Shown: positions 1 through 64,000 of the stretch, piece after piece
Position numbering within the stretch: position 1 is the first letter of the stretch
How the letters are laid out: each line of letters begins with the position of its first letter
Source of the DNA: an uncultured Lachnospiraceae bacterium
Lineage (GTDB): Bacteria; Bacillota; Clostridia; Lachnospirales; Lachnospiraceae
Direction: 5' to 3'
NCBI GenBank assembly: GCA_947564735.1
Contig: CANOEC010000013.1
Coordinates: 1-64,000 of the forward strand
Length of the DNA stretch: 64,000 bases
The notes under the pieces: generated by a model
The model's database searches: none
What the model was told of the DNA's origin: nothing
The model's input: only the letters and a program-made list of their open reading frames with translations
Translations under genes and position numbers: made by a program

Positions 1-53
1 AGAGCACGCGGCTGTTAACCGCGGGGTTGTAGGTTCGAGCCCTACTCGGGGAG
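1..53 (+). tRNA. tRNA-Asn (GTT), 5' part missing
   Basis: The window opens inside the D arm. The anticodon stem CGCGG/CCGCG encloses the loop CTGTTAA (anticodon GTT, Asn). A T arm GTAGG-TTCGAGC-CCTAC follows, then a 3' acceptor strand TCGGGGA and discriminator G. The 5' acceptor strand lies outside the window, so acceptor pairing cannot be tested. Confidence 0.9.
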
Positions 54-62
54 CTGGATGAG

Positions 63-92
63 CCCGTAAACATAAGTGTTTACGGGTTTTTT
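63..92 (+). terminator. Intrinsic terminator after tRNA-Asn
   Basis: A perfect 10-bp stem CCCGTAAACA/TGTTTACGGG with a 4-nt loop is followed by six T. It lies 9 bases downstream of the tRNA. Confidence 0.9.
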
Positions 93-451
93 GCTGTCCA
101 AAGAATAATTTATAAAAATCAAAAAGACAGATGCCGGTAAAAAGCAGGCAGGAAGATGTTTTAACCGGAAACAGGCAGGGATCGCGCTGCATACTGGAGT
201 TTGAGATGCTATGGCAACACAGGTGGCGGTGACTGAAACAGGGACAAGGTGCTTTATCGAAATGACAGGCGTCTTTTTGAGGAGATAAATGGACAGATTA
301 GGATTTAACCGTATATATAAACGGTAGTATCATTGTATTCTTCATGTTATACTTATCTATAAGGTTGTATAATAGTCTGATGTATCTGTGTGTTTAACAC
401 GGAAGTCGTGTAGAAATCAGTTGTGATAATTTTGGAAAGGGATCAGAAGAA
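93..451 (+). other. Intergenic stretch before the GH42 gene
   Basis: I see no convincing gene. A 26-codon open frame starting with ATGGCAACACAG near 210 has no clear ribosome site and no recognisable product. A short inverted repeat ACCGT/ACGGT (308-325) and a TATAAT at 368-373 lie in the half nearest the beta-galactosidase gene and probably form its control region. Confidence 0.5.
345..373 (+). promoter_or_regulatory. Possible promoter of the GH42 gene
   Basis: TATAAT (368-373) is a perfect -10 box. The hexamer 17 bases upstream, TGTTAT, is a poor -35, so the call rests on the -10 and its position 79 bases before the start codon. Confidence 0.35.
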
Positions 452-2497
452 ATGAGGATAGTAAATGGTTCAAGTATAGATTTGGGTGTCTGTTATTATC
501 CAGAGCATTGGGAGAAAAGGTTATGGGAAGAAGATTTGGATAGAATGCTGGATGTAGGTATTCAGACTGTTAGAATTGCTGAATTTGCATGGAATTTTAT
601 AGAACCCAGAGAAGGAGAGTTTGACTATCGCTTTTTTGACGAATTTCTTGATTTGGCTTACCGGAAAGGCATCAAAGTGATTTTCTGTACGCCCACTGCA
701 ACGCCGCCGGTCTGGTTGACGGAGAACTATCCGGAGACGTTGAACGCGGACATAGAAGGAAATTTATACTATCATGGTTCTCGAAGGCATTACAATTACA
801 GTTCATCTGTTTATCAGGAGAAAAGCCGGATTATTGTGGAAAAATCTGCATCCCATTATGGACAACACCCGGCGATTATAGGATGGCAGTTGGATAATGA
901 GTTTAACTGCGAGAATGACAGGTTTTATTCAGTGAGTGATTCCGCTGCATTCCGTCGTTTTTTGCAGGAAAAATATGATGATTTGGAGGAACTGAATAAA
1001 GCGTGGGGAACTGTATTCTGGAATCAGACTTATACAAGCTGGGAAGAAATATATGTGCCAAGAAAGACCAATACGGATTCTGTGAATCCACATTTGGCAT
1101 TGGATTATTTTCGTTTTATTTCGGATAGTGTCAATCGTTATGCGAAGCTTCAGGCGGATATTATAAAAAAGTATAAAAAGCCAGAGGATTTTATCACGAC
1201 CAATGGCATGTTCCGTAATATTGATTATCAGCGTATGGCAAAAGAAAGTCTTGATTTTCTGATGTATGATTCTTATCCGAATTTTGGCTATGAGCTGGAC
1301 AATTATCATGAAGCGGATTTTATGAAGGACCGTTGGTGGAGCCGTAATCTGACGGAGGTAAGAGCAGTTTCAGCTAATTTTGGCATTATGGAGCAACAGA
1401 GTGGTGCATGTGGGTGGAATACGCGGATGGAGACGCCGAGTCCAAGACCGGGGCAGATTTTACTGTGGACGATGCAGAGCATTGCCCATGGCGCAGATTA
1501 TATCAGTTATTTTCGCTGGAGAACCTGTACTTTCGGCACGGAAATGTACTGGCATGGCATTTTGGATTATTCCGGCAGAGAAAATCAAAGATTGCGGGAA
1601 GTGAGGCTGACCGGTGAAAAGATACGGACCATGCAGGAATTAGCCGGTTCTAAATATGTGGCAAAAGTGGGTATCTTGAAGGATTATGATAATATTTGGG
1701 ACAGCCAGCAGGACAGATGGCACAGCCGCGTAGATTCTGTCAGTCAGGATGCGCTGTTTGTTGTATTGCAGCAGACGCACACACCATTTGATTATATATA
1801 TTTGGATAATAACCGTGTGACATTAGAGGTGTTGAAGCAGTATGAAGTATTGTTTTATCCGCATGCCAGTATTTTGACAGAAGAGAGAATGAACATGCTG
1901 GAGCAGTATGTGTCAGCAGGAGGGAAGCTTGTAATGGGCTGTCGCACAGGCTATAAAGATCTTTATGGAAGATGTGTGACGGAGTATCTTCCCGGACTTG
2001 CGACAAAAGTGACGGGTACGGATATTCCGGAATATTCCTTTGCTGCTCCGGATGAAACACCAATCAATGTGGAATGGGATGGCAGCAAATTTGAGGCGGC
2101 TGTATTTAATGATTTGCTCGAACCGATTGGCGGGATGGCGGAAGTTATGGGAACCTATGTATCGGGCAGATATGCAGGGGCACCAGCAATAATCAGAAAT
2201 CATTTTGGACGAGGAGAGGCTTTTTATTTTGGCGGAGCTTTTGGAGAGGATGCGGTTAGAGTTTTTTTGGAAAATCTGGATGTAGCAGAACCCTTTGGGG
2301 ATATCATTTCTCTTCCTAAAAGCTGTGAACTGGCAGTACGCGGGAAGGGAGATAAGCAATATATGTTTGTACTCAATTATTTGAAAAATCCGGTTTATAT
2401 AACATTGAAGCGGGAAATGAAGAATCTTTGGACAGGAGAAATGGAGCAGAGCCGTATAGAATTGGAGAAATACGGGGTCAGAGTCTATTTGATTTAG
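452..2497 (+). CDS. Beta-galactosidase, glycoside hydrolase family 42
   Basis: A 681-residue protein that should hydrolyse terminal beta-D-galactosyl residues from lactose, galacto-oligosaccharides or plant galactans. It has the GH42 order: a TIM barrel from residue 8 (LGVCYYPEHW), the acid/base Glu150 in GWQLDNEF, the probable nucleophile Glu314 in GIMEQQSG, a trimerisation-like middle region and a C-terminal beta domain. No signal peptide is visible, so it should act in the cytoplasm. Length is typical of the family. GGAAAGGG lies about 10 bases before the ATG. It stands alone between two terminators, apart from the sugar transporter and the LacLM enzyme near 38-44 kb, so it may have its own inducer. 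Confidence 0.93.
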   Translation: MRIVNGSSIDLGVCYYPEHWEKRLWEEDLDRMLDVGIQTVRIAEFAWNFIEPREGEFDYRFFDEFLDLAYRKGIKVIFCTPTATPPVWLTENYPETLNADIEGNLYYHGSRRHYNYSSSVYQEKSRIIVEKSASHYGQHPAIIGWQLDNEFNCENDRFYSVSDSAAFRRFLQEKYDDLEELNKAWGTVFWNQTYTSWEEIYVPRKTNTDSVNPHLALDYFRFISDSVNRYAKLQADIIKKYKKPEDFITTNGMFRNIDYQRMAKESLDFLMYDSYPNFGYELDNYHEADFMKDRWWSRNLTEVRAVSANFGIMEQQSGACGWNTRMETPSPRPGQILLWTMQSIAHGADYISYFRWRTCTFGTEMYWHGILDYSGRENQRLREVRLTGEKIRTMQELAGSKYVAKVGILKDYDNIWDSQQDRWHSRVDSVSQDALFVVLQQTHTPFDYIYLDNNRVTLEVLKQYEVLFYPHASILTEERMNMLEQYVSAGGKLVMGCRTGYKDLYGRCVTEYLPGLATKVTGTDIPEYSFAAPDETPINVEWDGSKFEAAVFNDLLEPIGGMAEVMGTYVSGRYAGAPAIIRNHFGRGEAFYFGGAFGEDAVRVFLENLDVAEPFGDIISLPKSCELAVRGKGDKQYMFVLNYLKNPVYITLKREMKNLWTGEMEQSRIELEKYGVRVYLI

Positions 2498-2529
2498 TAT
2501 TTTATGCATGTTGAGGTTCGGATGAAAGT

Positions 2530-2559
2530 AAAGGCAATCTGATTTCAGACTGCCTTTTT
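2530..2559. terminator. Terminator between GH42 and the convergent HxlR gene
   Basis: Stem AAAGGCA-A-TCTG pairs with CAGA-C-TGCCTTT around the loop ATTT, with one A.C mismatch, and is followed by a T run. It serves the + strand gene and may also act for the opposite gene, which ends at 2560. Confidence 0.75.
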
Positions 2560-2895
2560 CTATTTCTGTTCTTTTGCTATTCCTTGATACATTGTACCCC
2601 ATTCAAACATTGAGTTGATAATTGGCCGCATGGTGTCACCTAATTCACTTAAAGCATATTCCACACGAACAGGCACTTCCGGATATACAGTACGGGAAAT
2701 GATGCCGTCTTCTTCCATAGAACGCAGATTATCTGTCAAAACCCGCTGGCTGATTCCGGGAATGTCCTTTTGCAATTCGTTAAACCGCCAAGGTCTGTCC
2801 AAAAGCCTTTGTACAATAAAGATTTTCCACTTGTTTCCGATAAGCATGAGCGTGGTTGCAACAGGACATGCCGGAAGCTCGTCTTTCGTCAACAT
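2560..2895 (-). CDS. HxlR-family transcriptional regulator
   Basis: A 111-residue winged-helix regulator. The family core is clear: CPVATTLMLIGNKWK at the N-terminus, FNELQKDIPGISQRVLTDNL as recognition helix region, and a wing near VRVEYALSELG. An N-terminal Cys (Cys10) sits where the HxlR proteins YodB and HypR carry their redox-sensing Cys, so it may sense quinones, aldehydes or disulfide stress; that is inference. The ATG at 2895 was chosen because GGAGGG lies 7 bases upstream; a longer TTG-started reading has no such site. It is divergent from the Cys-rich peptide gene, so it probably controls that operon and itself through the palindromes between them. Confidence 0.9.
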   Translation of the reverse strand: MLTKDELPACPVATTLMLIGNKWKIFIVQRLLDRPWRFNELQKDIPGISQRVLTDNLRSMEEDGIISRTVYPEVPVRVEYALSELGDTMRPIINSMFEWGTMYQGIAKEQK

Positions 2896-2933
2896 AATAG
2901 CACCCTCCAAAAAAGTATATTACATTCATATTT

Positions 2934-3015
2934 GCACTAAGTAAGAAAAAGATCACTACATAATAAAATAGTGCGTACTTTTCTTTCTGATTGCTGCAAT
3001 CTATACTGAGTATAG
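2934..3015. promoter_or_regulatory. Divergent control region with operator-like palindromes
   Basis: Between the HxlR gene and the peptide gene lie CACTA-N10-TAGTG (2954-2973), a further GCACTA half-site (2934-2939) and a perfect palindrome CTATACT-G-AGTATAG (3001-3015). The last contains a TATACT (3002-3007) that could be the -10 box of the peptide operon. This fits direct control by the adjacent HxlR dimer; the assignment is inferred from position and symmetry. Confidence 0.55.
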
Positions 3016-3030
3016 ACCAAAGAGGTCATC

Positions 3031-3049
3031 CTGTCAAAGCATTTGACAG
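3031..3049 (+). promoter_or_regulatory. Perfect 8-bp hairpin in the peptide operon leader
   Basis: CTGTCAAA-GCA-TTTGACAG is a perfect inverted repeat 31 bases before the peptide start codon. There is no T run after it, so it is not an ordinary terminator. It could be a second operator or a 5' stabilising hairpin. Confidence 0.5.
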
Positions 3050-3079
3050 CAAAAATCAAGGAGATAGGAGGCAACTATT

Positions 3080-3220
3080 ATGAGTAATCTTGAAAATGTG
3101 GCTGCATTTGCGGCATCGTCCTGCGGTTCGGCATGTGGCGCAGGGGACCCGAAGCCGGAAGAAAAGCCGGCTTCTGCCTGCGGTTCGGCATGTGGCGCAG
3201 CGGACCCGAAATCGAAATAA
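3080..3220 (+). CDS. Cys-rich precursor peptide with CGSACGA repeats (ACGX-type RiPP)
   Basis: A 46-residue peptide, short enough to be missed by gene finders. AGGAGG lies 8 bases before the ATG. Residues 1-14 are a Cys-free, Ala-rich leader (MSNLENVAAFAASS). The rest is two blocks, each CGSACGA (residues 15-21 and 34-40) followed by a DPK-containing segment, so all four Cys occur as C-x3-C pairs. The blocks come from a 33-base DNA duplication (3121-3153 and 3178-3210) differing at one base. A radical SAM/SPASM enzyme follows at once. I recall NCBI/TIGRFAM models for an 'ACGX-repeat peptide' and an 'ACGX system' radical SAM enzyme, which this pair resembles; I could not check it. The product is probably a thioether or otherwise Cys-modified peptide; its function is unknown. 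Confidence 0.85.
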   Translation: MSNLENVAAFAASSCGSACGAGDPKPEEKPASACGSACGAADPKSK

Positions 3221-3288
3221 ATTTCGATTCATCAGAAACATATTGTGTCAAAACGGGCATGGGCACATGAATTTTTCGTGTGTCCATG
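3210..3288 (+). promoter_or_regulatory. Two stem-loops between precursor and modifying-enzyme genes
   Basis: AATCGAAAT/ATTTCGATT (3210-3229) is a perfect 9-bp stem overlapping the peptide stop codon. CATGGGCACA/TGTGTCCATG (3258-3288) forms a 10-bp stem with one G-U pair and an 11-base loop. Such structures between a RiPP precursor and its enzyme commonly set a higher precursor level through partial termination or mRNA protection. That role is inferred. Confidence 0.45.
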
Positions 3289-3314
3289 ATGATACCAAGA
3301 GGAGGAATACCAAG

Positions 3315-4373
3315 ATGAAACCATATTTTGCCTTTCAATGGCATATTACAGACGAGTGCGACCAAAGGTGTAAGCATTGCTATATTTTTTCCGGAGATAA
3401 TGATATTTGCCTAAAGCAGATGAAATACGAGGAAATGGAAAAAGTCGTTTCAAGCTGTATGGATATGTGTGAAAGGCTGGAACGCACTCCCTATTTCTAT
3501 ATTACGGGTGGCGATCCGATTTTGCACAAGGATTTTTGGAAACTTTGTGAGCTGTTGAAAAAACATGGCATTACTTTTGGGATTCTGGGAAATCCGTTTC
3601 ATTTAACAGATGAGGTCTGCAAAAGACTGTATGACTATGGTTGCAGAAAGTATCAGTTATCTTTGGACGGAATGAGGGAAACACATGATAAGTTTAGGAA
3701 GCCCGGATCTTTTGACACTACGATAGAAAAAATTGATTGTATCAAAAAGGCGGGTATGTATCTTGCAATCATGTCCACCGTATCCCTCGCCAATAAAGAT
3801 GAGTTTCCTGATATGATAGACTTGGTAGTGGAAAAAGATGTAGATGTGTTTGCGTTCGGTCGGTACTGTCCTACAAGCGGTCATGAAAGCAAACGGAATT
3901 ATCAAGATAATTTTTTTCAACAATATCATATTCCCCCATTAGTGTACAGGTCGTTTTTAGAGAAGTGCTGGGCGAAATATGAGCAGTACAAGGACAGACA
4001 TACCACGTTCCAGTTAAAAGACCATTTATGGACGTTATTCTTGTATGAAAAAGGTATATTTAAGATACCCGAAAATGCGGATAAGAAAATGATTTATGAT
4101 GGTTGTCATCTCGCGATTAGTCATATGACAATCCTTCCGACAGGCGATGTTTATGCCTGCCGTAGAATGGAAAGTAAAATCGGAAATGTATTTGATAGCT
4201 CTATGTATGATCTATTTATGAGTGCGGACATGGAGAAGTATCGTGATTTTGATAAATTTGAGAAGTGCAGCAAATGTGAGCTTAGAGGATTTTGCAGAGG
4301 GTGTCCGGCAGTGACCTATGGCTATACCGGAAATATGTACGCTCCGGATCCTCAATGCTGGAAGGATATCTGA
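3315..4373 (+). CDS. Radical SAM/SPASM peptide maturase (ACGX-type)
   Basis: A 352-residue enzyme that should use a [4Fe-4S] cluster and S-adenosylmethionine to modify the adjacent Cys-rich peptide. The SAM cluster motif C-x3-C-x2-C is at residues 15-22 (CDQRCKHC), the GGDP motif follows near residue 75, and a C-terminal SPASM region carries the Cys set DGCHL, YACRR, CSKCELRGFCRGC and PQCW for auxiliary clusters. The core begins almost at residue 1, so no N-terminal peptide-recognition (RRE/PqqD-like) domain is present. The ATG at 3315 has AGGAGG 9 bases upstream. A longer reading of this frame, from about 3090, would run through the peptide gene in another frame and is rejected. It is part of the peptide operon. 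Confidence 0.9.
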   Translation: MKPYFAFQWHITDECDQRCKHCYIFSGDNDICLKQMKYEEMEKVVSSCMDMCERLERTPYFYITGGDPILHKDFWKLCELLKKHGITFGILGNPFHLTDEVCKRLYDYGCRKYQLSLDGMRETHDKFRKPGSFDTTIEKIDCIKKAGMYLAIMSTVSLANKDEFPDMIDLVVEKDVDVFAFGRYCPTSGHESKRNYQDNFFQQYHIPPLVYRSFLEKCWAKYEQYKDRHTTFQLKDHLWTLFLYEKGIFKIPENADKKMIYDGCHLAISHMTILPTGDVYACRRMESKIGNVFDSSMYDLFMSADMEKYRDFDKFEKCSKCELRGFCRGCPAVTYGYTGNMYAPDPQCWKDI

Positions 4374-4428
4374 TGTATGGCGGACATCGGATTTGTACCG
4401 ATTGAAATGAAATGGAGATGGTTTAAGC

Positions 4429-5007
4429 ATGGATATTTTGGATTTGATGAAAGAGCGCAGGGCAATCCGAAAATACACAGATAGGCAGATTGCAAGGGAA
4501 GATTTGGAAAAAATCATAGAAGCCGGATTATATGCGCCAAACGCAGGCGGCGGACAGCGGGCAAGGATTGTGGCTGTCCATAATAAGGAATTAGCGAAAA
4601 AGATTGGAAAACTCAATCTGGCACATTTTGACCGTAATAAACTTGCCGGAGGATATGTTTCTTCTGAACAGCCGAGCAATATTGATGACCCGACGATAAA
4701 AAATGGCTTTTATGGCGCACCTGCCGTATGCGTTATTTTTGGATCAAAAAATTTTCTATACAGTATTCCCGATGCCTTCTGCTGTGCTGAAAATATGGTG
4801 CTTGAAGCCACCAATTTAGGGATTGCATCCTGCATTATTGCAAGGGGTGAAGAAACATTTGATAATGAGGTTGGTAAGGCGTTACTGGAAGAGTGGAATG
4901 TTCCCGATACAGATATCGCAAGGTGTTTCGTGATATTAGGATATTGTAATGGCGACTACCCGCAGAGCAAGCCAAGAAAAGCCGGACGATATTTGATTGT
5001 GGAATAA
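4429..5007 (+). CDS. Nitroreductase family protein
   Basis: A 192-residue FMN-dependent oxidoreductase of the nitroreductase fold. The N-terminus LMKERRAIRKYTDRQ is the family's FMN-phosphate contact, followed by LYAPNAGGGQ and later GIASCIIARGE. Substrates cannot be read from sequence; quinones, nitroaromatics or a step in peptide maturation are all possible. It starts 55 bases after the radical SAM gene, on the same strand and with no terminator between, so it probably belongs to the peptide operon. Nitroreductase genes are known targets of YodB/HypR-type HxlR regulators, which agrees with the HxlR gene at the head of this module. Confidence 0.88.
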   Translation: MDILDLMKERRAIRKYTDRQIAREDLEKIIEAGLYAPNAGGGQRARIVAVHNKELAKKIGKLNLAHFDRNKLAGGYVSSEQPSNIDDPTIKNGFYGAPAVCVIFGSKNFLYSIPDAFCCAENMVLEATNLGIASCIIARGEETFDNEVGKALLEEWNVPDTDIARCFVILGYCNGDYPQSKPRKAGRYLIVE

Positions 5008-5020
5008 ATTAGGGAGATAA

Positions 5021-5140
5021 GGTTGAAAGAATTGCATTCTTTCAAGCAGATTTATTTGGTTTTCGCGACAGTTTGTGCTGGCGCCATTGGCATCAGACCT
5101 AAACATCGCAGGCGGAGAAAGGAGCGTGGTTATAAAAATG
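5021..5140 (+). repeat. Dispersed leader element, copy A
   Basis: This stretch matches 45760-45860. Both begin with a hairpin (GAAAGAAT/ATTCTTTC), share GTTTGTGCTG and AAACATCGCAGG, and end at a start codon preceded by TATAAA. Copy A carries about 25 extra bases after the hairpin. The flanking genes differ entirely between copies, so this is a dispersed element rather than a duplicated gene. Reading from TTG at 5023 gives MKELHSF as in copy B, but the frame then diverges. Confidence 0.75.
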
Positions 5141-5438
5141 GATGCACAGACCTGTTTAAAAAAATTACAATATGTGGGAGTATTGAATTTTGCAACAGTC
5201 GATAAATATGCAAAACCGCAGATACGGAATATCAGCGCAATACATTATGAGCAGCAGGCTATGTATTTCTTTACGGCAAGGGGAAAATCCTTTTGCGAAG
5301 AATTGCTTGCGTCCTCAAAGGTGCATTGTATCCGGTCGTCCGTATCATATTACGCAGGAGTATTGTTTACATTGTGGAAATTGTTTTGAAAAATGTCCTG
5401 TTGGCGCTGTCAAGAATAGGGAGGATATAAAGGGATGA
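5138..5438 (+). pseudogene. PNPOx-like flavoprotein/ferredoxin, internally deleted
   Basis: The first part, from ATG 5138, reads as the start of a pyridoxamine-5'-phosphate-oxidase-like flavoprotein (KLQYVGVLNFATVDKY, ALYFFTARGK-like MYFFTARGK). Around 5320-5330 the frame breaks. The match continues in another frame with HITQEYCLHCGNCFEKCP, the C-terminal 4Fe-4S half of the PNPOx-ferredoxin fusion proteins common in Clostridia. About half of the normal protein (the middle, including the first Fe-S motif) is missing. A programmed frameshift would not restore that, so the gene is a relic. It ends in an ATGA-type overlap with the sirtuin gene. Confidence 0.8.
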
Positions 5439-6331
5439 TTGATAGAATGGCTCTAGGAATAACGGCTTCAAGGCATAGAAATCCTTTAACAAAAGAAATG
5501 AAAAAGTCAGAAAAGATTGAACGGTTATGTACTATGCTAGAAAAAGCAGACGCTATACTTATTGGTGCGGGTGCAGGACTTTCTACTTCTGCCGGATTTA
5601 CTTATAGTGGTGAGCGTTTTCAGAAATATTTTAGTGACTTTATTGAAAAATACCATTTCCAAAATATGTACGAGGGCGGTTTTTATCCCTTTGAGAGTCT
5701 GGAAGAACATTGGGCGTATTGGAGCAGATATATTTATATCAATCGCTATATGGATGCACCGAAACCTGTGTATGAGAAGCTGTTTGACTTAGTAAAGGAT
5801 AAGGAGTATTTTGTTCTCACGACAAACGTGGACCACTGCTTTCAAAAGGCAGGATTTGCAAAAGAAAGGCTGTTTTATACACAGGGGGATTATGGACTTT
5901 TTCAATGCAGCGAGCCATGCCATGACAGGACCTATGACAACGAAGAAACGATTAAAAAAATGGTTGAGCAGCAAAAGGACATGAGAATCCCGACAGAGCT
6001 TATCCCGCATTGTCCTATATGTAATAAAGCAATGACTATGAATTTGCGGGCGGATAACACTTTTGTGCAGGACAGTGGCTGGGAACTTCATGCGGGTTAC
6101 TATGAGCAATTTCTAAATGAATATGGACAAGGCAACCTGTTATTTTTAGAATTAGGCGTAGGGTATAATACTCCGGGGATTATTAAATATCCTTTTTGGA
6201 AGATAACAGCGGACAACCCGAAAGCGGTTTACGCCTGCATTAATTATGGGGAGGCGGTGTGTCCGAAAGAAATTGAGAAACAGTCGATTTGTATAGAGGG
6301 GGATATTGGGGAAGTGTTACAGTTATTATAA
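5435..6331 (+). CDS. Divergent SIR2-family protein (class M-like sirtuin)
   Basis: A 298-residue NAD-dependent enzyme. The NAD-binding GAGAGLSTSAGF lies near residue 45, the catalytic His is in TTNVDHCF, and a zinc knuckle is formed by CSEPC and CPIC. The canonical GIPDFR motif is absent, and the region LELGVGYNTPGIIKYPFW resembles class M sirtuins (SirTM), which ADP-ribosylate a lipoylated GcvH-like protein. Those usually sit beside a macrodomain, GcvH-L and lipoate ligase; none is seen here, so the partner is unknown. GGGAGG precedes the ATG at 5435; an internal Met (MKKSEKIERL, 5498) is an alternative start. It follows the broken PNPOx gene directly. Confidence 0.85.
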   Translation: MIDRMALGITASRHRNPLTKEMKKSEKIERLCTMLEKADAILIGAGAGLSTSAGFTYSGERFQKYFSDFIEKYHFQNMYEGGFYPFESLEEHWAYWSRYIYINRYMDAPKPVYEKLFDLVKDKEYFVLTTNVDHCFQKAGFAKERLFYTQGDYGLFQCSEPCHDRTYDNEETIKKMVEQQKDMRIPTELIPHCPICNKAMTMNLRADNTFVQDSGWELHAGYYEQFLNEYGQGNLLFLELGVGYNTPGIIKYPFWKITADNPKAVYACINYGEAVCPKEIEKQSICIEGDIGEVLQLL

Positions 6332-6362
6332 TCGGATTGATATTAAAAAATAAAAAATTCCC

Positions 6363-6391
6363 TTGCCAAATGCACCCGGTTATGGTAAGAT
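6363..6391 (+). promoter_or_regulatory. Promoter of the tRNA-Glu/tRNA-Cys pair
   Basis: TTGCCA (6363-6368), a 17-base spacer and TAAGAT (6386-6391), 72 bases before tRNA-Glu. Confidence 0.7.
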
Positions 6392-6463
6392 AGACTCCGT
6401 TAGGTTATTAATTACATGGGTGCTGCATAGGATATAAACAGAAGCGCCGGAAAGAAATGACAA

Positions 6464-6535
6464 GGCTCCATGGTCAAGCGGTTAAGACATCGCCCTTTCA
6501 CGGCGGTAACACGGGTTCGATTCCCGTTGGAGTCA
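6464..6535 (+). tRNA. tRNA-Glu (TTC)
   Basis: A complete 72-base cloverleaf. Acceptor GGCTCCA pairs with TGGAGTC with one G-T pair, the anticodon loop is CTTTCAC (TTC), the T arm is ACGGG-TTCGATT-CCCGT, and the discriminator is A. CCA is not encoded. Confidence 0.97.
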
Positions 6536-6593
6536 TTATTTTACAGCACCAGTTCAGCAGAATGCCTTGTAGAGAGGTATAAGATTTATTTAT

Positions 6594-6664
6594 GGTGACT
6601 TAGCCAAGTGGTAAGGCCCCGGTCTGCAACACCGTTATCGCCGGTTCAAATCCGGCAGTCACCT
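6594..6664 (+). tRNA. tRNA-Cys (GCA)
   Basis: A complete 71-base tRNA. Acceptor GGTGACT/AGTCACC is perfect, the anticodon loop is TCTGCAA (GCA), and the discriminator is T, the known identity base of tRNA-Cys. It is transcribed with tRNA-Glu 58 bases upstream. Confidence 0.97.
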
Positions 6665-6670
6665 TAAAAA

Positions 6671-6700
6671 AGATTCCGAAATGATTCGGAATCTTTTTTT
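6671..6700. terminator. Bidirectional terminator after tRNA-Cys
   Basis: A perfect 10-bp stem AGATTCCGAA/TTCGGAATCT with the loop ATGA has a T run on the + strand side and an A run on the other, so it can also stop the opposite gene ending at 6743. Confidence 0.92.
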
Positions 6701-6742
6701 TGAATATAATCATAGTAGAATGTAACTACAGGATATATTGGG

Positions 6743-7312
6743 TTATACAGAGACATCCAATTTGGTGGTTTCGCTTTGGGAAGCGCCCACTCTTTCGGCA
6801 ACGCCGGAAGAAGAATAGAAGACTGGGGTGTCCGGCAGACTAGCAGTTAAAGTGGTGTCGGAGCCGCTGGACAACGCTTTTCCTTCGGGACTGATTTCCA
6901 CGCTGTCAGCTTTCGGTTTCTGCGGGGTTGTGGCGGCAGAGTCCGATGTAGTTTCTGTCGTAGTCGGAGCAGAGATATTTTCAGTGGATGCCGCTTCTGT
7001 CTGTGTTTCGGCTCTTTGTGCTTCTCGTTGTTCCTCTGCTTTTTTACGTTCCTCGCGACGCTTTTCAATCGTCTCCTGCAGTTCTTGTTTTTCTTTCTCT
7101 TTTGCTTCCTTCGCCTCGTCCTTCATACCTTCATCAGCTTTTTCCTTATATTGGAAAGCTTTATCTTCAAAATCATTGACATATCCCATCGCCCGTTCCA
7201 TCGTGGCAGTATCGCCTTTACGGCGGGCTTCTTTAAATACCTTTAGGGGGACGTTTGTCATATCCATGTTGGTGCGTGCGCCTATCAGACCTTCCATTGT
7301 TTTTGTGTGCAT
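6743..7312 (-). CDS. Hypothetical charged, coiled-coil protein
   Basis: A 189-residue protein I do not recognise. AAAAGGAGG precedes the ATG. Residues 1-60 form a compact start (MEGLIGARTNMDMTNVPLK). Residues about 55-105 are almost all E, K, R, Q and A and should form a long helix or coiled coil. Residues about 105-160 are a Thr/Ser/Ala/Pro-rich, probably disordered tail, ending with a short Ser-rich segment. There is no signal peptide or membrane segment. It is a single-gene unit between the tRNA terminator and the two-component system. The antisense frame over the same bases is also open but has no ribosome site and biased composition. Confidence 0.7.
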   Translation of the reverse strand: MHTKTMEGLIGARTNMDMTNVPLKVFKEARRKGDTATMERAMGYVNDFEDKAFQYKEKADEGMKDEAKEAKEKEKQELQETIEKRREERKKAEEQREAQRAETQTEAASTENISAPTTTETTSDSAATTPQKPKADSVEISPEGKALSSGSDTTLTASLPDTPVFYSSSGVAERVGASQSETTKLDVSV

Positions 7313-7465
7313 AAAGTTGCCTCCTTTTCTTTCTTGTCTGTCTTATCGACGTGGGCGAAAGGTTCTATTAGCATCATGTCTTATATTGTCTGATTGATGT
7401 CATATGCGGGAGAAATACACGGTATCGGAAAGGAGATATGAAAGATGTTCTTATCGGCGCCAAAT

Positions 7466-7481
7466 TTGAGAATTTCTTGAG
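7466..7481 (+). promoter_or_regulatory. TTGAG direct repeat, candidate response-regulator site
   Basis: TTGAG-AATTTC-TTGAG repeats with an 11-base period, typical of OmpR-class binding sites. Nearly the same site occurs at 9545-9560, before the ABC transporter genes. It lies about 165 bases upstream of the response regulator and suggests autoregulation. Confidence 0.6.
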
Positions 7482-7580
7482 ATTTATATGGTAAAATATA
7501 TTCCAAATTTATGCGAAAAATATATTTCAAATTTATGTGGTAAAATATGTTACATCATAATGCAGAAAAATATCTTTCCA
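7482..7580 (+). repeat. Four-fold AT-rich tandem repeat before the response regulator
   Basis: Four degenerate 24-26-base units lie head to tail: 7482-7505, 7506-7529, 7530-7554 and 7555-7580. The shared pattern is AATTTATGYGGTAAAATAT followed by TTYCA. The array sits between the TTGAG site and the start codon. It may be a multi-site operator or a curved-DNA element. The rest of 7313-7646 shows no gene. Confidence 0.7.
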
Positions 7581-7646
7581 TGGTGATGGCGGGCATAGCA
7601 TGGCGGAGTTTAAGCAGTGAGGATTTTGATTGGAGGGCAAATGTTT

Positions 7647-8318
7647 ATGAGACAGAAATTACTGATTGTGGACGATGAGCCGGGCATTGTGGAGATGATG
7701 AAAAGTTATTTTGAACGGCAGTACGATGTATTGACGGCATATAGCGGGGCAGAGGCGCTGGAAAAGGTGGCGCAGAACCCGGACTTAATTCTGTTAGATA
7801 TCAATATGCCAGTGATGGACGGACTTGCAGTCTGCCAAAGCATCAGAAAGCATGTTGCCTGTCCAATTTTATTTCTGACGGCGAGGGTGGAGTCCTCCGA
7901 TAAGATTATCGGGTTTCAGTCGGGAGCGGACGACTATATTGTAAAGCCGTTTGATTTAGATGAGCTGGCAGCGCGGGTAGCGGCACACCTGCGTCGGGAG
8001 AAGCGGCGTCAGGAGAATGGAAGCGTGCGCTTTTTCGGCGAGGTGGCAATTGACTATCTGGGAAGAACGGTAACTATCGGTGGTGCGGAAATCTCTCTGT
8101 CCAGAAAAGAATTTGATATCGTGGAGCTTCTTTCACTAAATGCGGGACAGGTGTTTGACAGAGAGAGGATTTATGAACGGGTGTGGGGAATCGACGGCGA
8201 CGGAAACAGTGATACGGTTATGGAGCACATTCGCAAAATCCGCGCAAAATTGGCGGGGCATACGATGCACAGCTATATTGATACGGTCTGGGGGTGCGGG
8301 TACAAATGGAACGGATGA
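7647..8318 (+). CDS. OmpR/PhoB-family response regulator
   Basis: A 223-residue protein with a receiver domain (acidic Asp9-Asp10, phosphoacceptor Asp51 in LLDINMP, Thr78, Lys100 in VKPFD) and a C-terminal winged helix from about residue 125 (SRKEFDIVELL, VWGIDGDGNSDTVMEHI). Phosphorylated protein should bind DNA as a tandem dimer. GGAGGG lies 9 bases before the ATG at 7647; the ATG six bases earlier is too close to it. The histidine kinase start overlaps its stop. The shared TTGAG repeats suggest it controls its own operon and the ABC transporter downstream. Confidence 0.93.
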   Translation: MRQKLLIVDDEPGIVEMMKSYFERQYDVLTAYSGAEALEKVAQNPDLILLDINMPVMDGLAVCQSIRKHVACPILFLTARVESSDKIIGFQSGADDYIVKPFDLDELAARVAAHLRREKRRQENGSVRFFGEVAIDYLGRTVTIGGAEISLSRKEFDIVELLSLNAGQVFDRERIYERVWGIDGDGNSDTVMEHIRKIRAKLAGHTMHSYIDTVWGCGYKWNG

Positions 8319-9520
8319 AAAATATGAGTCTCAAGAAGTCGTTTTTGCTGTTATCGGTGCTCGGTATCATGGTTTCGCTTGTTATCATCTGTGTTGTCTT
8401 TGCGATTGGAGAGAAAATTACCGCAGTCTATCCGCGCGGAGGAATGAGCATCACGGATAAGGGCGTTGTGAGAGAATTGGTGGGTCCCACAAAAGAACAG
8501 CTCCGCGTGATAAATCTGATAAGCTGGATTGAAGTTTTGACGTGTATTCTGGCGCCGGTGGGGTGCATGGGGATTGCCAGTATCGTGTTTTACCGTTGGA
8601 AAATGAGAAAACCGATTGCGGTGTTGTTAAGCGGTACAGAACGAATCCGGACGCAGGACCTTGCATTTTCTATTCCGGAGATGGCGGATGATGAGCTGGG
8701 ACAGGTCTGCGCTGCCTTTGAGACGATGCGGGCACAACTGCTGCAGACCAATCAGGAACTATGGCGGCAGGCGGAGGAGCGTAAGCGCCTGAATGCAGCC
8801 TTTTCCCATGACTTGCGCAATCCGCTTACGGTGTTAAAGGGAACGGTAAAACTGCTGCGGCAGGATGCAGCGGATGAACATGCGTTGGAGCGGATGGAGG
8901 CTTATGTGCTGCGTCTGGAGCAGTATGTGGAAGCCATGAGCAGCATACAGAGGCTGGAGCAGATACCCATACAGAAGAAAAAAGTGACGTTGTCGGTACT
9001 ACGCGATGAGGTGGCGGAGATAGCAAAACTGCTTGTGTCAGAGAATGGCAGCGACAGGATAAAAAAACTGCATGATTGTACAGGGATTGTGGATGTCTGT
9101 GTCAGTGTGCGATGCAGCAGTGCGGGAAGCGGCAGCGAGAGGTGCGGTAATGCAGGAAGAAACCGTGTGGAATCCGGTATTGCAGACAGCATCGAGTTGG
9201 ACAGGGGATTGTTTCTGACGGTTGCGGAGAATCTGATTGGCAATGCCGCAAGATATGCAAAGAGTCGGATTCACATCGAGTTATCGGTTGGTGTGAAGAA
9301 TGGCAGGCGGCAGCTCTGGATGAGCGTTACAGACGACGGCGAGGGGTATCCGGAGAAACTGGTGGAAGAGGGACCGAAGCCTTTTGGGAAAACGGATTCG
9401 GATGGAGTGCATTTTGGAATGGGGCTGTATACGTGTCAGGTGTTGTGTACCAAACACGGCGGGAAGCTTTTGCTGGAAAATGGAGCGGAAGGCGGCGCAA
9501 AGGCAACGGCAGTTTTATAG
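8315..9520 (+). CDS. Sensor histidine kinase
   Basis: A membrane sensor of about 401 residues. Transmembrane segments lie at about 10-32 and 67-94, with a short extracytoplasmic loop of about 35 residues between them. A HAMP-like linker follows, then the phosphoacceptor His165 (AAFSHDLRNPLTVLKG) and an ATPase domain with ENLIGNAARYAK, DDGEGYP and GMGLYTCQ. A loop that is too short to bind ligand alone is typical of kinases that sense through a partner ABC transporter. The region between the helical domain and the ATPase is unusually rich in Cys, Ser and Gly. The start overlaps the regulator stop (ATGA); an ATG nine bases upstream is an alternative. Confidence 0.9.
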   Translation: MKNMSLKKSFLLLSVLGIMVSLVIICVVFAIGEKITAVYPRGGMSITDKGVVRELVGPTKEQLRVINLISWIEVLTCILAPVGCMGIASIVFYRWKMRKPIAVLLSGTERIRTQDLAFSIPEMADDELGQVCAAFETMRAQLLQTNQELWRQAEERKRLNAAFSHDLRNPLTVLKGTVKLLRQDAADEHALERMEAYVLRLEQYVEAMSSIQRLEQIPIQKKKVTLSVLRDEVAEIAKLLVSENGSDRIKKLHDCTGIVDVCVSVRCSSAGSGSERCGNAGRNRVESGIADSIELDRGLFLTVAENLIGNAARYAKSRIHIELSVGVKNGRRQLWMSVTDDGEGYPEKLVEEGPKPFGKTDSDGVHFGMGLYTCQVLCTKHGGKLLLENGAEGGAKATAVL

Positions 9521-9544
9521 AAAACATGAAAAAGACACAGAACC

Positions 9545-9560
9545 TTGAGTAATTCTTGAG
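9545..9560 (+). promoter_or_regulatory. TTGAG direct repeat before the ABC transporter
   Basis: TTGAG-TAATTC-TTGAG has the same 11-base period and flanks (TTGAGA, then TTA) as 7466-7481. It lies about 120 bases before the ATP-binding protein gene, where a -35 region is expected, and is the likely target of the response regulator. Confidence 0.6.
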
Positions 9561-9679
9561 ACTTACACATTACACTCTTCTTATCTTCAAGACAGGAGAG
9601 TGCAAAGTAAGAAGAGCTTTTAACGTGCAAGTCAGAAGGCATTCTCCGCATAGATTTAAGAAAGGGGCTGTGATTTTTC

Positions 9680-10363
9680 ATGAATATCAAAGCAAAAGAA
9701 TTATCCAAAATTTATGGCAGCGGCGAAAACAAGGTTGTGGCGCTGGACAAGGCGGATTTGGAAATCCATCAGGGAGATTTTATTTCTATTATGGGACCGT
9801 CGGGTAGTGGAAAGAGTACGTTACTACATCTTTTATCCGGCTTAGACCATCCGACGTCGGGGAGTCTGACTTATGATGGCAAAAATATTTACGAGATGAA
9901 CGACAAGGAGCTTTCGGCGTTCCGCCGTCAGCGCATCGGCTTTATCTTCCAGCAGTTTAATCTTCTGCCTGTTTTGACGGCGCAGGAGAATATTGCCATG
10001 CCGATGCTGCTTGATAAGAAGCAGCCGGATAGGGAATATCTGGAGGAGCTTGCAAAATTACTTGGAATCAGTAAACGCCTGACGCATCTGCCGCATGAGC
10101 TGTCCGGCGGGCAGCAGCAGAGAGTGGCAATTGCGAGGGCGCTTATTGCCAAGCCGGATATTATTTTTGCCGATGAGCCTACGGGAAATCTGGACAGCAA
10201 AAGCGGCGGCGAGGTCATGGAAATGTTAGGAAATATTCGTGAAAAGATGGGCAAGACCCTTGCCATTATTACGCATGATGCCCGGATTGCGTGCATGGCG
10301 GACAGACAGTTTGTCATCATGGACGGCATCATTACAGAGAAAGGCAGGGATATCAGATTATGA
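9680..10363 (+). CDS. ABC transporter ATP-binding protein (MacB/LolD type)
   Basis: A 227-residue ATPase with Walker A GPSGSGKST (residues 39-47), Q loop FIFQQFNLLP, signature LSGGQQQRVAIARAL, Walker B IIFADEPTGNLDS and a switch His (ITHD). It matches the family that partners FtsX-type permeases in antimicrobial peptide resistance or lipoprotein handling. The permease gene overlaps its stop codon by ATGA. The two-component system just upstream fits a peptide-sensing and export unit. Confidence 0.95.
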   Translation: MNIKAKELSKIYGSGENKVVALDKADLEIHQGDFISIMGPSGSGKSTLLHLLSGLDHPTSGSLTYDGKNIYEMNDKELSAFRRQRIGFIFQQFNLLPVLTAQENIAMPMLLDKKQPDREYLEELAKLLGISKRLTHLPHELSGGQQQRVAIARALIAKPDIIFADEPTGNLDSKSGGEVMEMLGNIREKMGKTLAIITHDARIACMADRQFVIMDGIITEKGRDIRL

Positions 10364-12846
10364 AGAACTATTTATCACTGGCATGGAAGGAATTAAGGGC
10401 GCAGAAAGTGACATCGTTTTTAATTTTACTTGCGATTATATTGTCAACTATCGCGACCACTGCGGTGGGACAGTCCGTGGGAATCTTACAGTCGATGCGC
10501 GTGGAACAGGCGTCCGGTTTAAACGGCGATCGCTATGCGACGTTTCATCAGTTGACAAAGGAACAGAGTGAATTATTACAGAACGATACACGCTTAAAGG
10601 AGGTGGGCAGTCTCCTTACGGTGGGCGTAAAGGAAATAGAAGACAGTGCACTAACCCTTTTTTTGCGGGAATATTATGGGGATGCGCTGCAGGCGTATCC
10701 GGATATCGGTCGAATGAAGGAAGGACGGCTTCCGGAGTCGGAAGGTGAGATTGCACTGTCTGAAGATACGTTGCACTATCTGGGCATTGAGGGAATACTT
10801 GGAGATACGGTTACGCTTTCTCTCGAGGCGAGTCTTTTGATGGATGACCAACCGAAATATACGTATACGGCAGACTTTATTCTCACCGGTATTCTTGAGA
10901 ATAATTATCTTGGTTATGCAAGCGGAACGATAGAAGGGATTGTTGGAGAGGGCACGGCGCAGTCGCTCCTGCCGGAACGGTATATGCGCTATTCAACGGA
11001 TTTTAAAACGGTGGATACAGGCGCTTTTCAGGAGATTGTCAACGAACTTGCGCAAAAGCTAGGCATTGTGGAAAGGCAGATACAATACAATTGGGTTCTG
11101 CTGGATGCATTGGGAATTGATTATGCGGATAAAGAGGAAACCGTGCAGGATACGGGATTTCCCTATATGATGGCAGCCAGCGTGCTGGTGGGCGTGCTGA
11201 TTCTTCTGGCGGCAGGGCTGGTCATCTATAATATTCTCAAGGTGGCTGTCACAAGGCGGGTCAAGGAATACGGTACGCTGCGTGCAATGGGTGGTGAGAG
11301 CAGACAGCTCTATGCTTTGGTCACGGTACAGATTATGATACTCAGCGTGTTGGGGCTGCCATTCGGGATGTTCCTTGGCGCTATGTCGGCAAAGGGGATT
11401 CTTGCAGCGGCAACGGGAGTCTTAAGTCCGGAGTTGTTTATGGCGGATACGACACAACAGTTAAACGAGATAATTGCAAAAAGCAGTACAGGAGGGATAC
11501 TGCCGCTGGTTTTAAGCGCAGTGGTCACACTGCTGTTTGCTGTAATGGCGGCATATCCGTCCGCAGTATATGCATCCCGTGTTTCTCCCACGGTGGCAAT
11601 GAACGGACAGACGATGAAGGTCGTAAGACACAGCCGTAAGACAAAGAAGATTCATAATTTTGAAGCCTTTTATGCGCGGCTGAATTTGAAGAGAAACCGT
11701 GGCAGGACGGTCATTACGATTCTTTCTATTGTGATGAGCATTACGGTATATGTGGCGTTACAGAGTTTCAGCGGATTACTGGATACGAGCCGGAGTGTGC
11801 AGGAAATGCACACGGGCGATTACAGCATCACAAACGAGACAGTGGGAATTGCGCCGGAGGAAATCGCCAAATTAAAAGAAAAGGAGTCTGTTTCCAAACT
11901 GGCGACCTCAAAGCTTGCTGTTTACACGCAGGATGAGAACAAAAATATGGGGATTGACTTGGATTTTGCTTTGCAGGCGTGGGAAAGCTTTCAGATTGCA
12001 GCAGTGGAGGAAGAGAGGATTGGGGAATACAGAACGCAGACGGAACTGACACAGGAGGATATGGAGGCAATACGAAAGAAAGAAGCATGTCTGGTGATGA
12101 ATCCGATTCCCTTTTCCTTTCAAGGAGAGGAGGTGGCGTGCACACAGTTTGAGAAGGGGGATACGATTACGGTCAACGGCGTCAGGCTGCGGGTGGCAGG
12201 GATTGTATCAACTCCGGTTACAATCAATAATGCAGGCTTTGTAAACGGCATACAGATAATCGGAATAGATGCGCTTTATGATGAACTGACGGGGAACGAT
12301 AAGTATTCTGAAGTGTATCCGACACTGGCGGACGATGCAGCGCCGGAAGCCTTCGAGAAGTGGCTGGATGAATGGTGCAAAGAAAGTCCGGGAACGCACT
12401 GGCTGTCATACCTGCAGTCGGATGCGCAGATGGCGGAAAGCTTTGAACAAATCAGACTGCTGTGCTGGGGACTTATTCTGTTCATCGGGCTGATAGGCAT
12501 TCTGAATATCATCAACACCGTTTATACAAATATCCATACGCGGGTGAATGAGATTGGGATGCAGAGAGCGGTCGGCATGAGCGCGGGAAGTCTGTACCGG
12601 ACGTTTCTGTGGGAAGGCGCTTATTATGGAATCATTGCGTCCGTCATCGGTGCGGTCTGCGGTTATCTGTGCACAATCTTTGTGGAGGCGGCTGTCAATG
12701 ACGGCTTACAGCTTAGCGCTATTCCGTTTGCAGCTATCTTAGAGGCGGCAGCCGTGTCCGTGGCGGCATGTCTGATTGCCACTGCCGTTCCGCTTCATGG
12801 AATCAAGAAGCTGAGTATCGTGGAATCTATAGAGGCGGTGGAGTAA
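10360..12846 (+). CDS. FtsX-family ABC permease
   Basis: An 828-residue permease with two FtsX cores. One transmembrane helix lies near the N-terminus (SFLILLAIILSTIATT), followed by a large extracytoplasmic domain of about 230 residues. Three helices follow (around MMAASVLVGVLILLAAGLVIYN and onward), then a second N-terminal-like helix near residue 450 and a second outer domain. Three C-terminal helices end the protein. This is the duplicated layout of permeases working with a LolD-like ATPase. A role in antimicrobial-peptide resistance is inferred from the adjacent sensor with a tiny external loop; the drug or peptide is unknown. The start codon overlaps the ATPase stop. Confidence 0.9.
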   Translation: MKNYLSLAWKELRAQKVTSFLILLAIILSTIATTAVGQSVGILQSMRVEQASGLNGDRYATFHQLTKEQSELLQNDTRLKEVGSLLTVGVKEIEDSALTLFLREYYGDALQAYPDIGRMKEGRLPESEGEIALSEDTLHYLGIEGILGDTVTLSLEASLLMDDQPKYTYTADFILTGILENNYLGYASGTIEGIVGEGTAQSLLPERYMRYSTDFKTVDTGAFQEIVNELAQKLGIVERQIQYNWVLLDALGIDYADKEETVQDTGFPYMMAASVLVGVLILLAAGLVIYNILKVAVTRRVKEYGTLRAMGGESRQLYALVTVQIMILSVLGLPFGMFLGAMSAKGILAAATGVLSPELFMADTTQQLNEIIAKSSTGGILPLVLSAVVTLLFAVMAAYPSAVYASRVSPTVAMNGQTMKVVRHSRKTKKIHNFEAFYARLNLKRNRGRTVITILSIVMSITVYVALQSFSGLLDTSRSVQEMHTGDYSITNETVGIAPEEIAKLKEKESVSKLATSKLAVYTQDENKNMGIDLDFALQAWESFQIAAVEEERIGEYRTQTELTQEDMEAIRKKEACLVMNPIPFSFQGEEVACTQFEKGDTITVNGVRLRVAGIVSTPVTINNAGFVNGIQIIGIDALYDELTGNDKYSEVYPTLADDAAPEAFEKWLDEWCKESPGTHWLSYLQSDAQMAESFEQIRLLCWGLILFIGLIGILNIINTVYTNIHTRVNEIGMQRAVGMSAGSLYRTFLWEGAYYGIIASVIGAVCGYLCTIFVEAAVNDGLQLSAIPFAAILEAAAVSVAACLIATAVPLHGIKKLSIVESIEAVE

Positions 12847-12847
12847 A

Positions 12848-12916
12848 GAACAAAATGCCTTCGGCATTATGTTCGGAAGAACCCTCGGTTCTTCCACTCT
12901 TTGGCAGAATTCCTAT
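12848..12916 (+). repeat. Two-hairpin dispersed element, copy 1
   Basis: Hairpin 1 is GAACA-A-AATGCC / GGCATT-A-TGTTC around TTC, with an internal A.A mismatch. Hairpin 2 is GGAAGAACC/GGTTCTTCC around CTC. The tail is ACTCTTTGGCAGAATTCCTAT-like. It starts directly after the permease stop codon. Copies 2 and 3 are at 14211-14282 and 36867-36914 on the minus strand. Confidence 0.8.
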
Positions 12917-12965
12917 CATATAAAAATTGAGCATGCTTAATTGCGAGATTTGTTTCACAAAGTCA

Positions 12966-13008
12966 AAAAACGGGTAAGAATGATGTGACATCTTACCCGT
13001 TTCATTTT
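12966..13008. terminator. Bidirectional terminator between convergent genes
   Basis: AAACGGGTAAGA pairs with TCTTACCCGTTT around an 11-base loop, with an A run before and a T-rich stretch after. It separates the permease from the convergent DUF3048 gene. Confidence 0.88.
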
Positions 13009-13016
13009 GTCAAAAT

Positions 13017-14183
13017 TTAGTTTGCAGAATCAATCTTCACGTCGTCTACGAGGAAGGAGTCGCCATCCTCTACAATACATACCATAGTTTTGCCGGTATT
13101 TAATTCAATCTCGTTGCCGGCGTCGTCGTAATATCTTGTTGCACCGTAGTCTGAGGTCTTCTTCCAATTTACATGAATGCCTCTGCCGTTCGTGAAGAAC
13201 CAGCCGTCTCTGGTCGTGTCGTGACACTGGAATGCAAGATAGCCCTTCTGGTCACGAACCTCATAATAAGTATTCTGAATCAGGATATTCTTAAATGCAA
13301 GCTGTTTGCCGTTTGCCCGGTCAACGTGAGGACCGTCGGCTTCTCCGGACAAGTGCTGGAATCTGTCATACAGTCCGGTTTCTTCATTATATATAAAATA
13401 GCAGTTCGTCACCGGATAGGTGGGGGACATATCTATTTTGTTAGCCGTGATGGCATTGCTGTACTGTGCCAGCGTATTAGGCAGATCGGAAGGTGCAAAT
13501 TTATAATGCTGCTCGTCGGAATAGCCGTCACGATATTTTAAATCATAACCGAGTTTGTTGATATCTGCCAGAATCCCCTTCGTGTCTACATATGCATTAT
13601 CGGTAGAATTGTTTGTGTCGTTTGCGCGCCAGAAGTTACTGCTGGAAAGTCCGTCGATATCTTCTGTGTCGGGGCGGTTGATAACCTCGTCTATGTAGAA
13701 AGGACCACCGAAGTGGATATAAAATGCATCCCATTCAAAGGACCAGTAAACATAGTAATCACGGCAGCTTCTTACGTTACCAAGTCTGTCGAAATTCGTC
13801 CAGTCCTGAAACAATGCCATCAATCGGGTAATGCTTCCTTCCACGTTACATTCATATAAAACATCGGCTTGGGAAATACCGTATTGGGAAGCAGTCTTGG
13901 TATTCGGAATCATAACGGTAATCGGTCTTGTGTTGTTGACTTCTTCCGATACCCAGTCATTTGTAATACGGCTGCGGACCATGCCTGCCTCCGGGGGCTG
14001 GTCTTCATCAATTTCAGGTTCTGTCGTCTCTTCTGGCTCTTCTATAACTTGCGGTTCATCTACGTCATCGATAACCTGTTCCACAACGGGATCGGCGACT
14101 GTCTCAGTTTCTTCTTTTCCACAACCAAATAATAAAAGAGTAGAAGACAAAGCGACAAGAAAGAGTACTTTCGTTCTTTTCAT
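13017..14183 (-). CDS. DUF3048 (YerB-like) lipoprotein
   Basis: A 388-residue secreted lipoprotein. The signal peptide MKRTKVLFLVALSSTLLLFGC ends in a lipobox with Cys21. Residues about 25-65 are a Glu/Asp/Val/Pro-rich acidic linker. The rest matches the DUF3048 family: RPITVMIPNT, ITRLMALFQDW, GNVRSCRDYYVYWSFEWDA, and a C-terminal domain with KTMVCIVEDG. The molecular function of the family is not established; a cell-surface or cell-wall role is usual speculation. AGGAG precedes the ATG at 14183. Its 5' leader contains copy 2 of the two-hairpin element. Confidence 0.88.
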   Translation of the reverse strand: MKRTKVLFLVALSSTLLLFGCGKEETETVADPVVEQVIDDVDEPQVIEEPEETTEPEIDEDQPPEAGMVRSRITNDWVSEEVNNTRPITVMIPNTKTASQYGISQADVLYECNVEGSITRLMALFQDWTNFDRLGNVRSCRDYYVYWSFEWDAFYIHFGGPFYIDEVINRPDTEDIDGLSSSNFWRANDTNNSTDNAYVDTKGILADINKLGYDLKYRDGYSDEQHYKFAPSDLPNTLAQYSNAITANKIDMSPTYPVTNCYFIYNEETGLYDRFQHLSGEADGPHVDRANGKQLAFKNILIQNTYYEVRDQKGYLAFQCHDTTRDGWFFTNGRGIHVNWKKTSDYGATRYYDDAGNEIELNTGKTMVCIVEDGDSFLVDDVKIDSAN

Positions 14184-14210
14184 CTTGCATCTTCTCCTTT
14201 CTGTTCTGCA

Positions 14211-14282
14211 ATAGGAAATTCCTCCAAAGCGCGGAAGAATGCGGAGCATTCTTCCCAAGATAATCGCGAAGCGATTTTCTTG
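14211..14282 (-). repeat. Two-hairpin dispersed element, copy 2 (5' leader of the DUF3048 gene)
   Basis: On the minus strand hairpin 1 is CAAGA-A-AATCGC / GCGATT-A-TCTTG around TTC, and hairpin 2 is GGAAGAATGC/GCATTCTTCC around TCC. The tail matches copy 1 (CTTTGGAGGAATTTCCTAT). Compared with copy 1, both sides of the stems change together while the A.A mismatch and the loop stay fixed. It lies downstream of the promoter at 14304-14332, so it is transcribed in the leader. Confidence 0.8.
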
Positions 14283-14303
14283 TTTTTAAAATACCTAACT
14301 GCT

Positions 14304-14332
14304 AGTATAACATAACTAAAAAGCGGAGTCAC
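14304..14332 (-). promoter_or_regulatory. Promoter of the DUF3048 gene
   Basis: Read on the minus strand: GTGACT, a 17-base spacer and TATACT, with the extended -10 motif TGTTATACT. Confidence 0.7.
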
Positions 14333-14384
14333 TAGAAAAAACTTGAAAAAATCCACAAAACTTCACATGCTTTTCGGATTACAA

Positions 14385-14413
14385 TTGCATAATTTTGACA
14401 GAGGTTGTAGAAT
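14385..14413 (+). promoter_or_regulatory. Promoter of rmlD
   Basis: TTGCAT (14385-14390), a 17-base spacer and TAGAAT (14408-14413), 37 bases before the start codon. Confidence 0.65.
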
Positions 14414-14449
14414 ATAAATCAGCAAAAGTAAAGAAATCTGGAGGACGGC

Positions 14450-15298
14450 ATGAAGAAAGTAATAGTGACCGGCGCGAACGGACAATTGGGGCGCGCTATC
14501 AATGAACTGTATGCAGGAAACACGGAATATGAGCTAATCCAAACGGATGTGGCAGAACTGGATATTACCAACATAGATAAGGTCATGGAGTTTGTGCGGG
14601 GTATTCATCCCTATGCGATTATCAACTGTGCGGCGTACACGGCGGTAGAGGCGTGTGAGAATGAGGAAGATCTTGCATTTCGCATCAATGCAATCGGACC
14701 GAGAAATTTAAGCATTGCGTCGGAGGAGACGGGCGCTAAACTGATGCATATTTCCACAGACTATGTGTTTGACGGCAATGGACACAGACCTTATCGGGAG
14801 ACCGACCCGGTGGGACCGCAGGGAGCATACGGCAGAACAAAGCTTGCCGGTGAGAATTTTGTGAAGGAGTTCTGCCATAAGCACTATATAGTCCGTACCG
14901 CATGGCTGTACGGGGATGGAAAGAATTTTGTGAAGACGATGTTACGTCTGTCAGAGACCAACGATAAGGTGAGAGTGGTAAACGACCAAGTCGGTTCCCC
15001 CACCAGCGCTGCTGAGCTGGCGAAGGCTGTCGCCTATCTTCTTCCCACTGAGAATTATGGGCTTTTTCATGGAACATGCGAGGGTGACTGCAGCTGGGCG
15101 CAGTTTACGGAAGAGATTTTCCGTCTGGCGGGCAGGAGCACGGTAGTGGAAGGGATTACGTCGGAAGAATACGGCGCGGCGGTGAAGCGTCCGGCATATT
15201 CTATTTTGGAAAATTATATGTTGAAGATGACGACGGATTTTATGTTTGCCGATTGGCATGACGCCATCGCGGAATATCTGGCGGCTGAGAATATCTGA
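14450..15298 (+). CDS. rmlD: dTDP-4-dehydrorhamnose reductase
   Basis: A 282-residue short-chain dehydrogenase that should reduce dTDP-4-keto-L-rhamnose to dTDP-L-rhamnose with NAD(P)H. It has the nucleotide motif GANGQLGRAI (residues 8-17), STDYVFDG and the catalytic YGRTKLAGE. Length is typical. CTGGAGGA precedes the ATG. RmlA, RmlB and RmlC are not in the window, so the rest of the pathway must be elsewhere. It opens the surface-glycan locus. Confidence 0.92.
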   Translation: MKKVIVTGANGQLGRAINELYAGNTEYELIQTDVAELDITNIDKVMEFVRGIHPYAIINCAAYTAVEACENEEDLAFRINAIGPRNLSIASEETGAKLMHISTDYVFDGNGHRPYRETDPVGPQGAYGRTKLAGENFVKEFCHKHYIVRTAWLYGDGKNFVKTMLRLSETNDKVRVVNDQVGSPTSAAELAKAVAYLLPTENYGLFHGTCEGDCSWAQFTEEIFRLAGRSTVVEGITSEEYGAAVKRPAYSILENYMLKMTTDFMFADWHDAIAEYLAAENI

Positions 15299-15349
15299 AG
15301 ACGCGATAATTAACTTTACATGAACATATTTTTGTGAGAGAATAACCCA

Positions 15350-15355
15350 TATAAT
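15350..15355 (+). promoter_or_regulatory. Possible -10 box of gmd
   Basis: A perfect TATAAT 25 bases before the gmd start codon, followed by GGAAAGGA as ribosome site. No good -35 hexamer is seen at 17 bases. Confidence 0.4.
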
Positions 15356-15379
15356 AGTAGGAAAGGAATATAGTTTAGT

Positions 15380-16447
15380 ATGCAGAAAATAGCGTTAATT
15401 ACAGGAATTACAGGGCAGGACGGTTCTTATCTGGCTGAGTTTTTATTGGAGAAGGGGTATGAGGTGCACGGTCTGATACGCAGACTCAGTATTTCCAACA
15501 CGGCAAGGATAGACCATCTGATTCATTCTGATTATCATAAAGTCAAATTCTTTTTACATTATGCGGATACGACGGATTCCAGCAATCTGATGCGTCTGAT
15601 TGCGGAGATTCGTCCCACGGAGGTGTATAATCTGGCGGCGCAGTCACATGTGGGCGTGTCTTTCGAGGTGCCGGAATATACGGCGGAGGCGACCGGGGTC
15701 AGCACATTGAAGCTGCTGGAGGCAATCCGCGTCAACGGCGGGACATGCAGATTCTATCAGGCTTCTACTTCCGAACTGTTCGGAGGGATTCCGGAGACAG
15801 CGCCGCAGAGTGAGAAGACGCCGTTTTATCCGAAGAGCCCTTATGGTGCGGCAAAGCTGTATTCTTATTGGATTACGGTAAATTACAGAGAGTCTTATAA
15901 TATGTTTGCCTGCAATGGCATTTTGTTTAATCATGAATCTCCCAGACGCGGAGAGAATTTTGTAACAAGAAAGATTACGCTGGCAATCGCCAATATCGTG
16001 GCAGGCAGGCAGGACAAGCTTTCGCTCGGCAACATGAACGCGAAGAGAGACTGGGGATTTGCAGGTGATTATATCAAGGGAATGTGGCTCATGTTACAGC
16101 AGGATAGACCGGATGATTATGTGCTTGCGACCAATGAGACGCACACGGTCAGGGAATTTGTGGAGGCTGCATTCGGAGAGCTGGGTATCAAAATACGCTG
16201 GGAAGGCAAAGGCGTTGACGAGAAGGGATATGATGCTTCGACCGGCAGATTATTGGTTGATGTAAATCCGCAATTTTACCGCCCGGCGGAAGTTGAGTTC
16301 CTGTGGGGGAACTGTGAGAAGGCGGAGAGAGAACTGGGCTGGAAGAGAGACGTGGACTTTAAAGCCCTAGTTGCCATGATGATGGACTCCGATTTGCAGG
16401 CAGTCGCCGGGATGAGCTGCGAGGAATATCGGCAGAAGAACCAGTAA
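15380..16447 (+). CDS. gmd: GDP-mannose 4,6-dehydratase
   Basis: A 355-residue enzyme converting GDP-D-mannose to GDP-4-keto-6-deoxymannose, the first step to GDP-L-fucose. It shows [15 protein letters not shown] at residues 8-22, the Thr/Ser and [10 protein letters not shown] catalytic set, [17 protein letters not shown] and [10 protein letters not shown], all signatures of Gmd. Fcl, the next enzyme, is encoded 1.8 kb downstream with one membrane protein gene between them. Confidence 0.96.
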
Positions 16448-16477
16448 TCAACGGATAAGAGAAAGGCATGGTTATCT

Positions 16478-18199
16478 ATGCTTTCAGTGATAGTGATATG
16501 GATTTACATGTTCCTCACCGCTTTTCCGCTTGGATACGGATTGATGCATGTGTTTACGCGGCGGACAAAGTACCGCGTGAAACACATGGACGCTTATCTG
16601 ATATGCGGGCTTGTGGCAGTCACGGTATATGCGCAGGTTATCAGTCTGGCAGGTCCGGTCGGACTGGTTGCGAATATCCTATTATGCGCAGCTAGTTTGG
16701 TGATTGGATGGCTGTGCAGGCGACCGCTTGCCGTTATGCTGCGGGAAGCGTGGGACAATATACGGGAAAATCAATCGTTAGAAAGAGGGAGGATGTCTGG
16801 CATACTGTTCCTCTTTTTACTATTTGCATACGGCGCTTCGAGGGGAATCATTCATTATGATACAAGCCTCTATCATGCGCAGAGTATCAGATGGCTTGAA
16901 GAATACGGCGTTGTGAAGGGACTTGGCAATCTGCATTGCCGGCTGGCATACAACAGCTCTTCGTTTGCACTGTCTGCATTGTACAGCATGGCGTTTCTGG
17001 GCGGACAGTCTTATCACTGCACAGCCGGCTGGCTGGCTTTTTTGCTGGCGAAGATATGTGCCGAGGTGTTGGGGTCGCTGCAAAAGAGCGGATCGCGGGC
17101 GGGAAGACTGCGGGCGAGTGATTTTGCGAAGGTGATGGGGATTTATTATCTGGTCAATATTTTTGACGAGATGGTTTCGCCGGCATCCGATTACTTTATG
17201 GTGCTGCTTGCCTTTTATATCGTTATCCGCTTTCTTGAATTGTTGGAAGATAGGGTGGATGTCATCCTGCCCTATGCACTGCTTGGCGTGCTTGGCGTAT
17301 TTCTGATGACGGTGAAGTTGTCGGCGGCTTTGATTCTTCTGCTGGTGATTTATCCGGCGTATGAGCTTTTGCGGCGTAAGAGATGGAAAGAGACTGGCTG
17401 TTATCTGCTGTTAGGAATCGTGACGGCTCTGCCGTTTTTTATCAGAAACGTGCTTTTGTCCGGCTGGCTGGTCTATCCGTTTACGCAGATTGATTTGTTT
17501 GATGTGGCATGGAAGATACCGAAGGGTGTGGCGGATTACGACGCGAAGGAGATTCAGGTCTGGGGCAGAGGATATTCGGACGTCACCCGGTATGACCTAT
17601 CCGTGAAAGAGTGGATGCCGGAATGGTTTCGGTCTCTGGCGGGTAGCGATAAGGTGTTTGTGGCAGCCGCGGCGGTGTCGGTGTGTATTCTGCTTGTATA
17701 TGCAATCGGCATGTTGTGCAGACTATGGAAGGGACGATGGGACATTCTATTGGTACAGATGACCGTGGCGGGCTCCTTTGTCTTCTGGCTGTGCACATCG
17801 CCTTTGATTCGTTATGGCTGTGTGTATGTCTATCTGACGCCGGCGGTTATTCTGGGCGGAATATATGATAGCTGGCTGGACGCGCTTTTAAGACAGGGGA
17901 AAGTAAGAGATGTGTTCAGACAGTGCGGGATAGTGGCAGTATGGTTTCTGCTCGGATACAAATGTGCGGCGCTTGGCGGAGAGATTGCAGGTTCGTTTGT
18001 GAACGATTACTGGATTGCACAGAAGGATTATGAGAATTTTGAGACGCTAAGTTATCAGGTGGAAGGCGTTACCTTTTATTGCCCGGTGAGCGGAGACCAA
18101 GTGGGATATGAGAAGTTTCCGTCTGCGCCGGTGAAAACGGAAGTGAAATTTTTAGGACAAAATATCGGGGACGGATTCGCCGCCGGAAATGAAAGATAA
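16478..18199 (+). CDS. Polytopic membrane protein, GT-C/LIC_10190-like
   Basis: A 573-residue protein with about 11-13 hydrophobic segments from residue 1 (MLSVIVIWIYMFLTAFPLGY) to about 490, and a soluble C-terminal tail of about 60 residues. The motif YGASRGIIHYDTSLYHAQSIRW places acidic and His residues in the first large external loop, as in GT-C glycosyltransferases that use polyprenyl-linked sugars, and resembles the LIC_10190 membrane family. The exact reaction is not evident. It sits between gmd and fcl, which suggests a place in the fucose-containing glycan pathway, perhaps as an outer-face transferase. Confidence 0.65.
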   Translation: MLSVIVIWIYMFLTAFPLGYGLMHVFTRRTKYRVKHMDAYLICGLVAVTVYAQVISLAGPVGLVANILLCAASLVIGWLCRRPLAVMLREAWDNIRENQSLERGRMSGILFLFLLFAYGASRGIIHYDTSLYHAQSIRWLEEYGVVKGLGNLHCRLAYNSSSFALSALYSMAFLGGQSYHCTAGWLAFLLAKICAEVLGSLQKSGSRAGRLRASDFAKVMGIYYLVNIFDEMVSPASDYFMVLLAFYIVIRFLELLEDRVDVILPYALLGVLGVFLMTVKLSAALILLLVIYPAYELLRRKRWKETGCYLLLGIVTALPFFIRNVLLSGWLVYPFTQIDLFDVAWKIPKGVADYDAKEIQVWGRGYSDVTRYDLSVKEWMPEWFRSLAGSDKVFVAAAAVSVCILLVYAIGMLCRLWKGRWDILLVQMTVAGSFVFWLCTSPLIRYGCVYVYLTPAVILGGIYDSWLDALLRQGKVRDVFRQCGIVAVWFLLGYKCAALGGEIAGSFVNDYWIAQKDYENFETLSYQVEGVTFYCPVSGDQVGYEKFPSAPVKTEVKFLGQNIGDGFAAGNER

Positions 18200-18235
18200 A
18201 TAAAGAAGGCGTAAAGCCTTGGAAATGGAGATGAC

Positions 18236-19183
18236 ATGGGAATGAACAAAACGGACAAAATCTATGTGGCAGGACACAGAGGACTGGTAGGCAGCGCCAT
18301 CGTAAGGAATTTAGAGGCAAAGGGATACCACAACGTTATCGGAAGGACGCACAGGGAACTGGACCTTACAGACCAGCAGGCGGTCAGGGCATTCTTTGAG
18401 ACCGAGCAGCCGGACATAGTGGTATTGGCGGCTGCGAAGGTAGGCGGAATCAACGCCAACAATACGACGCCGGCGGAGTTTGCCTATGAGAATATGCAGA
18501 TTCAGTGTAACGTGATTAAGTGCTGTCATGATTATCATGTGAAGAAGCTGCTTTTCTTGGGAAGCACATGCATTTATCCGAGAATGGCGCCGCAGCCGAT
18601 TCCGGAGGATGCTCTTTTGACGGGTGCGCTTGAGGAGACGAATGAAGCGTATGCAATCGCCAAAATTTCCGGACTGGAGATGTGCAAATTTTTCAAGCGC
18701 CAGTATGGGGATGACTTTATAAGCTGTATGCCGACCAATCTGTACGGACCCTACGATAATTATGATTTGCAGGGTTCCCATGTGATGCCCGCGATGATTC
18801 GTAAGTTCCATGAGGCAAAAATAAACGGCGCGCCCACGGTAGAGTTGTGGGGAACCGGTACGCCTCTCAGGGAGTTTTTGTACGTGGATGATATGGCTGA
18901 TGCCTGCGTGTTCCTGCTTGAGAACTATAGCGGAGAACAGCATGTCAATGTGGGAACCGGTAAGGAGGTTACGATTAAGGAGCTTGCAGAGACGGTACAA
19001 AAGGTAGTAGGTTATGAGGGTGAGATTGTATGGAATCAGGATATGCCGGATGGCACGCCGCGGAAATTGACAGATGTGACGAAGCTCCACAATCTGGGCT
19101 GGACACATACAATCGAGTTGGATGAAGGCGTGCAGCTTGCCTATGAATGGTTCAAGGAGAATGTGGACTTTGCCAGAATGTAG
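18236..19183 (+). CDS. fcl: GDP-L-fucose synthase
   Basis: A 315-residue epimerase/reductase converting GDP-4-keto-6-deoxymannose to GDP-L-fucose. Clear motifs are [12 protein letters not shown] near the N-terminus, [27 protein letters not shown], the catalytic [12 protein letters not shown] and [13 protein letters not shown]. Length is as expected. With gmd it gives a complete route from GDP-mannose to GDP-fucose. Confidence 0.96.
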
Positions 19184-19196
19184 GCGATAACTTACA

Positions 19197-19232
19197 ATAT
19201 ACATAATAGGAATTGTTTGATATTATGTATAT
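19197..19232. promoter_or_regulatory. Perfect 12-12-12 inverted repeat
   Basis: ATATACATAATA (19197-19208) and TATTATGTATAT (19221-19232) are exact reverse complements separated by 12 bases. It lies between the fcl stop codon and the Spo0A-domain gene. No T run follows, so it is more likely an operator or an AT-rich RNA hairpin than a terminator. Confidence 0.65.
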
Positions 19233-19284
19233 ATGCAATACGACTACACGAATAAAGCAGTGCGCAAAAAGGAGTAAAAAGGGA

Positions 19285-19665
19285 ATGATACATGAGAATA
19301 TGGTGTCCGGACGCAAGCTGGAACAGGAAATCTCCGAGTTCATGTTGGAGCTGGGCATACCTGCGCATCTGCGAGGGTATCAGTATCTGAGAAGTGCGAT
19401 AGAGATGTGCACGGAGGATATGGAACTGGTTGGCAGTGTGACCAAGCTGCTCTATCCGGATTTGGCAAAGTTATATCATACGACGGATCAAAAGATTGAG
19501 CGTGCAATCAGAAATGCGATTGAAGTGTCTTGGGAACGGGGCAACGGTGAAATGTTTGAGAGGCTGTTTGGCTATTGCAATTCACCGGAATACAGCAGAC
19601 CTACAAATAGTGAGTATATTGCAACGGTGGCAGACTATATCCGATTGAAATACGGATTGGTATAG
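19285..19665 (+). CDS. Stand-alone Spo0A C-terminal domain protein
   Basis: A 126-residue protein almost entirely equal to the DNA-binding effector domain of Spo0A: LGIPAHLRGYQYLRSAI, SVTKLLYPDLAKLYHTT, IERAIRNAIEVSWERGN and PTNSEYIATVADYIR. The receiver domain is missing. It may bind 0A-box-like DNA without phosphorylation control. AAGGAG is upstream of the ATG at 19285. It forms its own unit, with the inverted repeat before it and a terminator after it, inside the glycan locus. A role in regulating the surrounding genes is inference. Confidence 0.9.
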   Translation: MIHENMVSGRKLEQEISEFMLELGIPAHLRGYQYLRSAIEMCTEDMELVGSVTKLLYPDLAKLYHTTDQKIERAIRNAIEVSWERGNGEMFERLFGYCNSPEYSRPTNSEYIATVADYIRLKYGLV

Positions 19666-19674
19666 ATGCCGGGA

Positions 19675-19703
19675 AAGGAAGAGAGACGTCTCTTCCTTTT
19701 TTT
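19675..19703 (+). terminator. Terminator after the Spo0A-domain gene
   Basis: A perfect 10-bp stem AAGGAAGAGA/TCTCTTCCTT with the loop GACG, followed by a T run. Confidence 0.92.
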
Positions 19704-19754
19704 ATTTATTTATGCTAAAATATGAGCATGTATGTGAAAGGCACGGTAAGTGGA

Positions 19755-20684
19755 ATGAAATTACTCAGCGTGATAGTACCATGCTATAATGAAGAAGAAA
19801 ATATAAGGGATTTTTATGAGGAGCTTTTTAAAAATACCTCTTTTTTTGATGAAAAAGGGATAGAGGTAGAATTAATCTACATCGACGACGGCTCTACGGA
19901 CCGCACGGTGGAAGAGGTTAAGAAGCTGCACGAACAGGACAGCCGGGTACACATGGTTTCTTTTTCCAGAAATTTTGGGAAGGAGGCCGCAATCTATGCC
20001 GGACTGCAGAAGGCAAAGGGAGATCTGGCAGTGTTAATGGACGCGGATTTGCAGGATCCGCCTGCGCTTCTGCCCGATATGTACGCATATATTGAGCAGG
20101 GATATGATTCCGTTGCCACAAGACGCGTCACTAGAAAAGGAGAGCCGCCGGTCCGGTCTTTTTTTGCAAGGATGTTCTACCGTATTATGAATAAGATATC
20201 CAAAACGGAGATTGTGGACGGTGCGAGGGACTACAGACTCATGACCAGACAGGTGGTGGAGGCAATTCTTGCCATGTCGGAGTACAACCGGTTCACCAAG
20301 GGGATTTTCGGCTGGGTGGGATACAAAACCAAATGGCTGGAGTATGAGAATATTGAGCGCAGGAAGGGCGAGACGAAATGGTCTTTCTGGAAGCTGTTTG
20401 TCTATTCTTTAGAGGGGATTACGGCTTTTTCCACGGTGCCTCTTACGGTAGCGGCGGTGATGGGGGCGTTGTTTTGCGTGATGGCGTTTGTATTGATTAT
20501 TGTAATCATTGTAAGGACGCTTATTTTTGGAGACCCGACTTCCGGATGGCCCTCCCTTGTATGTATCATTCTGCTAGTCAGCGGGGTACAGTTATTCTGT
20601 CTTGGTATAGTGGGGCAATATTTATCCAAGACTTATATGGAAGTGAAGAGAAGACCGATTTATCTTGTAAAAGAGGATTTGTAG
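19755..20684 (+). CDS. GtrB/DPM1-like family 2 glycosyltransferase
   Basis: A 309-residue membrane glycosyltransferase. The GT-A domain begins at once (LLSVIVPCYNEEENI), with YIDDGSTDRT, SRNFGKEAAIYAGL and MDADLQDPP, the set of polyprenyl-phosphate sugar transferases. Two helices near residues 225-290 anchor it. It probably moves a sugar from a nucleotide donor to undecaprenyl phosphate. The ATG at 19755 was chosen because the fold starts there; an ATG at 19722 would lie next to the probable -10 box TAAAAT (19716-19721). Confidence 0.88.
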   Translation: MKLLSVIVPCYNEEENIRDFYEELFKNTSFFDEKGIEVELIYIDDGSTDRTVEEVKKLHEQDSRVHMVSFSRNFGKEAAIYAGLQKAKGDLAVLMDADLQDPPALLPDMYAYIEQGYDSVATRRVTRKGEPPVRSFFARMFYRIMNKISKTEIVDGARDYRLMTRQVVEAILAMSEYNRFTKGIFGWVGYKTKWLEYENIERRKGETKWSFWKLFVYSLEGITAFSTVPLTVAAVMGALFCVMAFVLIIVIIVRTLIFGDPTSGWPSLVCIILLVSGVQLFCLGIVGQYLSKTYMEVKRRPIYLVKEDL

Positions 20685-20726
20685 AGCAGGGTATTCGGAG
20701 AGAAATTTGATGAAGAGGACGTTGCT

Positions 20727-21548
20727 ATGAGTGAAACGGTCAGTATCATTGTGCCGGTCTACAATGCGGCGCCGTATATTGCAAAGGCGATTGCCATGGT
20801 CATGGGGCAGACGTATCCGGATTTTGAGCTGCTGCTTGTGAACGACTGCTCCTTAGACGACAGTGCGGACATTGTCAGGAAGGCGCTTGCAGACAATGGG
20901 TTTGTCCGCAGGACGGAAACAGGGCAGGATAGGCAGTCCGTGGAAGAGTATGCAGATGCTTCGGGGCGGCGGGCGGCGCTTATAGGTAAGGAGAAGAACG
21001 AGGGGGCAGCCGCTGCGCGCAATACGGGACTTGACGCAGCAAAGGGCAGATATATTGCATTTCTGGATGCGGACGACGTCTGGCATGAAAAGAAGCTGGC
21101 AAAAGAGCTTCGTTTTATGAAGGACAAGCAGGCGGGATTTGTCTTTACGGCGTATGAATTTGGTGATGAAGAGGCAAATCCGACGGGCAAGGTGGTGCAT
21201 GTCCCGGAAGAACTCACTTACAGACGCGCGCTGTCCCGGACAGTTATTTTTACCACAACAGTTCTGCTGGACCGTGATAAGATACCGGCAGATTTGATGA
21301 GGATGCCTAGGGTAGCGAGTGAGGATACGGCTACATGGTGGCAGATTCTGCGGGCGGGATACACGGCTTACGGATTGGATGAGACGCTGGCAGTTTACCG
21401 CAGACCGGCGAAATCTCTGTCATCAAATAAGTTTACGGCGGTCAGACGCATATGGAATCTGTATCGCAGACAGGAGAAATTGTCGGTGGCTGCCAGCGCA
21501 CGGTATTTTGTTTTGTGGGCGTACCGGGCGACGGTCAGACGATTGTAA
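20727..21548 (+). CDS. Family 2 glycosyltransferase
   Basis: A 273-residue soluble GT-A enzyme. It has TVSIIVPVYNAAPYI at the start, VNDCSLDDS, a core with NEGAAAARNTGLDAAKGRYIAFLDADDVW (Asp-x-Asp type metal site) and a C-terminal acceptor region with ASEDTATWWQIL. The donor and acceptor cannot be read. A stretch of about 25 residues after residue 55 (RTETGQDRQSVEEYADAS) is longer than usual between strand 2 and the core motif. It belongs to the run of glycosyltransferases downstream of fcl. Confidence 0.87.
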   Translation: MSETVSIIVPVYNAAPYIAKAIAMVMGQTYPDFELLLVNDCSLDDSADIVRKALADNGFVRRTETGQDRQSVEEYADASGRRAALIGKEKNEGAAAARNTGLDAAKGRYIAFLDADDVWHEKKLAKELRFMKDKQAGFVFTAYEFGDEEANPTGKVVHVPEELTYRRALSRTVIFTTTVLLDRDKIPADLMRMPRVASEDTATWWQILRAGYTAYGLDETLAVYRRPAKSLSSNKFTAVRRIWNLYRRQEKLSVAASARYFVLWAYRATVRRL

Positions 21549-21566
21549 CCGAAGAGGTATAAGATT

Positions 21567-22943
21567 ATGAAACGGATGGAAGCTTTGAAAAGACTTATCA
21601 TACTGCAGTTATCTTTTATCGGATTGCTTGTTCATACGGCAATCTATGCGTATTTCTGGTTTGAAGAGTACTATCCGTATCTGCTCTACCATCGCAAAGC
21701 CAATTTTTTCTTCAAAGGTCATATTCTGATCATCCTCATTTACTTTGTGCTGTTGTTTTTCTTTGCAAGTACATACGGTGTGTTGAAGATTGGATATCTG
21801 AAACCGACGGATGTGTTTATATCGGAATTTTTTTCACTGCTGTTTGTCAATGTGATTTCCTATTTCCAGATATCGCTGATGGCGAACTGGGTGGTACAGG
21901 TCAGACCCATCGCAAAGACGATGCTTATCCAGACGCTTTTTTCCATTGTATGGGTATTTGTGTGCAATACCTGCTATTTCAGGGCGTTTCCTCCAAAGGC
22001 AATTCTGATTATCCATGGGGAGAGACCGATTGATGATATTGTGGCGAAGTTTGAGTCGCGTAAAGAGAAATATGAGATAGGAAAAACAATCAATATTTCG
22101 GAAGGTATGGATTGCATCAAGCAGGAGATTGCAGGTGACTATGAGGCAGTGGTGTTGTGGGATATTCCTGTTGCCGATAGGAATTATCTGCTGAAATATT
22201 GCTACAGCCGTTCTGTGCGTGTCTATATGATGCCTAAAATATCTGACGTGCTGGTGAAAGGAGCGGATCAACTGCATCTGTTTGATACGCCGCTCTATCT
22301 GACAAGGGAGTATGCGCTTAAGATAGAGCAGCGTCTTGCCAAGCGCTTCATTGATTTGATCTGTTCGATTCTGCTTCTGATCATCGCATCGCCTTTTATG
22401 CTGCTTACAGCGATTGCCATTAAGGCGTATGACGGGGGACCGGTTCTCTATAAGCAGGTAAGGTGTACGATTGGGCGCAAGGAGTTCTATATCCTAAAGT
22501 TTCGGAGCATGAAGGTGGATGCGGAGAAGGACGGCGTGGCAAGACTGGCGTCAAAGAATGATTCGCGTATCACGCCGGTCGGAAAGTTTATCCGCACGAC
22601 GAGGATTGACGAGCTGCCGCAGTTACTTAATATCCTGCGGGGTGACATGTCTTTTATCGGACCAAGACCGGAGCGCCCGGAAATTATTGACCAGTATATG
22701 GAGGACATGCCGGAGTTTGCCTTTCGCATGAAGGTGAAGGCGGGACTTGCAGGATATGCGCAGGTGTATGGCAAGTATAACACGACGCCTTATGACAAGC
22801 TGAAACTGGATTTGACTTATATTGAACAATATTCCGTATGGCTGGATTTGAAACTGATGCTTCTGACGCTGAAGATACTTATCAAGCCGGAGAGCACCGA
22901 AGGGGTTGACAGTACGCAGACAACGGCAATGAAAAAGAAGTAA
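21567..22943 (+). CDS. Polyprenyl-phosphate sugar-1-phosphate transferase (WbaP type)
   Basis: A 458-residue initiating enzyme for a lipid-linked glycan. Four N-terminal membrane helices (about residues 10-30, 48-66, 80-100, 112-130) are followed by a nucleotide-binding-like middle region. The catalytic bacterial sugar transferase domain runs from about 262: KRFIDLICSILLLIIASPF as re-entrant helix, YILKFRSMKVDAE, and the Asp-Glu motif RIDELPQLLNILRGDMSFIG. It should transfer a hexose-1-phosphate from a UDP-sugar to undecaprenyl phosphate, so it is the likely committing step of the locus. The chain-length protein follows. Confidence 0.92.
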   Translation: MKRMEALKRLIILQLSFIGLLVHTAIYAYFWFEEYYPYLLYHRKANFFFKGHILIILIYFVLLFFFASTYGVLKIGYLKPTDVFISEFFSLLFVNVISYFQISLMANWVVQVRPIAKTMLIQTLFSIVWVFVCNTCYFRAFPPKAILIIHGERPIDDIVAKFESRKEKYEIGKTINISEGMDCIKQEIAGDYEAVVLWDIPVADRNYLLKYCYSRSVRVYMMPKISDVLVKGADQLHLFDTPLYLTREYALKIEQRLAKRFIDLICSILLLIIASPFMLLTAIAIKAYDGGPVLYKQVRCTIGRKEFYILKFRSMKVDAEKDGVARLASKNDSRITPVGKFIRTTRIDELPQLLNILRGDMSFIGPRPERPEIIDQYMEDMPEFAFRMKVKAGLAGYAQVYGKYNTTPYDKLKLDLTYIEQYSVWLDLKLMLLTLKILIKPESTEGVDSTQTTAMKKK

Positions 22944-22960
22944 AAGCAGCAGTGGAGAGA

Positions 22961-23992
22961 ATGATGCAGGAAATCAAATATGCCGATGCAGGCATGGATA
23001 TGAAAAAATTAGGTCTTTGTTTCCTAAAAAAAATCTGGATAGTACTGATGGCGGCGGTAATAGGTGCGCTGCTTGGGGGCGTCAGCTATACGCTCTTTCG
23101 TATGACGGCAGAACGGGAATATCAGGCGGTATCCAAGATTTATCTGGATTTTGCCGCAGACGAGACCGGTGAGGTTTATCAGGCATACAACGGCTATACA
23201 TGGAATGATTTAATGGCGGCGGATCCGATTCTTGACGTGACGATGGGATATCTTCCGGCGGATTATACGCGGGAGGAGGTTACGGCGGCTACCAAGGCGG
23301 AAATCCTGTCTGATTTAAGACTGCTGACGCTTACCATTACGACTCATGATGCGGACAGGGGCAATAGGATTCTGGAGGCATCGGAGAAATCGCTTGTAAA
23401 GCAGGGGGAAACGGCAAAGGAATTTAAAAGCATTACGGTGATACGTTCCGTGCCGTCGAAACTCGTGACCGCAGATGACAGGACGGTACAGGCGGTACTC
23501 TTAGGGCTGGCAGTCATGACATTGTTTACGTTGTTTGGTATGATATTTTATGATGTGCTTGATGACCGGATTCTGATAGCAGGTGATTTGAAGGTTGTGA
23601 CGGACGCAGCGTTCGTCGGTTATATGGGTGCAGCGGGCGTATTCGGGGAAGACTATGAGGAGAATCTGTCCTATCTGCGGAAGCAATATGGTAAAGTTGC
23701 GATATTGCCTGTTACGCAGCCGACAGGGGGAAAGCGTGCGGTACAGCAAACGTTAACTGCAGGAGACGGGACGGTGCCGGACGGAACAGACAGAGAGAAG
23801 AAAGCGGATTTGCAGGGCAAAGAGACCGGCGTAATCGTTACGGTAGAATATGGCAAAGTACATGCGGCATATCTTTCCTATGCGTTAGAACAGCTAAAGC
23901 TGAGGGAGCGCAGGGTAGTCGGGATTGCCATAAGCGGTGCGGACGCGAAGTTTTTGAACAGATATTACGGGCGTGCGCTTTGCGGAAAATAG
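22961..23992 (+). CDS. Wzz/YveK-like chain-length determinant, no kinase domain
   Basis: A 343-residue membrane protein. Helices lie near residues 23-48 (IWIVLMAAVIGALLGGVSYTLF) and 180-202 (VQAVLLGLAVMTLFTLFGMIFYD), enclosing an external domain, the layout of polysaccharide co-polymerases. The cytoplasmic C-terminal part (about 140 residues) resembles the region joining co-polymerases to their tyrosine kinase but shows no Walker A motif, so it is not itself a kinase. No separate kinase or phosphatase gene is seen nearby. It probably sets chain length or organises export. GGAG lies just before the start. Confidence 0.75.
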   Translation: MMQEIKYADAGMDMKKLGLCFLKKIWIVLMAAVIGALLGGVSYTLFRMTAEREYQAVSKIYLDFAADETGEVYQAYNGYTWNDLMAADPILDVTMGYLPADYTREEVTAATKAEILSDLRLLTLTITTHDADRGNRILEASEKSLVKQGETAKEFKSITVIRSVPSKLVTADDRTVQAVLLGLAVMTLFTLFGMIFYDVLDDRILIAGDLKVVTDAAFVGYMGAAGVFGEDYEENLSYLRKQYGKVAILPVTQPTGGKRAVQQTLTAGDGTVPDGTDREKKADLQGKETGVIVTVEYGKVHAAYLSYALEQLKLRERRVVGIAISGADAKFLNRYYGRALCGK

Positions 23993-24029
23993 AAAGAAAT
24001 TGCATGGCAGGACGTGACGGGTGGCGGTT

Positions 24030-24812
24030 ATGAGGATACAGCTTCTGGTGTCAGCGGTAGATAAGGATGTACACGCGCTGATTAGACAAATGCATATAAG
24101 TACAGATGCGGTGATTGTAAATCAATGCGGGCGGTATGATTATGAAGAACTGGCGGAGAACGGGCATAAAGTGCAGGTCTTTTCCATGCCGGAGAGAGGT
24201 GTGGGTTTGAGCCGCAACACTGCGCTGCTGCATGCGGGCGCGGATGTCTGTGTTTTTTCGGACGAGGATATCGTGCTGACTGAAGATTATGAGGAGAAAA
24301 TTCGCAGGGTATACGAGGAGCTGCCGGATGCGGATATGATTCTTGTCAACGTGAAAGTTGCGCCCTCCAGACGAACCTACTGGAACGAGGATGTTCACCG
24401 GATTACTTATCGCAATTATGGCAGATACCCGGCATACAGCATTACGGCAAGACGGGATGCGCTGCTTCGCGCAAACGCCCATTATTCACTGCTCTTTGGC
24501 GGCGGGGCGAAATACAGCAACGGGGAGGACAGCCTTTTTCTGAAAGATTGTCTGAAAGCCGGGTTGAAGATATATTCCCACACAGTCTGTATCGGTGAGG
24601 AAACGGAAAGAGAATCCACATGGTTTAACGGGTATCATGAGAAGTTCTTTAAAGACAGAGGCGTTTTGTATCATTATCTGTACGGACGGCTGGCGCTGCC
24701 TTTGTCATTTCGTTTCCTGTGGGTGCATAGAAAAGAGATGTGCAGACAGATTCCGCTAGAGCAGGCATATGCGTGGATGAAGGACGGGGTGCGTGAAGCC
24801 AAGGGATCATAG
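24030..24812 (+). CDS. Glycosyltransferase, family 2-like
   Basis: A 260-residue GT-A-type enzyme. The start RIQLLVSAVDKDVHALI lacks the usual IVPVYN, but the middle has RGVGLSRNTALLHAGADVCVFSDED, which is the family's nucleotide and metal site, and GEDSLFLKDCLKAGLKIY, the catalytic ED motif. It has no membrane segment. The acceptor is unknown. GGGTGG lies about 8 bases before the ATG at 24030; a GTG nine bases upstream is the alternative start. Confidence 0.8.
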   Translation: MRIQLLVSAVDKDVHALIRQMHISTDAVIVNQCGRYDYEELAENGHKVQVFSMPERGVGLSRNTALLHAGADVCVFSDEDIVLTEDYEEKIRRVYEELPDADMILVNVKVAPSRRTYWNEDVHRITYRNYGRYPAYSITARRDALLRANAHYSLLFGGGAKYSNGEDSLFLKDCLKAGLKIYSHTVCIGEETERESTWFNGYHEKFFKDRGVLYHYLYGRLALPLSFRFLWVHRKEMCRQIPLEQAYAWMKDGVREAKGS

Positions 24813-24842
24813 TATGGACAGCAGGAAACAGGAGAACGGCGT

Positions 24843-25712
24843 ATGACCTTCAGTATTATTGTAGTGTGCTTAAATGCGGGGGAAAAGCTGCGTGAGACGA
24901 TTGACAGCATCCGCAGCCAGACGGAGCAGGATTATGAGGTGATTGTGAAGGATGGCGGCTCGGACGAACAGATTACAGTCCGTTATCTGGAAAATGAGTT
25001 GAGGGATTTACTGCTGCTTTGCCCCCATCAGTTCTGTCTTGTCCGGCAGAAAGACAGCGGGATCTATGACGCCATGAATCAGGCGCTTACACATGTGCAG
25101 GGAGAGTATGTGCTTTTCCTAAACTGCGGCGATGTTTTTTACGACCGGGATGTGCTGAGAAAAGTCGGGGAACGGATAGCGCGGTTTCAGACGGCAATGG
25201 GGTCAGAGGGTACGGAGGAGCCGGCGCAAAGGAGACGGTGCATTTTCTACGGTGATATTTATGAACGGCTGACGGATACGATGGTGCAGTCGAATCCGTC
25301 ACTTGACGATTTTGCCTGCTATCGTAATCTGCCCTGTCATCAGGCGTGTTTTTACGACGCGGGGCTGTTTGGCACACGGGGCTTTGATACTGCTTACCGG
25401 GTGCGCGCCGATTATGAACATTTTTTGTGGTGCTATTATACGGCGCATGCACGGACGGTATATATGCCGGTAACCGTGGCAGGCTATGAGGGAGGAGGAT
25501 TCTCTGAGACGCGGGAGAATAAGAAATGCTCGCGCCGTGAGCACAGAGAGATTACCGGCAGATATATGCCGTCTTACAAGGTGCGGAAATATCGTTTGTT
25601 GATGGCGCTGACACTTGCGCCTGTCAGAACGTGGATAGCGGGGAACCCGGTGACGGCGGGTATCTACCAGACGATAAAGAAAAGATTGCTCTATAGAAAC
25701 AAATCTACATGA
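24843..25712 (+). CDS. Family 2 glycosyltransferase
   Basis: A 289-residue GT-A enzyme with FSIIVVCLNAGEKLRETI, VKDGGSDEQIT, KDSGIYDAMNQALTHVQGEY and the metal site LNCGDVFYD. This subtype (WcaA/colanic-acid-like with KDGGS and DSGIYDAMN) commonly transfers fucose or galactose onto lipid-linked oligosaccharides. AGGAG is about 8 bases before the ATG. The next gene overlaps or closely follows it. Confidence 0.87.
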   Translation: MTFSIIVVCLNAGEKLRETIDSIRSQTEQDYEVIVKDGGSDEQITVRYLENELRDLLLLCPHQFCLVRQKDSGIYDAMNQALTHVQGEYVLFLNCGDVFYDRDVLRKVGERIARFQTAMGSEGTEEPAQRRRCIFYGDIYERLTDTMVQSNPSLDDFACYRNLPCHQACFYDAGLFGTRGFDTAYRVRADYEHFLWCYYTAHARTVYMPVTVAGYEGGGFSETRENKKCSRREHREITGRYMPSYKVRKYRLLMALTLAPVRTWIAGNPVTAGIYQTIKKRLLYRNKST

Positions 25713-25741
25713 CAATTTACAATACTTCGGAGGGAAGAGAC

Positions 25742-27028
25742 ATGAAAGTACTATGGGTATGTAACATTATGCTTCCTACAATCGCCAGACAGCTTGGCGT
25801 TTCTTACAGCAGCAGGGAAGGCTGGCTGAGCGGACTGTTGGAAAGGGTGGTACAGGAGCAGGGACGAAACCGTATCGAGCTGGGTATTGCTTTTCCGGCG
25901 GACGAAGAGATGGGGAACTTTCACCGCCTGCTTCAGCTTGGAGAGAACACAACCTGCCATTGTTATGGGTTTCTGGAAAATCTGGATACTCCCGAAATAT
26001 ATGATATAGAACTTGAGTCGCGGTTTGGTGAGATAGTGGAAGAGTTTAACCCTGATATTCTGCATGTGTTTGGTACGGAGTTTCCGCATACGCTTGCGTG
26101 TGTCAAGACATATGGGCGTCCGGAACGGACACTGATAGGAATACAGGGAGTGTGCAGCGCCATTGCGGATGCATATATGGCGGATTTGCCGGCAAAGGTG
26201 CAAAGGCAGGTGACATTGCGCGACCGAATCAGGCATGACAGTATCAGGCAGCAGCAGAAGAAATTCAAGAAACGTGGTGAGAACGAGAAAAAGGCGCTGC
26301 TTTTAACCGGAAATGTTGCGGGCAGGACGGATTTTGATATTACACAGACACAGAAGATGAATCCGGAGGCAAAGTATTATTATCTGAACGAAACGCTGCG
26401 GGGCATCTTTTATCACGACCGTTGGAAGAGAACGGCGTGCAGACCGTACAGCATTTTTTTAAGTCAGGGAGATTATCCGCTGAAGGGCTTCCACTATCTG
26501 CTCAGGGCGCTGCCGAGGGTATTGGAGCAGTTTCCTGAGGCGCATGTCTATGTGGCTGGCAATAATATTATTGAAAGCGGTACGCTGCAGGACCGGCTGA
26601 AGTTGTCGGCGTATGGCAAATATCTTCGCAGACTGATAAAAGAAAATCGTCTTGGAGATAAAGTTACCATGTTAGGGAAACTGACGGAGGAGGAGATGAA
26701 ACAGCAGTATCTGATGAGTCATCTGTTCGTGCTTCCGTCGGCTTTGGAAAATTCGCCCAACTCACTTGGGGAGGCAATGCTGCTCGGCGTGCCCTGTGTG
26801 GCAGCCGACGTGGGCGGCGTACATAATCTGCTGACAGACGGCGGCGACGGGCTGCTTTATCCGGCGGGAGATGTGGAGGCGCTGGCGGACAGGATTATCG
26901 AGATTTTCACGAAAGAGGCCATCGTGGAACGTTTCTCGGACAATGCCAGAAAACATGCAAGGGTCAACCATGATGCAGATCAGAATTATTACCGCCTGAT
27001 ACATATTTATCGGGAGATGTTGTCATGA
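25742..27028 (+). CDS. Family 4 glycosyltransferase (GT-B)
   Basis: A 428-residue GT-B enzyme. The N-terminal domain (MKVLWVCNIMLPTIARQLG) is followed by a C-terminal donor domain with FLSQGDYPLKGFHYLLRAL, VTMLGKLTEEEMKQQY and the E-x7-E signature in SALENSPNSLGEAMLLGVP. It should use a nucleotide sugar with retention of configuration. GGAGGG lies 8 bases before the ATG at 25742, so an earlier in-frame ATG is not used. The following GT4 gene overlaps its stop (ATGA). Confidence 0.9.
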   Translation: MKVLWVCNIMLPTIARQLGVSYSSREGWLSGLLERVVQEQGRNRIELGIAFPADEEMGNFHRLLQLGENTTCHCYGFLENLDTPEIYDIELESRFGEIVEEFNPDILHVFGTEFPHTLACVKTYGRPERTLIGIQGVCSAIADAYMADLPAKVQRQVTLRDRIRHDSIRQQQKKFKKRGENEKKALLLTGNVAGRTDFDITQTQKMNPEAKYYYLNETLRGIFYHDRWKRTACRPYSIFLSQGDYPLKGFHYLLRALPRVLEQFPEAHVYVAGNNIIESGTLQDRLKLSAYGKYLRRLIKENRLGDKVTMLGKLTEEEMKQQYLMSHLFVLPSALENSPNSLGEAMLLGVPCVAADVGGVHNLLTDGGDGLLYPAGDVEALADRIIEIFTKEAIVERFSDNARKHARVNHDADQNYYRLIHIYREMLS

Positions 27029-28209
27029 CATTTACGTTTGTGTCTAATTATATTAACCATCATCAGATTCCATTGTGCGAAGCGCTCTACCGGAAGCTGG
27101 GCGAAGCCTATACGTTTATCCAGACGATGCCTATGGAGGAGGAGCGCATTGCGATGGGATGGGGAGTGGACTTGGATAAGCTCCCCTATGTGCTGTGTCT
27201 GTACGAGGCGGAATACGACTGCCTTAAGAAAATAGCAGAGAGCGATGTGGTGCTGTTCGGCTGGACAGGCAGAGAGGATATTGTGACATCCCGGCTGGCG
27301 ACCGGGAAGATCACGCTGCGCGTCAGCGAGCGTCTGTACAGGGAGGGACAGTGGAAAGCGGTTTCGCCCCGGGGGCTGATAGCAAAATACGGCGAGCATA
27401 TCAAGTATCGCAGGCAAAATGTATGTATGCTGTGTGCCGGCGCTTATACGGCGTCGGATTTTCATTTGATCGGCGCATATCCCGGCAAGATGTTCCGATG
27501 GGGATATTTTACGTCTCTGAGGACGTATGATTCGGATAAAGTTGAGACAATGAAAATACAGGACGGAAGACTCCATATCGTGTGGGCGGGCAGACTGATT
27601 CCGCTAAAGCATCCGGAATATGTGGTGCGGCTGGCGGAGGCGTTACGTGACAGGGGATATGCTTTTTATATCCATATGCTGGGCGGCGGGGAATTGGAGC
27701 CGGAGATCAAGCAGGAAGCGGAGCGGCTGGGCTTGTCGCAGTATATCCGCTTTTACGGCTATAGGGCGCCGGAGCAGGTGCGCGACGTGATGGAGAAGTG
27801 CCATATTCATCTTTTTACAAGCGATGAACTGGAAGGCTGGGGTGCCGTCGTCAATGAGGGCATGAACAGCGGATGCGTGGAAGTGGTCAATGCGCAGGTA
27901 GGTGCGGCGCCATACTTAATCCGGCATGGAGAAAACGGGCTTGTCTATCCGAAGAATCAATATGAAAAGATGGAAGAGCTGGTGTTCATGCTTTTTGATC
28001 ACTGGAAGGAATATCAGAAGCTGGGACGTGCTGCCTATGAAACCATACGAGATACATGGAATGCGGAACATGCGGCAGGGGAGCTTCTCAGATTTTCAGA
28101 GGGGCTTTTGCATGGAGACATCGCACCGGCAAAGACGGGTCCCTTAAGTGTGGCAGAACCTGTAAGACCGGGCAGGATGTACCGGGCAATGATGGAAGGG
28201 ACGATATGA
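27025..28209 (+). CDS. Family 4 glycosyltransferase (GT-B)
   Basis: A 394-residue GT-B enzyme. The N-terminal acceptor domain starts TFTFVSNYINHHQIPL. The donor domain shows LHIVWAGRLIPLKHPEYVV, FYGYRAPEQVRDVMEKCHIHLFTS and an E-x7-E signature in ELEGWGAVVNEGMNSG. It is translationally coupled to the upstream GT4 by an ATGA overlap, which suggests the two act in successive steps. Sugar specificity is unknown. Confidence 0.9.
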   Translation: MTFTFVSNYINHHQIPLCEALYRKLGEAYTFIQTMPMEEERIAMGWGVDLDKLPYVLCLYEAEYDCLKKIAESDVVLFGWTGREDIVTSRLATGKITLRVSERLYREGQWKAVSPRGLIAKYGEHIKYRRQNVCMLCAGAYTASDFHLIGAYPGKMFRWGYFTSLRTYDSDKVETMKIQDGRLHIVWAGRLIPLKHPEYVVRLAEALRDRGYAFYIHMLGGGELEPEIKQEAERLGLSQYIRFYGYRAPEQVRDVMEKCHIHLFTSDELEGWGAVVNEGMNSGCVEVVNAQVGAAPYLIRHGENGLVYPKNQYEKMEELVFMLFDHWKEYQKLGRAAYETIRDTWNAEHAAGELLRFSEGLLHGDIAPAKTGPLSVAEPVRPGRMYRAMMEGTI

Positions 28210-28297
28210 GAAAGCGGCGGCATGCCGGGGCAGACGGAGAGAACATAAATAAAAAAGAGCAGAAAACGGGAAGAACAGAAACGGGAAGGGAATAGAT

Positions 28298-29302
28298 GTG
28301 GCTGAGAAAATCAGTGTGATTGTGCCGGTATATAATTCTATAGACTGTCTGGAAAAATGCGTGGCGTCTATCTGTGCACAGACCTACAAGGATTTGGAAA
28401 TCCTGCTGATAGACGACGGATCCACGGATGGCACGGACGGACTGTGCGAGCGTCTTGCAGCGCAGGACTATCGGATCAGAACTTACCATAAGAAGAATGG
28501 AGGCGCCTCTTCGGCGCGCAATATGGGTATCCGGTTATCATCGGGGGCGTATCTTGGCTTTGTGGACAGTGACGACTATATTGAACCGGACATGTACGAA
28601 TTGATGATGGATGCCATGCAGAAAAAGCAGTCGCCGATTGTCCAGATTTCCCGTGACGAGGTGGACGAAAACGGCAGGCGTCTGCCCGACGTGTGCATAC
28701 CGCCGGCAAAGGAATTGTTTTGTGCGTCGCAGGAATTTATCAAAGAACTGCTTTTGCATAAGGGCGACTGTTCTTTTTGCACGAAGCTGGTTGGACGCAG
28801 TCTGTTTGATGACCATGCCTTTCCGGAGGGAGTGCTGAATGAGGATTTTGCCCTGCTGGTGGAACTGCTTCAGGAGATAGAGGGAATCATGATTCTGCCA
28901 AAGCAGTGCTATCATGTGGTGTGCCGCAGTAAAAGTACGACTCGCAGCAGGACGCAGGAGAGTTTTTCAAGGGTATTTCTGGATATTGTGGATAACGCTG
29001 ACAGGATGCAGGCGCTTGTGGATCGAAAATATCCCGGACTGCACAGCTATGCGGTGCGTTTTAATTTATATCAGAGACTGGATTACCTGCTGCATGTGCC
29101 GCTTGTCCAGATGACGAAGAACAATGCGTTTTATATGCGTGTCAAGGCATATTTGAGGCGGCATCTGTGCGATACGATGATAAATCCTTATCTTACGGGA
29201 AAAAATAAAGTGTATCTGATGCTTCTGACGATAGCGCCAAAGACGGTCAGAAAAGTACATGCAAAGAAGATGGCGCGCAAGAAGGATAAGAATGGGAGCT
29301 GA
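28298..29302 (+). CDS. Family 2 glycosyltransferase
   Basis: A 334-residue GT-A enzyme using a GTG start after AAGGGAATAGAT. Motifs are KISVIVPVYNSIDCLEKCV, LIDDGSTDGT, KKNGGASSARNMGIRLSSG and the metal site FVDSDDYI, then LNEDFALLVELL as catalytic region. A Lys/Arg-rich C-terminal tail (KVHAKKMARKKDK) may touch the membrane. It is typical of enzymes that extend capsule or wall-linked glycans. Confidence 0.88.
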   Translation: MAEKISVIVPVYNSIDCLEKCVASICAQTYKDLEILLIDDGSTDGTDGLCERLAAQDYRIRTYHKKNGGASSARNMGIRLSSGAYLGFVDSDDYIEPDMYELMMDAMQKKQSPIVQISRDEVDENGRRLPDVCIPPAKELFCASQEFIKELLLHKGDCSFCTKLVGRSLFDDHAFPEGVLNEDFALLVELLQEIEGIMILPKQCYHVVCRSKSTTRSRTQESFSRVFLDIVDNADRMQALVDRKYPGLHSYAVRFNLYQRLDYLLHVPLVQMTKNNAFYMRVKAYLRRHLCDTMINPYLTGKNKVYLMLLTIAPKTVRKVHAKKMARKKDKNGS

Positions 29303-29314
29303 CGGGGAACGGGA

Positions 29315-31018
29315 ATGAAACAGGGTAAGGATTTGGGTGGAAAGAGATATTGGGAGGAAAAGCATCTGCACAATCTGAAAACGTTCCTCATCATCTGGGC
29401 GGTACAGATGATATTTGCCCTTTTTTTCTGCACGCAGAAAAAAGGGTTTCATGAGGATGAATACTACACTTATTATTCCACGGCGCGCACGAACGGTTTC
29501 TATGTGGAGGACGGACAGTGGATGGACAGGGAGACTTACAGAAACGAGTTCGTTGTCCTGCCGGAGCAGCGTTTTCAGTACGGGCTTGTGAAGCTTGTGC
29601 AATCGTGGGATGTACATCCGCCCATGTATTACTGGGTGTTCCATACGGTGGCTTCCCTTGTGCCGGGCGTGTTCTCTATGTGGATTGGCTTGTCGGTCAA
29701 TCTCTTTTTCCATGGAATAAATCTTATTTTACTGACGTATTTGTCCTATTTCATCAGCGGACGCAGCTTTAAGGTATCGCTGGCGGTAACGCTTTTTTAT
29801 GGATTTACACCTGCCGCCATGAGCGGCGTGGTGTTCATCAGAATGTATGAGATGCTGACCACATTTGTGCTGCTTAGTGCGATTCTGCATATACGGGCGG
29901 TGGCGGAGGAGAAAAAGAAGCTTCCGGTGGTCAGATGTCTTGTCCCCATGGCAGTCGTGACTTACGTGGGGTTTCTGACACAGTATTATTACTTTATCTT
30001 TCTCTTTTTTCTGGCGATTGCCTTTGGCGTATGGCTTCTGTTTAGAGACCGGAATCTGTGGAATTGCATCAGATACGGTGTGGCGCAGGGAAGTGCATTT
30101 GTACTTGCCTATCTGACTTATCCTTCCTGTCTTGGTCAGATGTTTAGAGGGCATCGGGGAGCGCAGGCGACAAAGAACTTCTTTGATGGTTCCAACACCT
30201 TTCAGAGAATCGGGTTTTTCTGGGGATTGTTGGACCGGGCGGTGTTCGGGCATTTGCTTTTGGCGCTGCTTCTGTTTCTGGCATTGCTGGCGGTGGTGGT
30301 TTTTTTCATGAAGGAATACCGGACGGGACAAAGCGGGGAAATGCTGCAGACGGAAGGCGGTCATGGAGAGAGTCATGCCAGTGCAGGGTACCGGATGCTT
30401 GTCTTTACGGCGGCAGGATATTTTCTGGTGGTTTCCAAGACCGGGCTTCTGCTAGGTGGGACGTCCGTGCGTTACCAGTTTCCGATTTACGGAATTGTTG
30501 TGCTCTTGGTTTTTGTGGGAACCGTGATGCTGTGGCAGCGGCTGAAAACGCTTGTGAAACTGCCCTTATCCCGATACCAGATATGGGTGGAGGCAGCGGC
30601 TGGCGTTGTATGTCTGGCGATGCTTATGCTGGGCCACCGGATGGAAGGCGTGGAATTTTTGTATCCGGAGAACGGGGAACAGGTGGCATTTGCCAAGGAG
30701 TGTGCGGCGAAAGATGTGCCGGCAGTTTATCTGTATAAGGGAGGCGAAGAATGGTGTATCTGGGACGTGGCAGATGAATTGTTCGCCTATCCGGAGGTAT
30801 ATTTTGTTGATGTGGGAAAGGGAGCGCAGGAAGAGACTGCTGTCAATGACGGGAGGATACGGGACGCGGAGGGATTGGTTGTGTATCTTTCGAAGGGCGT
30901 GTATGACGGTGAGACGGCGATGGGAATTGCCGCAGGCAACAGGCGGGGCATAAATGCATGCCGGCTCGTTTTTTCAGAAAAGTACTGTGACGTCTATTAT
31001 TTCTATCAAGATGAATGA
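29315..31018 (+). CDS. GT-C (ArnT/PMT-like) membrane glycosyltransferase
   Basis: A 567-residue protein with about 10-12 membrane helices. After the first helix comes KKGFHEDEYYTYYSTA, with the paired acidic residues of the GT-C catalytic loop, and later SWDVHPPMYYWVFH, the DxHPPLYY-type motif of PMT and ArnT relatives. A C-terminal soluble domain of about 130 residues follows the last helix. It should transfer a sugar from a polyprenyl carrier on the outer face. It starts 12 bases after the preceding glycosyltransferase. Confidence 0.82.
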   Translation: MKQGKDLGGKRYWEEKHLHNLKTFLIIWAVQMIFALFFCTQKKGFHEDEYYTYYSTARTNGFYVEDGQWMDRETYRNEFVVLPEQRFQYGLVKLVQSWDVHPPMYYWVFHTVASLVPGVFSMWIGLSVNLFFHGINLILLTYLSYFISGRSFKVSLAVTLFYGFTPAAMSGVVFIRMYEMLTTFVLLSAILHIRAVAEEKKKLPVVRCLVPMAVVTYVGFLTQYYYFIFLFFLAIAFGVWLLFRDRNLWNCIRYGVAQGSAFVLAYLTYPSCLGQMFRGHRGAQATKNFFDGSNTFQRIGFFWGLLDRAVFGHLLLALLLFLALLAVVVFFMKEYRTGQSGEMLQTEGGHGESHASAGYRMLVFTAAGYFLVVSKTGLLLGGTSVRYQFPIYGIVVLLVFVGTVMLWQRLKTLVKLPLSRYQIWVEAAAGVVCLAMLMLGHRMEGVEFLYPENGEQVAFAKECAAKDVPAVYLYKGGEEWCIWDVADELFAYPEVYFVDVGKGAQEETAVNDGRIRDAEGLVVYLSKGVYDGETAMGIAAGNRRGINACRLVFSEKYCDVYYFYQDE

Positions 31019-31047
31019 TTGCAAACAGATTTTTGCTATGATATACT
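31019..31047 (+). promoter_or_regulatory. Promoter of pseB
   Basis: TTGCAA (31019-31024), a 17-base spacer and TATACT (31042-31047) with an extended TGA before it. It is 44 bases before the start codon and begins a new unit just after the GT-C gene. Confidence 0.8.
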
Positions 31048-31091
31048 AGTGGACGATGTAGAAGATTGATTTTTAGTACGGAGGAAAATTC

Positions 31092-32087
31092 ATGTTAAAT
31101 CATAAAACCATTCTGGTGACCGGAGGGACGGGTTCTTTCGGGAAATGTTTTTGCAGGTATGTACTGGCGCATTATGAGCCTAAGAAAATCATCATTTATT
31201 CCCGGGACGAATTCAAGCAGTGGGTGATGGCGGATGAATTCAAAGAATATGCGGATAAGCTGCGGTTCTTTATCGGGGATGTGAGGGATGAACAGCGGCT
31301 TAAGAGAGCGTGTGAGGGCGTGGATTATATCATTCATGCGGCGGCGCTAAAGCAGGTGCCGGCATGTGAGTACAATCCCAACGAGGCGATTAAGACCAAT
31401 ATTCACGGGGCAATGAATGTGATTGACGCGGCGCTGGACTGCAATGTCAGCAGAGTCGTGGCGCTGTCTACCGACAAGGCGGTGAATCCGGTCAATCTTT
31501 ACGGCGGTACGAAGCTCGTATCGGACAAGCTGTTCGTGGCGGCGAATGCCTATGCGGGGGCGAAGGATATCAATTTTTCCATCGTGCGGTATGGGAACGT
31601 GGCGGGCAGCCGCGGTTCGGTCATTCCTGTCTTTCGTAAGGTGATTGCGGAAGGAAAAACGGAACTGCCGGTGACGGATGTGAGAATGACGCGGTTCTGG
31701 ATTAGTCTCACGCAGGGCGTGGAGCTGGTCATCAAGGCGCTTGCGGAGGCGAAGGGCGGCGAAACATTTATCAGCAAAATTCCGTCTTTCAAGGTGACGG
31801 ATTTGGCGGAGGCGATGCTTCCGGGCTGTACGATTAAGGAGACGGGCATCAGACCGGGGGAGAAGCTGCATGAAATTATGGTGACACCCGAAGATTCCCA
31901 TACCACATACGAATATGATAAGCATTTTATCGTATATCCGCAGATGACATGGAATGACAGACAACAGCCGGATTTGAGCGGCAGGAAGGTAGAGGAAGGA
32001 TTTTCGTACAGTTCCGGGACGAATACCGAGTGGCTGTCGGTAGAAGACATCAGGGCTTTGTTACAGGATGTTGAGACGGTGAAATAG
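31092..32087 (+). CDS. pseB: UDP-GlcNAc 4,6-dehydratase (inverting)
   Basis: A 331-residue short-chain dehydrogenase that makes UDP-2-acetamido-2,6-dideoxy-beta-L-arabino-hexos-4-ulose, the first step of pseudaminic acid synthesis. It has VTGGTGSFGKCF near the N-terminus, ALKQVPACEYNP, the catalytic YGGTKLVSDKL and the hallmark RYGNVAGSRGSVIP with VTDVRMTRFW. Length is typical of PseB. GGAGG precedes the start. PseC follows. Confidence 0.95.
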   Translation: MLNHKTILVTGGTGSFGKCFCRYVLAHYEPKKIIIYSRDEFKQWVMADEFKEYADKLRFFIGDVRDEQRLKRACEGVDYIIHAAALKQVPACEYNPNEAIKTNIHGAMNVIDAALDCNVSRVVALSTDKAVNPVNLYGGTKLVSDKLFVAANAYAGAKDINFSIVRYGNVAGSRGSVIPVFRKVIAEGKTELPVTDVRMTRFWISLTQGVELVIKALAEAKGGETFISKIPSFKVTDLAEAMLPGCTIKETGIRPGEKLHEIMVTPEDSHTTYEYDKHFIVYPQMTWNDRQQPDLSGRKVEEGFSYSSGTNTEWLSVEDIRALLQDVETVK

Positions 32088-32111
32088 ACGTTTATGCAAA
32101 AAGCTAAATAG

Positions 32112-32142
32112 AAAGGACATGTATGTTATATGCATGTCCTTT
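32112..32142 (+). promoter_or_regulatory. Stem-loop between pseB and pseC
   Basis: AAAGGACATG pairs perfectly with CATGTCCTTT across an 11-base loop. Only three T close the stem and no T run follows, so at most it slows or partly ends transcription. Confidence 0.5.
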
Positions 32143-32190
32143 ATGAACTGTATAGGAACGTGCACGGAATGACTGGATAGGAGAGGAAAA

Positions 32191-33402
32191 ATGGAACAAT
32201 CTGCGGCAAATAAGCCGGCGATCGAGGGCGGTACGCCTGTGAGGAAAACAAAAATATATTACGGACATCAGTATATAGATGATGCGGATGTGCAGGCAGT
32301 GACAGAAGTGTTAAAATACGCCGATTTGACATGCGGACCCAAAATCAAGGAATTGGAAGAGAAGCTGTGCGCGCTGACAGGGGCAAAGTATGCGGTAGTG
32401 TGCAGTAACGGGACTGCGGCGCTTCATATGGCGGCGAAGGCGGCAGGCGTGGGCGAAGGCGACGAAGTGATTACGACGCCGATTACCTTTGCAGCCTCGG
32501 CGAACTGTGCCTTATACTGCGGTGCAAGACCGGTATTTGCGGACATCGACCCGGAAACATACAATATCGACCCGCAGAAGATAGAAGAGGCCGTTACGGA
32601 GAGGACAAAAGCGGTGGTCGCGGTAGACTATACGGGACAGTCCGTGGATTTGGATCCGATTTTAAAAATCTGCAGGGAACACAACCTGATGCTGATAGAG
32701 GATGGAGCGCATGTCATTGGCACGAAATATAAAGGAAAAGCCAATGGTTCCATTTCAGATATGACGACGTTCAGTTTTCATCCGGTGAAAACCGTTACCG
32801 GCGGGGAAGGCGGCGCGGTGCTTACCAACGACGAAACGCTGTATCAGAAACTGCTGCTCTATCGCTCCCACGGCATCACGCGTGATACCGGGCTTATGGA
32901 GCATGATTCGGACGGCGCATGGTATTATGAGCAGGTAGAGCTCGGTTTTAATTATCGTATGACGGATATTCAGGCGGCGCTTATTATCAGCCAGCTCGAC
33001 AAGCTTGCGATGTTTCGTAAAAGAAGAAAAGAAATTGTTGCGAGGTATAACGAGGCGTTTTCCAAGATTCCGTCGCTGTTCGTGCAAAAGGAGATACCGG
33101 AATCGGATACGACGCGTCATTTGTATATTCTTCGGATTGTGCCTAAGAAGCTGACGATTGACAGAAAGCAATTTTTTGAGGCGCTGGCGGCGGAGAATGT
33201 CTGCTGCAACGTACACTATATACCAACCTACTACTTCCCGTATTATGAGAAGCTGGGTTATAAACGGGGGCTGTGCCCGAATGCGGAGAAGCTGTATGAG
33301 GAGATCATGTCGCTTCCGCTCTACTATTCCATGACCGATGAGGATGTGGAGAGCGTCATTGAAGCGGTTACCAAAATTGCGATTTACTATGCAGCGGAAT
33401 AG
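32191..33402 (+). CDS. pseC: PLP aminotransferase of pseudaminic acid synthesis
   Basis: A 403-residue DegT/DnrJ-family enzyme that should aminate the PseB product at C4, giving UDP-4-amino-4,6-dideoxy-N-acetyl-beta-L-altrosamine. PLP contacts are SNGTAALHMAA, VDYTGQSVD, EDGAHVIG, and the Schiff-base Lys in FSFHPVKTVTGGEGG. Its place directly after pseB, and the YADLTCGPKIKELEE start, point to PseC rather than other DegT enzymes. AGGAGAGG is upstream of the ATG. Confidence 0.93.
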   Translation: MEQSAANKPAIEGGTPVRKTKIYYGHQYIDDADVQAVTEVLKYADLTCGPKIKELEEKLCALTGAKYAVVCSNGTAALHMAAKAAGVGEGDEVITTPITFAASANCALYCGARPVFADIDPETYNIDPQKIEEAVTERTKAVVAVDYTGQSVDLDPILKICREHNLMLIEDGAHVIGTKYKGKANGSISDMTTFSFHPVKTVTGGEGGAVLTNDETLYQKLLLYRSHGITRDTGLMEHDSDGAWYYEQVELGFNYRMTDIQAALIISQLDKLAMFRKRRKEIVARYNEAFSKIPSLFVQKEIPESDTTRHLYILRIVPKKLTIDRKQFFEALAAENVCCNVHYIPTYYFPYYEKLGYKRGLCPNAEKLYEEIMSLPLYYSMTDEDVESVIEAVTKIAIYYAAE

Positions 33403-33446
33403 AAGATGGGAAAATACCGCCTACTGCGGAAAAGAATGGAACAGTT

Positions 33447-35705
33447 ATGCAGGTAAGAGAAACACCGATGAAAAATAAAATAGTGTATCTTGTGGCGGTA
33501 TGCATGATGACGCTGCTTCTATGGCTTGGCAATGAAGGCGGTCGTCCTCTTGTGTATACAGGAGCCGGACTGCAGCATTCGGTGGGACTGATTGATTCGG
33601 AGAACAGCCTTGTGCTGAGTGATTCCGTTGCTGTGGATGGTGTCGCTGCCGGTACGCCCAGATACGTCATGAATAAAGGCACCTATACTGCACAGCTTGC
33701 GTATACTGCGGAGGATGCGGGTTCTGTTCTGGAATTATGGGAGCAGGGCAGAAAAGTGGCGGCGTGGGAGATTGACCCCATGCAGACACGGCTTGCCGCT
33801 GATTTTACGCTGTCAAAGGATGCAAAGCAGCTACAGCTTCAGGTGAATTACGGCGGAAAAGGTATGTTGACGGTTAAGAACTTAAGTCTGACGCCGCGCA
33901 CGATGTTTTACACGGATACCTATTTTATGATTGCCGTGTTCTGGCTGTGCAGTCTGTTGGGGTGGAAGCTGTATATGGAGGGCAGTATCCGGCTGTCAGA
34001 AGAACGGCTTGTGGACTACAGCATTATTCTGTTTGTGGCGCTTCTTGCCACGACGCCGCTGATGCAGACCTATTTATATAACGGAGATGATTTGTGCTAT
34101 CATCTTGCGCGTATGGAAGGGCTTAAGGATGGTATTCTGGACGGTCAGATTCCGGTCAATATCCAGCCGGACGGACTTTCGGAAAACGGATATCTGAACG
34201 CGCTGTATCCCTATTTGTTTCTCTATATCGGCGCATTCTTAAGAATCTGCCGCGTATCCATCGGACTGTCCTATAAAACATTGATTTTTCTGGCAAATTT
34301 AGGCTCTGCTGTGAGTGCTTATGTGGCGGTGAAATCTATGTGCAAATCGCGCAGAAGCGTGATTCTGGCGGTGGTGCTGTATACGCTTATGCCATATCGT
34401 TTCACCAATATTTTTTCCAGAGGAGATTTGGGAGAAACGCTGGCGTTAATTTTCTGGCCGCTCATCATTGCCGGGATGTATCATATTCTGATGGGAAAAC
34501 GGGAAAAATGGTACTATCTTGTGATTGGATTCAGCGGCATTTTGCAGAGCCATATTCTGAGTGTGGTATTTGCGGCGGTGTTCTGCCTGATCACGGCTCT
34601 TATATGGGGTGTGCGTTTGATACGGGAAAAGCGATATGTTGAGATAGGAAAGGCGGCAGGCATGTCGGTTCTTCTTAACATGTGGTATATGGTTCCGTTT
34701 CTATATTATTATTTCGGTGAGGATTTAAGTACGGAGACGCTCAGATGGAGCGGCTACTTCGAGCAGTCCATCAATCCGTCCAATCTGACGCAGACCTTCA
34801 GCCCGTATAATAAACAGTATTTTACGCTGGGTCTGGCGCTGCTTGGCTGTGTTGGTATTGGCATCGTACGTTATCTGTGCGAGCGTGACAGAAAAAGAAC
34901 AGACATGGATGGTTATCTATGCTACCTGCTTGTGTCGGGATGTATGTATACCTATATGATCACGGGATATTTTCCGAGTAAAACGTTGCTGGCAAATGAA
35001 CTGTTTGAAAATATCGTCACGATGATTCAATTCCCGTGGCGTTTCTTAGGACCGGCGTCGGCATGTTTCGTATTCGTCGGGGCAATCGGATTGTCCGGGT
35101 CGCAGATATTAAAACCTTACCGTAACATGATTTTTACCTTGCTCATAGGGCTGAATCTTTTGATTATCGTGTCGGTGCCGACGGATAACAACCATATGCC
35201 CTATGAAAATGCCAAGGTGCAGGCTTCCAAAGGTCATGAGAGTAAGATGGCGGCAAATATCGGATTGTTTTATCCGCATGAATGGCGGATAAAGGGAGCA
35301 GATGACGATAAACTTACATTCAGTGTTGTTGTATCCGACCAGAACGCCGCATCGGTCCGTCAATATCAAAAGAAAGGCACAAAGGCAGCGGTGGTGTATA
35401 CGGCGGATAAGGACTGCTATATTGAACTGCCGATACAAAGTTATATCGGTTACCGTGCGTATGATGAGACGGGCAGACGGCTTACAATAGAACGCGGTAT
35501 CGGCGCAAGGATGCGGTTTACGGTTCATGGAGACGGGCAGGAACATACGATAAATGTGCGGTATGGACCCCATCCGGCATTTATTGCTGCAAATCTGGTA
35601 TCCGCGTTGACGATAGTCTTTATCGGATGGCGGCTGCATCAGCGCAGACGCCGCCAGATAAGCGGCGAAAGTGGCAGTCAGGAAAGCAGTGTTCTGGCAA
35701 TCTGA
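33447..35705 (+). CDS. Large polytopic membrane protein, GT-C-like (YfhO-like)
   Basis: A 752-residue protein. One N-terminal helix (KIVYLVAVCMMTLLLWLG) leads to an external beta-rich region of about 110 residues. About 11-12 further helices follow, then a C-terminal soluble domain of about 130 residues and a final helix. The loop TYLYNGDDLCYHLARMEG and the motif FSRGDLGETLALIFWPL fit GT-C-type enzymes or YfhO-like wall-glycosylation proteins. The reaction is not known. It follows pseC by 44 bases and overlaps the convergent pseG by 28 bases at its end. Confidence 0.7.
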   Translation: MQVRETPMKNKIVYLVAVCMMTLLLWLGNEGGRPLVYTGAGLQHSVGLIDSENSLVLSDSVAVDGVAAGTPRYVMNKGTYTAQLAYTAEDAGSVLELWEQGRKVAAWEIDPMQTRLAADFTLSKDAKQLQLQVNYGGKGMLTVKNLSLTPRTMFYTDTYFMIAVFWLCSLLGWKLYMEGSIRLSEERLVDYSIILFVALLATTPLMQTYLYNGDDLCYHLARMEGLKDGILDGQIPVNIQPDGLSENGYLNALYPYLFLYIGAFLRICRVSIGLSYKTLIFLANLGSAVSAYVAVKSMCKSRRSVILAVVLYTLMPYRFTNIFSRGDLGETLALIFWPLIIAGMYHILMGKREKWYYLVIGFSGILQSHILSVVFAAVFCLITALIWGVRLIREKRYVEIGKAAGMSVLLNMWYMVPFLYYYFGEDLSTETLRWSGYFEQSINPSNLTQTFSPYNKQYFTLGLALLGCVGIGIVRYLCERDRKRTDMDGYLCYLLVSGCMYTYMITGYFPSKTLLANELFENIVTMIQFPWRFLGPASACFVFVGAIGLSGSQILKPYRNMIFTLLIGLNLLIIVSVPTDNNHMPYENAKVQASKGHESKMAANIGLFYPHEWRIKGADDDKLTFSVVVSDQNAASVRQYQKKGTKAAVVYTADKDCYIELPIQSYIGYRAYDETGRRLTIERGIGARMRFTVHGDGQEHTINVRYGPHPAFIAANLVSALTIVFIGWRLHQRRRRQISGESGSQESSVLAI

Positions 35706-36829
35706 CTGGCTCCGGAACCGTTTAAGAAAGCTCTCATGGATTGGGAGCTTTTTTGCCGTATAGGTAAATTTTGTGACATGCATGTCATAAAAGAGAGTAC
35801 GGAAGAGAGTACGGAAGAGCCATCGGCGTCCTGCCTGCGGATGTCCCCGGCGTAGGGAATCAGTCCCGCTGCGGCATACGTCTCTACGGCGGTGCGCTGG
35901 TTATCCGCCATCAGATAGCTGACGGTGGGGACACCTACGGCACACAGTTCGCACAGTGTGGTGCCTCCGGCACAGACTGCAAGATCGCAGGATGCCATCA
36001 GGGATGCAACATCTGAGACATTCTTGTGAATGTGTACGGATGGATGCGTTTGGGCGTAAGAAACCAGAGCATCGTAACGGGTGTTGGCGGTGCTTGTGAG
36101 AACATGGTAATGCAAAGATTGCAAAAGCGGTATATCCGGCGGGCAGGACAGGCAGCCGGTGTGAGGCTGCGGGCGCGGATTTGTCGTAGATTTTGTCCGG
36201 CTCATATCGCCCGGCTGTGTGCGATAAATGGTATCAAGCAGACGATATGCGACCGCGTAAGGGTCGGTGCCGCCGGTGGAGAGCAGAACATGTTCGACGG
36301 CCGGACGCACGGTGTACGTTGTATTCTGAAACTGATCCCGCAAGGGGGTGTACTGTACCCCTAACAGCCGGCGGCGTGCACTGGTGTAATGAGCACAGTC
36401 CCTGTCCGTATCGTAGTTGATGACAAGATCCACAGGGCAGTCGAAAGCCTTAAGGTCGTCCAGATATGCCACGCGGAAAGCGCATTGCAGGGATGAAAGA
36501 TAATCCGGGCTGGCATAGTAGGAATCTACGAAAATCCAAGGCTTGTCTGCGGCAGAAACCGATGTTTTGCTGGCTTTTGGGACAACGAGGGCGAGGAGGG
36601 CAGGAAGTTCCGCAGACAGATTCGTATAATTGCCGTGCAGACATAAAATCTTAAATTCCTGTGGAAAGGAAAAATATTCCTGCAACAGAGTCAGACTCTG
36701 TTCGTCGGACACGATGAATGTGACCCTTGCATTCTGCCTGACGCAGGCACGCGCAATGGTCAGACAGCGCACCAGATGTCCTGTGGCAATGATACCGTTT
36801 CCGTCCGTCCTAAAATAAATGTCGGTCAT
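35678..36829 (-). CDS. pseG: PseG-type UDP-sugar hydrolase
   Basis: A 383-residue GT-B-fold hydrolase that should release UDP from UDP-2,4-diacetamido-2,4,6-trideoxy-beta-L-altrose. The N-terminus IYFRTDGNGIIATGHLVRCL has the catalytic G-H motif (His18), and STGGTDPYAVAYRLLD and AVCAGGTTLCELCAVGVPTV are the nucleotide-binding signatures. It is somewhat longer than common PseG proteins because of a loop around NPRPQPHTGCLSCPPD. AAGGAG precedes the ATG at 36829. It is inverted relative to the other pse genes and ends inside the 3' end of the convergent membrane-protein gene. Confidence 0.88.
   Translation of the reverse strand: MTDIYFRTDGNGIIATGHLVRCLTIARACVRQNARVTFIVSDEQSLTLLQEYFSFPQEFKILCLHGNYTNLSAELPALLALVVPKASKTSVSAADKPWIFVDSYYASPDYLSSLQCAFRVAYLDDLKAFDCPVDLVINYDTDRDCAHYTSARRRLLGVQYTPLRDQFQNTTYTVRPAVEHVLLSTGGTDPYAVAYRLLDTIYRTQPGDMSRTKSTTNPRPQPHTGCLSCPPDIPLLQSLHYHVLTSTANTRYDALVSYAQTHPSVHIHKNVSDVASLMASCDLAVCAGGTTLCELCAVGVPTVSYLMADNQRTAVETYAAAGLIPYAGDIRRQDADGSSVLSSVLSFMTCMSQNLPIRQKSSQSMRAFLNGSGASQIARTLLS
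35728..35754 (+). terminator. Terminator lying inside the pseG coding region
   Basis: AAGCTCTC pairs with GGGAGCTT (one G-T pair) around a 7-base loop, then TTTTTT. It ends the + strand membrane-protein transcript but is made of opposite-strand pseG codons. Confidence 0.7.
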
Positions 36830-36866
36830 GTGCTTGTCTCCTTCTGTTTGTATAAACCAAATCTTT

Positions 36867-36914
36867 ATAGAAAATTCCTTCAAAGAGCGGAAGAATGCGA
36901 AGCAAATTTTCTTG
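36867..36914 (-). repeat. Two-hairpin dispersed element, copy 3 (shortened, pseG leader)
   Basis: On the minus strand it starts CAAGAAAAT as copy 2, then jumps into the right half of hairpin 2 (GCATTCTTCC) and the tail CTCTTTGAAGGAATTTTCTAT. About 25 bases of the full element are deleted. It lies between the pseG promoter and its start codon. Confidence 0.7.
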
Positions 36915-36926
36915 TAATATGTTTTT

Positions 36927-36955
36927 AGTATATATTTCCGGGCAGTAAAACGCAA
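36927..36955 (-). promoter_or_regulatory. Promoter of pseG
   Basis: On the minus strand: TTGCGT, a 17-base spacer and TATACT. It is divergent from the AraC-gene promoter at 36962-36990. Confidence 0.72.
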
Positions 36956-36961
36956 ATCGGA

Positions 36962-36990
36962 TTTACGGAGGGAGTGGATTTTGCTACAAT
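36962..36990 (+). promoter_or_regulatory. Promoter of the AraC-family gene
   Basis: TTTACG, a 17-base spacer and TACAAT with an extended TGC before it, 30 bases upstream of the start codon. Confidence 0.65.
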
Positions 36991-37020
36991 AAAAATGAAG
37001 TGAAAAGCGGAGGAAGCATG

Positions 37021-37959
37021 ATGAAGAGCGGAGGCAGAAGAAAGAAGGAAATACAGTTCAGATATTATGAGATACCACAGGATGAGCCGTGCCTTGCCTT
37101 GCTTGGAGAAGCGTGGGTACGTCCTTACGGAGACGGTGTAGACTGTCTGCATTTTCACAATTATATGGAGATAGGCTTCTGTTACGGCGGTGACGGGGAA
37201 ATGCTGCTGGAGGAAGAGAGCATACCGTATAAAGCGGAGATGTTTACGATTATCCCGAAAAACTACCCGCATAACACAAACAGCACGGGTTTTGCCCTCA
37301 GCCGCTGGGAGTATCTTTTTATCGATGTGGAGGCATTTTTGCATGAAATCTATCGGGAGAATCAGATATTTGCGGAGGATTTGATTGCGATTATAAATCA
37401 TCGTGCGTGGACGGCGGAAGTGGCAAAATATCCGGAGACAGCAGGATTGATACGTAATATTATGGAAGAAATGCGCTACAAAAGAGAATTTTATGTGGAG
37501 AGTACGCGGGGAATGATCTTGGCGCTTTTAATGAATGTCGCACGGATGAACCATAAGGGTGCAAAAAAAGTCAGAAGGCAGAGCCGCGGGGTCTCGCAGA
37601 TGACAGTCGCCCTGCACTATATCGGAAAACATTATGCGGAAGATTTGACGATTGGAGATCTGGCGCAGGTCAGTCACATGTCTGAGACGCATTTTAGAAG
37701 GGTTTTTCAGAAGACCATGAATATGACGCCGTCGGATTATGTGAATCTGGTCAGAATACAGACCGCTTGCGAGCATATGAAAAAATCTACTGACAGTATG
37801 GAGCTGGTAGCGGAGAAGTGTGGGTTTCAATCCGTGTCTACCTTCAACAGAAATTTCAAGAAAGTTCTGGGTATTACGCCTTATCAGTGGAAGATTCATC
37901 CGGAGAATTATGAAGGAAAATTGCTCAATTTCAAGATATCAGCTTACAAAGGATGGTAG
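37021..37959 (+). CDS. AraC-family regulator of the beta-galactoside operon
   Basis: A 312-residue regulator. Residues about 20-120 form a cupin sugar-sensing domain (LHFHNYMEIGFCYGGDGEML, FTIIPKNYPHNT). Residues about 205-300 hold two helix-turn-helix motifs (DLTIGDLAQVSHMSETHFRR; MELVAEKCGFQSVSTFNRN; KKVLGITPYQWK). It should bind a sugar and activate the transporter and lacLM genes immediately downstream. GGAGG lies 7 bases before the ATG at 37021; an adjacent ATG at 37018 is too close to it. Confidence 0.9.
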   Translation: MKSGGRRKKEIQFRYYEIPQDEPCLALLGEAWVRPYGDGVDCLHFHNYMEIGFCYGGDGEMLLEEESIPYKAEMFTIIPKNYPHNTNSTGFALSRWEYLFIDVEAFLHEIYRENQIFAEDLIAIINHRAWTAEVAKYPETAGLIRNIMEEMRYKREFYVESTRGMILALLMNVARMNHKGAKKVRRQSRGVSQMTVALHYIGKHYAEDLTIGDLAQVSHMSETHFRRVFQKTMNMTPSDYVNLVRIQTACEHMKKSTDSMELVAEKCGFQSVSTFNRNFKKVLGITPYQWKIHPENYEGKLLNFKISAYKGW

Positions 37960-38294
37960 TTTTTGCCTTTTGTAATAGAGGATTGTCGATTTTTTTGGCA
38001 AGATTAAGGATATAAGATGGTGAACAAAGCCCGTAGAGGGTTGAAAATACGTGTTTCAAAGAAATGTGATGAATGCAATAACGTAATCGTTTAAGATGTG
38101 GATTCGTGGTCGAATTTGCATCTTTTTTGATTTTTGTTAACAACACTTCTATACTTCATAGAGTTATAATGCATACATAATCAATCTGAAAAGGGCATAT
38201 AGTTATACAAAATGACGAAGCATATTTATGGATTGATTAAATAGCAAACAAAATAGTGTACAATGTACACAAAAGTGAATGGGAGGAAACAGAG
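37960..38294 (+). promoter_or_regulatory. Control region of the sugar ABC operon
   Basis: No gene is seen. Besides the terminator at 38093-38136 it holds TTGAAA-N7-TTTCAA (38041-38059), a perfect TTGTTAACAA (38134-38143), TATAAT (38165-38170) and a perfect palindrome GTGTAC-AAT-GTACAC (38256-38270) 24 bases before the start codon of the binding protein. The last is the best operator candidate. Confidence 0.5.
38093..38136 (+). terminator. Terminator after the AraC-family gene
   Basis: AAGATGTGGATTCG pairs along 14 positions (three G-T pairs) with CGAATTTGCATCTT around TGGT, followed by TTTT and a T-rich tract. It lies 133 bases past the stop codon and uncouples the regulator from the transport operon. 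Confidence 0.8.
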
Positions 38295-39692
38295 ATGAAA
38301 AGAAAGATTTTGGCAGCTTTATTAGCATCCACAATGATTCTTTCATTGGTAGGATGTGGAGGCGGTGACGGCGCGGCATCCACAGACAATGCGGCAGCAG
38401 ACGCAGCACCCGCAGATGACGCGGCAGCACCGGCAGATGACGCAGCGCCCGCAGACGACGCAGCACCGGCAGACGATGCGGCAGCTTCTACAGGCGGCGC
38501 AGGTGAGCTGACTGTATGGTGCTGGGATCCGGCATTCAACTTAAATGCAATGTATGAGGCAGAGAAGGTTTATCAGAAAGACCATCCGGATTTCAAATTA
38601 AATGTGGTTGAGACACCTTGGGATGATATTCAGACCAAAATTACTACGGCAGCTACTTCCGGCGATTTGAGCACACTGCCTGACATTTTCTTGATGCAGG
38701 ACAATGCATTCCAGAAGAATGTTATCAGTTTTCCGGATGTATGCGCGGATCTGACAAGCAGTGGAATTGATTTTTCACAGTTTGCAGCAGGTAAGACAGC
38801 ATACTCTGTAGTTGACGGAAAGAATTACGGTGTTCCTTTTGATAACGGCGCTGTTGTAGCATGTTATCGTACGGATTATCTTGAGCAGGCAGGTCTGACA
38901 GTTGATGATTTCACGGATATTACGTTTGACCAGTACCTTGAGAATGGTAAAAAAGTTCTGGATGCAACAGGCAAGCCCCTCATCTCCATGCAGGCAGGCG
39001 AGTGCGACTTGATTATGATGATGATGCAGTCAGCAGGTTCTTCTTTGTTCAATGAAGATGGAACAGCTAATATTGTCGGTAACGATACACTGAAGACTGT
39101 TATGGAAACATATAAGAAGCTGAAAGATGCAGGCGTTCTTATTGAAGTAAACAGCTGGGATGAGTATGTAGGCTCTATCGTAAGCGGCGACGTGGCAGGT
39201 ACAATCAACGGCTGCTGGATTATGGCTTCCATCCAGACAGCAGAAGACCAGTCCGGTAACTGGGCAATCACAAATATGCCGAGTCTGGTAGGCGTATCAA
39301 GTGCAACCAATTATTCTAACAACGGCGGTTCTTCATGGGCAGTTACAACAAATTGTAAAGATCAGGCTCTGGCAGCAGACTTCCTTGCAAGCACATTTGC
39401 AGGCAGCACAGAACTGTATGACAACATTCTTCCGAGCGGCGCTTTAGCTACATGGGCTCCGGCAGGTGATTCCGATGCATACGGCGCTCCGAGCGATTTC
39501 TTCGGCGGCGACGCAGTGTCAGCTAAGATTGTTGACTTCTCTACGAAAGTACCGTCCAACATCACAGGCGTTTACTACTACGAGGCACGTAATGCAGTTG
39601 CTACTGCAATTACAAACTATATCAACGGCGCTGATATCGACGCAGAAATGCAGACAGCAGCCGACACAGTAAACTTCAATATGGGACAGTAA
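38295..39692 (+). CDS. Sugar ABC transporter substrate-binding lipoprotein
   Basis: A 465-residue family 1 solute-binding protein. The signal peptide MKRKILAALLASTMILSLVGC ends in a lipobox at Cys21. A linker (about residues 25-60) consists of repeated APADDAA units, encoded by near-identical 21-base DNA repeats. The binding domain begins at LTVWCWDPAFNLN. GGGAGG is 8 bases before the ATG at 38295. Together with the two permeases and LacLM downstream it should import lactose or a galacto-oligosaccharide. No ATPase gene is in the cluster, so a shared MsmK-type ATPase elsewhere is likely. Confidence 0.93.
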   Translation: MKRKILAALLASTMILSLVGCGGGDGAASTDNAAADAAPADDAAAPADDAAPADDAAPADDAAASTGGAGELTVWCWDPAFNLNAMYEAEKVYQKDHPDFKLNVVETPWDDIQTKITTAATSGDLSTLPDIFLMQDNAFQKNVISFPDVCADLTSSGIDFSQFAAGKTAYSVVDGKNYGVPFDNGAVVACYRTDYLEQAGLTVDDFTDITFDQYLENGKKVLDATGKPLISMQAGECDLIMMMMQSAGSSLFNEDGTANIVGNDTLKTVMETYKKLKDAGVLIEVNSWDEYVGSIVSGDVAGTINGCWIMASIQTAEDQSGNWAITNMPSLVGVSSATNYSNNGGSSWAVTTNCKDQALAADFLASTFAGSTELYDNILPSGALATWAPAGDSDAYGAPSDFFGGDAVSAKIVDFSTKVPSNITGVYYYEARNAVATAITNYINGADIDAEMQTAADTVNFNMGQ

Positions 39693-39816
39693 CAGATTGA
39701 GCTACGTTCAATCACAAGATTCGCTTCGCGAACTCGGCAATTGTTAAGGAACCATGCGCAAGCCCGACATGAGGAAAAGGACGCGAAGCGGCATGGTAGA
39801 AGTACAGATAAGATAT
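39693..39816 (+). repeat. Structured spacer after the binding-protein gene
   Basis: Several inverted repeats follow the stop codon: GATTGA/TCAATC, TTCGC-TTC-GCGAA, and ACCATGC/GCATGGT enclosing about 33 bases. Structures like these commonly protect the mRNA of binding proteins. No coding potential is visible. Confidence 0.5.
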
Positions 39817-39848
39817 AGGGGAATGGTTTAGACTGTTCCCCTTTTTTT
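39817..39848 (+). terminator. Internal (attenuating) terminator
   Basis: AGGGGAA/TTCCCCT with a 12-base loop and seven T. It sits between the binding protein and permease genes of one operon, so partial read-through would give more binding protein than permease. Confidence 0.85.
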
Positions 39849-39876
39849 CTCCAAAGACAGAGAAGGAGGGAGTTTC

Positions 39877-40770
39877 TTGAGCAAGCCATCTAAAAAGTTA
39901 ACACTTAGCAAAAAACATAATCTGACGGGGTGGGCGTTTCTGGCGCCCGGTGCGATTTTGATACTTATTATGAGTTTTATTCCGATGATAAGGGCATTGC
40001 TTTTGTCTTTTCAAAGCGGTGTCGGTGCGCAGATGAAACCTTGCGGTATCATGAACTACACACGAATGTTTAAGGATACGGTGTTTATCCAATCCATTAA
40101 AAATACATTTTTCTATCTGATTATTCAAGTGCCTGTTATGTTGATATTTGCATTGATTCTGGCATCTATACTGAATAATAAGGATTTGAAGTTTAAAGGA
40201 CTTTTCCGCACGATGATTTTCCTGCCGTGCGCGACATCACTTGTAGCGTACGCAATCATCTTCCGTTCCTTGTTTGCCAACAACGGACTTGTTAATTTAG
40301 TATTAGTCAATCTGGGGATATTGGATCAGCCGTATTCCTTCCTGACGAATACGACTAGCGCAAGAATTGTAATTATCATTGCATTGTTGTGGAGATGGAC
40401 CGGATATAATATGGTATTTTATCTGTCCGGATTACAGAATATAGAGTATTCGGTTTATGAGGCGGCAAAGATTGACGGTGCGTCTGCGGTGCAGTCTTTC
40501 TTCCGGATTACGATTCCGCTCTTAAAACCGACAATTCTGTTGACAGCAATTATGTCTACGAATGGTACGCTGCAGTTGTTTGACGAGTCAGTAAACCTGA
40601 CAAGCGGCGGTCCGGCAAATACATCGATTACTATGTCACATTACATATATGATATGTCCTTTAAGTATGTGCCGAACTTCGGTTATTCGGCAGCGATGTC
40701 CTTCTTAATTTTGATACTGGTTGCCATCTTGGCATTCCTGCAGATGAAAGTAGGTGATAAACGTGACTAA
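39877..40770 (+). CDS. Sugar ABC transporter permease (MalF/UgpA type)
   Basis: A 297-residue permease with six helices, starting at a TTG 7 bases after GGAGGG. The first helix is LAPGAILILIMSFIPMIRAL. The EAA loop VYEAAKIDGASAVQSFFRITIPLLKP contacts the ATPase. Its partner permease starts within its last codons. Confidence 0.93.
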   Translation: MSKPSKKLTLSKKHNLTGWAFLAPGAILILIMSFIPMIRALLLSFQSGVGAQMKPCGIMNYTRMFKDTVFIQSIKNTFFYLIIQVPVMLIFALILASILNNKDLKFKGLFRTMIFLPCATSLVAYAIIFRSLFANNGLVNLVLVNLGILDQPYSFLTNTTSARIVIIIALLWRWTGYNMVFYLSGLQNIEYSVYEAAKIDGASAVQSFFRITIPLLKPTILLTAIMSTNGTLQLFDESVNLTSGGPANTSITMSHYIYDMSFKYVPNFGYSAAMSFLILILVAILAFLQMKVGDKRD

Positions 40771-41569
40771 GGTTAAGAAATTTGGTATGTATTTATTTTT
40801 ATGTATTGTATCCTTTATCTCTGTTTTTCCGTTGTACTGGATGGTAAGTGCGGCAACAAATAAGAGTGCGGAAGTTATTTCCGGGCGTTTGGTTCCGGGT
40901 ACGTATTTCATACAGAATCTTAAGAACCTTATGGCGAATCAGAATATTGGAAGAGCGCTTGGCAATTCATTTAAGTATTCCATTATTCTGACAGTGGTGT
41001 CGCTTGTTATCTGCTCACTTGCAGGTTATGGATTTGAAATTTATCACGATAAAGCGAAAGATGTTGTTATGAGTATTATCCTGCTGGCGATGATGGTGCC
41101 TTTTGTGGCGACGATGATTCCATTGTTTCAGATGGTTTCTAAGGCAGGCTGGTTAAATACGACAATCGGATTTATTCTCCCGACGATTTCTACGCCGTTC
41201 TTGATTATGATGTTCAGACAAAGTGCGAGATCCTTCCCGCATGATATCATGGAGGCGGCGAGGATTGATGGTCTTTCTGAGCTCCGTATTTTTTTCCAGA
41301 TGTTTATGCCGACGATGAAATCAACTTACGCAGCGGCTATGACAATTACTTTCATGAATGCGTGGAACAGCTATTTATGGCCGAAGGTAATCATGACTGA
41401 TGCGACCAGCCAGACAATGCCGATGGTGGTGGCAAACCTGACGGAAGGATATGTGACCGATTATGGTATGCTGATGTTAGCAGTATTAATCTGTACCCTG
41501 CCAACGGCGATTGTATTCTTCTGTTTACAGAATGCATTTGCGGAAGGTATTACGGGTGCGGTCAAGTAA
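40763..41569 (+). CDS. Sugar ABC transporter permease (MalG/UgpE type)
   Basis: A 268-residue second permease with six helices (first: YLFLCIVSFISVFPLYWMV) and the EAA loop IMEAARIDGLSELRIFFQMFMPTMK. The GTG at 40763 is preferred to the GTG at 40754 for its spacing from AGGTGA. It overlaps the upstream permease by 8 bases. Confidence 0.92.
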   Translation: MTKVKKFGMYLFLCIVSFISVFPLYWMVSAATNKSAEVISGRLVPGTYFIQNLKNLMANQNIGRALGNSFKYSIILTVVSLVICSLAGYGFEIYHDKAKDVVMSIILLAMMVPFVATMIPLFQMVSKAGWLNTTIGFILPTISTPFLIMMFRQSARSFPHDIMEAARIDGLSELRIFFQMFMPTMKSTYAAAMTITFMNAWNSYLWPKVIMTDATSQTMPMVVANLTEGYVTDYGMLMLAVLICTLPTAIVFFCLQNAFAEGITGAVK

Positions 41570-41702
41570 TGAGACATGAAGTTATGTCAGGAAAAATGCC
41601 GCTTACAGTGAGCATTCTTTCGGATTGAGGTATGATAAGAGGGCGGATTGCATAACGGAGCAGGCGCCCTCTGCTTATAGAAACTCATAAAAAATGGATA
41701 AG

Positions 41703-41717
41703 AGAACAAGCTGTTCT
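41703..41717. promoter_or_regulatory. Palindrome before lacL
   Basis: AGAACA-AGC-TGTTCT is a perfect inverted repeat 43 bases before the lacL start. GAACA occurs again at 41725-41729 and GAACA at 41737-41741 nearby. It could bind a regulator specific to lacLM. In the rest of 41570-41759 a stem AGAGGGCG/CGCCCTCT is visible, but no gene. Confidence 0.45.
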
Positions 41718-41759
41718 TTATTGTGAACATTGTTGAGAACAGGAAAGGAGGAGTATATT

Positions 41760-43655
41760 ATGCAGCCTGATATGAAGTGGCTGGACGACCCACAGACATT
41801 CCGCGTGAGTCAGCTTCCGGCACACAGCGACCACAAAATATATGCGTCCGTTGAGGAGATGGAGCGGCAGGACAGTTCGCTTTATCAGTCCCTAAACGGT
41901 ACGTGGCAGTTTGCGTATTCCAAGAACCCGATGAGCCGTCCGACAGAGTTTTATCAGACGGATTATGATGCGGGTGGATTCGGAGAGATACAGGTTCCGT
42001 GCCATATAGAGATGGCAGGATATGATAAAATACATTACATTAATACGTTGTACCCATGGGAGGGCAAGGTATACCGCCGTCCGGCGTATGCATTGGGAAA
42101 AGATAAAACGGAAGAGGGTTCATTTAGTGAAGCTGAATATAATCCGGTTGGGTCTTACCGTAAGTTATTTGATTTGGACGAAGGACTTCGGGGCAAAAGA
42201 GTCTGTATTTGCTTTGAAGGAGCGGAACAGGCAATTTATGTATGGCTGAATGGACATTTTGTGGGCTATGCAGAAGACAGCTTTACGCCTTCGGAATTTG
42301 ATTTGACGCCTTATATTAAGGAAAGCGGTAATCTGCTGGCGGTAGAAGTGTATAAGAACAGTACGGCGGCATATCTGGAAGACCAAGATTTCTTCCGTTT
42401 CTTCGGAATTTACAGGGATGTTGTTTTGTATGCGAAACCGTCGCTGCATGTGGAAGATATGTGGGTGAAGCCGGTTCTTTCGGCAGACAACCAGTCGGGT
42501 ACTTTGTCGCTTCAGTTGAAGGTTTCGGGAGAGAAGGAGGATTTACCGGCGGATTCTGTAGCTGAATTTGTCATGCTCGACCGGGAAAGCGGAGTGTGCA
42601 TGAAGGGTACACTGCCGCTTGAGTCAGAAATGGACTTGCCGGCGCAGACATTGGACAGCGTGAATCCGTGGAGCAATAGTAATCCGTATCTGTACCGGAT
42701 GGAGATTATATTGCGGGACGGACAAGGGAATGTGGTGGAAACGGCGGCTTGTGACATAGGGTTCCGTCGTATTGAGATTTGTAATAAAGTAATTATGTTT
42801 AACGGCAAGAGGTTCATTATTAACGGTGTGAACCGTCATGAATGGAGCGCGGAAGGCGGAAGATGCATCACGATGGAAGATATGGAGTGGGATATCGAAT
42901 GCTTTAAGCGCAACAATATCAATGCAGTCCGTACCTGCCATTATCCGGATCAGCTTGCATGGTATGAGCTGTGCGATAAAAACGGCATTTATATGATGTC
43001 AGAGACGAACTTGGAGAGCCATGGTTCATGGCAGAAGGATGCGGTGGAAGTTTCTTGGAATGTGCCGGGCAGCCTTCCGGAGTGGAAAGAAGCGGTAGTG
43101 GACAGGGCAAGAAGCAATTTTGAGACATTTAAGAATCATCCGTCAATCTTGTTCTGGTCACTTGGGAATGAGTCTTATGTGGGCGATGATATCGAGGCAA
43201 TGCAGACCTTTTTCAAGGAAAAGGATGACGGCAGGCTTGTCCATTATGAGGGCGTGGTTCATAACCGCAGCTATGAGGACACGGTTTCCGAGGTGGAGAG
43301 CCGTATGTATGCGACGCCCGATGAGATCATAGAGTATCTTGAGAATCAGCCTAAGAAACCTTTTATCTTATGTGAATATATGCATGACATGGGCAATTCC
43401 ATCGGCGGTATGAAATCTTATATCGATTTACTGGATCGTTTCGAGATGTATCAGGGCGGATTTATCTGGGATTACATCGATCAGGCGGTCTATGCGCAGG
43501 ATAAGGTGACGGGGCAGAAAGTACTGTGCTACGGCGGTGATTTTGATGACAGACCAAGCAATTATGAATTTTCCGGTAATGGTATCGTGTTTGCGGACAG
43601 GACGGAGAAACCGGCTATACAGGAGGTGAAATACTACTATGGATTGCACGACTAA
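41760..43655 (+). CDS. lacL: Beta-galactosidase large subunit (GH2, LacL type)
   Basis: A 631-residue GH2 protein carrying the sugar-binding, Ig-like and TIM-barrel domains. The acid/base Glu471 is in WSLGNESY and the nucleophile Glu539 in ILCEYMHDMGNS; RHEWSAEGG and CHYPDQLAWYELCD are further LacZ-type motifs. It ends after WDYIDQAVYA and PAIQEVKYYYG, where one-piece LacZ continues into its last domain. That domain is encoded by the next gene, which overlaps by 17 bases, so this is the two-subunit LacLM form. AAAGGAGG precedes the ATG at 41760. Confidence 0.95.
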   Translation: MQPDMKWLDDPQTFRVSQLPAHSDHKIYASVEEMERQDSSLYQSLNGTWQFAYSKNPMSRPTEFYQTDYDAGGFGEIQVPCHIEMAGYDKIHYINTLYPWEGKVYRRPAYALGKDKTEEGSFSEAEYNPVGSYRKLFDLDEGLRGKRVCICFEGAEQAIYVWLNGHFVGYAEDSFTPSEFDLTPYIKESGNLLAVEVYKNSTAAYLEDQDFFRFFGIYRDVVLYAKPSLHVEDMWVKPVLSADNQSGTLSLQLKVSGEKEDLPADSVAEFVMLDRESGVCMKGTLPLESEMDLPAQTLDSVNPWSNSNPYLYRMEIILRDGQGNVVETAACDIGFRRIEICNKVIMFNGKRFIINGVNRHEWSAEGGRCITMEDMEWDIECFKRNNINAVRTCHYPDQLAWYELCDKNGIYMMSETNLESHGSWQKDAVEVSWNVPGSLPEWKEAVVDRARSNFETFKNHPSILFWSLGNESYVGDDIEAMQTFFKEKDDGRLVHYEGVVHNRSYEDTVSEVESRMYATPDEIIEYLENQPKKPFILCEYMHDMGNSIGGMKSYIDLLDRFEMYQGGFIWDYIDQAVYAQDKVTGQKVLCYGGDFDDRPSNYEFSGNGIVFADRTEKPAIQEVKYYYGLHD

Positions 43656-44604
43656 ATTACAGGTAATCGTGGGCGATGCGACGATTGGTATGCGCGGTGA
43701 AGGATTCTCCTATATTTTTTCCGGTGCGAGAGCGGGTATGGAATCACTTGTGCGTGACGGAAAAGAATGGTTATACCGTTCGCCGATGCCGACGTTCTGG
43801 AGAGCGCTTACAGATAATGACAGAGGTTGCGGGCTGGCGCTTAAAAGCGGGATGTGGATTGGCGCCGACTGCTTTATCAAATGCGTCGGGATTATGGTTT
43901 CGATAGATGATACGCCGATTACTGTGCCTATGGCACCTGCAAATAATGTCTATGGGGGCTCTGTGCCAGCAGATAAGGCGGCGGTTACTTATGTGTATGA
44001 GACGGTTACGCAGCCGCCAACACAGGTTACGGTAAAGTATGAAGTAGCTGCAGGCGGCGATATCCATGTGCAGGTGCACTATGAAGGCAAAAAAGGACTG
44101 CCGGAGCTGCCGGTGTTCGGGATGCGATTTGTCATGCCGACCTGCGCGGAGAGATACCGCTACGAAGGCTTGTCGGGCGAGACTTACCCGGACAGAATGG
44201 CTGGCGGTGTGCCCGGTATCTATGAAATCAAGGGACTGCCGGTGACGCCGTATCTGGTGCCGCAGGACTGCAATATGCATATGCAGACGAAATGGGTGGA
44301 AGTATACCGCAGTACGATACTTGACAATTCCTGCAAGGAGAACACAGAGAGCGGCATCCGGTTTTCGGCGCAGCCCGGCAAAGAGTTTGCTTTTGCATGT
44401 ATTCCGTATACTGCGATGGAACTGGAGAATGCGACCCATCAGGAGGAATTACCTCCGGCAAGAAGGACGGTGCTGACCGTCTTAGGCGCAGTGAGAGGTG
44501 TCGGCGGCATTAACAGCTGGGGCGCGGATGTGGAGGCGCCTTATCATATCAGTGCGGAAGAGGATATTGATTACGGGTTCTATATTGGCGGAGTGGAGAA
44601 GTAA
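43639..44604 (+). CDS. lacM: Beta-galactosidase small subunit (LacM type)
   Basis: A 321-residue protein equal to the C-terminal Bgal_small_N domain of LacZ: GEGFSYIFSGARAGMESL, SPMPTFWRALTDNDRGCG (the Trp that closes the active site), and LPVFGMRFVMP. It should form a heterodimer with LacL to complete the active site. Its start lies within lacL in another frame (AGGAGG is at 43620-43625), so translation is probably coupled. Confidence 0.95.
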   Translation: MDCTTKLQVIVGDATIGMRGEGFSYIFSGARAGMESLVRDGKEWLYRSPMPTFWRALTDNDRGCGLALKSGMWIGADCFIKCVGIMVSIDDTPITVPMAPANNVYGGSVPADKAAVTYVYETVTQPPTQVTVKYEVAAGGDIHVQVHYEGKKGLPELPVFGMRFVMPTCAERYRYEGLSGETYPDRMAGGVPGIYEIKGLPVTPYLVPQDCNMHMQTKWVEVYRSTILDNSCKENTESGIRFSAQPGKEFAFACIPYTAMELENATHQEELPPARRTVLTVLGAVRGVGGINSWGADVEAPYHISAEEDIDYGFYIGGVEK

Positions 44605-44613
44605 TTAAAATGC

Positions 44614-44660
44614 AGAGTATTGCCAAATGTTGAAATTGACGTTTGGCAATACTCTTTATT
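44614..44660 (+). terminator. Terminator after lacM
   Basis: A perfect 14-bp stem AGAGTATTGCCAAA/TTTGGCAATACTCT with a 14-base loop, followed by a short T-rich stretch. Confidence 0.82.
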
Positions 44661-44687
44661 AGATAAAGGATATAAAATTTTAAAGTA

Positions 44688-44837
44688 TCAAATGCAAGGA
44701 TGTTCTTCGGAAACATCACAATACGGGGCGTCTTTTATATCAAGCCAGTTCGTAGGAAACCCCATATATTTGTACATTTGAGTCCGCTCTAGTCGTCTGG
44801 TGGAAATCAGCAAGGTATCCAGAGCGTCGTTTAGTAG
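44688..44837 (-). pseudogene. Possible relic of an Abi-like gene (C-terminal end)
   Basis: Within an otherwise gene-free 461-base stretch (44605-45065), the minus strand has a 49-codon open frame ending in a stop. It contains LNDALDTLL, RRLERTQMYKYMGFPTNW and a short tail. The MGFPxxW ending resembles Abi-family (abortive infection-like) proteins. No start or upstream domain remains. The match is short, so it may be chance. Confidence 0.35.
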
Positions 44838-44979
44838 TTATAGTTGGTCTTGTCAAGATAGAACTGTTGTGCTTCGCCGAAAACTTCGCAAAAAGAGTAG
44901 GAAATTAACGACTTGATATGCATAACCGCGCAGAAAAATTCGGATTGGAGTTTTTAACAGTCATGGAAAATGAAGCAGA

Positions 44980-45008
44980 TTGTTTTACGCCCCTTTTTAT
45001 GATAAAAT
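44980..45008 (+). promoter_or_regulatory. Promoter of pseF
   Basis: TTGTTT (44980-44985), a 17-base spacer and TAAAAT (45003-45008) with an extended TGA, 57 bases before the start codon. Confidence 0.72.
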
Positions 45009-45065
45009 ACCGTTGCAGCTTTTAACAGGAGTGAATAGATTTAAAAAGGAGACAGGGTTATCAGT

Positions 45066-45755
45066 ATGGGTTCAGCAATCGCAATCGTTACTGCCAGAGG
45101 CGGCAGTAAAAGAATACCTCGTAAAAATATCAAGGAATTTTGCGGGAAACCGATTATTGTATATTCCATTGAAGCGGCGCTTGCGTCGGGTGTTTTTGAC
45201 GAGGTAATGGTGTCTACGGACGATGAGGAAATTGCCGAAGTGGCGAAGAAGGCAGGGGCAAAAGTGCCTTTTATGCGCAGCAGTGCAAGCGCGGGAGATT
45301 ATGCGTCCACCGACGATGTACTGATGGAGGTGATGACGGCATATAAGGAGCAGGGGAGGGTGTTTGATGCGCTCTGCTGCATCTATCCTACGGCGCCTTT
45401 TGTGACGGCGGAGAAACTGAAAAAAGCCATGGAGATGTTAGAAAGGGCGGATTCCGTTATGCCGGTTGTGCCGTTTTCCTTTCCGCCGCAGCGGTGCATG
45501 GTGTTGAATGAGAAGGGTGAACTGCGCATGAAATGGAAGCAATATGCGACGACCCGTTCGCAGGACTTAGAATCATATTATCATGACTGCGGGCAGTTTT
45601 ACTGCTGCAAGGCAGACCTTTTTATGGAATACAAAACAACGGATTTGCCACACATGCTGCCGATGATTATGAGCGAGCTGGAAGTGCAGGATATTGATAA
45701 TCCGGACGATTGGGAGATTGCGGAGCTGAAGTATAGGAAGATGATGGGACAATAG
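45066..45755 (+). CDS. pseF: Pseudaminic acid cytidylyltransferase
   Basis: A 229-residue CMP-sugar synthetase that should make CMP-pseudaminic acid from CTP. It has IAIVTARGGSKRIPRKNIKEF with the nucleotide loop, STDDEEIAEVAKKAGA, and DCGQFYCCKADLF typical of PseF rather than NeuA. AAGGAG precedes the ATG. PseI follows after the dispersed leader element. Confidence 0.92.
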   Translation: MGSAIAIVTARGGSKRIPRKNIKEFCGKPIIVYSIEAALASGVFDEVMVSTDDEEIAEVAKKAGAKVPFMRSSASAGDYASTDDVLMEVMTAYKEQGRVFDALCCIYPTAPFVTAEKLKKAMEMLERADSVMPVVPFSFPPQRCMVLNEKGELRMKWKQYATTRSQDLESYYHDCGQFYCCKADLFMEYKTTDLPHMLPMIMSELEVQDIDNPDDWEIAELKYRKMMGQ

Positions 45756-45759
45756 AAAA

Positions 45760-45860
45760 GGTTGAAAGAATTACATTCTTTCAACCGTGAGTTTGTGCTG
45801 ACGCCGTTGGCATTAGTCCCAAACATCGCAGGCTGAGGAAGGTGCATGGCTATAAAGATG
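45760..45860 (+). repeat. Dispersed leader element, copy B, with a 24-codon mini-ORF
   Basis: A hairpin GGTTGAAAGAAT/ATTCTTTCAACC is followed by sequence shared with 5021-5140 and runs into the pseI start. A TTG at 45762 opens a 24-codon frame (MKELHSFNREF to NIAG) that stops at 45834-45836, 9 bases before pseI. It could be a leader peptide or simply non-coding; copy A does not keep this frame. Confidence 0.7.
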
Positions 45861-46907
45861 AAGAAAGAGTTTAAGATTGGCAACAAAATGGTAGGGGGAA
45901 ATCATCCGTGCTTCTGCGTGGCGGAAATGTCGGGGAATCATCTCAAGGATTACGGCAGAGCGGTTGAAATTGTTCACGCGGCGAAGGAGGCGGGCGCGGA
46001 CGCCATTAAGTTACAGACTTATACGGCGGATAGTCTGACTGTGAACAGTGACAGGGAATGCTTCATGAATCATGGCGGACTGTGGGACGGCATGACAGAA
46101 TACCAGTTGTACGAAGAGGCTTCTACCCCGTGGGACTGGCAGCCGAAGCTAAAGGAGATTGCCGAGGGACTGGGCTTGGAATGTTTTTCTTCGCCCTTTG
46201 ATTTTGCGGCGGTAGACTTCATGAAGGAGTGCAACATGCCGGCATATAAGATTGCGTCTTATGAGATTAACGATATCCCTTTGATTCGCAGGACAGCGGG
46301 GATGCACAGACCGGTGATCCTTGCCACGGGAATTGCGCGTACCGAAGACATTGAACGTGCCCTTGCAGTATGTCGGGAGGAGGGAAATGATGAAGTGATG
46401 CTTCTTAAATGCGTGTCTGCTTATCCGACGCCCTATGAGGAGATTAATTTAAAAATGATTCCTACGCTGGCGAAAATGTATGACTGTGCGGTGGGATTGT
46501 CCGACCATTCTATGGGAAGTGTGGTGCCGGTGGCGGCAGCGGCGCTTGGCATGAAGATGGTAGAGAAGCATTTGACGCTCCGGCGGTCGGATGGCGGTCC
46601 GGACGGCGCTTTTTCTATGGAGCCGGAAGAGTTTAAAGAGATGGTTGCGAATATCCGCATTGTCGAGAAGGCACTGGGGGTATCGGAATATCGATTGACC
46701 GAAAAACAGGAAAAAGAGCGTCATGGTTCCCGCTCGCTTTTTGTAGTAAAAGACATTAAGGCAGGAGAGAGGCTGACGCCGGAAAATGTGCGTTCCATCC
46801 GTCCCCATGACGGGCTTCACACCATGTATTACGAAGAGGTTCTTGGTAAGACAGCGGCTTGCGATGCACAGATGGGCACGCCGCTGTCGTGGGAGATGAT
46901 ACGATAA
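45846..46907 (+). CDS. pseI: Pseudaminic acid synthase
   Basis: A 353-residue NeuB-family enzyme that condenses 2,4-diacetamido-2,4,6-trideoxy-L-altrose with phosphoenolpyruvate. The barrel has CVAEMSGNHLKDYGRAVEIV, DAIKLQTYTADS, FSSPFDFAAVDF, KIASYEINDIPLI and GLSDHSMGSVVPV. A C-terminal antifreeze-like SAF domain starts near HGSRSLFVVKDIKAGE. The SGNH and WDGMTEYQLYEEA patterns favour PseI over NeuB. The start is uncertain between ATG 45846 and ATG 45858, both inside the repeat element. Confidence 0.93.
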   Translation: MAIKMKKEFKIGNKMVGGNHPCFCVAEMSGNHLKDYGRAVEIVHAAKEAGADAIKLQTYTADSLTVNSDRECFMNHGGLWDGMTEYQLYEEASTPWDWQPKLKEIAEGLGLECFSSPFDFAAVDFMKECNMPAYKIASYEINDIPLIRRTAGMHRPVILATGIARTEDIERALAVCREEGNDEVMLLKCVSAYPTPYEEINLKMIPTLAKMYDCAVGLSDHSMGSVVPVAAAALGMKMVEKHLTLRRSDGGPDGAFSMEPEEFKEMVANIRIVEKALGVSEYRLTEKQEKERHGSRSLFVVKDIKAGERLTPENVRSIRPHDGLHTMYYEEVLGKTAACDAQMGTPLSWEMIR

Positions 46908-46937
46908 AAAGTAGGTTGAAAAGCATGGTTATTGGCG

Positions 46938-47927
46938 TCAGGAGAACTCTTTCATGATTAAATCAGTATATTTTAACATACACATCCCCTCTTTGTAACT
47001 GCCGATGTTTTCTACGTTGGCTCTTCCGGCAATGTTTTCGGCAATCAGATGCGGGAAATTCACGCCGCAGTTATGGGCGTGGGGGTAGCCGCCGCCGAAA
47101 CGGGGATTGATTTCGGAAATATAATACTGTCCGTCTATACGGAAAATATCCATATCAATGGGACCGGCTAATTTCAGCGGTTCTATTGTTTTTTGAATCA
47201 GTTCAAAAAGTTTCTTATCCCGGAAGGAAACGGATTTCTCCGTTTCGCCTGCGCGCATCCGCAACTTCTTTTTTACAAAAATAGACACGGGTTCTCCGGT
47301 CAGCAAATCCATATAGATATCCGCGCCAAATTCTTCGCCGTCGGCATAATTCTGAATGATGTAGGAATCATCAATACTATCCTGATACTTGCAGAGCGCC
47401 TCCAGCAAATCAAGATGCTCCACTTTCTGTATGCCGATACTGCCACAGCCGTGGGTGGGCTTGATAAAGACCGGGAACTTCATGCTGCCGACATCACATG
47501 CCTGCATAAATGCCTCGAAGCTGTTGCAGCTTGTGACTGCCGGCAGGCTGTGTTGCTTCAAATATTGGTAAAAGGCGTATTTGTCGCGGCATAGATTGAC
47601 TGTCTCCGCATCTGAAACGATAGGGGTTATGCCGGCGTCTTCAAAGATGGCGCGATGGGAAGCAATCAGATACAGTTCGTCTTCCTGCAAAGGCAGAACG
47701 GCATCTATCTGTTCTCTGTGGCAGATGTCAAGCAGGGTGTCGAGATAACCCGGCTCGGTCATACGGGGTACGATGTAATATGCATCTGTCTCGTACAATG
47801 CGGGTGCATAGATGCTGCAGTCTGTGCCGACGACTTTGCCGATGCCGTTTCCATATTCCTTAAAATAGCGCACCAGAAGCGTTCTTGTGCCGCAGCTTAA
47901 TATTAATAGGTTGTGATTGTATGACAT
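46938..47927 (-). CDS. ATP-grasp ligase (carbamoyl-phosphate-synthase-like)
   Basis: A 329-residue ATP-grasp protein. The N-terminal pre-ATP-grasp domain starts NLLILSCGTRTLLVRYFKEY. The ATP-binding part shows FPVFIKPTHGCGSIGIQKV and IIQNYADGEEFGADIYMD, and the metal-binding end is DIFRIDGQYYISEINPRFGGG. Such enzymes join a carboxylate to an amine through an acyl phosphate. The substrate is unknown. It is 80 bases downstream of a PLP decarboxylase gene on the same strand, which suggests the two act in sequence. The pair sits beside pseI and faces it convergently. Confidence 0.82.
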   Translation of the reverse strand: MSYNHNLLILSCGTRTLLVRYFKEYGNGIGKVVGTDCSIYAPALYETDAYYIVPRMTEPGYLDTLLDICHREQIDAVLPLQEDELYLIASHRAIFEDAGITPIVSDAETVNLCRDKYAFYQYLKQHSLPAVTSCNSFEAFMQACDVGSMKFPVFIKPTHGCGSIGIQKVEHLDLLEALCKYQDSIDDSYIIQNYADGEEFGADIYMDLLTGEPVSIFVKKKLRMRAGETEKSVSFRDKKLFELIQKTIEPLKLAGPIDMDIFRIDGQYYISEINPRFGGGYPHAHNCGVNFPHLIAENIAGRANVENIGSYKEGMCMLKYTDLIMKEFS

Positions 47928-48007
47928 GGTATGTTCAAGCCTTTCTGTTTAGGACGGTTTTTGGCTGTTTGAAAGAATTACTTAATTGTTCCGGTCTGTC
48001 AAGCGGA

Positions 48008-49222
48008 TTATAAGTTCCACTCGTTCCCCTGCACATATTCGGCGGGCGTCCATTTTTTGCGCACCATGCGCATGTGGTCGCCATTTTGCACGTATACGGC
48101 AGGAAAATACTGGATAAAAAGCGGGTTCAAGCTCATCGTGTAGCCGCCCACATTTTCGTAGATAATACGGTCGCCGGGAACAAGTTCGTGCTGATTCGTA
48201 TAAGTGAAAAGTCTGTCCACCTCCATGCAGGTAAACCCGCTGATAATCTGCTGGCTGATGACCGGGCGGACTGCATCATGGTCTGTTGAATATTCTACAT
48301 GAAACAAATGGGACGATTTAATCATCGTTGGGTCAATGTTGAAACGGCTTCCGTCAGTCATAACATAACGGGTGCCTTTGATGTCGCGGGTGTCGAAAAC
48401 CTTTGTCACGAAGGTTGTGCATTTGGAAATCAAGGAGATGCCCGGCTCCACGACCAGCCTTGTTTTATCCGGTGTAAAGCATTTATGAAGTTCTTCGGCA
48501 ACAACCGGAAAATAATCGGGGTATTCCGGTCTGCCCTTCATGCCGCCACAGTAGCCGCCACCGAGGTCAATATATTTCAGTGTAAGGTCAAACTCCGTCT
48601 TCAACTGACATGCCATCTGTGCAATGGAGCGGAAAACATTGACGCTCCGCGATTTGCTGCTGGAATGTAGATGCAGACCCGTTACGGATACATTGGGAAG
48701 CGCACGGAGTATGTTAAGCGCATCGGCAAATCTGCCGGTTTCATAGCAGAAACCAAATCTGCCGCTGACTTCGCCCATCGTCGTCTCTCCGGGACACATT
48801 TTTTCCAAGTTAAAATTGGCGCGGATACCAACCTCAAACGTTCTGTCCGGATGCGCGGCGGCAAATTCTGTCAGCCATCCGATTTCCTGCATGGAGTCAA
48901 GATTGATGATACCGCCTGCAAGAAGTACGTCGCAGAAGGATTGTTTTCCCTTGTAGGGACCGTTGTAAATGATTTCATCATCGCGATAGCCCATGTATTT
49001 TGCAAGGCTGTATTCATCTTCCGACACGACCTCGGCGTATGCGCCTTTTTCTTTGACATAAGAAACAAGCCACGGAAGAGAGTTGGTCTTGAAGGAATAC
49101 CCAATCAGATAATTTTCCCAATTGGAGGATAACGATTCGGCTAACATATCGTAATAACGCTGCAAAATGGGTTCGTCTATCACAAAATAGGGTGTCTGTA
49201 TTTTTTCTGCGTTAACTGCCAT
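48008..49222 (-). CDS. Fold III PLP decarboxylase (LysA/NspC-like)
   Basis: A 404-residue alanine-racemase-fold decarboxylase. The PLP Lys45 is in GYSFKTNSLPWL, followed by EVVSEDEYSLAKYMGY, LHLHSSSKSR, IDLGGGYCGGMKG and VVEPGISL. The second-half FTCMEVDRLF supplies the Cys found in diaminopimelate and ornithine-type decarboxylases. It resembles LysA but the neighbourhood is not lysine synthesis. It may make an amine, or decarboxylate an amino acid, for use by the ATP-grasp enzyme. The promoter lies upstream at 49270-49298. Confidence 0.85.
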   Translation of the reverse strand: MAVNAEKIQTPYFVIDEPILQRYYDMLAESLSSNWENYLIGYSFKTNSLPWLVSYVKEKGAYAEVVSEDEYSLAKYMGYRDDEIIYNGPYKGKQSFCDVLLAGGIINLDSMQEIGWLTEFAAAHPDRTFEVGIRANFNLEKMCPGETTMGEVSGRFGFCYETGRFADALNILRALPNVSVTGLHLHSSSKSRSVNVFRSIAQMACQLKTEFDLTLKYIDLGGGYCGGMKGRPEYPDYFPVVAEELHKCFTPDKTRLVVEPGISLISKCTTFVTKVFDTRDIKGTRYVMTDGSRFNIDPTMIKSSHLFHVEYSTDHDAVRPVISQQIISGFTCMEVDRLFTYTNQHELVPGDRIIYENVGGYTMSLNPLFIQYFPAVYVQNGDHMRMVRKKWTPAEYVQGNEWNL

Positions 49223-49269
49223 CGGAGCCGCCTTTCTGCTGATATGACTTACTTAAGGATTCTATTGCA

Positions 49270-49298
49270 ATCTTACCTTATTTTTGGGAGAGATACAA
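49270..49298 (-). promoter_or_regulatory. Promoter of the decarboxylase/ATP-grasp pair
   Basis: On the minus strand: TTGTAT, a 17-base spacer and TAAGAT, 48 bases before the start codon. Confidence 0.68.
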
Positions 49299-49337
49299 TG
49301 CTTCGGAGAGAAAAGTACAAAAGTTTGTCAAATCCCA

Positions 49338-49366
49338 TTTATTCTCATAGCCCAATCTGCTATAAT
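49338..49366 (+). promoter_or_regulatory. Promoter of the AAA/PD-(D/E)XK gene
   Basis: TTTATT, a 17-base spacer and TATAAT with an extended TGC, 56 bases before the start codon. Confidence 0.7.
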
Positions 49367-49421
49367 CAATCATGCAAAAGAGGTGAATTGGTAGATAACC
49401 ATAATGACAGGGGGTACATGC

Positions 49422-51035
49422 ATGAGCGGAAAACCGTTAAAAAAGAACTTTAACATAACAGGCTTATGCCTGTCTGACAGGCATTATATGGTAAACACGG
49501 AGGATAAACTGGCACAGATTAAGAAGCTTGTGGATGATGGGGATTATTTTATCATGAATCGTTCACGCCAGTATGGAAAGACTACCACGCTTCGGTTGCT
49601 TGCCTCTTATCTGAAAGAGGAATATATTGTGATATTCCTTGATTTTCAGAAGATGGATCATACGAAATTCGAGACAGGGCAGACGTTTTCGCAAGCGTTT
49701 GCAGAATATTTTGTCAAAACGGTAAATAATCGACGAAATCCGGTGGAAGGATTGGACGAGGGCGTATTGGAGAAGTTAAGGGCAGGCGCTTGTACGAATC
49801 CGGCATTCAGCCAGATGGAGCTTTTCGGGTGTTTGATTGATTTATGTGATACGGCGGAGAAACCGGTGGTACTAATGATTGATGAGGTAGACAGTGCTAC
49901 CAATAATCAAGTTTTTCTCGACTTTTTGGCACAGCTCAGGGCATATTATCTGGAACGGGATATCACACCGACGTTCCACTCTGTAATCCTTGCAGGGGTA
50001 CATGATATCCGCAATTTGAAACGCAAGATTCGTCCGAATGAAGACCACAGGATAAACAGTCCATGGAACATAGCGACGCCTTTTACGGTGGACATGAGTC
50101 TGGCGGAAAAAGGTATTGAGGGGATGCTTGTAGAATATGAGGGGGAACACCACACTGGAATGGATGTGGGAACGGTTGCGAAAGAAATCCGTGATTATAC
50201 TTCCGGCTATCCATATCTGGTGTCCTTGATTTGCAAAACGATTGACGAAGAATTACAGGGGGAGGAGGGCAGGCTGAAAGGAAGTGCGGCATGGTCTGCG
50301 GAAGGTGTTTCCGAGGCGGTCAAGAGAATAGCGATGCGCCAGAATACGCTTTTCGACAGCCTGACAAAGCGGATAAAAGATTATCCGGAGTTAAGGCGGA
50401 TTTTGAATATCATTTTGTTCCAAGGAAGAAGCTTTTCCTATACAGGATTAAATGAATCGCTCCGAATGGCGGAGACACTGGGATTTATCAAGGAAAAGAA
50501 CGGCAAAGCAGTAATAGCGAACAGGATTTTTGAGATAGTGCTGTATAACCTGTTCACATCAGAGGAGGAAACACAGAGCCTTTCCTACGATGCGGGAAGT
50601 CTTATGAAGAACCGCTTTATTGGGGACGGGAAGCTTAACATGGAGCTTATACTCGCGAAATTTGTTGAACATTTCCATGACGTGTACAGCGATAAAGACG
50701 AGGCGTTTGTGGAGAAGCAGGGCAGGAAACTTTTTCTGATGTATTTGAAGCCTATCATTAACGGTGTTGGCAACTACTATGTGGAGGCGGAGACGCGTGA
50801 CGCGCTGCGCACGGATATTATTGTTGATTATCTGGGGCAAAAGTATGTCGTCGAATTGAAAATCTGGCATGGGGAAAAATACAATGAGGACGGTGAAAAG
50901 CAACTTGCAGAGTATCTGGATAGACACCGCCTGAAAGAAGGATATCTACTGACCTTTAATTTTAATAAGCAGAAGGAGACAGGAGTGAAGCGTGTGCCTT
51001 ATGAAGATAAGATGTTGATAGAGGCAATGGTATAG
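49422..51035 (+). CDS. AAA-like ATPase with C-terminal PD-(D/E)XK domain
   Basis: A 537-residue protein. The ATPase half has a modified Walker A (NRSRQYGKTTTLRLLA, about residues 46-61) and a Walker B-like PVVLMIDEVDSA. A winged-helix-like middle follows. The C-terminus shows RTDIIVDYLGQKYVVELKIW and GEKQLAEYLD, the Asp, Glu-x-Lys and Gln of a PD-(D/E)XK nuclease fold. This family (AAA-like/DUF1703-type) is frequent and often multi-copy in gut Clostridia and Bacteroidetes; its role is unsettled, with defence or mobile-element functions proposed. It forms its own unit between two glycan gene groups. Confidence 0.85.
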   Translation: MSGKPLKKNFNITGLCLSDRHYMVNTEDKLAQIKKLVDDGDYFIMNRSRQYGKTTTLRLLASYLKEEYIVIFLDFQKMDHTKFETGQTFSQAFAEYFVKTVNNRRNPVEGLDEGVLEKLRAGACTNPAFSQMELFGCLIDLCDTAEKPVVLMIDEVDSATNNQVFLDFLAQLRAYYLERDITPTFHSVILAGVHDIRNLKRKIRPNEDHRINSPWNIATPFTVDMSLAEKGIEGMLVEYEGEHHTGMDVGTVAKEIRDYTSGYPYLVSLICKTIDEELQGEEGRLKGSAAWSAEGVSEAVKRIAMRQNTLFDSLTKRIKDYPELRRILNIILFQGRSFSYTGLNESLRMAETLGFIKEKNGKAVIANRIFEIVLYNLFTSEEETQSLSYDAGSLMKNRFIGDGKLNMELILAKFVEHFHDVYSDKDEAFVEKQGRKLFLMYLKPIINGVGNYYVEAETRDALRTDIIVDYLGQKYVVELKIWHGEKYNEDGEKQLAEYLDRHRLKEGYLLTFNFNKQKETGVKRVPYEDKMLIEAMV

Positions 51036-51110
51036 CAGATATGCTATGGGAATGGTGTTTTTGTATGAATGACTGAAGATGGAAGCAGGCTGGGCAGGTT
51101 GATTGATAAT

Positions 51111-51139
51111 TTGCATACTGACTCTTCCTGTGATAAAAT
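51111..51139 (+). promoter_or_regulatory. Promoter of the flippase-type ABC transporter gene
   Basis: TTGCAT (51111-51116), a 17-base spacer and TAAAAT (51134-51139) with an extended TGA, 95 bases before the start codon. Confidence 0.72.
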
Positions 51140-51234
51140 GTAATAATATTTTTGGGCTGATGCCATTTTGTGGGTGGAAATCCAAAGAATGGTCATGGAT
51201 AAGACGGACAGATTGCGAAAGGATATACCGCGGC

Positions 51235-52992
51235 ATGATAAAGATATATAAAAAACTGATGGTTCTTCTGGACAGGCAGCAGAAGAAAAAGATGGTGCTG
51301 CTTGTTTTTCTCATGTTAATTGGCGCCGTGCTGGAGACGCTCGGCGTTTCCATGATTGTGCCGGTCATGAACGTGGTGTTGGAGGAAGACGCCATATCCA
51401 AACACGAATATTTACAGGTGATATGCAGTATCTTTCATCTGGATAATTCTAATCAGCTGACAATCCTTGTGATGGTCGGGCTTGTTCTTGTGTTTGCAGT
51501 CAAAAATATTTTTCTCTTTTTCCAGCAGAAGGTGCAGCTCAAATTCGTCTATACGAACCAGTTTGCCACATCCAGAAGGATGATGATTAATTTTATGCAG
51601 CGTCCTTACGAGTATTATCTGAATGCAGACACGGCGGTCATCCAGAGGAGCATTACGTCGGATGTCAACAATATGTACGGACTGATTCTGGCGCTTTTGC
51701 AGCTCATCAGTGAGGGAATCGTTTTTGTCTGTCTTGCCGGCGTCAGTCTGGTGACGGACGTGTGGATGAGCCTTACGGTTACGGCGCTTCTGGTCGTCGC
51801 GCTTCTGGTAATTAAGTGTGTATTGAAGCCGATTATGAGAAAAGCGGGAGAAGAAAATCAGGAATTTTACAGCGGCTTATATAAGTGGATAGACCAGTCG
51901 GTCATGGGCATCAAGGAAATCAAGATTGCCCGCAAAGAGCATTATTTTATTCATGAGTATTCCAAATGCGGCGCCGGGTATGTGGGTGCGGTACAGCGTT
52001 ATAATTTGTACAATTCAACGCCGAGACTGCTGATTGAAACGCTTGCCATTGCGGGGATGATATTATATCTGATGATACAGCTTCTAAACGGGACGGAGGC
52101 GGCGGATATCGTACCGCAGCTTGGTCTACTCGCGGTGGCGGCAATGCGGCTGATTCCCTGCGCCAACAGGATTAACAACCACCTTACTTCCATTTCATAT
52201 TTTGAGCCGTTTTTCATGGGGGTAAGCGACAACCTGCAGGAAGAGATACGGGACGAAAACATTGACTACGGGGAGGAGACCTATCAGAAAAGGGTTGACG
52301 TGGAAAAGCTTTCCATTAAAAAGGAGATTACGTTACGGGATATTACTTATAAGTATCCGAATACGGATGTCCTGATTTTTGACCATGCGGATATGACGAT
52401 ACCGATTGGAAATGCCGTGGGAATTGTGGGAACGTCCGGCGCAGGCAAGACGACGATTGTGGATATTCTGCTTGGACTGCTGCAGCTTGAGAGCGGAAGT
52501 ATTCTGGCGGATGGCGTGGAAGTCAGGGAACACTACGATTCATGGCTGAAAAACATCGGTTATATTCCGCAGACCATTTTTATGCTGGACTCTACGATTC
52601 GCAAAAATGTAGCGTTTGGCTATCCGGACGAAGAGATAGATGATAAGAAGGTGTGGGAGGCGCTTAGGGAGGCGCAGCTTGACGAGTTTGTAAGAGGACT
52701 CCCCGAGGGGCTTGATACAGGCATCGGCGAGCGCGGCATTCGTCTGTCGGGCGGACAGAGACAGCGTATCGGCATTGCCAGAGCGCTTTTTGAAGACCCG
52801 GAGGTACTGGTGTTAGATGAGGCGACCTCTGCGCTGGACAATGAGACGGAGGCGGCAATTATGGATTCCATCAACCGTCTGCATGGGCGTAAGACGCTGA
52901 TTATCATTGCGCACAGATTGCAGACGATTGAAAAATGCGATATGGTATACAGAGTTGTGGACGGAAAGGTAGTCACAGAGAAGAAGGCATAA
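51235..52992 (+). CDS. ABC transporter, PglK/MsbA-type flippase
   Basis: A 585-residue half-transporter with fused domains. Six membrane helices fill about residues 20-300. The ATPase has Walker A GTSGAGKTT, signature LSGGQRQRIGIARALF, Walker B VLVLDEATSALD and the switch IIIAHRL. Its place among glycan genes suggests it flips a lipid-linked oligosaccharide, as PglK does, rather than exporting a drug. The ATG at 51235 begins the soluble start IKIYKKLMVLLDRQQKKK; longer readings have no ribosome site. Confidence 0.88.
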   Translation: MIKIYKKLMVLLDRQQKKKMVLLVFLMLIGAVLETLGVSMIVPVMNVVLEEDAISKHEYLQVICSIFHLDNSNQLTILVMVGLVLVFAVKNIFLFFQQKVQLKFVYTNQFATSRRMMINFMQRPYEYYLNADTAVIQRSITSDVNNMYGLILALLQLISEGIVFVCLAGVSLVTDVWMSLTVTALLVVALLVIKCVLKPIMRKAGEENQEFYSGLYKWIDQSVMGIKEIKIARKEHYFIHEYSKCGAGYVGAVQRYNLYNSTPRLLIETLAIAGMILYLMIQLLNGTEAADIVPQLGLLAVAAMRLIPCANRINNHLTSISYFEPFFMGVSDNLQEEIRDENIDYGEETYQKRVDVEKLSIKKEITLRDITYKYPNTDVLIFDHADMTIPIGNAVGIVGTSGAGKTTIVDILLGLLQLESGSILADGVEVREHYDSWLKNIGYIPQTIFMLDSTIRKNVAFGYPDEEIDDKKVWEALREAQLDEFVRGLPEGLDTGIGERGIRLSGGQRQRIGIARALFEDPEVLVLDEATSALDNETEAAIMDSINRLHGRKTLIIIAHRLQTIEKCDMVYRVVDGKVVTEKKA

Positions 52993-53079
52993 GACTGCAC
53001 AAAATTGCGGACAGAGCGTCAGAAATCGACGTTTTGGTTTTTGGCGGGGCGTCGCGATGGGGTACAGGGGAGGCTGTGT

Positions 53080-53508
53080 ATGAAGAAATTATGGAATGTT
53101 TGCTGGGGGATATACAAGGAACATGAGGAAGGCATGAACTATCTGATTTTTGGTTTTTTGGCGTTCCTCTTAAACTATGTGCTTTATTATCTGTTTTCCT
53201 CGGTTCTGCACGTGCATTATATGGCGGCGACAGCGCTGTCATGGTTGTTGACGGTGGTGTTTGCGTATTGGACAAACCGGACCTTTGTCTTTAAGAGCAA
53301 GAATAAGAGCGCGCAGTCGCTTGGCAAGGAGTTTGTCTCCTTTATCGGGGCAAGAATTGCCACGGAATTTCTGGAACTGGGGCTTATGTTTGCCATGGTG
53401 ACGGTTGCGGGTATCAACGAGTATATTTCCAAATTTATCTGTCAGGTGATAGTGATATTGGCAAATTATTTCTTAAGCAAATTGTGGATTTTTAAGGAGA
53501 AAGAATGA
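53080..53508 (+). CDS. GtrA-family membrane protein
   Basis: A 142-residue protein with four helices: NYLIFGFLAFLLNYVLYYL, ATALSWLLTVVFAYWTNRTF, LELGLMFAMVTVAGI and FICQVIVILANYFLSKLW. The pattern YWTNRTFVFK and NYFLSKLWIF is diagnostic of GtrA, thought to flip polyprenyl-phosphate-linked single sugars. GGGGAGG precedes the ATG at 53080. Two GtrB-like enzymes (19755 and 60115) could supply its substrate. Confidence 0.9.
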   Translation: MKKLWNVCWGIYKEHEEGMNYLIFGFLAFLLNYVLYYLFSSVLHVHYMAATALSWLLTVVFAYWTNRTFVFKSKNKSAQSLGKEFVSFIGARIATEFLELGLMFAMVTVAGINEYISKFICQVIVILANYFLSKLWIFKEKE

Positions 53509-54617
53509 TGAGGTCAAAACGGCAGGCGAACTTTGAACTATTGCGCATTGTGGCAATGCTGATGATTATCGTCCTTCATTATCTGAACAAAAGCAATCTG
53601 ACGCAGGTGTATGAGGAGGAACGCACGGCAGTCAATTATGCCGCGCACTTTATCATGGCTTTCTGCATTGTTGCCGTGAACTGTTATGTGCTTCTGAGCG
53701 GTTATTTTTTGGTGGAGTCTGCATGGAAACCGGGACGGGTGGCGTCTTTGGTGGCGCAGATTCTTTTTTATTCTTTGCTGATACCACTCGTTCTGATTGG
53801 TATGGGTGTGGTTCCGGCAGGGGAATTGTCGGTTTATGACTGGCTGAATTATGCGCTGCCGATTGAGACGGAGCACTACTGGTTTGCCACGGCGTATTTG
53901 CTTATGTATGTGTTGGCGCCGGTTCTGGCGGCGGGCGTCAGGGCGGTGGAAAAAAGGACGTTGCAGATAGTGATAGGAATGCTCCTGCTCTATTTTTCGG
54001 TTTGGAAGTCGATTCTTCCGGTCAGCTTTGCAACGGACAAATACGGATATGAGTACGGATGGTTTGTGTGTCTGTTTTTGATTGCGGCATATTTACGGCT
54101 GTATGGGTGCCCTTTTTTGGAGAAGAAGAGGAATGCAGCGCTGTTTTATGTCGGTATGAGTTTGGGTATCTTTTTGTTGGCGGCGGTATCGGGCATAGCG
54201 GCGAAGACGTTTCCTGCGTTCTCGTACTATATGGATATGACGACGACTTACAATCATATCCTTTGTCTGCTTGGTTCCATCGGGTTATTTATGGCATTTA
54301 AGGACATGAAGCCGTGGGAAGGAAAGGCGGCGGAAGTTGTCAGACGGCTGGCACCGTATACTTTCGGTGTCTATCTTTTGCATGAGCATGTGCTTGTCCG
54401 CTATCAGTGGATGCAATGGCTGCATGTGGAGTCGGTGAAGGGAAGCTTTATGTTTATTCCGCATATGATTGGTTGTATTCTGCTTGTGTATGCAGTGGGC
54501 ACGGCGGTGGATTTCGTGCGCGCATGGTTATTTGGAAAGGCTGGTAAGGGAATTGCACTTGCCAGAGCCAAGTTTCATAATAAAACGGACGGCGGCGTGG
54601 GGCGGGAGAATGTGTGA
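53505..54617 (+). CDS. Acyltransferase 3 family membrane protein (O-acetyltransferase)
   Basis: A 370-residue protein with about ten helices. It starts RQANFELLRIVAMLMIIVLHYL, with the catalytic-type His of the family, and later has HYWFATAYLLMYVLAPVL and YTFGVYLLHEHVLVRYQW. Such proteins move acyl groups, usually acetyl, onto external sugars. AAGGAG lies just before two adjacent ATG codons; the gene overlaps the gtrA-like stop by 4 bases. Confidence 0.88.
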   Translation: MMRSKRQANFELLRIVAMLMIIVLHYLNKSNLTQVYEEERTAVNYAAHFIMAFCIVAVNCYVLLSGYFLVESAWKPGRVASLVAQILFYSLLIPLVLIGMGVVPAGELSVYDWLNYALPIETEHYWFATAYLLMYVLAPVLAAGVRAVEKRTLQIVIGMLLLYFSVWKSILPVSFATDKYGYEYGWFVCLFLIAAYLRLYGCPFLEKKRNAALFYVGMSLGIFLLAAVSGIAAKTFPAFSYYMDMTTTYNHILCLLGSIGLFMAFKDMKPWEGKAAEVVRRLAPYTFGVYLLHEHVLVRYQWMQWLHVESVKGSFMFIPHMIGCILLVYAVGTAVDFVRAWLFGKAGKGIALARAKFHNKTDGGVGRENV

Positions 54618-54622
54618 AATAG

Positions 54623-56413
54623 ATGGATAGGATAGCGGCTGTATATCATAAATATCAAAATTTTATAGAGAGGGTACTGTTTCCGGGGATGCTGTTTCTG
54701 TATCCGCTCACCAATATCCGGCAGGGCATTGACGTGTCGGATGCTGCCTATAGTCTGTCGAATTTTGAGTTTTTCGGGACGATGGACGGCACATGGATGG
54801 TGGCGACTTATCTGGCAAATGTTGTGGGCAGCCTGATGATGTGGCTTCCCTTTGGCAATACATTAATGGGCATGTATTTTTATACGTCCCTGCTACAGTC
54901 CGGGGCGGCTGTGGGCGTCTATGCGGTCTTGCGTAAGAGGATTCCGGCGACGCTTGTATTTGTGGGTGAGTGGATTGCGCTTGGGCTGTGCTGGTGTCCG
55001 TCAACGGTGCTGTACAATTATCTGACGTATCTTTTGATGACTGCGGGCGTGCTTTTTCTATATTATGGGATTCTGGATGAAAAGAAGGAATATTATCTGG
55101 CGGCGGGAATCTGCCTTGGCATGAATGTGGCGGTGAGGATGCCGAATGTGGTGCAGATGGCATTCATCGTGGCGCTCTGGTATGCGGCGGTTTTATACCG
55201 GCGGACGGTGAAGCATACCGTACAGGATACCTTGTGGTGCATTCTGGGTTATGTCATTGGATTCGGGGTGCCATTTCTCACAATCTGTATCAGATATGGT
55301 GCGGGGGCTTATCCGGCGATGGTGCAGACAATGTTTGCGATGACGGAAAAGGCGCAGGACTATAAACCGGCTTCGATGGTTACGGGTATGCTGGGGGATT
55401 ATCGGACGGGACTTTTCTGGATGATGTTCGCGGCGGTATGCATGGCGGGCGGGTGGCTGCTCTTTAGGATACAACGCAGGCTGTTTGGAGAGAAAGGCAG
55501 CCTGATGTGGGTGTGCAGGACGGTCTATGCGGCGGTACTTGTGGTCCTTCTTCGTTTTTATTGGGGGAAGGGTGTGTTTGACTTCCGTTATTATGATTAT
55601 GGAAGTATTTATTATCCGACGGTGCTTCTACTGCTTGCAGCGATGATTGCCGTGCTTTACTGCCTGCTTTCTAAGCATGTCAAAACAGGGCAGAAGGTTC
55701 TGGCAGCGCTGGTTCTTGTGCAGATTTTCGTGACGCCGCTCGGAAGCAACAATAGGCTGTATCCAATCATTAATAATCTGTTTCTAGTCGTGCCGTTTCT
55801 GTTGTGGATTGTCTGTGATCGGTTTGCGGAGGCAAAAAGCGGTGGAAAGCTATTCCCTATGGTGTGGGGAATGCCGTTTGTGATGCTTGTGGCGTTTGTG
55901 CTGGTGCAGAGTGTGGGCTTCCATATGCGCTTTGCTTTTCAGGATGGAATTTATGGGGAGGCGCGTCATGCGACGGTGGATGTCCCGACAAAAGCGGCAG
56001 GCGTCTATACAAATGAGGACAATGCAGCATGGTTGGAAGAATTGGCGCGGTATGTGGAAGATGCGAATCTGACGGGACATGCGGCACTCCTATACGGAGA
56101 TATTCCGGGGCTCGGATACCTGCTTGACATGCCTTCAGCGCTTTCTACGTTCTGGGCGGATTTGGACAGCTACCGCATGGTGGAGTACCAACGGGACATG
56201 GAGCGGCTTACGGTACCGCCGGTGGTCATTACGTCGTCTCCGATAGCGGCTTATCTGGCGGAGGACGCAGACGGCATGAACTGGTTCGGCGTGGACGTAA
56301 AAAAGCTTGACGATGATGAAAAACTGCAGATTCTGGCGGATTACATGAAAGAACATTCATATAAAGAAGTATTCGGAAATGGACGCTATGTGGTGTATGT
56401 GACAGAAGAATGA
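54623..56413 (+). CDS. Polytopic membrane protein, GT-C-like
   Basis: A 596-residue protein with about 12 helices and a C-terminal soluble domain of about 150 residues. The first external loop NIRQGIDVSDAAYSLSNFEFF carries an Asp set (DVSDAAY) in the position of GT-C acidic motifs. It starts 5 bases after the acyltransferase. No family name can be given with certainty; an outer-face glycosyltransferase is the best guess. Confidence 0.62.
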   Translation: MDRIAAVYHKYQNFIERVLFPGMLFLYPLTNIRQGIDVSDAAYSLSNFEFFGTMDGTWMVATYLANVVGSLMMWLPFGNTLMGMYFYTSLLQSGAAVGVYAVLRKRIPATLVFVGEWIALGLCWCPSTVLYNYLTYLLMTAGVLFLYYGILDEKKEYYLAAGICLGMNVAVRMPNVVQMAFIVALWYAAVLYRRTVKHTVQDTLWCILGYVIGFGVPFLTICIRYGAGAYPAMVQTMFAMTEKAQDYKPASMVTGMLGDYRTGLFWMMFAAVCMAGGWLLFRIQRRLFGEKGSLMWVCRTVYAAVLVVLLRFYWGKGVFDFRYYDYGSIYYPTVLLLLAAMIAVLYCLLSKHVKTGQKVLAALVLVQIFVTPLGSNNRLYPIINNLFLVVPFLLWIVCDRFAEAKSGGKLFPMVWGMPFVMLVAFVLVQSVGFHMRFAFQDGIYGEARHATVDVPTKAAGVYTNEDNAAWLEELARYVEDANLTGHAALLYGDIPGLGYLLDMPSALSTFWADLDSYRMVEYQRDMERLTVPPVVITSSPIAAYLAEDADGMNWFGVDVKKLDDDEKLQILADYMKEHSYKEVFGNGRYVVYVTEE

Positions 56414-56461
56414 GAGTGTGGTACAATAAACGCAGAGGAGAAAGGAGCATGGTTATTAAGG

Positions 56462-57589
56462 ATGATTAATTTTAACGTACCGCCTTATACGGGCAGGGAA
56501 ATAGAATATATGAAAGAAGCCATCGAGAATCAGAAAATCTGTGGGGACGGTCCGTTTACGATGAAATGCAACGAATGGATTGAGAAGCAGACAGGAACGA
56601 CGAAGTGTCTGCTGACGACCTCCTGCACACATGCGACGGAGATGGCTGCGCTTCTTGCGAAGATAAAAGAAGGCGATGAGGTAATCATGCCCTCCTACAC
56701 CTTTGTGTCCACGGCGGACGCATTCGTGCTGCGCGGTGCGACGGCGGTCTTTGTGGATATCAGACCGGACACGATGAATATGGACGAGACACTGATAGAG
56801 GATGCCATCACGGAGCGGACAAGGGCAATCGCACCGGTACATTATGCGGGCGTAGGCTGTGAGATGGACGCGATTATGGATATTGCGAAGCGGCACAATC
56901 TGATGGTGATAGAGGATGCCGCACAGGGAATCATGGCGTCTTATAAGGGGAAGCCGCTGGGGACCTTCGGTGATTTCGGCTGTTTCAGCTTTCATGAGAC
57001 GAAGAACTTCAGTATGGGGGAGGGCGGCGCACTGCTCATACGGGAGGAAAAGTATATAGGGGATGCGGAAATCCTCAGAGAAAAGGGGACAGACAGAAGT
57101 AAGTATTTCCGTGGACAGGTGGACAAGTACCGCTGGCAGAATTACGGCTCCTCTTACCTGCCGAGCGACATGAATGCCGCTTATCTGTATGCGCAGCTAG
57201 AGCTTGCGGAGGAGATTACGCAGGCGAGAATGGACAGATGGAACCAGTACTGGGAGCAGCTTATGCCACTCGCGGATGCAGGAAAGATTGAACTGCCTTA
57301 TATTCCGGAACACTGCAGCCACAATGCGCACATGTTCTATATTAAGACAAAAGACTTGGAAGAGAGGAGCAGGCTGAAAGCCTTTTTGGCGCAAAGGGAT
57401 ATCATGGCGGTGTCCCATTATGAGCCGCTCCACTCTGCGCCTGCCGGAATCAAATTCGGCAGAATGCACGGAGAGGATAGGTATACGACTAAGGAAAGTG
57501 AGAGAATCTTACGTCTGCCGATGTTCTATAAGCTGACGGCGGATGAAACGGAATATATTGCAAGTCAGGTCAAAGCGTTTTACTGTTAA
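56462..57589 (+). CDS. rffA: dTDP-4-amino-4,6-dideoxygalactose transaminase (WecE/RffA type)
   Basis: A 375-residue DegT-family PLP enzyme. MINFNVPPYTGREIEYMKEA and LLTTSCTHATEMAALL are close to WecE. The PLP Lys is in FSFHETKNFSMGEGG. KYRWQNYGSSYLPSDMNAAYL is another WecE signature. It should aminate dTDP-4-keto-6-deoxyglucose to dTDP-Fuc4N-type sugar. The dTDP pathway genes rmlA and rmlB are not in the window. It could also act on a related keto sugar. Confidence 0.88.
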   Translation: MINFNVPPYTGREIEYMKEAIENQKICGDGPFTMKCNEWIEKQTGTTKCLLTTSCTHATEMAALLAKIKEGDEVIMPSYTFVSTADAFVLRGATAVFVDIRPDTMNMDETLIEDAITERTRAIAPVHYAGVGCEMDAIMDIAKRHNLMVIEDAAQGIMASYKGKPLGTFGDFGCFSFHETKNFSMGEGGALLIREEKYIGDAEILREKGTDRSKYFRGQVDKYRWQNYGSSYLPSDMNAAYLYAQLELAEEITQARMDRWNQYWEQLMPLADAGKIELPYIPEHCSHNAHMFYIKTKDLEERSRLKAFLAQRDIMAVSHYEPLHSAPAGIKFGRMHGEDRYTTKESERILRLPMFYKLTADETEYIASQVKAFYC

Positions 57590-57623
57590 AGTGAAACATG
57601 CACCGGACAACGGAACTGAGGGT

Positions 57624-59498
57624 ATGTGGTTCATGGAAAGTAGCAAGGGATTCAAAAAATATGAGAACTGTATACTGACGTTTGTGGTGATGGCGGCAGG
57701 TGTTCTTTTGATGGCAATCTGCTTTGATTTTTACTATGATCTAAATGACGATACCATGATGAAAGACATCATGTCCGGCATTTACAGCGGGACGCCGGAC
57801 GGTCATAACATGCAGACCCTCTATCCGCTGGGAGCGTTTATTGCGTTGTGCTACAGACTGTGCGGGCAGATACCGTGGTATGGCTTGTTCTTGTGCGTAT
57901 GCCAGTTCGGATGCTTTTATCTGATAGGGGTGCGTTTGTGTGCCATTGTAAAACGGTACGGGATGCGCGGGAAGATAGTGCTTCTGGCGCTGCTTATGCT
58001 GTTTCAGTGGGGAATCTGCCTATTTCATCTGGTTCATATACAGTATACCATTACCTGCGCTGTAATGTCCGCGACGGCGCTTTTTCTCTTTCTGACGACA
58101 CCGGATGGAATAAGCGCACAACAATTTGTTGTAAAAAATATTCCGTCAATTACTCTAGTTATCTTAGCATACCAGCTTCGGACGGAAATGCTCCTGTTGA
58201 CGTTTCCTTTTATTTGTCTGGCGGGGCTTTACCGTATGGCGGAGGAAAAGAAACTGTTTGTTAAGGAAACTCTATGGAAATACGGGGCGGTTATCGGGCT
58301 GATTCTTTTGGGGATGGGCTTATCTTCGGCGGCGGACTATGCCGCCTATTCCGGGGCGGAATGGAAAGCGTTCCGGGACTTTTTTGATGCAAGGACGACG
58401 GTCTATGATTTTTATCCTGAATTGATTACGGATAAGGCATATAGCGGGGCGTTAGATGAGCTTGGCGTTTCGGCTGCGCAGCAGACGCTTCTTACCAATT
58501 ATAATTTTGGTCTGGACGATGCGATTGACACCCAGATGATGACGCAGATGGCAGATTATGCTTCTCACACATTGGGAGGGGCGAAGGACTGGACAGCCAT
58601 TGCCCGGAAACAGACGGCGTTTTATGGTTACCGGCTGTTTCACAAACAGGATGCGCCCTATAACTTGTTGGTCCTGTGTGCATATGCGGCTGTGGCGGCA
58701 GCAGGGCTTGCAGTCTGCCATGGCAGCAGAGAGGATGAGGTGCAGGCGGTAGCCGCGGTACAGGGAGATGAAAGCGCACGGGATATGATACGAACTGTAC
58801 GATGCCGGTATGCGTTTGTCTGGCAGCTTGTGCTGCTTGCGGCTGTGCGGAGCGCAATCTGGATGTTTATTCTGATGCGGGGACGCGACCCCGTGCGGAT
58901 TACGGATTCTCTTTATCTCGTAGAGTTCGCACTGCTGTCCGGGCGTTTGGTACGGATGCTTGGTTCTTATCAACGTCGGGCGGATGCAGGAAAGCGCGGT
59001 GCGCTGCGGCTTGTTACAGCATTTTGTATGGTGCTGATGGCGGGAACGATGGCAGCCGGTACGGCGGACGGCGTAAGAAAGGTGCGGGAAGAGCAGATGC
59101 GGCGCGCGCAGGTGAATGAGGACTGGTATGAGATAGATGCTTATTGCAGGAGACATCCGCAGGATTTTTATTTTGAGGATGTGTATTCGACGGTAGGTTT
59201 TTCACAGAAAATATTCGGGAAGACGGACAACAGCTACGCCAATTATGATATACTGGGCGGATGGATGTGCAAGAGTCCGCTCTATGATGAAAAATTGCGG
59301 CGGTCTGATATCGTTTCGGCGGGCAGGGCGCTAATCGGGCAGGAGAATGTGTATCTGATTATGTCCGATACGGAACTGTCTGTCCGGGGCACCGGCTGGC
59401 TTGAGGCGTATTATGCTTCACAGGGTGCGCGCGTTACGGTGGAGGAAACCGGTAAAATCGGGGAACACTATTTGGTCTATCGTGTTGAGGAAGAGTGA
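57624..59498 (+). CDS. Polytopic membrane protein, GT-C-like
   Basis: A 624-residue protein. The first helix is CILTFVVMAAGVLLMAICF, followed by DFYYDLNDDTMMKDIMSG, an acidic external loop like that of the other GT-C candidates here. About 10-11 helices in all, with an external region in the middle (about residues 250-350) and a soluble C-terminal domain. GAGG lies upstream of the ATG at 57624. The PseH-like gene overlaps or abuts its end. Function is inferred only from layout and neighbours. Confidence 0.62.
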   Translation: MWFMESSKGFKKYENCILTFVVMAAGVLLMAICFDFYYDLNDDTMMKDIMSGIYSGTPDGHNMQTLYPLGAFIALCYRLCGQIPWYGLFLCVCQFGCFYLIGVRLCAIVKRYGMRGKIVLLALLMLFQWGICLFHLVHIQYTITCAVMSATALFLFLTTPDGISAQQFVVKNIPSITLVILAYQLRTEMLLLTFPFICLAGLYRMAEEKKLFVKETLWKYGAVIGLILLGMGLSSAADYAAYSGAEWKAFRDFFDARTTVYDFYPELITDKAYSGALDELGVSAAQQTLLTNYNFGLDDAIDTQMMTQMADYASHTLGGAKDWTAIARKQTAFYGYRLFHKQDAPYNLLVLCAYAAVAAAGLAVCHGSREDEVQAVAAVQGDESARDMIRTVRCRYAFVWQLVLLAAVRSAIWMFILMRGRDPVRITDSLYLVEFALLSGRLVRMLGSYQRRADAGKRGALRLVTAFCMVLMAGTMAAGTADGVRKVREEQMRRAQVNEDWYEIDAYCRRHPQDFYFEDVYSTVGFSQKIFGKTDNSYANYDILGGWMCKSPLYDEKLRRSDIVSAGRALIGQENVYLIMSDTELSVRGTGWLEAYYASQGARVTVEETGKIGEHYLVYRVEEE

Positions 59499-59527
59499 CG
59501 CGTGCATGGATAAAGGGAAGTGCGGAA

Positions 59528-60070
59528 ATGAGGAGAAGGATGGAATGTTCGGTACATTTGCGTCAGATGACGGTGGATGATACGGACCGGATTGTCGAAT
59601 GGCGCAATAAGGAGTTTGTGAGAAGGAACTTTATTTATCAGGAGCTTTTTACGAGGAAGGGGCATCTTGCATGGATAAAAAATCAGGTGGAGCCCGGATA
59701 TGTGGTACAGTTTATAATCTGTCTGTCAGATGGCAGGGAAATCGGGAGCGTTTATTTCCGGGACATTGACAAAAAAAGCGGGACTGCAGAGTACGGAATT
59801 TTTATCGGGGAAGAGGATGCACTGGGCTGCGGATACGGCACGCAGGCGGCGAAGAAAGCGCTTGCCTATGCGTTTACGGCGCTCGGTCTTAACAGAGTGT
59901 TTCTGCGTTTTTTGGCGGATAATATGGGTGCGTATTATAGTTATCTGCACGCAGGATTTCATATGACAAACCGGAAAGAAACGGTGGAGACGCTGCGGGG
60001 AGAGAGAGAAGTCTGTTTTATGGAGATAGAGCGCGATGCGTGGCAGGCAGCGAATAGAAAGAACGCATGA
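59528..60070 (+). CDS. pseH: GNAT acetyltransferase, PseH-like
   Basis: A 180-residue GNAT enzyme. VHLRQMTVDDTDRIVEWRN, GHLAWIKNQ, IGSVYFRDIDKKSGTAEYG and CGYGTQAAKKALAYAFTALG follow the order seen in PseH, which acetylates UDP-4-amino-4,6-dideoxy-N-acetyl-beta-L-altrosamine. It would supply the one pse step not found next to the other pse genes, 27 kb from pseC. RimJ/RimL-like acetyltransferases share much of this pattern, so the substrate is inferred from the pathway need. GGAAG is 7 bases before the ATG at 59528. Confidence 0.72.
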   Translation: MRRRMECSVHLRQMTVDDTDRIVEWRNKEFVRRNFIYQELFTRKGHLAWIKNQVEPGYVVQFIICLSDGREIGSVYFRDIDKKSGTAEYGIFIGEEDALGCGYGTQAAKKALAYAFTALGLNRVFLRFLADNMGAYYSYLHAGFHMTNRKETVETLRGEREVCFMEIERDAWQAANRKNA

Positions 60071-60114
60071 GCGGAAGGCAGGCGCTGGCGGCAGGGCGGA
60101 GCCCGGAGGGAAAT

Positions 60115-61095
60115 ATGAGCAGAGAGATTAGTTTTGTAATCCCCTGTTATCGTTCGGCACAGACGATAGGCAGGGTGATAGAAGAAATAGACAGGACGAT
60201 GGAGAAGCTGACGGCGTATGCTTACGAGATTGTGCTGGTCAACGACAATTCACCGGACGACACATACGAGGTTATCCGCAGACTTTGTGCGGAGCGCAAA
60301 GATATCTGCGGCATCCATCTGGCAAGAAACTTTGGACAGCACGCGGCGCTTATGGCAGGGTTTCGCTATACCCACGGCGAGATAGTCATATGTATGGATG
60401 ATGACGGGCAGACGCCGGCGGATGAGGTCGGCAAACTGCTTGACAAGATAGAGGAAGGATACGATGCGGTTTATGCAAAGTATGCGCATAAGCAGCATTC
60501 CGGCTTCCGCAACCTTGGGAGCAAGATGAATGAGTTGATGACAAGGGTGATGCTGGGCAAGCCAAAAGAGCTTTATCTGTCGAGTTATTTTGCGGTCAGA
60601 CGGTTTATCGTGGACGAGATGATCCGCTACGTAAATCCGTATCCTTATGTGATCGGGCTGGTGCTTCGCACGACCAAGAATATCGCCAATGTGGAAGTGA
60701 CGCACAGAGAGCGGGAAATCGGGACGTCCGGATACACGATTGGCAAGCTGCTTGGCTTATGGTTTAATGGTTTCACGGCATTCAGCATCAAGCCGCTGCG
60801 GATTGCGACGGCAATAGGATGCATGACTGCTTTTGCTGGGTTTTTGTACGGGATTTATACGATTGTCAAGAAGTTTGTGAATCCGGATGTACCTATCGGT
60901 TTCAGCGCCTTGATGGCGATGCTTGTGTTCCTTGGGGGTATGATGATGCTGATGCTTGGGCTGATAGGGGAATATATCGGCAGAATCTATATATCGCTCA
61001 ACAATTCGCCGCAGTATGTTATCAAAGAGTGCTTAAACGGAGAAGATAGAGATTGTACACGGATAAAGAGAACGGATGACAATGAACGAGAATGA
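60115..61095 (+). CDS. GtrB/ArnC-like family 2 glycosyltransferase
   Basis: A 326-residue membrane glycosyltransferase. ISFVIPCYRSAQTIGRVIEE, LVNDNSPDDTYEVI, LARNFGQHAALMAGF and MDDDGQTPADEV match ArnC/GtrB enzymes that load a sugar onto undecaprenyl phosphate. HREREIGTSGYTIGKLLGLW and two C-terminal helices complete the family pattern. GGAGGG lies before the ATG at 60115. The next gene overlaps its end. It may work with the GtrA-like protein at 53080. Confidence 0.9.
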   Translation: MSREISFVIPCYRSAQTIGRVIEEIDRTMEKLTAYAYEIVLVNDNSPDDTYEVIRRLCAERKDICGIHLARNFGQHAALMAGFRYTHGEIVICMDDDGQTPADEVGKLLDKIEEGYDAVYAKYAHKQHSGFRNLGSKMNELMTRVMLGKPKELYLSSYFAVRRFIVDEMIRYVNPYPYVIGLVLRTTKNIANVEVTHREREIGTSGYTIGKLLGLWFNGFTAFSIKPLRIATAIGCMTAFAGFLYGIYTIVKKFVNPDVPIGFSALMAMLVFLGGMMMLMLGLIGEYIGRIYISLNNSPQYVIKECLNGEDRDCTRIKRTDDNERE

Positions 61096-62893
61096 ATTTA
61101 AAATAAAGATCAAATTGAATACGGCGGCTTTTGTGATTGCTACGGCGGGGACGCTGTGTTTTCCGCAGATTTTAAATTTGAAAGAGAATACGCTGGGATT
61201 TACGAACAGTATTTTCTCTGTTTTCGTATGGGTACTGTGCATATATGCGGTCAACTGGTCGCTGCATACGATAGACCTGACGGATAGGAGGGGATGGTGG
61301 ATTGCGGGCGTATTTTCTTTTCTCTTTACGGCGGCAATGTTATTTGGCGTGCGTCTGGATGCGGTGGGAAATGTAAATTTCAAGGATCCGGGTCTCTGGA
61401 TTGCGCTTCCGGTCTTAACGTGTCTGTTCACGATACTGGTACGGAAGTTCTGGAATTTTCTGGGAGGCATAAAAGACAGAAAAAACAGATATGCACAGCA
61501 TATCCAGCTTCCGGCGACGCCGCAAAGGACGGAAAAATATAGGGATGTATTGACTTTCTGTTTCCTGATGATATGCTGGCTGCCGGTTTTTCTTGCGGTT
61601 TATCCCGGCTTCTTTGTCTACGATGCGCAGGATGAATGGCTGCAGGTGGCTTCGAGAACATTTAACACGCATCATCCGCTGGTTCATGTTCTGATGCTGG
61701 GTGGGATTGTCTGTGGCATGCACAAATATACCGGCTCATACAATCTGGGCATTGCATGTTATACGTTGATACAGATGATGATTGTAGCGGGCGGATTTAC
61801 GTATTTACTTATCTTTATGAGAAGAAGGAAGGTTTCTAAGGCGGTGCGCATGGTTTCGCTGCTTTATTTCGCTTTTTTCCCTGTTATCGTTATGTTTACG
61901 CTCTGTTCCGCCAAGGATGCAATTTTTACGGTGGCGCTTTTGCTGCTCCTCCTGTCCCTGCTCGATATGGGAAGCGATGAAGATGCGTTTTTTTCCTCAA
62001 AAGGAAAAATGGCATTCTTTGTCTTTTGCGGTGTGTTTATGATGCTGTTTCGTAAGAACGGTGTCTACGCGTTTGCGGTGATGGCTCCGGTGCTTGTGAT
62101 TTATCATAAAAACTATCTGAAGAAAATACTTCTGCTGCTTGCGGCGGCGCTTGGTTCGTATTTTTTAATTACGACAGGACTGACGGCAGTTCTGCACGCA
62201 GAGGGCGGGGAAAAGCAGGAGATGCTCACGGTGCCCATACAGCAGCTTGCGCGGACCTATAAATTCAATCGGGAAGCATTTACGCCGGAGGATATCGCTA
62301 CACTTCACGAGGTTCTTCCCGAAGAGGCGCTTATGCTCTATAACCCGAAGCTGTCCGATCCGGTGAAGGTTCGCTTTGTGAACGATAGGTTTGCGGCTGA
62401 CAAATCAAAATACGTCCGCCTGTGGGCGCGTATCGGCTTGAAAAAGCCATTGGCGTATGTGAATGCATGGCTGGTAAACTCTTATGGATTCTGGTATCCG
62501 GATACGGTAATCGACGTTTATGCGGGGAACACTGTGTTTACGTTTACTTATGGAGACAGCTCCTATTTTGGCTATGAGGTGGAAGAGCCGGGGTACAGGG
62601 ACAGCAAGATTCCGTGGCTGGATGAAGTATACAGAAAGCTTGCGCTGGAAATTTCGCAGGAGAAGATTCCGATTTATTCCATGCTGTATTCTCCGGGCGG
62701 TATTTTCTGGGGGATTGCATTTGTATTTGCCTATGTGCTGTACCGAAAAAAGTATCATCTGGTTATTCCGTATCTGATGGTGCTGCTCATCTGGCTGACC
62801 GTTATTCTTGGTCCGACCTACCTTCCGCGGTATGTATTGATCTTCTGGTTTGGGCTGCCGCTTTTTGCGGCTATGCTCTTAGAGGAAGTTTAG
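61076..62893 (+). CDS. DUF6020-type polytopic membrane protein
   Basis: A 605-residue protein with about 13 helices. It has LAVYPGFFVYDAQDEWLQV and NTHHPLVHVLMLGGIV in the first large loop, then a run of helices with FTLCSAKDAIFTVALLLLLL and FRKNGVYAFAVMAPVL. The sequence fits the DUF6020 membrane family, a GT-C-like group with no assigned reaction. It overlaps the GtrB-like gene by 20 bases, so the two are probably translated together and may share a glycan substrate. Confidence 0.72.
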   Translation: MTMNENEFKIKIKLNTAAFVIATAGTLCFPQILNLKENTLGFTNSIFSVFVWVLCIYAVNWSLHTIDLTDRRGWWIAGVFSFLFTAAMLFGVRLDAVGNVNFKDPGLWIALPVLTCLFTILVRKFWNFLGGIKDRKNRYAQHIQLPATPQRTEKYRDVLTFCFLMICWLPVFLAVYPGFFVYDAQDEWLQVASRTFNTHHPLVHVLMLGGIVCGMHKYTGSYNLGIACYTLIQMMIVAGGFTYLLIFMRRRKVSKAVRMVSLLYFAFFPVIVMFTLCSAKDAIFTVALLLLLLSLLDMGSDEDAFFSSKGKMAFFVFCGVFMMLFRKNGVYAFAVMAPVLVIYHKNYLKKILLLLAAALGSYFLITTGLTAVLHAEGGEKQEMLTVPIQQLARTYKFNREAFTPEDIATLHEVLPEEALMLYNPKLSDPVKVRFVNDRFAADKSKYVRLWARIGLKKPLAYVNAWLVNSYGFWYPDTVIDVYAGNTVFTFTYGDSSYFGYEVEEPGYRDSKIPWLDEVYRKLALEISQEKIPIYSMLYSPGGIFWGIAFVFAYVLYRKKYHLVIPYLMVLLIWLTVILGPTYLPRYVLIFWFGLPLFAAMLLEEV

Positions 62894-62922
62894 TTGTAAA
62901 ATAAAGATATTCGTGATATACT
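62894..62922 (+). promoter_or_regulatory. Promoter of the last gene
   Basis: TTGTAA (62894-62899), a 17-base spacer and TATACT (62917-62922) with an extended TGA, closely like the pseB promoter. Confidence 0.78.
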
Positions 62923-62997
62923 AAGCAATGATATTTTGCAATACTGTGCCCTTTGTGCGGTTTGCGTCTATTAAATAACAGGAATCAGGAACAGAAC

Positions 62998-64000
62998 ATG
63001 AACAAGGTAATCAATAGAAGACAAGCCATCTGCGGCACTGTCTGGATTGTGGCATTGTGTGTGGTGCTTTCATTATGGCCCCTGCGGCTTGTGAAGGAGA
63101 CAGTTGTTTCCGACAGCAATAAGAACATTGTGGCGCAGTCTGAGGCAATTACGTCTGACTATGTCGTGCAGCAGATGTTTATCGCCCAGTATGACAGACT
63201 CAAAAATATCGATATTTATTTTGCCGACGGTACGATTGGGACAACCTTTAATTTTGTGCTGTATGACGCTTCCATGCAGATGATCATGCAGCAGGTCATT
63301 TCCACTGAGGATATGAAAGCAATGCCCGGATATTGTACGGTGCAGGTCAACATAGACACGCAGGTCGGCAAAGAATATTACTATCTGCTGCAGGGAATAG
63401 AGTCTCCGTTCTATGTGGCGTATGAAAACACTGAGGAATCGGGCAATATCTATAACGGCACGCTGTATTATGGGAATGTGGAAGATACGGAGCATTGTAT
63501 GATTGCTTCTTATGAATATGAAGTACCGCTTAGAAAGGGCAAAACACTCGTCTGTGATGCTCTCTTTGTGTTGCTTGCTATTCTTGTCACTTATCTTACG
63601 GGAGTATATTATAAGAAACGACCGGAGAAAAACATACTGGTCACGGTGGAGCGGACGGTGAAGGCTGTGTGCAATCCGCTCATCGTTCTTGCGGGCGCGG
63701 CGGCATTCGCAGCCGTTTGGCCGGGTAAGATGTTTACGAAGAACACCGTGTCCGTTATTTTTTACGGGGCGAGCATACTGCTGGCGGCAGCCATTGCACT
63801 CTATGCGGTCAATCACAACAGGACGGGGATTGCCTCGGACAGAACGCTCTTCGATATTCTTAAGAAGGACTGGCAGAATTATTTGCAGGCGGCGCTTTTT
63901 GCGGGGGCAATCTGGGCGTGCTGTAATTACATGAACGGTCTGTATGAGATTCATCACAGTGTTGCCTATAGACAGATGCTGGTTTTCTTTGCGCTGGCGG
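62998..64000 (+). CDS. Membrane protein, 3' end beyond the window
   Basis: An open frame from ATG 62998 runs off the window after 334 codons. It starts with a positively charged segment and a helix (CGTVWIVALCVVLSLWPL), then an external beta-rich region of about 145 residues. Four further helices follow from about residue 187 (VCDALFVLLAILVTYLTGVYY onward). The layout is like the other polytopic glycan-locus proteins but the family is not recognised. An open minus-strand frame over the same bases is judged a shadow. Confidence 0.7.
   Translation, partial: MNKVINRRQAICGTVWIVALCVVLSLWPLRLVKETVVSDSNKNIVAQSEAITSDYVVQQMFIAQYDRLKNIDIYFADGTIGTTFNFVLYDASMQMIMQQVISTEDMKAMPGYCTVQVNIDTQVGKEYYYLLQGIESPFYVAYENTEESGNIYNGTLYYGNVEDTEHCMIASYEYEVPLRKGKTLVCDALFVLLAILVTYLTGVYYKKRPEKNILVTVERTVKAVCNPLIVLAGAAAFAAVWPGKMFTKNTVSVIFYGASILLAAAIALYAVNHNRTGIASDRTLFDILKKDWQNYLQAALFAGAIWACCNYMNGLYEIHHSVAYRQMLVFFALA

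Follow-up and report, generated by a model that had tools for sequence, protein, structure and literature searches.

An ACGX radical SAM peptide operon, probably under HxlR-type redox control and accompanied by a class M sirtuin gene, in an uncultured Lachnospiraceae bacterium

The window, a 64,000-nucleotide stretch of contig CANOEC010000013.1, carries genes that we read, with a probability of roughly 0.55, as an HxlR-controlled redox or electrophile operon, whose intracellular and probably thioether-linked peptide would be co-regulated with a class M sirtuin (SirTM). The host is a gut bacterium. The features on which this reading is built are presented in Table 1. The preliminary description had interpreted the module as a peptide system answering electrophile or redox stress; this stands as regards the ACGX pair, the HxlR gene and the nitroreductase gene, all of which are conserved, but SirTM and the zinc-macrodomain (Zn-Macro), one or both of which occur in 62 of the 93 compared loci, had been missed. 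Past position 5007, where that description ended, the same strand continues with a broken PNPOx/4Fe-4S gene, followed by the SirTM gene.

Table 1. Features of the ACGX locus, in positions of the window.
Feature	Position	Strand	Basis
HxlR (DUF24) regulator, one Cys near N-terminus	2560..2895	-	PF01638 2.7e-31; ATG at 2895, end 2560
Conserved promoter site GTGCGTACTT	2971..2980	+	Exact, in a single orientation, upstream of the peptide in 73/93 loci
-10-like hexamer TATACT	3002..3007	+	21 nt past GTGCGTACTT
ACGX-repeat precursor peptide, 46 aa	3080..3220	+	TIGR04341 26.9 bits vs cut-off 28
Radical SAM/SPASM enzyme, ACGX system	3315..4373	+	TIGR04340 549.1 bits vs cut-off 400
Nitroreductase-family flavoprotein	4429..5007	+	PF00881 1.7e-24; PDB 3ek3
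PNPOx/4Fe-4S flavin-ferredoxin gene remnant	about 5138..5438	+	Fer4 in rear frame; 63 aa matching intact copies at 86%
Class M sirtuin (SirTM)	5435..6331	+	PDB 5a3a SpySirTM 3.5e-74

Conservation of the locus

The window locus was compared with 92 fetched loci, each of the resulting 93 containing the enzyme by selection. The ORFs come from a longest-ORF script, which locates gene starts approximately and may have overlooked small genes. A Cys-Gly repeat peptide lies upstream of the enzyme in 84 of the 93 loci, which exceeds chance, and two of the nine loci scored as peptide-less, L115 and L125, have one-block forms of it. The divergent HxlR gene is present in 58 loci, the nitroreductase gene in 63, the PNPOx/4Fe-4S gene in 41, SirTM in 58, and an operon-borne Zn-Macro in 25. 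The window genome as a whole has just five HxlR genes, two nitroreductase genes and one macrodomain gene. When a single locus is taken per 70% enzyme-identity group (10 centroids), HxlR is found in three, the nitroreductase in five and SirTM in four.

The preliminary description, which had placed a nitroreductase in a row with the peptide and the enzyme, proposed to abandon its reading if peptide and enzyme did not recur together in related genomes; with HxlR and nitroreductase genes also conserved at the above rates, it came through its own test. In the window, the PNPOx/4Fe-4S remnant has lost its middle, and its rear part is no longer in frame with its front, as seen against the intact relative in L043. 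Nine further ORFs had been considered as a second radical SAM enzyme, a reading that was rejected: they look like zinc-type dehydrogenases, and all four of those scanned were confirmed as such.

Regulator and promoter site

The divergent HxlR protein with an N-terminal Cys was recovered as described earlier. In the alignment to B. subtilis YybR/HypR (PDB 4a5m, one of its PDB matches together with 7kd3), its only Cys falls on the N-terminal Cys of that protein, and a CPV Cys is found in 64 of the 68 genes of the HxlR cluster. In the portion of PMC6943732 retrieved, DUF24 regulators are described as sensing through an N-terminal Cys and as targeting nitroreductase and flavin reductase genes, with HypR being an activator. 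The B. subtilis HypR, YodB and CatR regulons presented there have the N-terminal redox Cys, aligned for HypR, and flavin or nitroreductase genes in common with the window, whose regulator differs in having one Cys only. The operon is probably under HxlR-type redox control.

The site GTGCGTACTT is present in 53 of the 59 stretches that separate an HxlR gene from a peptide gene. Counting without ties, its distance to the -10-like hexamer is 21 nt in 59 of the 73 loci that have it and 20 nt in 13. Of 20 loci without the peptide, 6 also have it, in these cases upstream of Zn-Macro/SirTM genes, and its exact form is missing from 15 of the 87 loci with at least 600 bp of upstream sequence. No more than half of the site is palindromic. 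Its tie to HxlR is positional, and its conservation is suggestive of a promoter element to which HxlR may bind. In the mechanism we propose, electrophile or redox stress would lead the thiol-sensing HxlR-type protein to turn on the divergent operon, acting at GTGCGTACTT next to the -35 region.

Peptide and maturation enzyme

The two CGSACGA blocks reported earlier for the 46-residue peptide are present, and in each an Asp stands four residues after the second Cys. Searching the NCBIfam ACGX models, as the preliminary description had proposed, assigned the enzyme to the family, its score being far over the TIGR04340 cut-off, and placed the peptide just under that of TIGR04341, while two close relatives of the peptide exceed it with 35.8 and 39.5 bits. 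The peptides begin with a short conserved leader, either of the MALSN type or MSNLENVAAFA. Across the loci, 473 of the 483 peptide Cys are in Cys-Gly, and 434 have an Asp or a Cys at position +4, in comparison with a mean of 13% in shuffled peptides.

The enzyme had been described as lacking an RRE domain. Its CxxxCxxC motif begins after 14 residues and Pfam yields Radical_SAM and SPASM alone; the enzyme is therefore without an N-terminal RRE. Its radical SAM and SPASM Cys are invariant in an alignment of 31 sequences. The predicted structure of the enzyme is nearest to SuiB, anSME and SkfB, the chemistry of which differs from Cys-X3-Asp cross-linking.

PapB, according to the part of PMC9413430 retrieved, cross-links Cys-X3-Asp/Glu. 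The freyrasin-type ranthipeptides that PapB makes resemble the window peptide in that their Cys-X3-Asp motif recurs and their modifying enzyme is likewise a radical SAM protein with a SPASM domain. However, the window enzyme scores 68.9 bits against the PapB model NF047865, far under the cut-off of 340, the window blocks read Cys-X3-Cys-X3-Asp, and the setting of the window peptide is probably one of intracellular redox. Because of the Cys-X3-Asp spacing, Cys-Asp thioethers are the favoured linkage. The enzyme would probably form this bond between each such Cys and the Asp at its +4 position, as in ranthipeptide chemistry, whereas the leading Cys of a double block would stay free or be linked in some other manner.

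A peptide that is left unlinked, or is modified in some other way, may instead serve as a thiol or metal buffer, its Cys holding metal or scavenging electrophiles directly. The composition, rich in Cys and Asp, and the redox type of the regulator would suit such a buffer, yet the strict Cys-X3-Cys/Asp spacing, the near-constant Cys-Gly and the dedicated SPASM enzyme suggest cross-linking, and we regard the buffer as doubtful.

Class M sirtuin and cellular location of the peptide

SirTM acts as the writer and Zn-Macro as the eraser of protein ADP-ribosylation. By its sequence features, the window sirtuin belongs to class M and is a predicted ADP-ribosyltransferase. Aligned to 5a3a, it has a Gln where the catalytic His of sirtuins stands (QG for HG), a replacement found by pattern in 46 of 53 ACGX-linked SirTM rows and by eye in the other seven. 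Asn118, Gln137 and Arg192 of SpySirTM, in a numbering counted against the retrieved part of PMC4518038, are kept. In our proposed mechanism, the SirTM/Zn-Macro pair, sharing the promoter site, would bring reversible ADP-ribosylation to the response.

The extended SirTM operon that Rack et al. 2015 (PMC4518038, retrieved in part) treat in S. aureus and S. pyogenes shares with the window the SirTM class, the flavin oxidoreductases, the stress setting and, in relatives of the window locus, Zn-Macro. It contains GcvH-L and LplA2, neither of which was seen in the window operon, where the radical SAM peptide pair and HxlR stand instead, and the Zn-Macro of the window genome is located elsewhere, on a different contig from SirTM, at L209:6184-7008. 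One possibility is that the matured peptide is itself the SirTM target, in the place of lipoyl-GcvH-L, its Asp, Glu or Cys receiving an ADP-ribose that Zn-Macro would take off again. The anatomy is parallel, comprising a small protein, a dedicated modifying enzyme, flavin oxidoreductases, Zn-Macro and SirTM (PMC4518038 and PMC11490716, as far as retrieved). In addition, no GcvH match was found in the window genome, and SirTM is present in 21 of 24 ACGX genomes compared with 71 of 175 others (p = 1.3e-5). Neither GcvH-L nor LplA2 was seen beside peptide-free SirTM genes in the nine neighbours scanned of 21 listed.

Those 71 genomes also show, however, that SirTM is frequent without the peptide, and 21 of 69 well-flanked peptide loci have no SirTM or Zn-Macro nearby. 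The ACGX-linked SirTMs form no single clade: a clade special to ACGX loci was rejected, with 11 changes on a quick tree, at least six of them forced. Moreover, a cross-link accounts equally well for the conserved Asp. The peptide is an unlikely SirTM target, and to propose it as one is bold. Equally tentative is a second kind of SirTM system, in which the matured ACGX peptide would replace lipoyl-GcvH-L as a redox or electrophile carrier working with flavin and ferredoxin-type reductases, switched off by SirTM and on by Zn-Macro.

Our preferred reading remains that of a thioether-linked peptide, which would be produced as a short Cys-repeat chain and retained in the cell. The co-made flavin and iron-sulfur oxidoreductases probably either take part in electron exchange with the peptide or respond to the same stress. 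In L105, a single locus of the 93, the peptide is naturally fused to a flavoredoxin (PF01613 3.1e-12; PDB flavoredoxin 2d5m 1.2e-27), the fusion scoring 33.7 bits with TIGR04341, over the cut-off of 28. Because of this fusion, a role of the peptide inside the cell is supported. The preliminary description had noted no adjacent protease or exporter and suggested the product may act inside the cell. In agreement with this suggestion, neither gene type stood out among the 25 largest neighbour clusters, apart from one cluster judged by eye to be ABC exporter-like, which is found in 18 loci at scattered distances. The products of radical SAM peptide systems generally act outside the cell, and the short leader would fit an exported or cleaved product, as with many RiPPs; given the flavoredoxin fusion, and with neither a protease nor an exporter gene in a constant position nearby, this is very improbable here. 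The product is probably a thioether-linked intracellular peptide.

The ACGX pair is already known as NCBIfam families, the entries of which name no function, regulator or partner; the HxlR site and the SirTM/Zn-Macro link are added here. Searching openly licensed PMC text for the ACGX family by name, TIGR04340 and TIGR04341 returned no paper that was relevant by its title, which leaves room for reports published elsewhere, and the same text yielded nothing on sirtuin, macrodomain and radical SAM together. The retrieved part of PMC9062424 contains no ACG or TIGR043 term. The locus provides a first functional setting for these radical SAM peptides, to which NCBIfam gave a family name but no function, and, if the proposed reading is true, an uncommon RiPP acting within the cell. 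The peptide is also a testable candidate for what ADP-ribosylating class M sirtuins act on in a host without a GcvH match.

The ACGX operon and its relatives

All genes named in the preliminary description of an ACGX module were confirmed, and its interpretation, a modified Cys peptide made in response to thiol-reactive or redox stress, is partly supported. The window enzyme passes TIGR04340 with 549 bits against a cut-off of 400, and the peptide, with 26.9 bits, falls about 1 bit short of the TIGR04341 cut-off of 28; three-block peptides of two relatives score 35.8 and 39.5 bits. The window genome comprises 4.5 Mb, and the closest named loci, with 82-91% enzyme identity, belong to Lachnospiraceae MAGs. 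Intact copies of the broken PNPOx/4Fe-4S gene follow the nitroreductase in many relatives.

Coordinates of the features discussed (window positions unless a locus or contig is named)
Feature	Position	Strand	Remark
GH42 beta-galactosidase gene	452-2497		upstream of operon
ACGX module of the preliminary description	2560-5007
Operon	2560-6331		divergent HxlR, ACGX peptide, radical SAM/SPASM enzyme, nitroreductase, broken PNPOx/4Fe-4S, sirtuin
Perfect inverted repeat	3001-3015		CTATACT-G-AGTATAG, across -10-like hexamer
PNPOx/4Fe-4S gene, broken	5138-5438		front and rear in different frames, middle missing
SirTM gene	5435-6331
tRNA-Glu	6464-6535		directly past SirTM gene, with tRNA-Cys
tRNA-Cys	6594-6664
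Macrodomain gene, window genome	L209:6184-7008		different contig from operon
Second SirTM match (partial), window genome	G000:C75:7220-7525 (L210)		55%, ~100 residues
Flavoredoxin-like protein, natural fusion	L105:6423-7169	-	249 residues, full ACGX segment as tail

At the E-values applied, the enzyme had matches in 37 of 299 family, 10 of 398 phylum and 21 of 78 genus genomes, each count including the window's own genome, and a GTDB contig scan gave 26 loci. The compared set comprises 93 loci (window, L038-L063 and L092-L157), 91 with distinct enzyme DNA; weak, partial and stop-broken members (e.g., L123, L126, L127, L128 and L137) were retained in the counts.

A peptide with Cys-Gly repeats lies ahead of the enzyme in 84 of the 93 loci, odd rows having been inspected. 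Of the nine exceptions, L115 and L125 encode single-block forms, in L128 the available upstream sequence is 15 bases long, and in L063 and L050 different DNA lies upstream of the enzyme. Across 80 distinct peptides, with one to seven blocks each, Gly follows Cys in 473 of 483 cases, and position Cys+4 is occupied by Asp 240 times and by Cys 194 times; together these make up 90%, whereas 500 shuffles averaged 13% for Cys or Asp and never exceeded 18%. This spacing matches the Cys-X3-Asp motif within which PapB forms thioethers, as described in the abstract of PMC9413430. In 31 aligned enzyme sequences, CxxxCxxC and seven more Cys (264, 282, 318, 321, 327, 330 and 348) are invariant. The enzyme's AlphaFold model has a pLDDT of 85.8, and its nearest structures are SuiB, anSME and SkfB.

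Loci with each neighbour (divergent HxlR within 1.4 kb; nitroreductase including ferredoxin-nitroreductase; well-flanked, 1.3 kb or more upstream and 4 kb or more downstream; centroids by enzyme identity)
Neighbour	All (93)	Well-flanked (69)	90% centroids (48)	70% centroids (10)
HxlR	58	47	33	3
Nitroreductase	63	48	30	5
PNPOx/4Fe-4S	41	31	20	4
Zn-Macro	25	17	15	2
SirTM	58	46	29	4
SirTM or Zn-Macro	62	48	30	5

According to these counts, the neighbours are strongly linked in the main lineage and less so in outlying members. Given that the window genome holds five HxlR, two nitroreductase and one macrodomain genes, chance adjacency is unlikely. Among the nine other-family loci (L129-L137), SirTM and Zn-Macro occur together in L131, L132 and L136, and Zn-Macro in L133. 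A zinc-type dehydrogenase-like gene follows the enzyme in nine loci, confirmed by Pfam in all four scanned.

A conserved site between HxlR and peptide genes

GTGCGTACTT precedes the peptide gene in 73 of the 93 loci (72 of the 87 having at least 600 bases upstream), always in a single orientation. Of the 59 stretches between HxlR and peptide, 53 contain it, and no 10-mer free of overlap with it reaches more than 25. A -10-like hexamer starts 21 nt past the site in 59 of the 73 loci and 20 nt in 13, the next commonest distance being 26 nt (16 loci); the site hence adjoins the -35 region, the position expected of an activator site. An 11-base form occurs twice in the window genome, at the operon and at C1:43078, against one for the backward control. 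We infer that HxlR binds GTGCGTACTT.

Close relatives carry TATACT-A-AGTATA repeats similar to that across the window's hexamer. A second inverted repeat, of type AGTTAC-N6-8-GTAACT, lies between HxlR and peptide in L054, L055, L058, L139, L143, L144 and other loci, and is perhaps a second operator; GTTACAAAAA is present in 25 of the 59 stretches.

Sirtuin, macrodomain and the peptide

The window sirtuin is nearest to SpySirTM (5a3a, 3.5e-74), followed by the fused macrodomain-sirtuin 8rsn. Aligned to 5a3a, it keeps the Gln replacing the catalytic His and, by hand count, the Asn and Arg that SpySirTM requires according to passages of PMC4518038, which also list Lachnospiraceae among SirTM carriers and show that in S. 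aureus and S. pyogenes the target is lipoyl-GcvH-L. Targets beyond it were unknown according to passages of a 2024 paper (PMC11490716). GcvH had zero matches in the window genome at E 0.001. GcvH matches turned up in 22 of 40 hand-picked ACGX genomes, 17 of them above the Pfam threshold; every match was partial, covering no more than 67 of 122 positions and scoring 26.8 bits at best, and none shared a contig with the ACGX genes. The sole macrodomain of the window genome is nearest to 8rsi and 5kiv and passes NF003163 (protein-ADP-ribose hydrolase). The locus with the partial SirTM match (L210) also has an HxlR gene at about 40% identity.

Of 200 family genomes, 93 contain a SirTM match. That the matured peptide is itself the SirTM substrate would accord with SirTM being commoner in ACGX genomes (21 of 24, versus 71 of 175 without ACGX; p 1.3e-5 by Fisher's test, handles below G200 common to both searches, window genome left out), with SirTM near the enzyme in 14 of those 21, coordinates judged by hand; we nonetheless consider it unlikely, as the same 71 genomes have SirTM without ACGX, and the pairing went through several gains or losses on the SirTM tree. 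This quick tree was built from 53 SirTMs linked to ACGX and 20 from peptide-free loci, the latter being the best-scoring and therefore under-sampling divergent forms. On it, the ACGX label needs 11 changes, at least six forced by starred branches, against a shuffled mean of 17.8 (0 of 500 shuffles as low); the label is clustered, yet the pairing arose or disappeared more than once, a divergent branch (L111, L142, L143, L145 and L146) being one instance.

The 20 peptide-free loci, the best-scoring from genomes without an ACGX match, hold HxlR in 10, Zn-Macro in 18, PNPOx/4Fe-4S in seven and nitroreductase in two; no ACGX-like peptide was found in them. GTGCGTACTT or its reverse lies ahead of Zn-Macro/SirTM genes in six of the 20, at 10 positions versus 0.7 on average for 20 simple shuffles, overlapping pairs counting twice. 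The tree pattern fits several co-recruitments into a single stress regulon better than it fits a SirTM dedicated to the peptide.

A flavoredoxin fusion and what is new

In one of the 93 loci (L105), the ACGX segment is the tail of a flavoredoxin-like protein, with Flavin_Reduct PF01613 at residues 13-144 (3.1e-12), a match to PDB flavoredoxin 2d5m (1.2e-27), and residues 199-249 above the TIGR04341 cut-off with 33.7 bits. This single case puts an ACGX segment on an electron-transfer protein that we take to be cytosolic from its family.

In openly licensed PMC text, we found no described function for the ACGX pair and no paper on a SirTM/Zn-Macro partnership with a radical SAM peptide. ACGX is already known as a family pair; the additions made here are a promoter site conserved next to HxlR, the partnership with SirTM/Zn-Macro and the fusion to a flavoredoxin.
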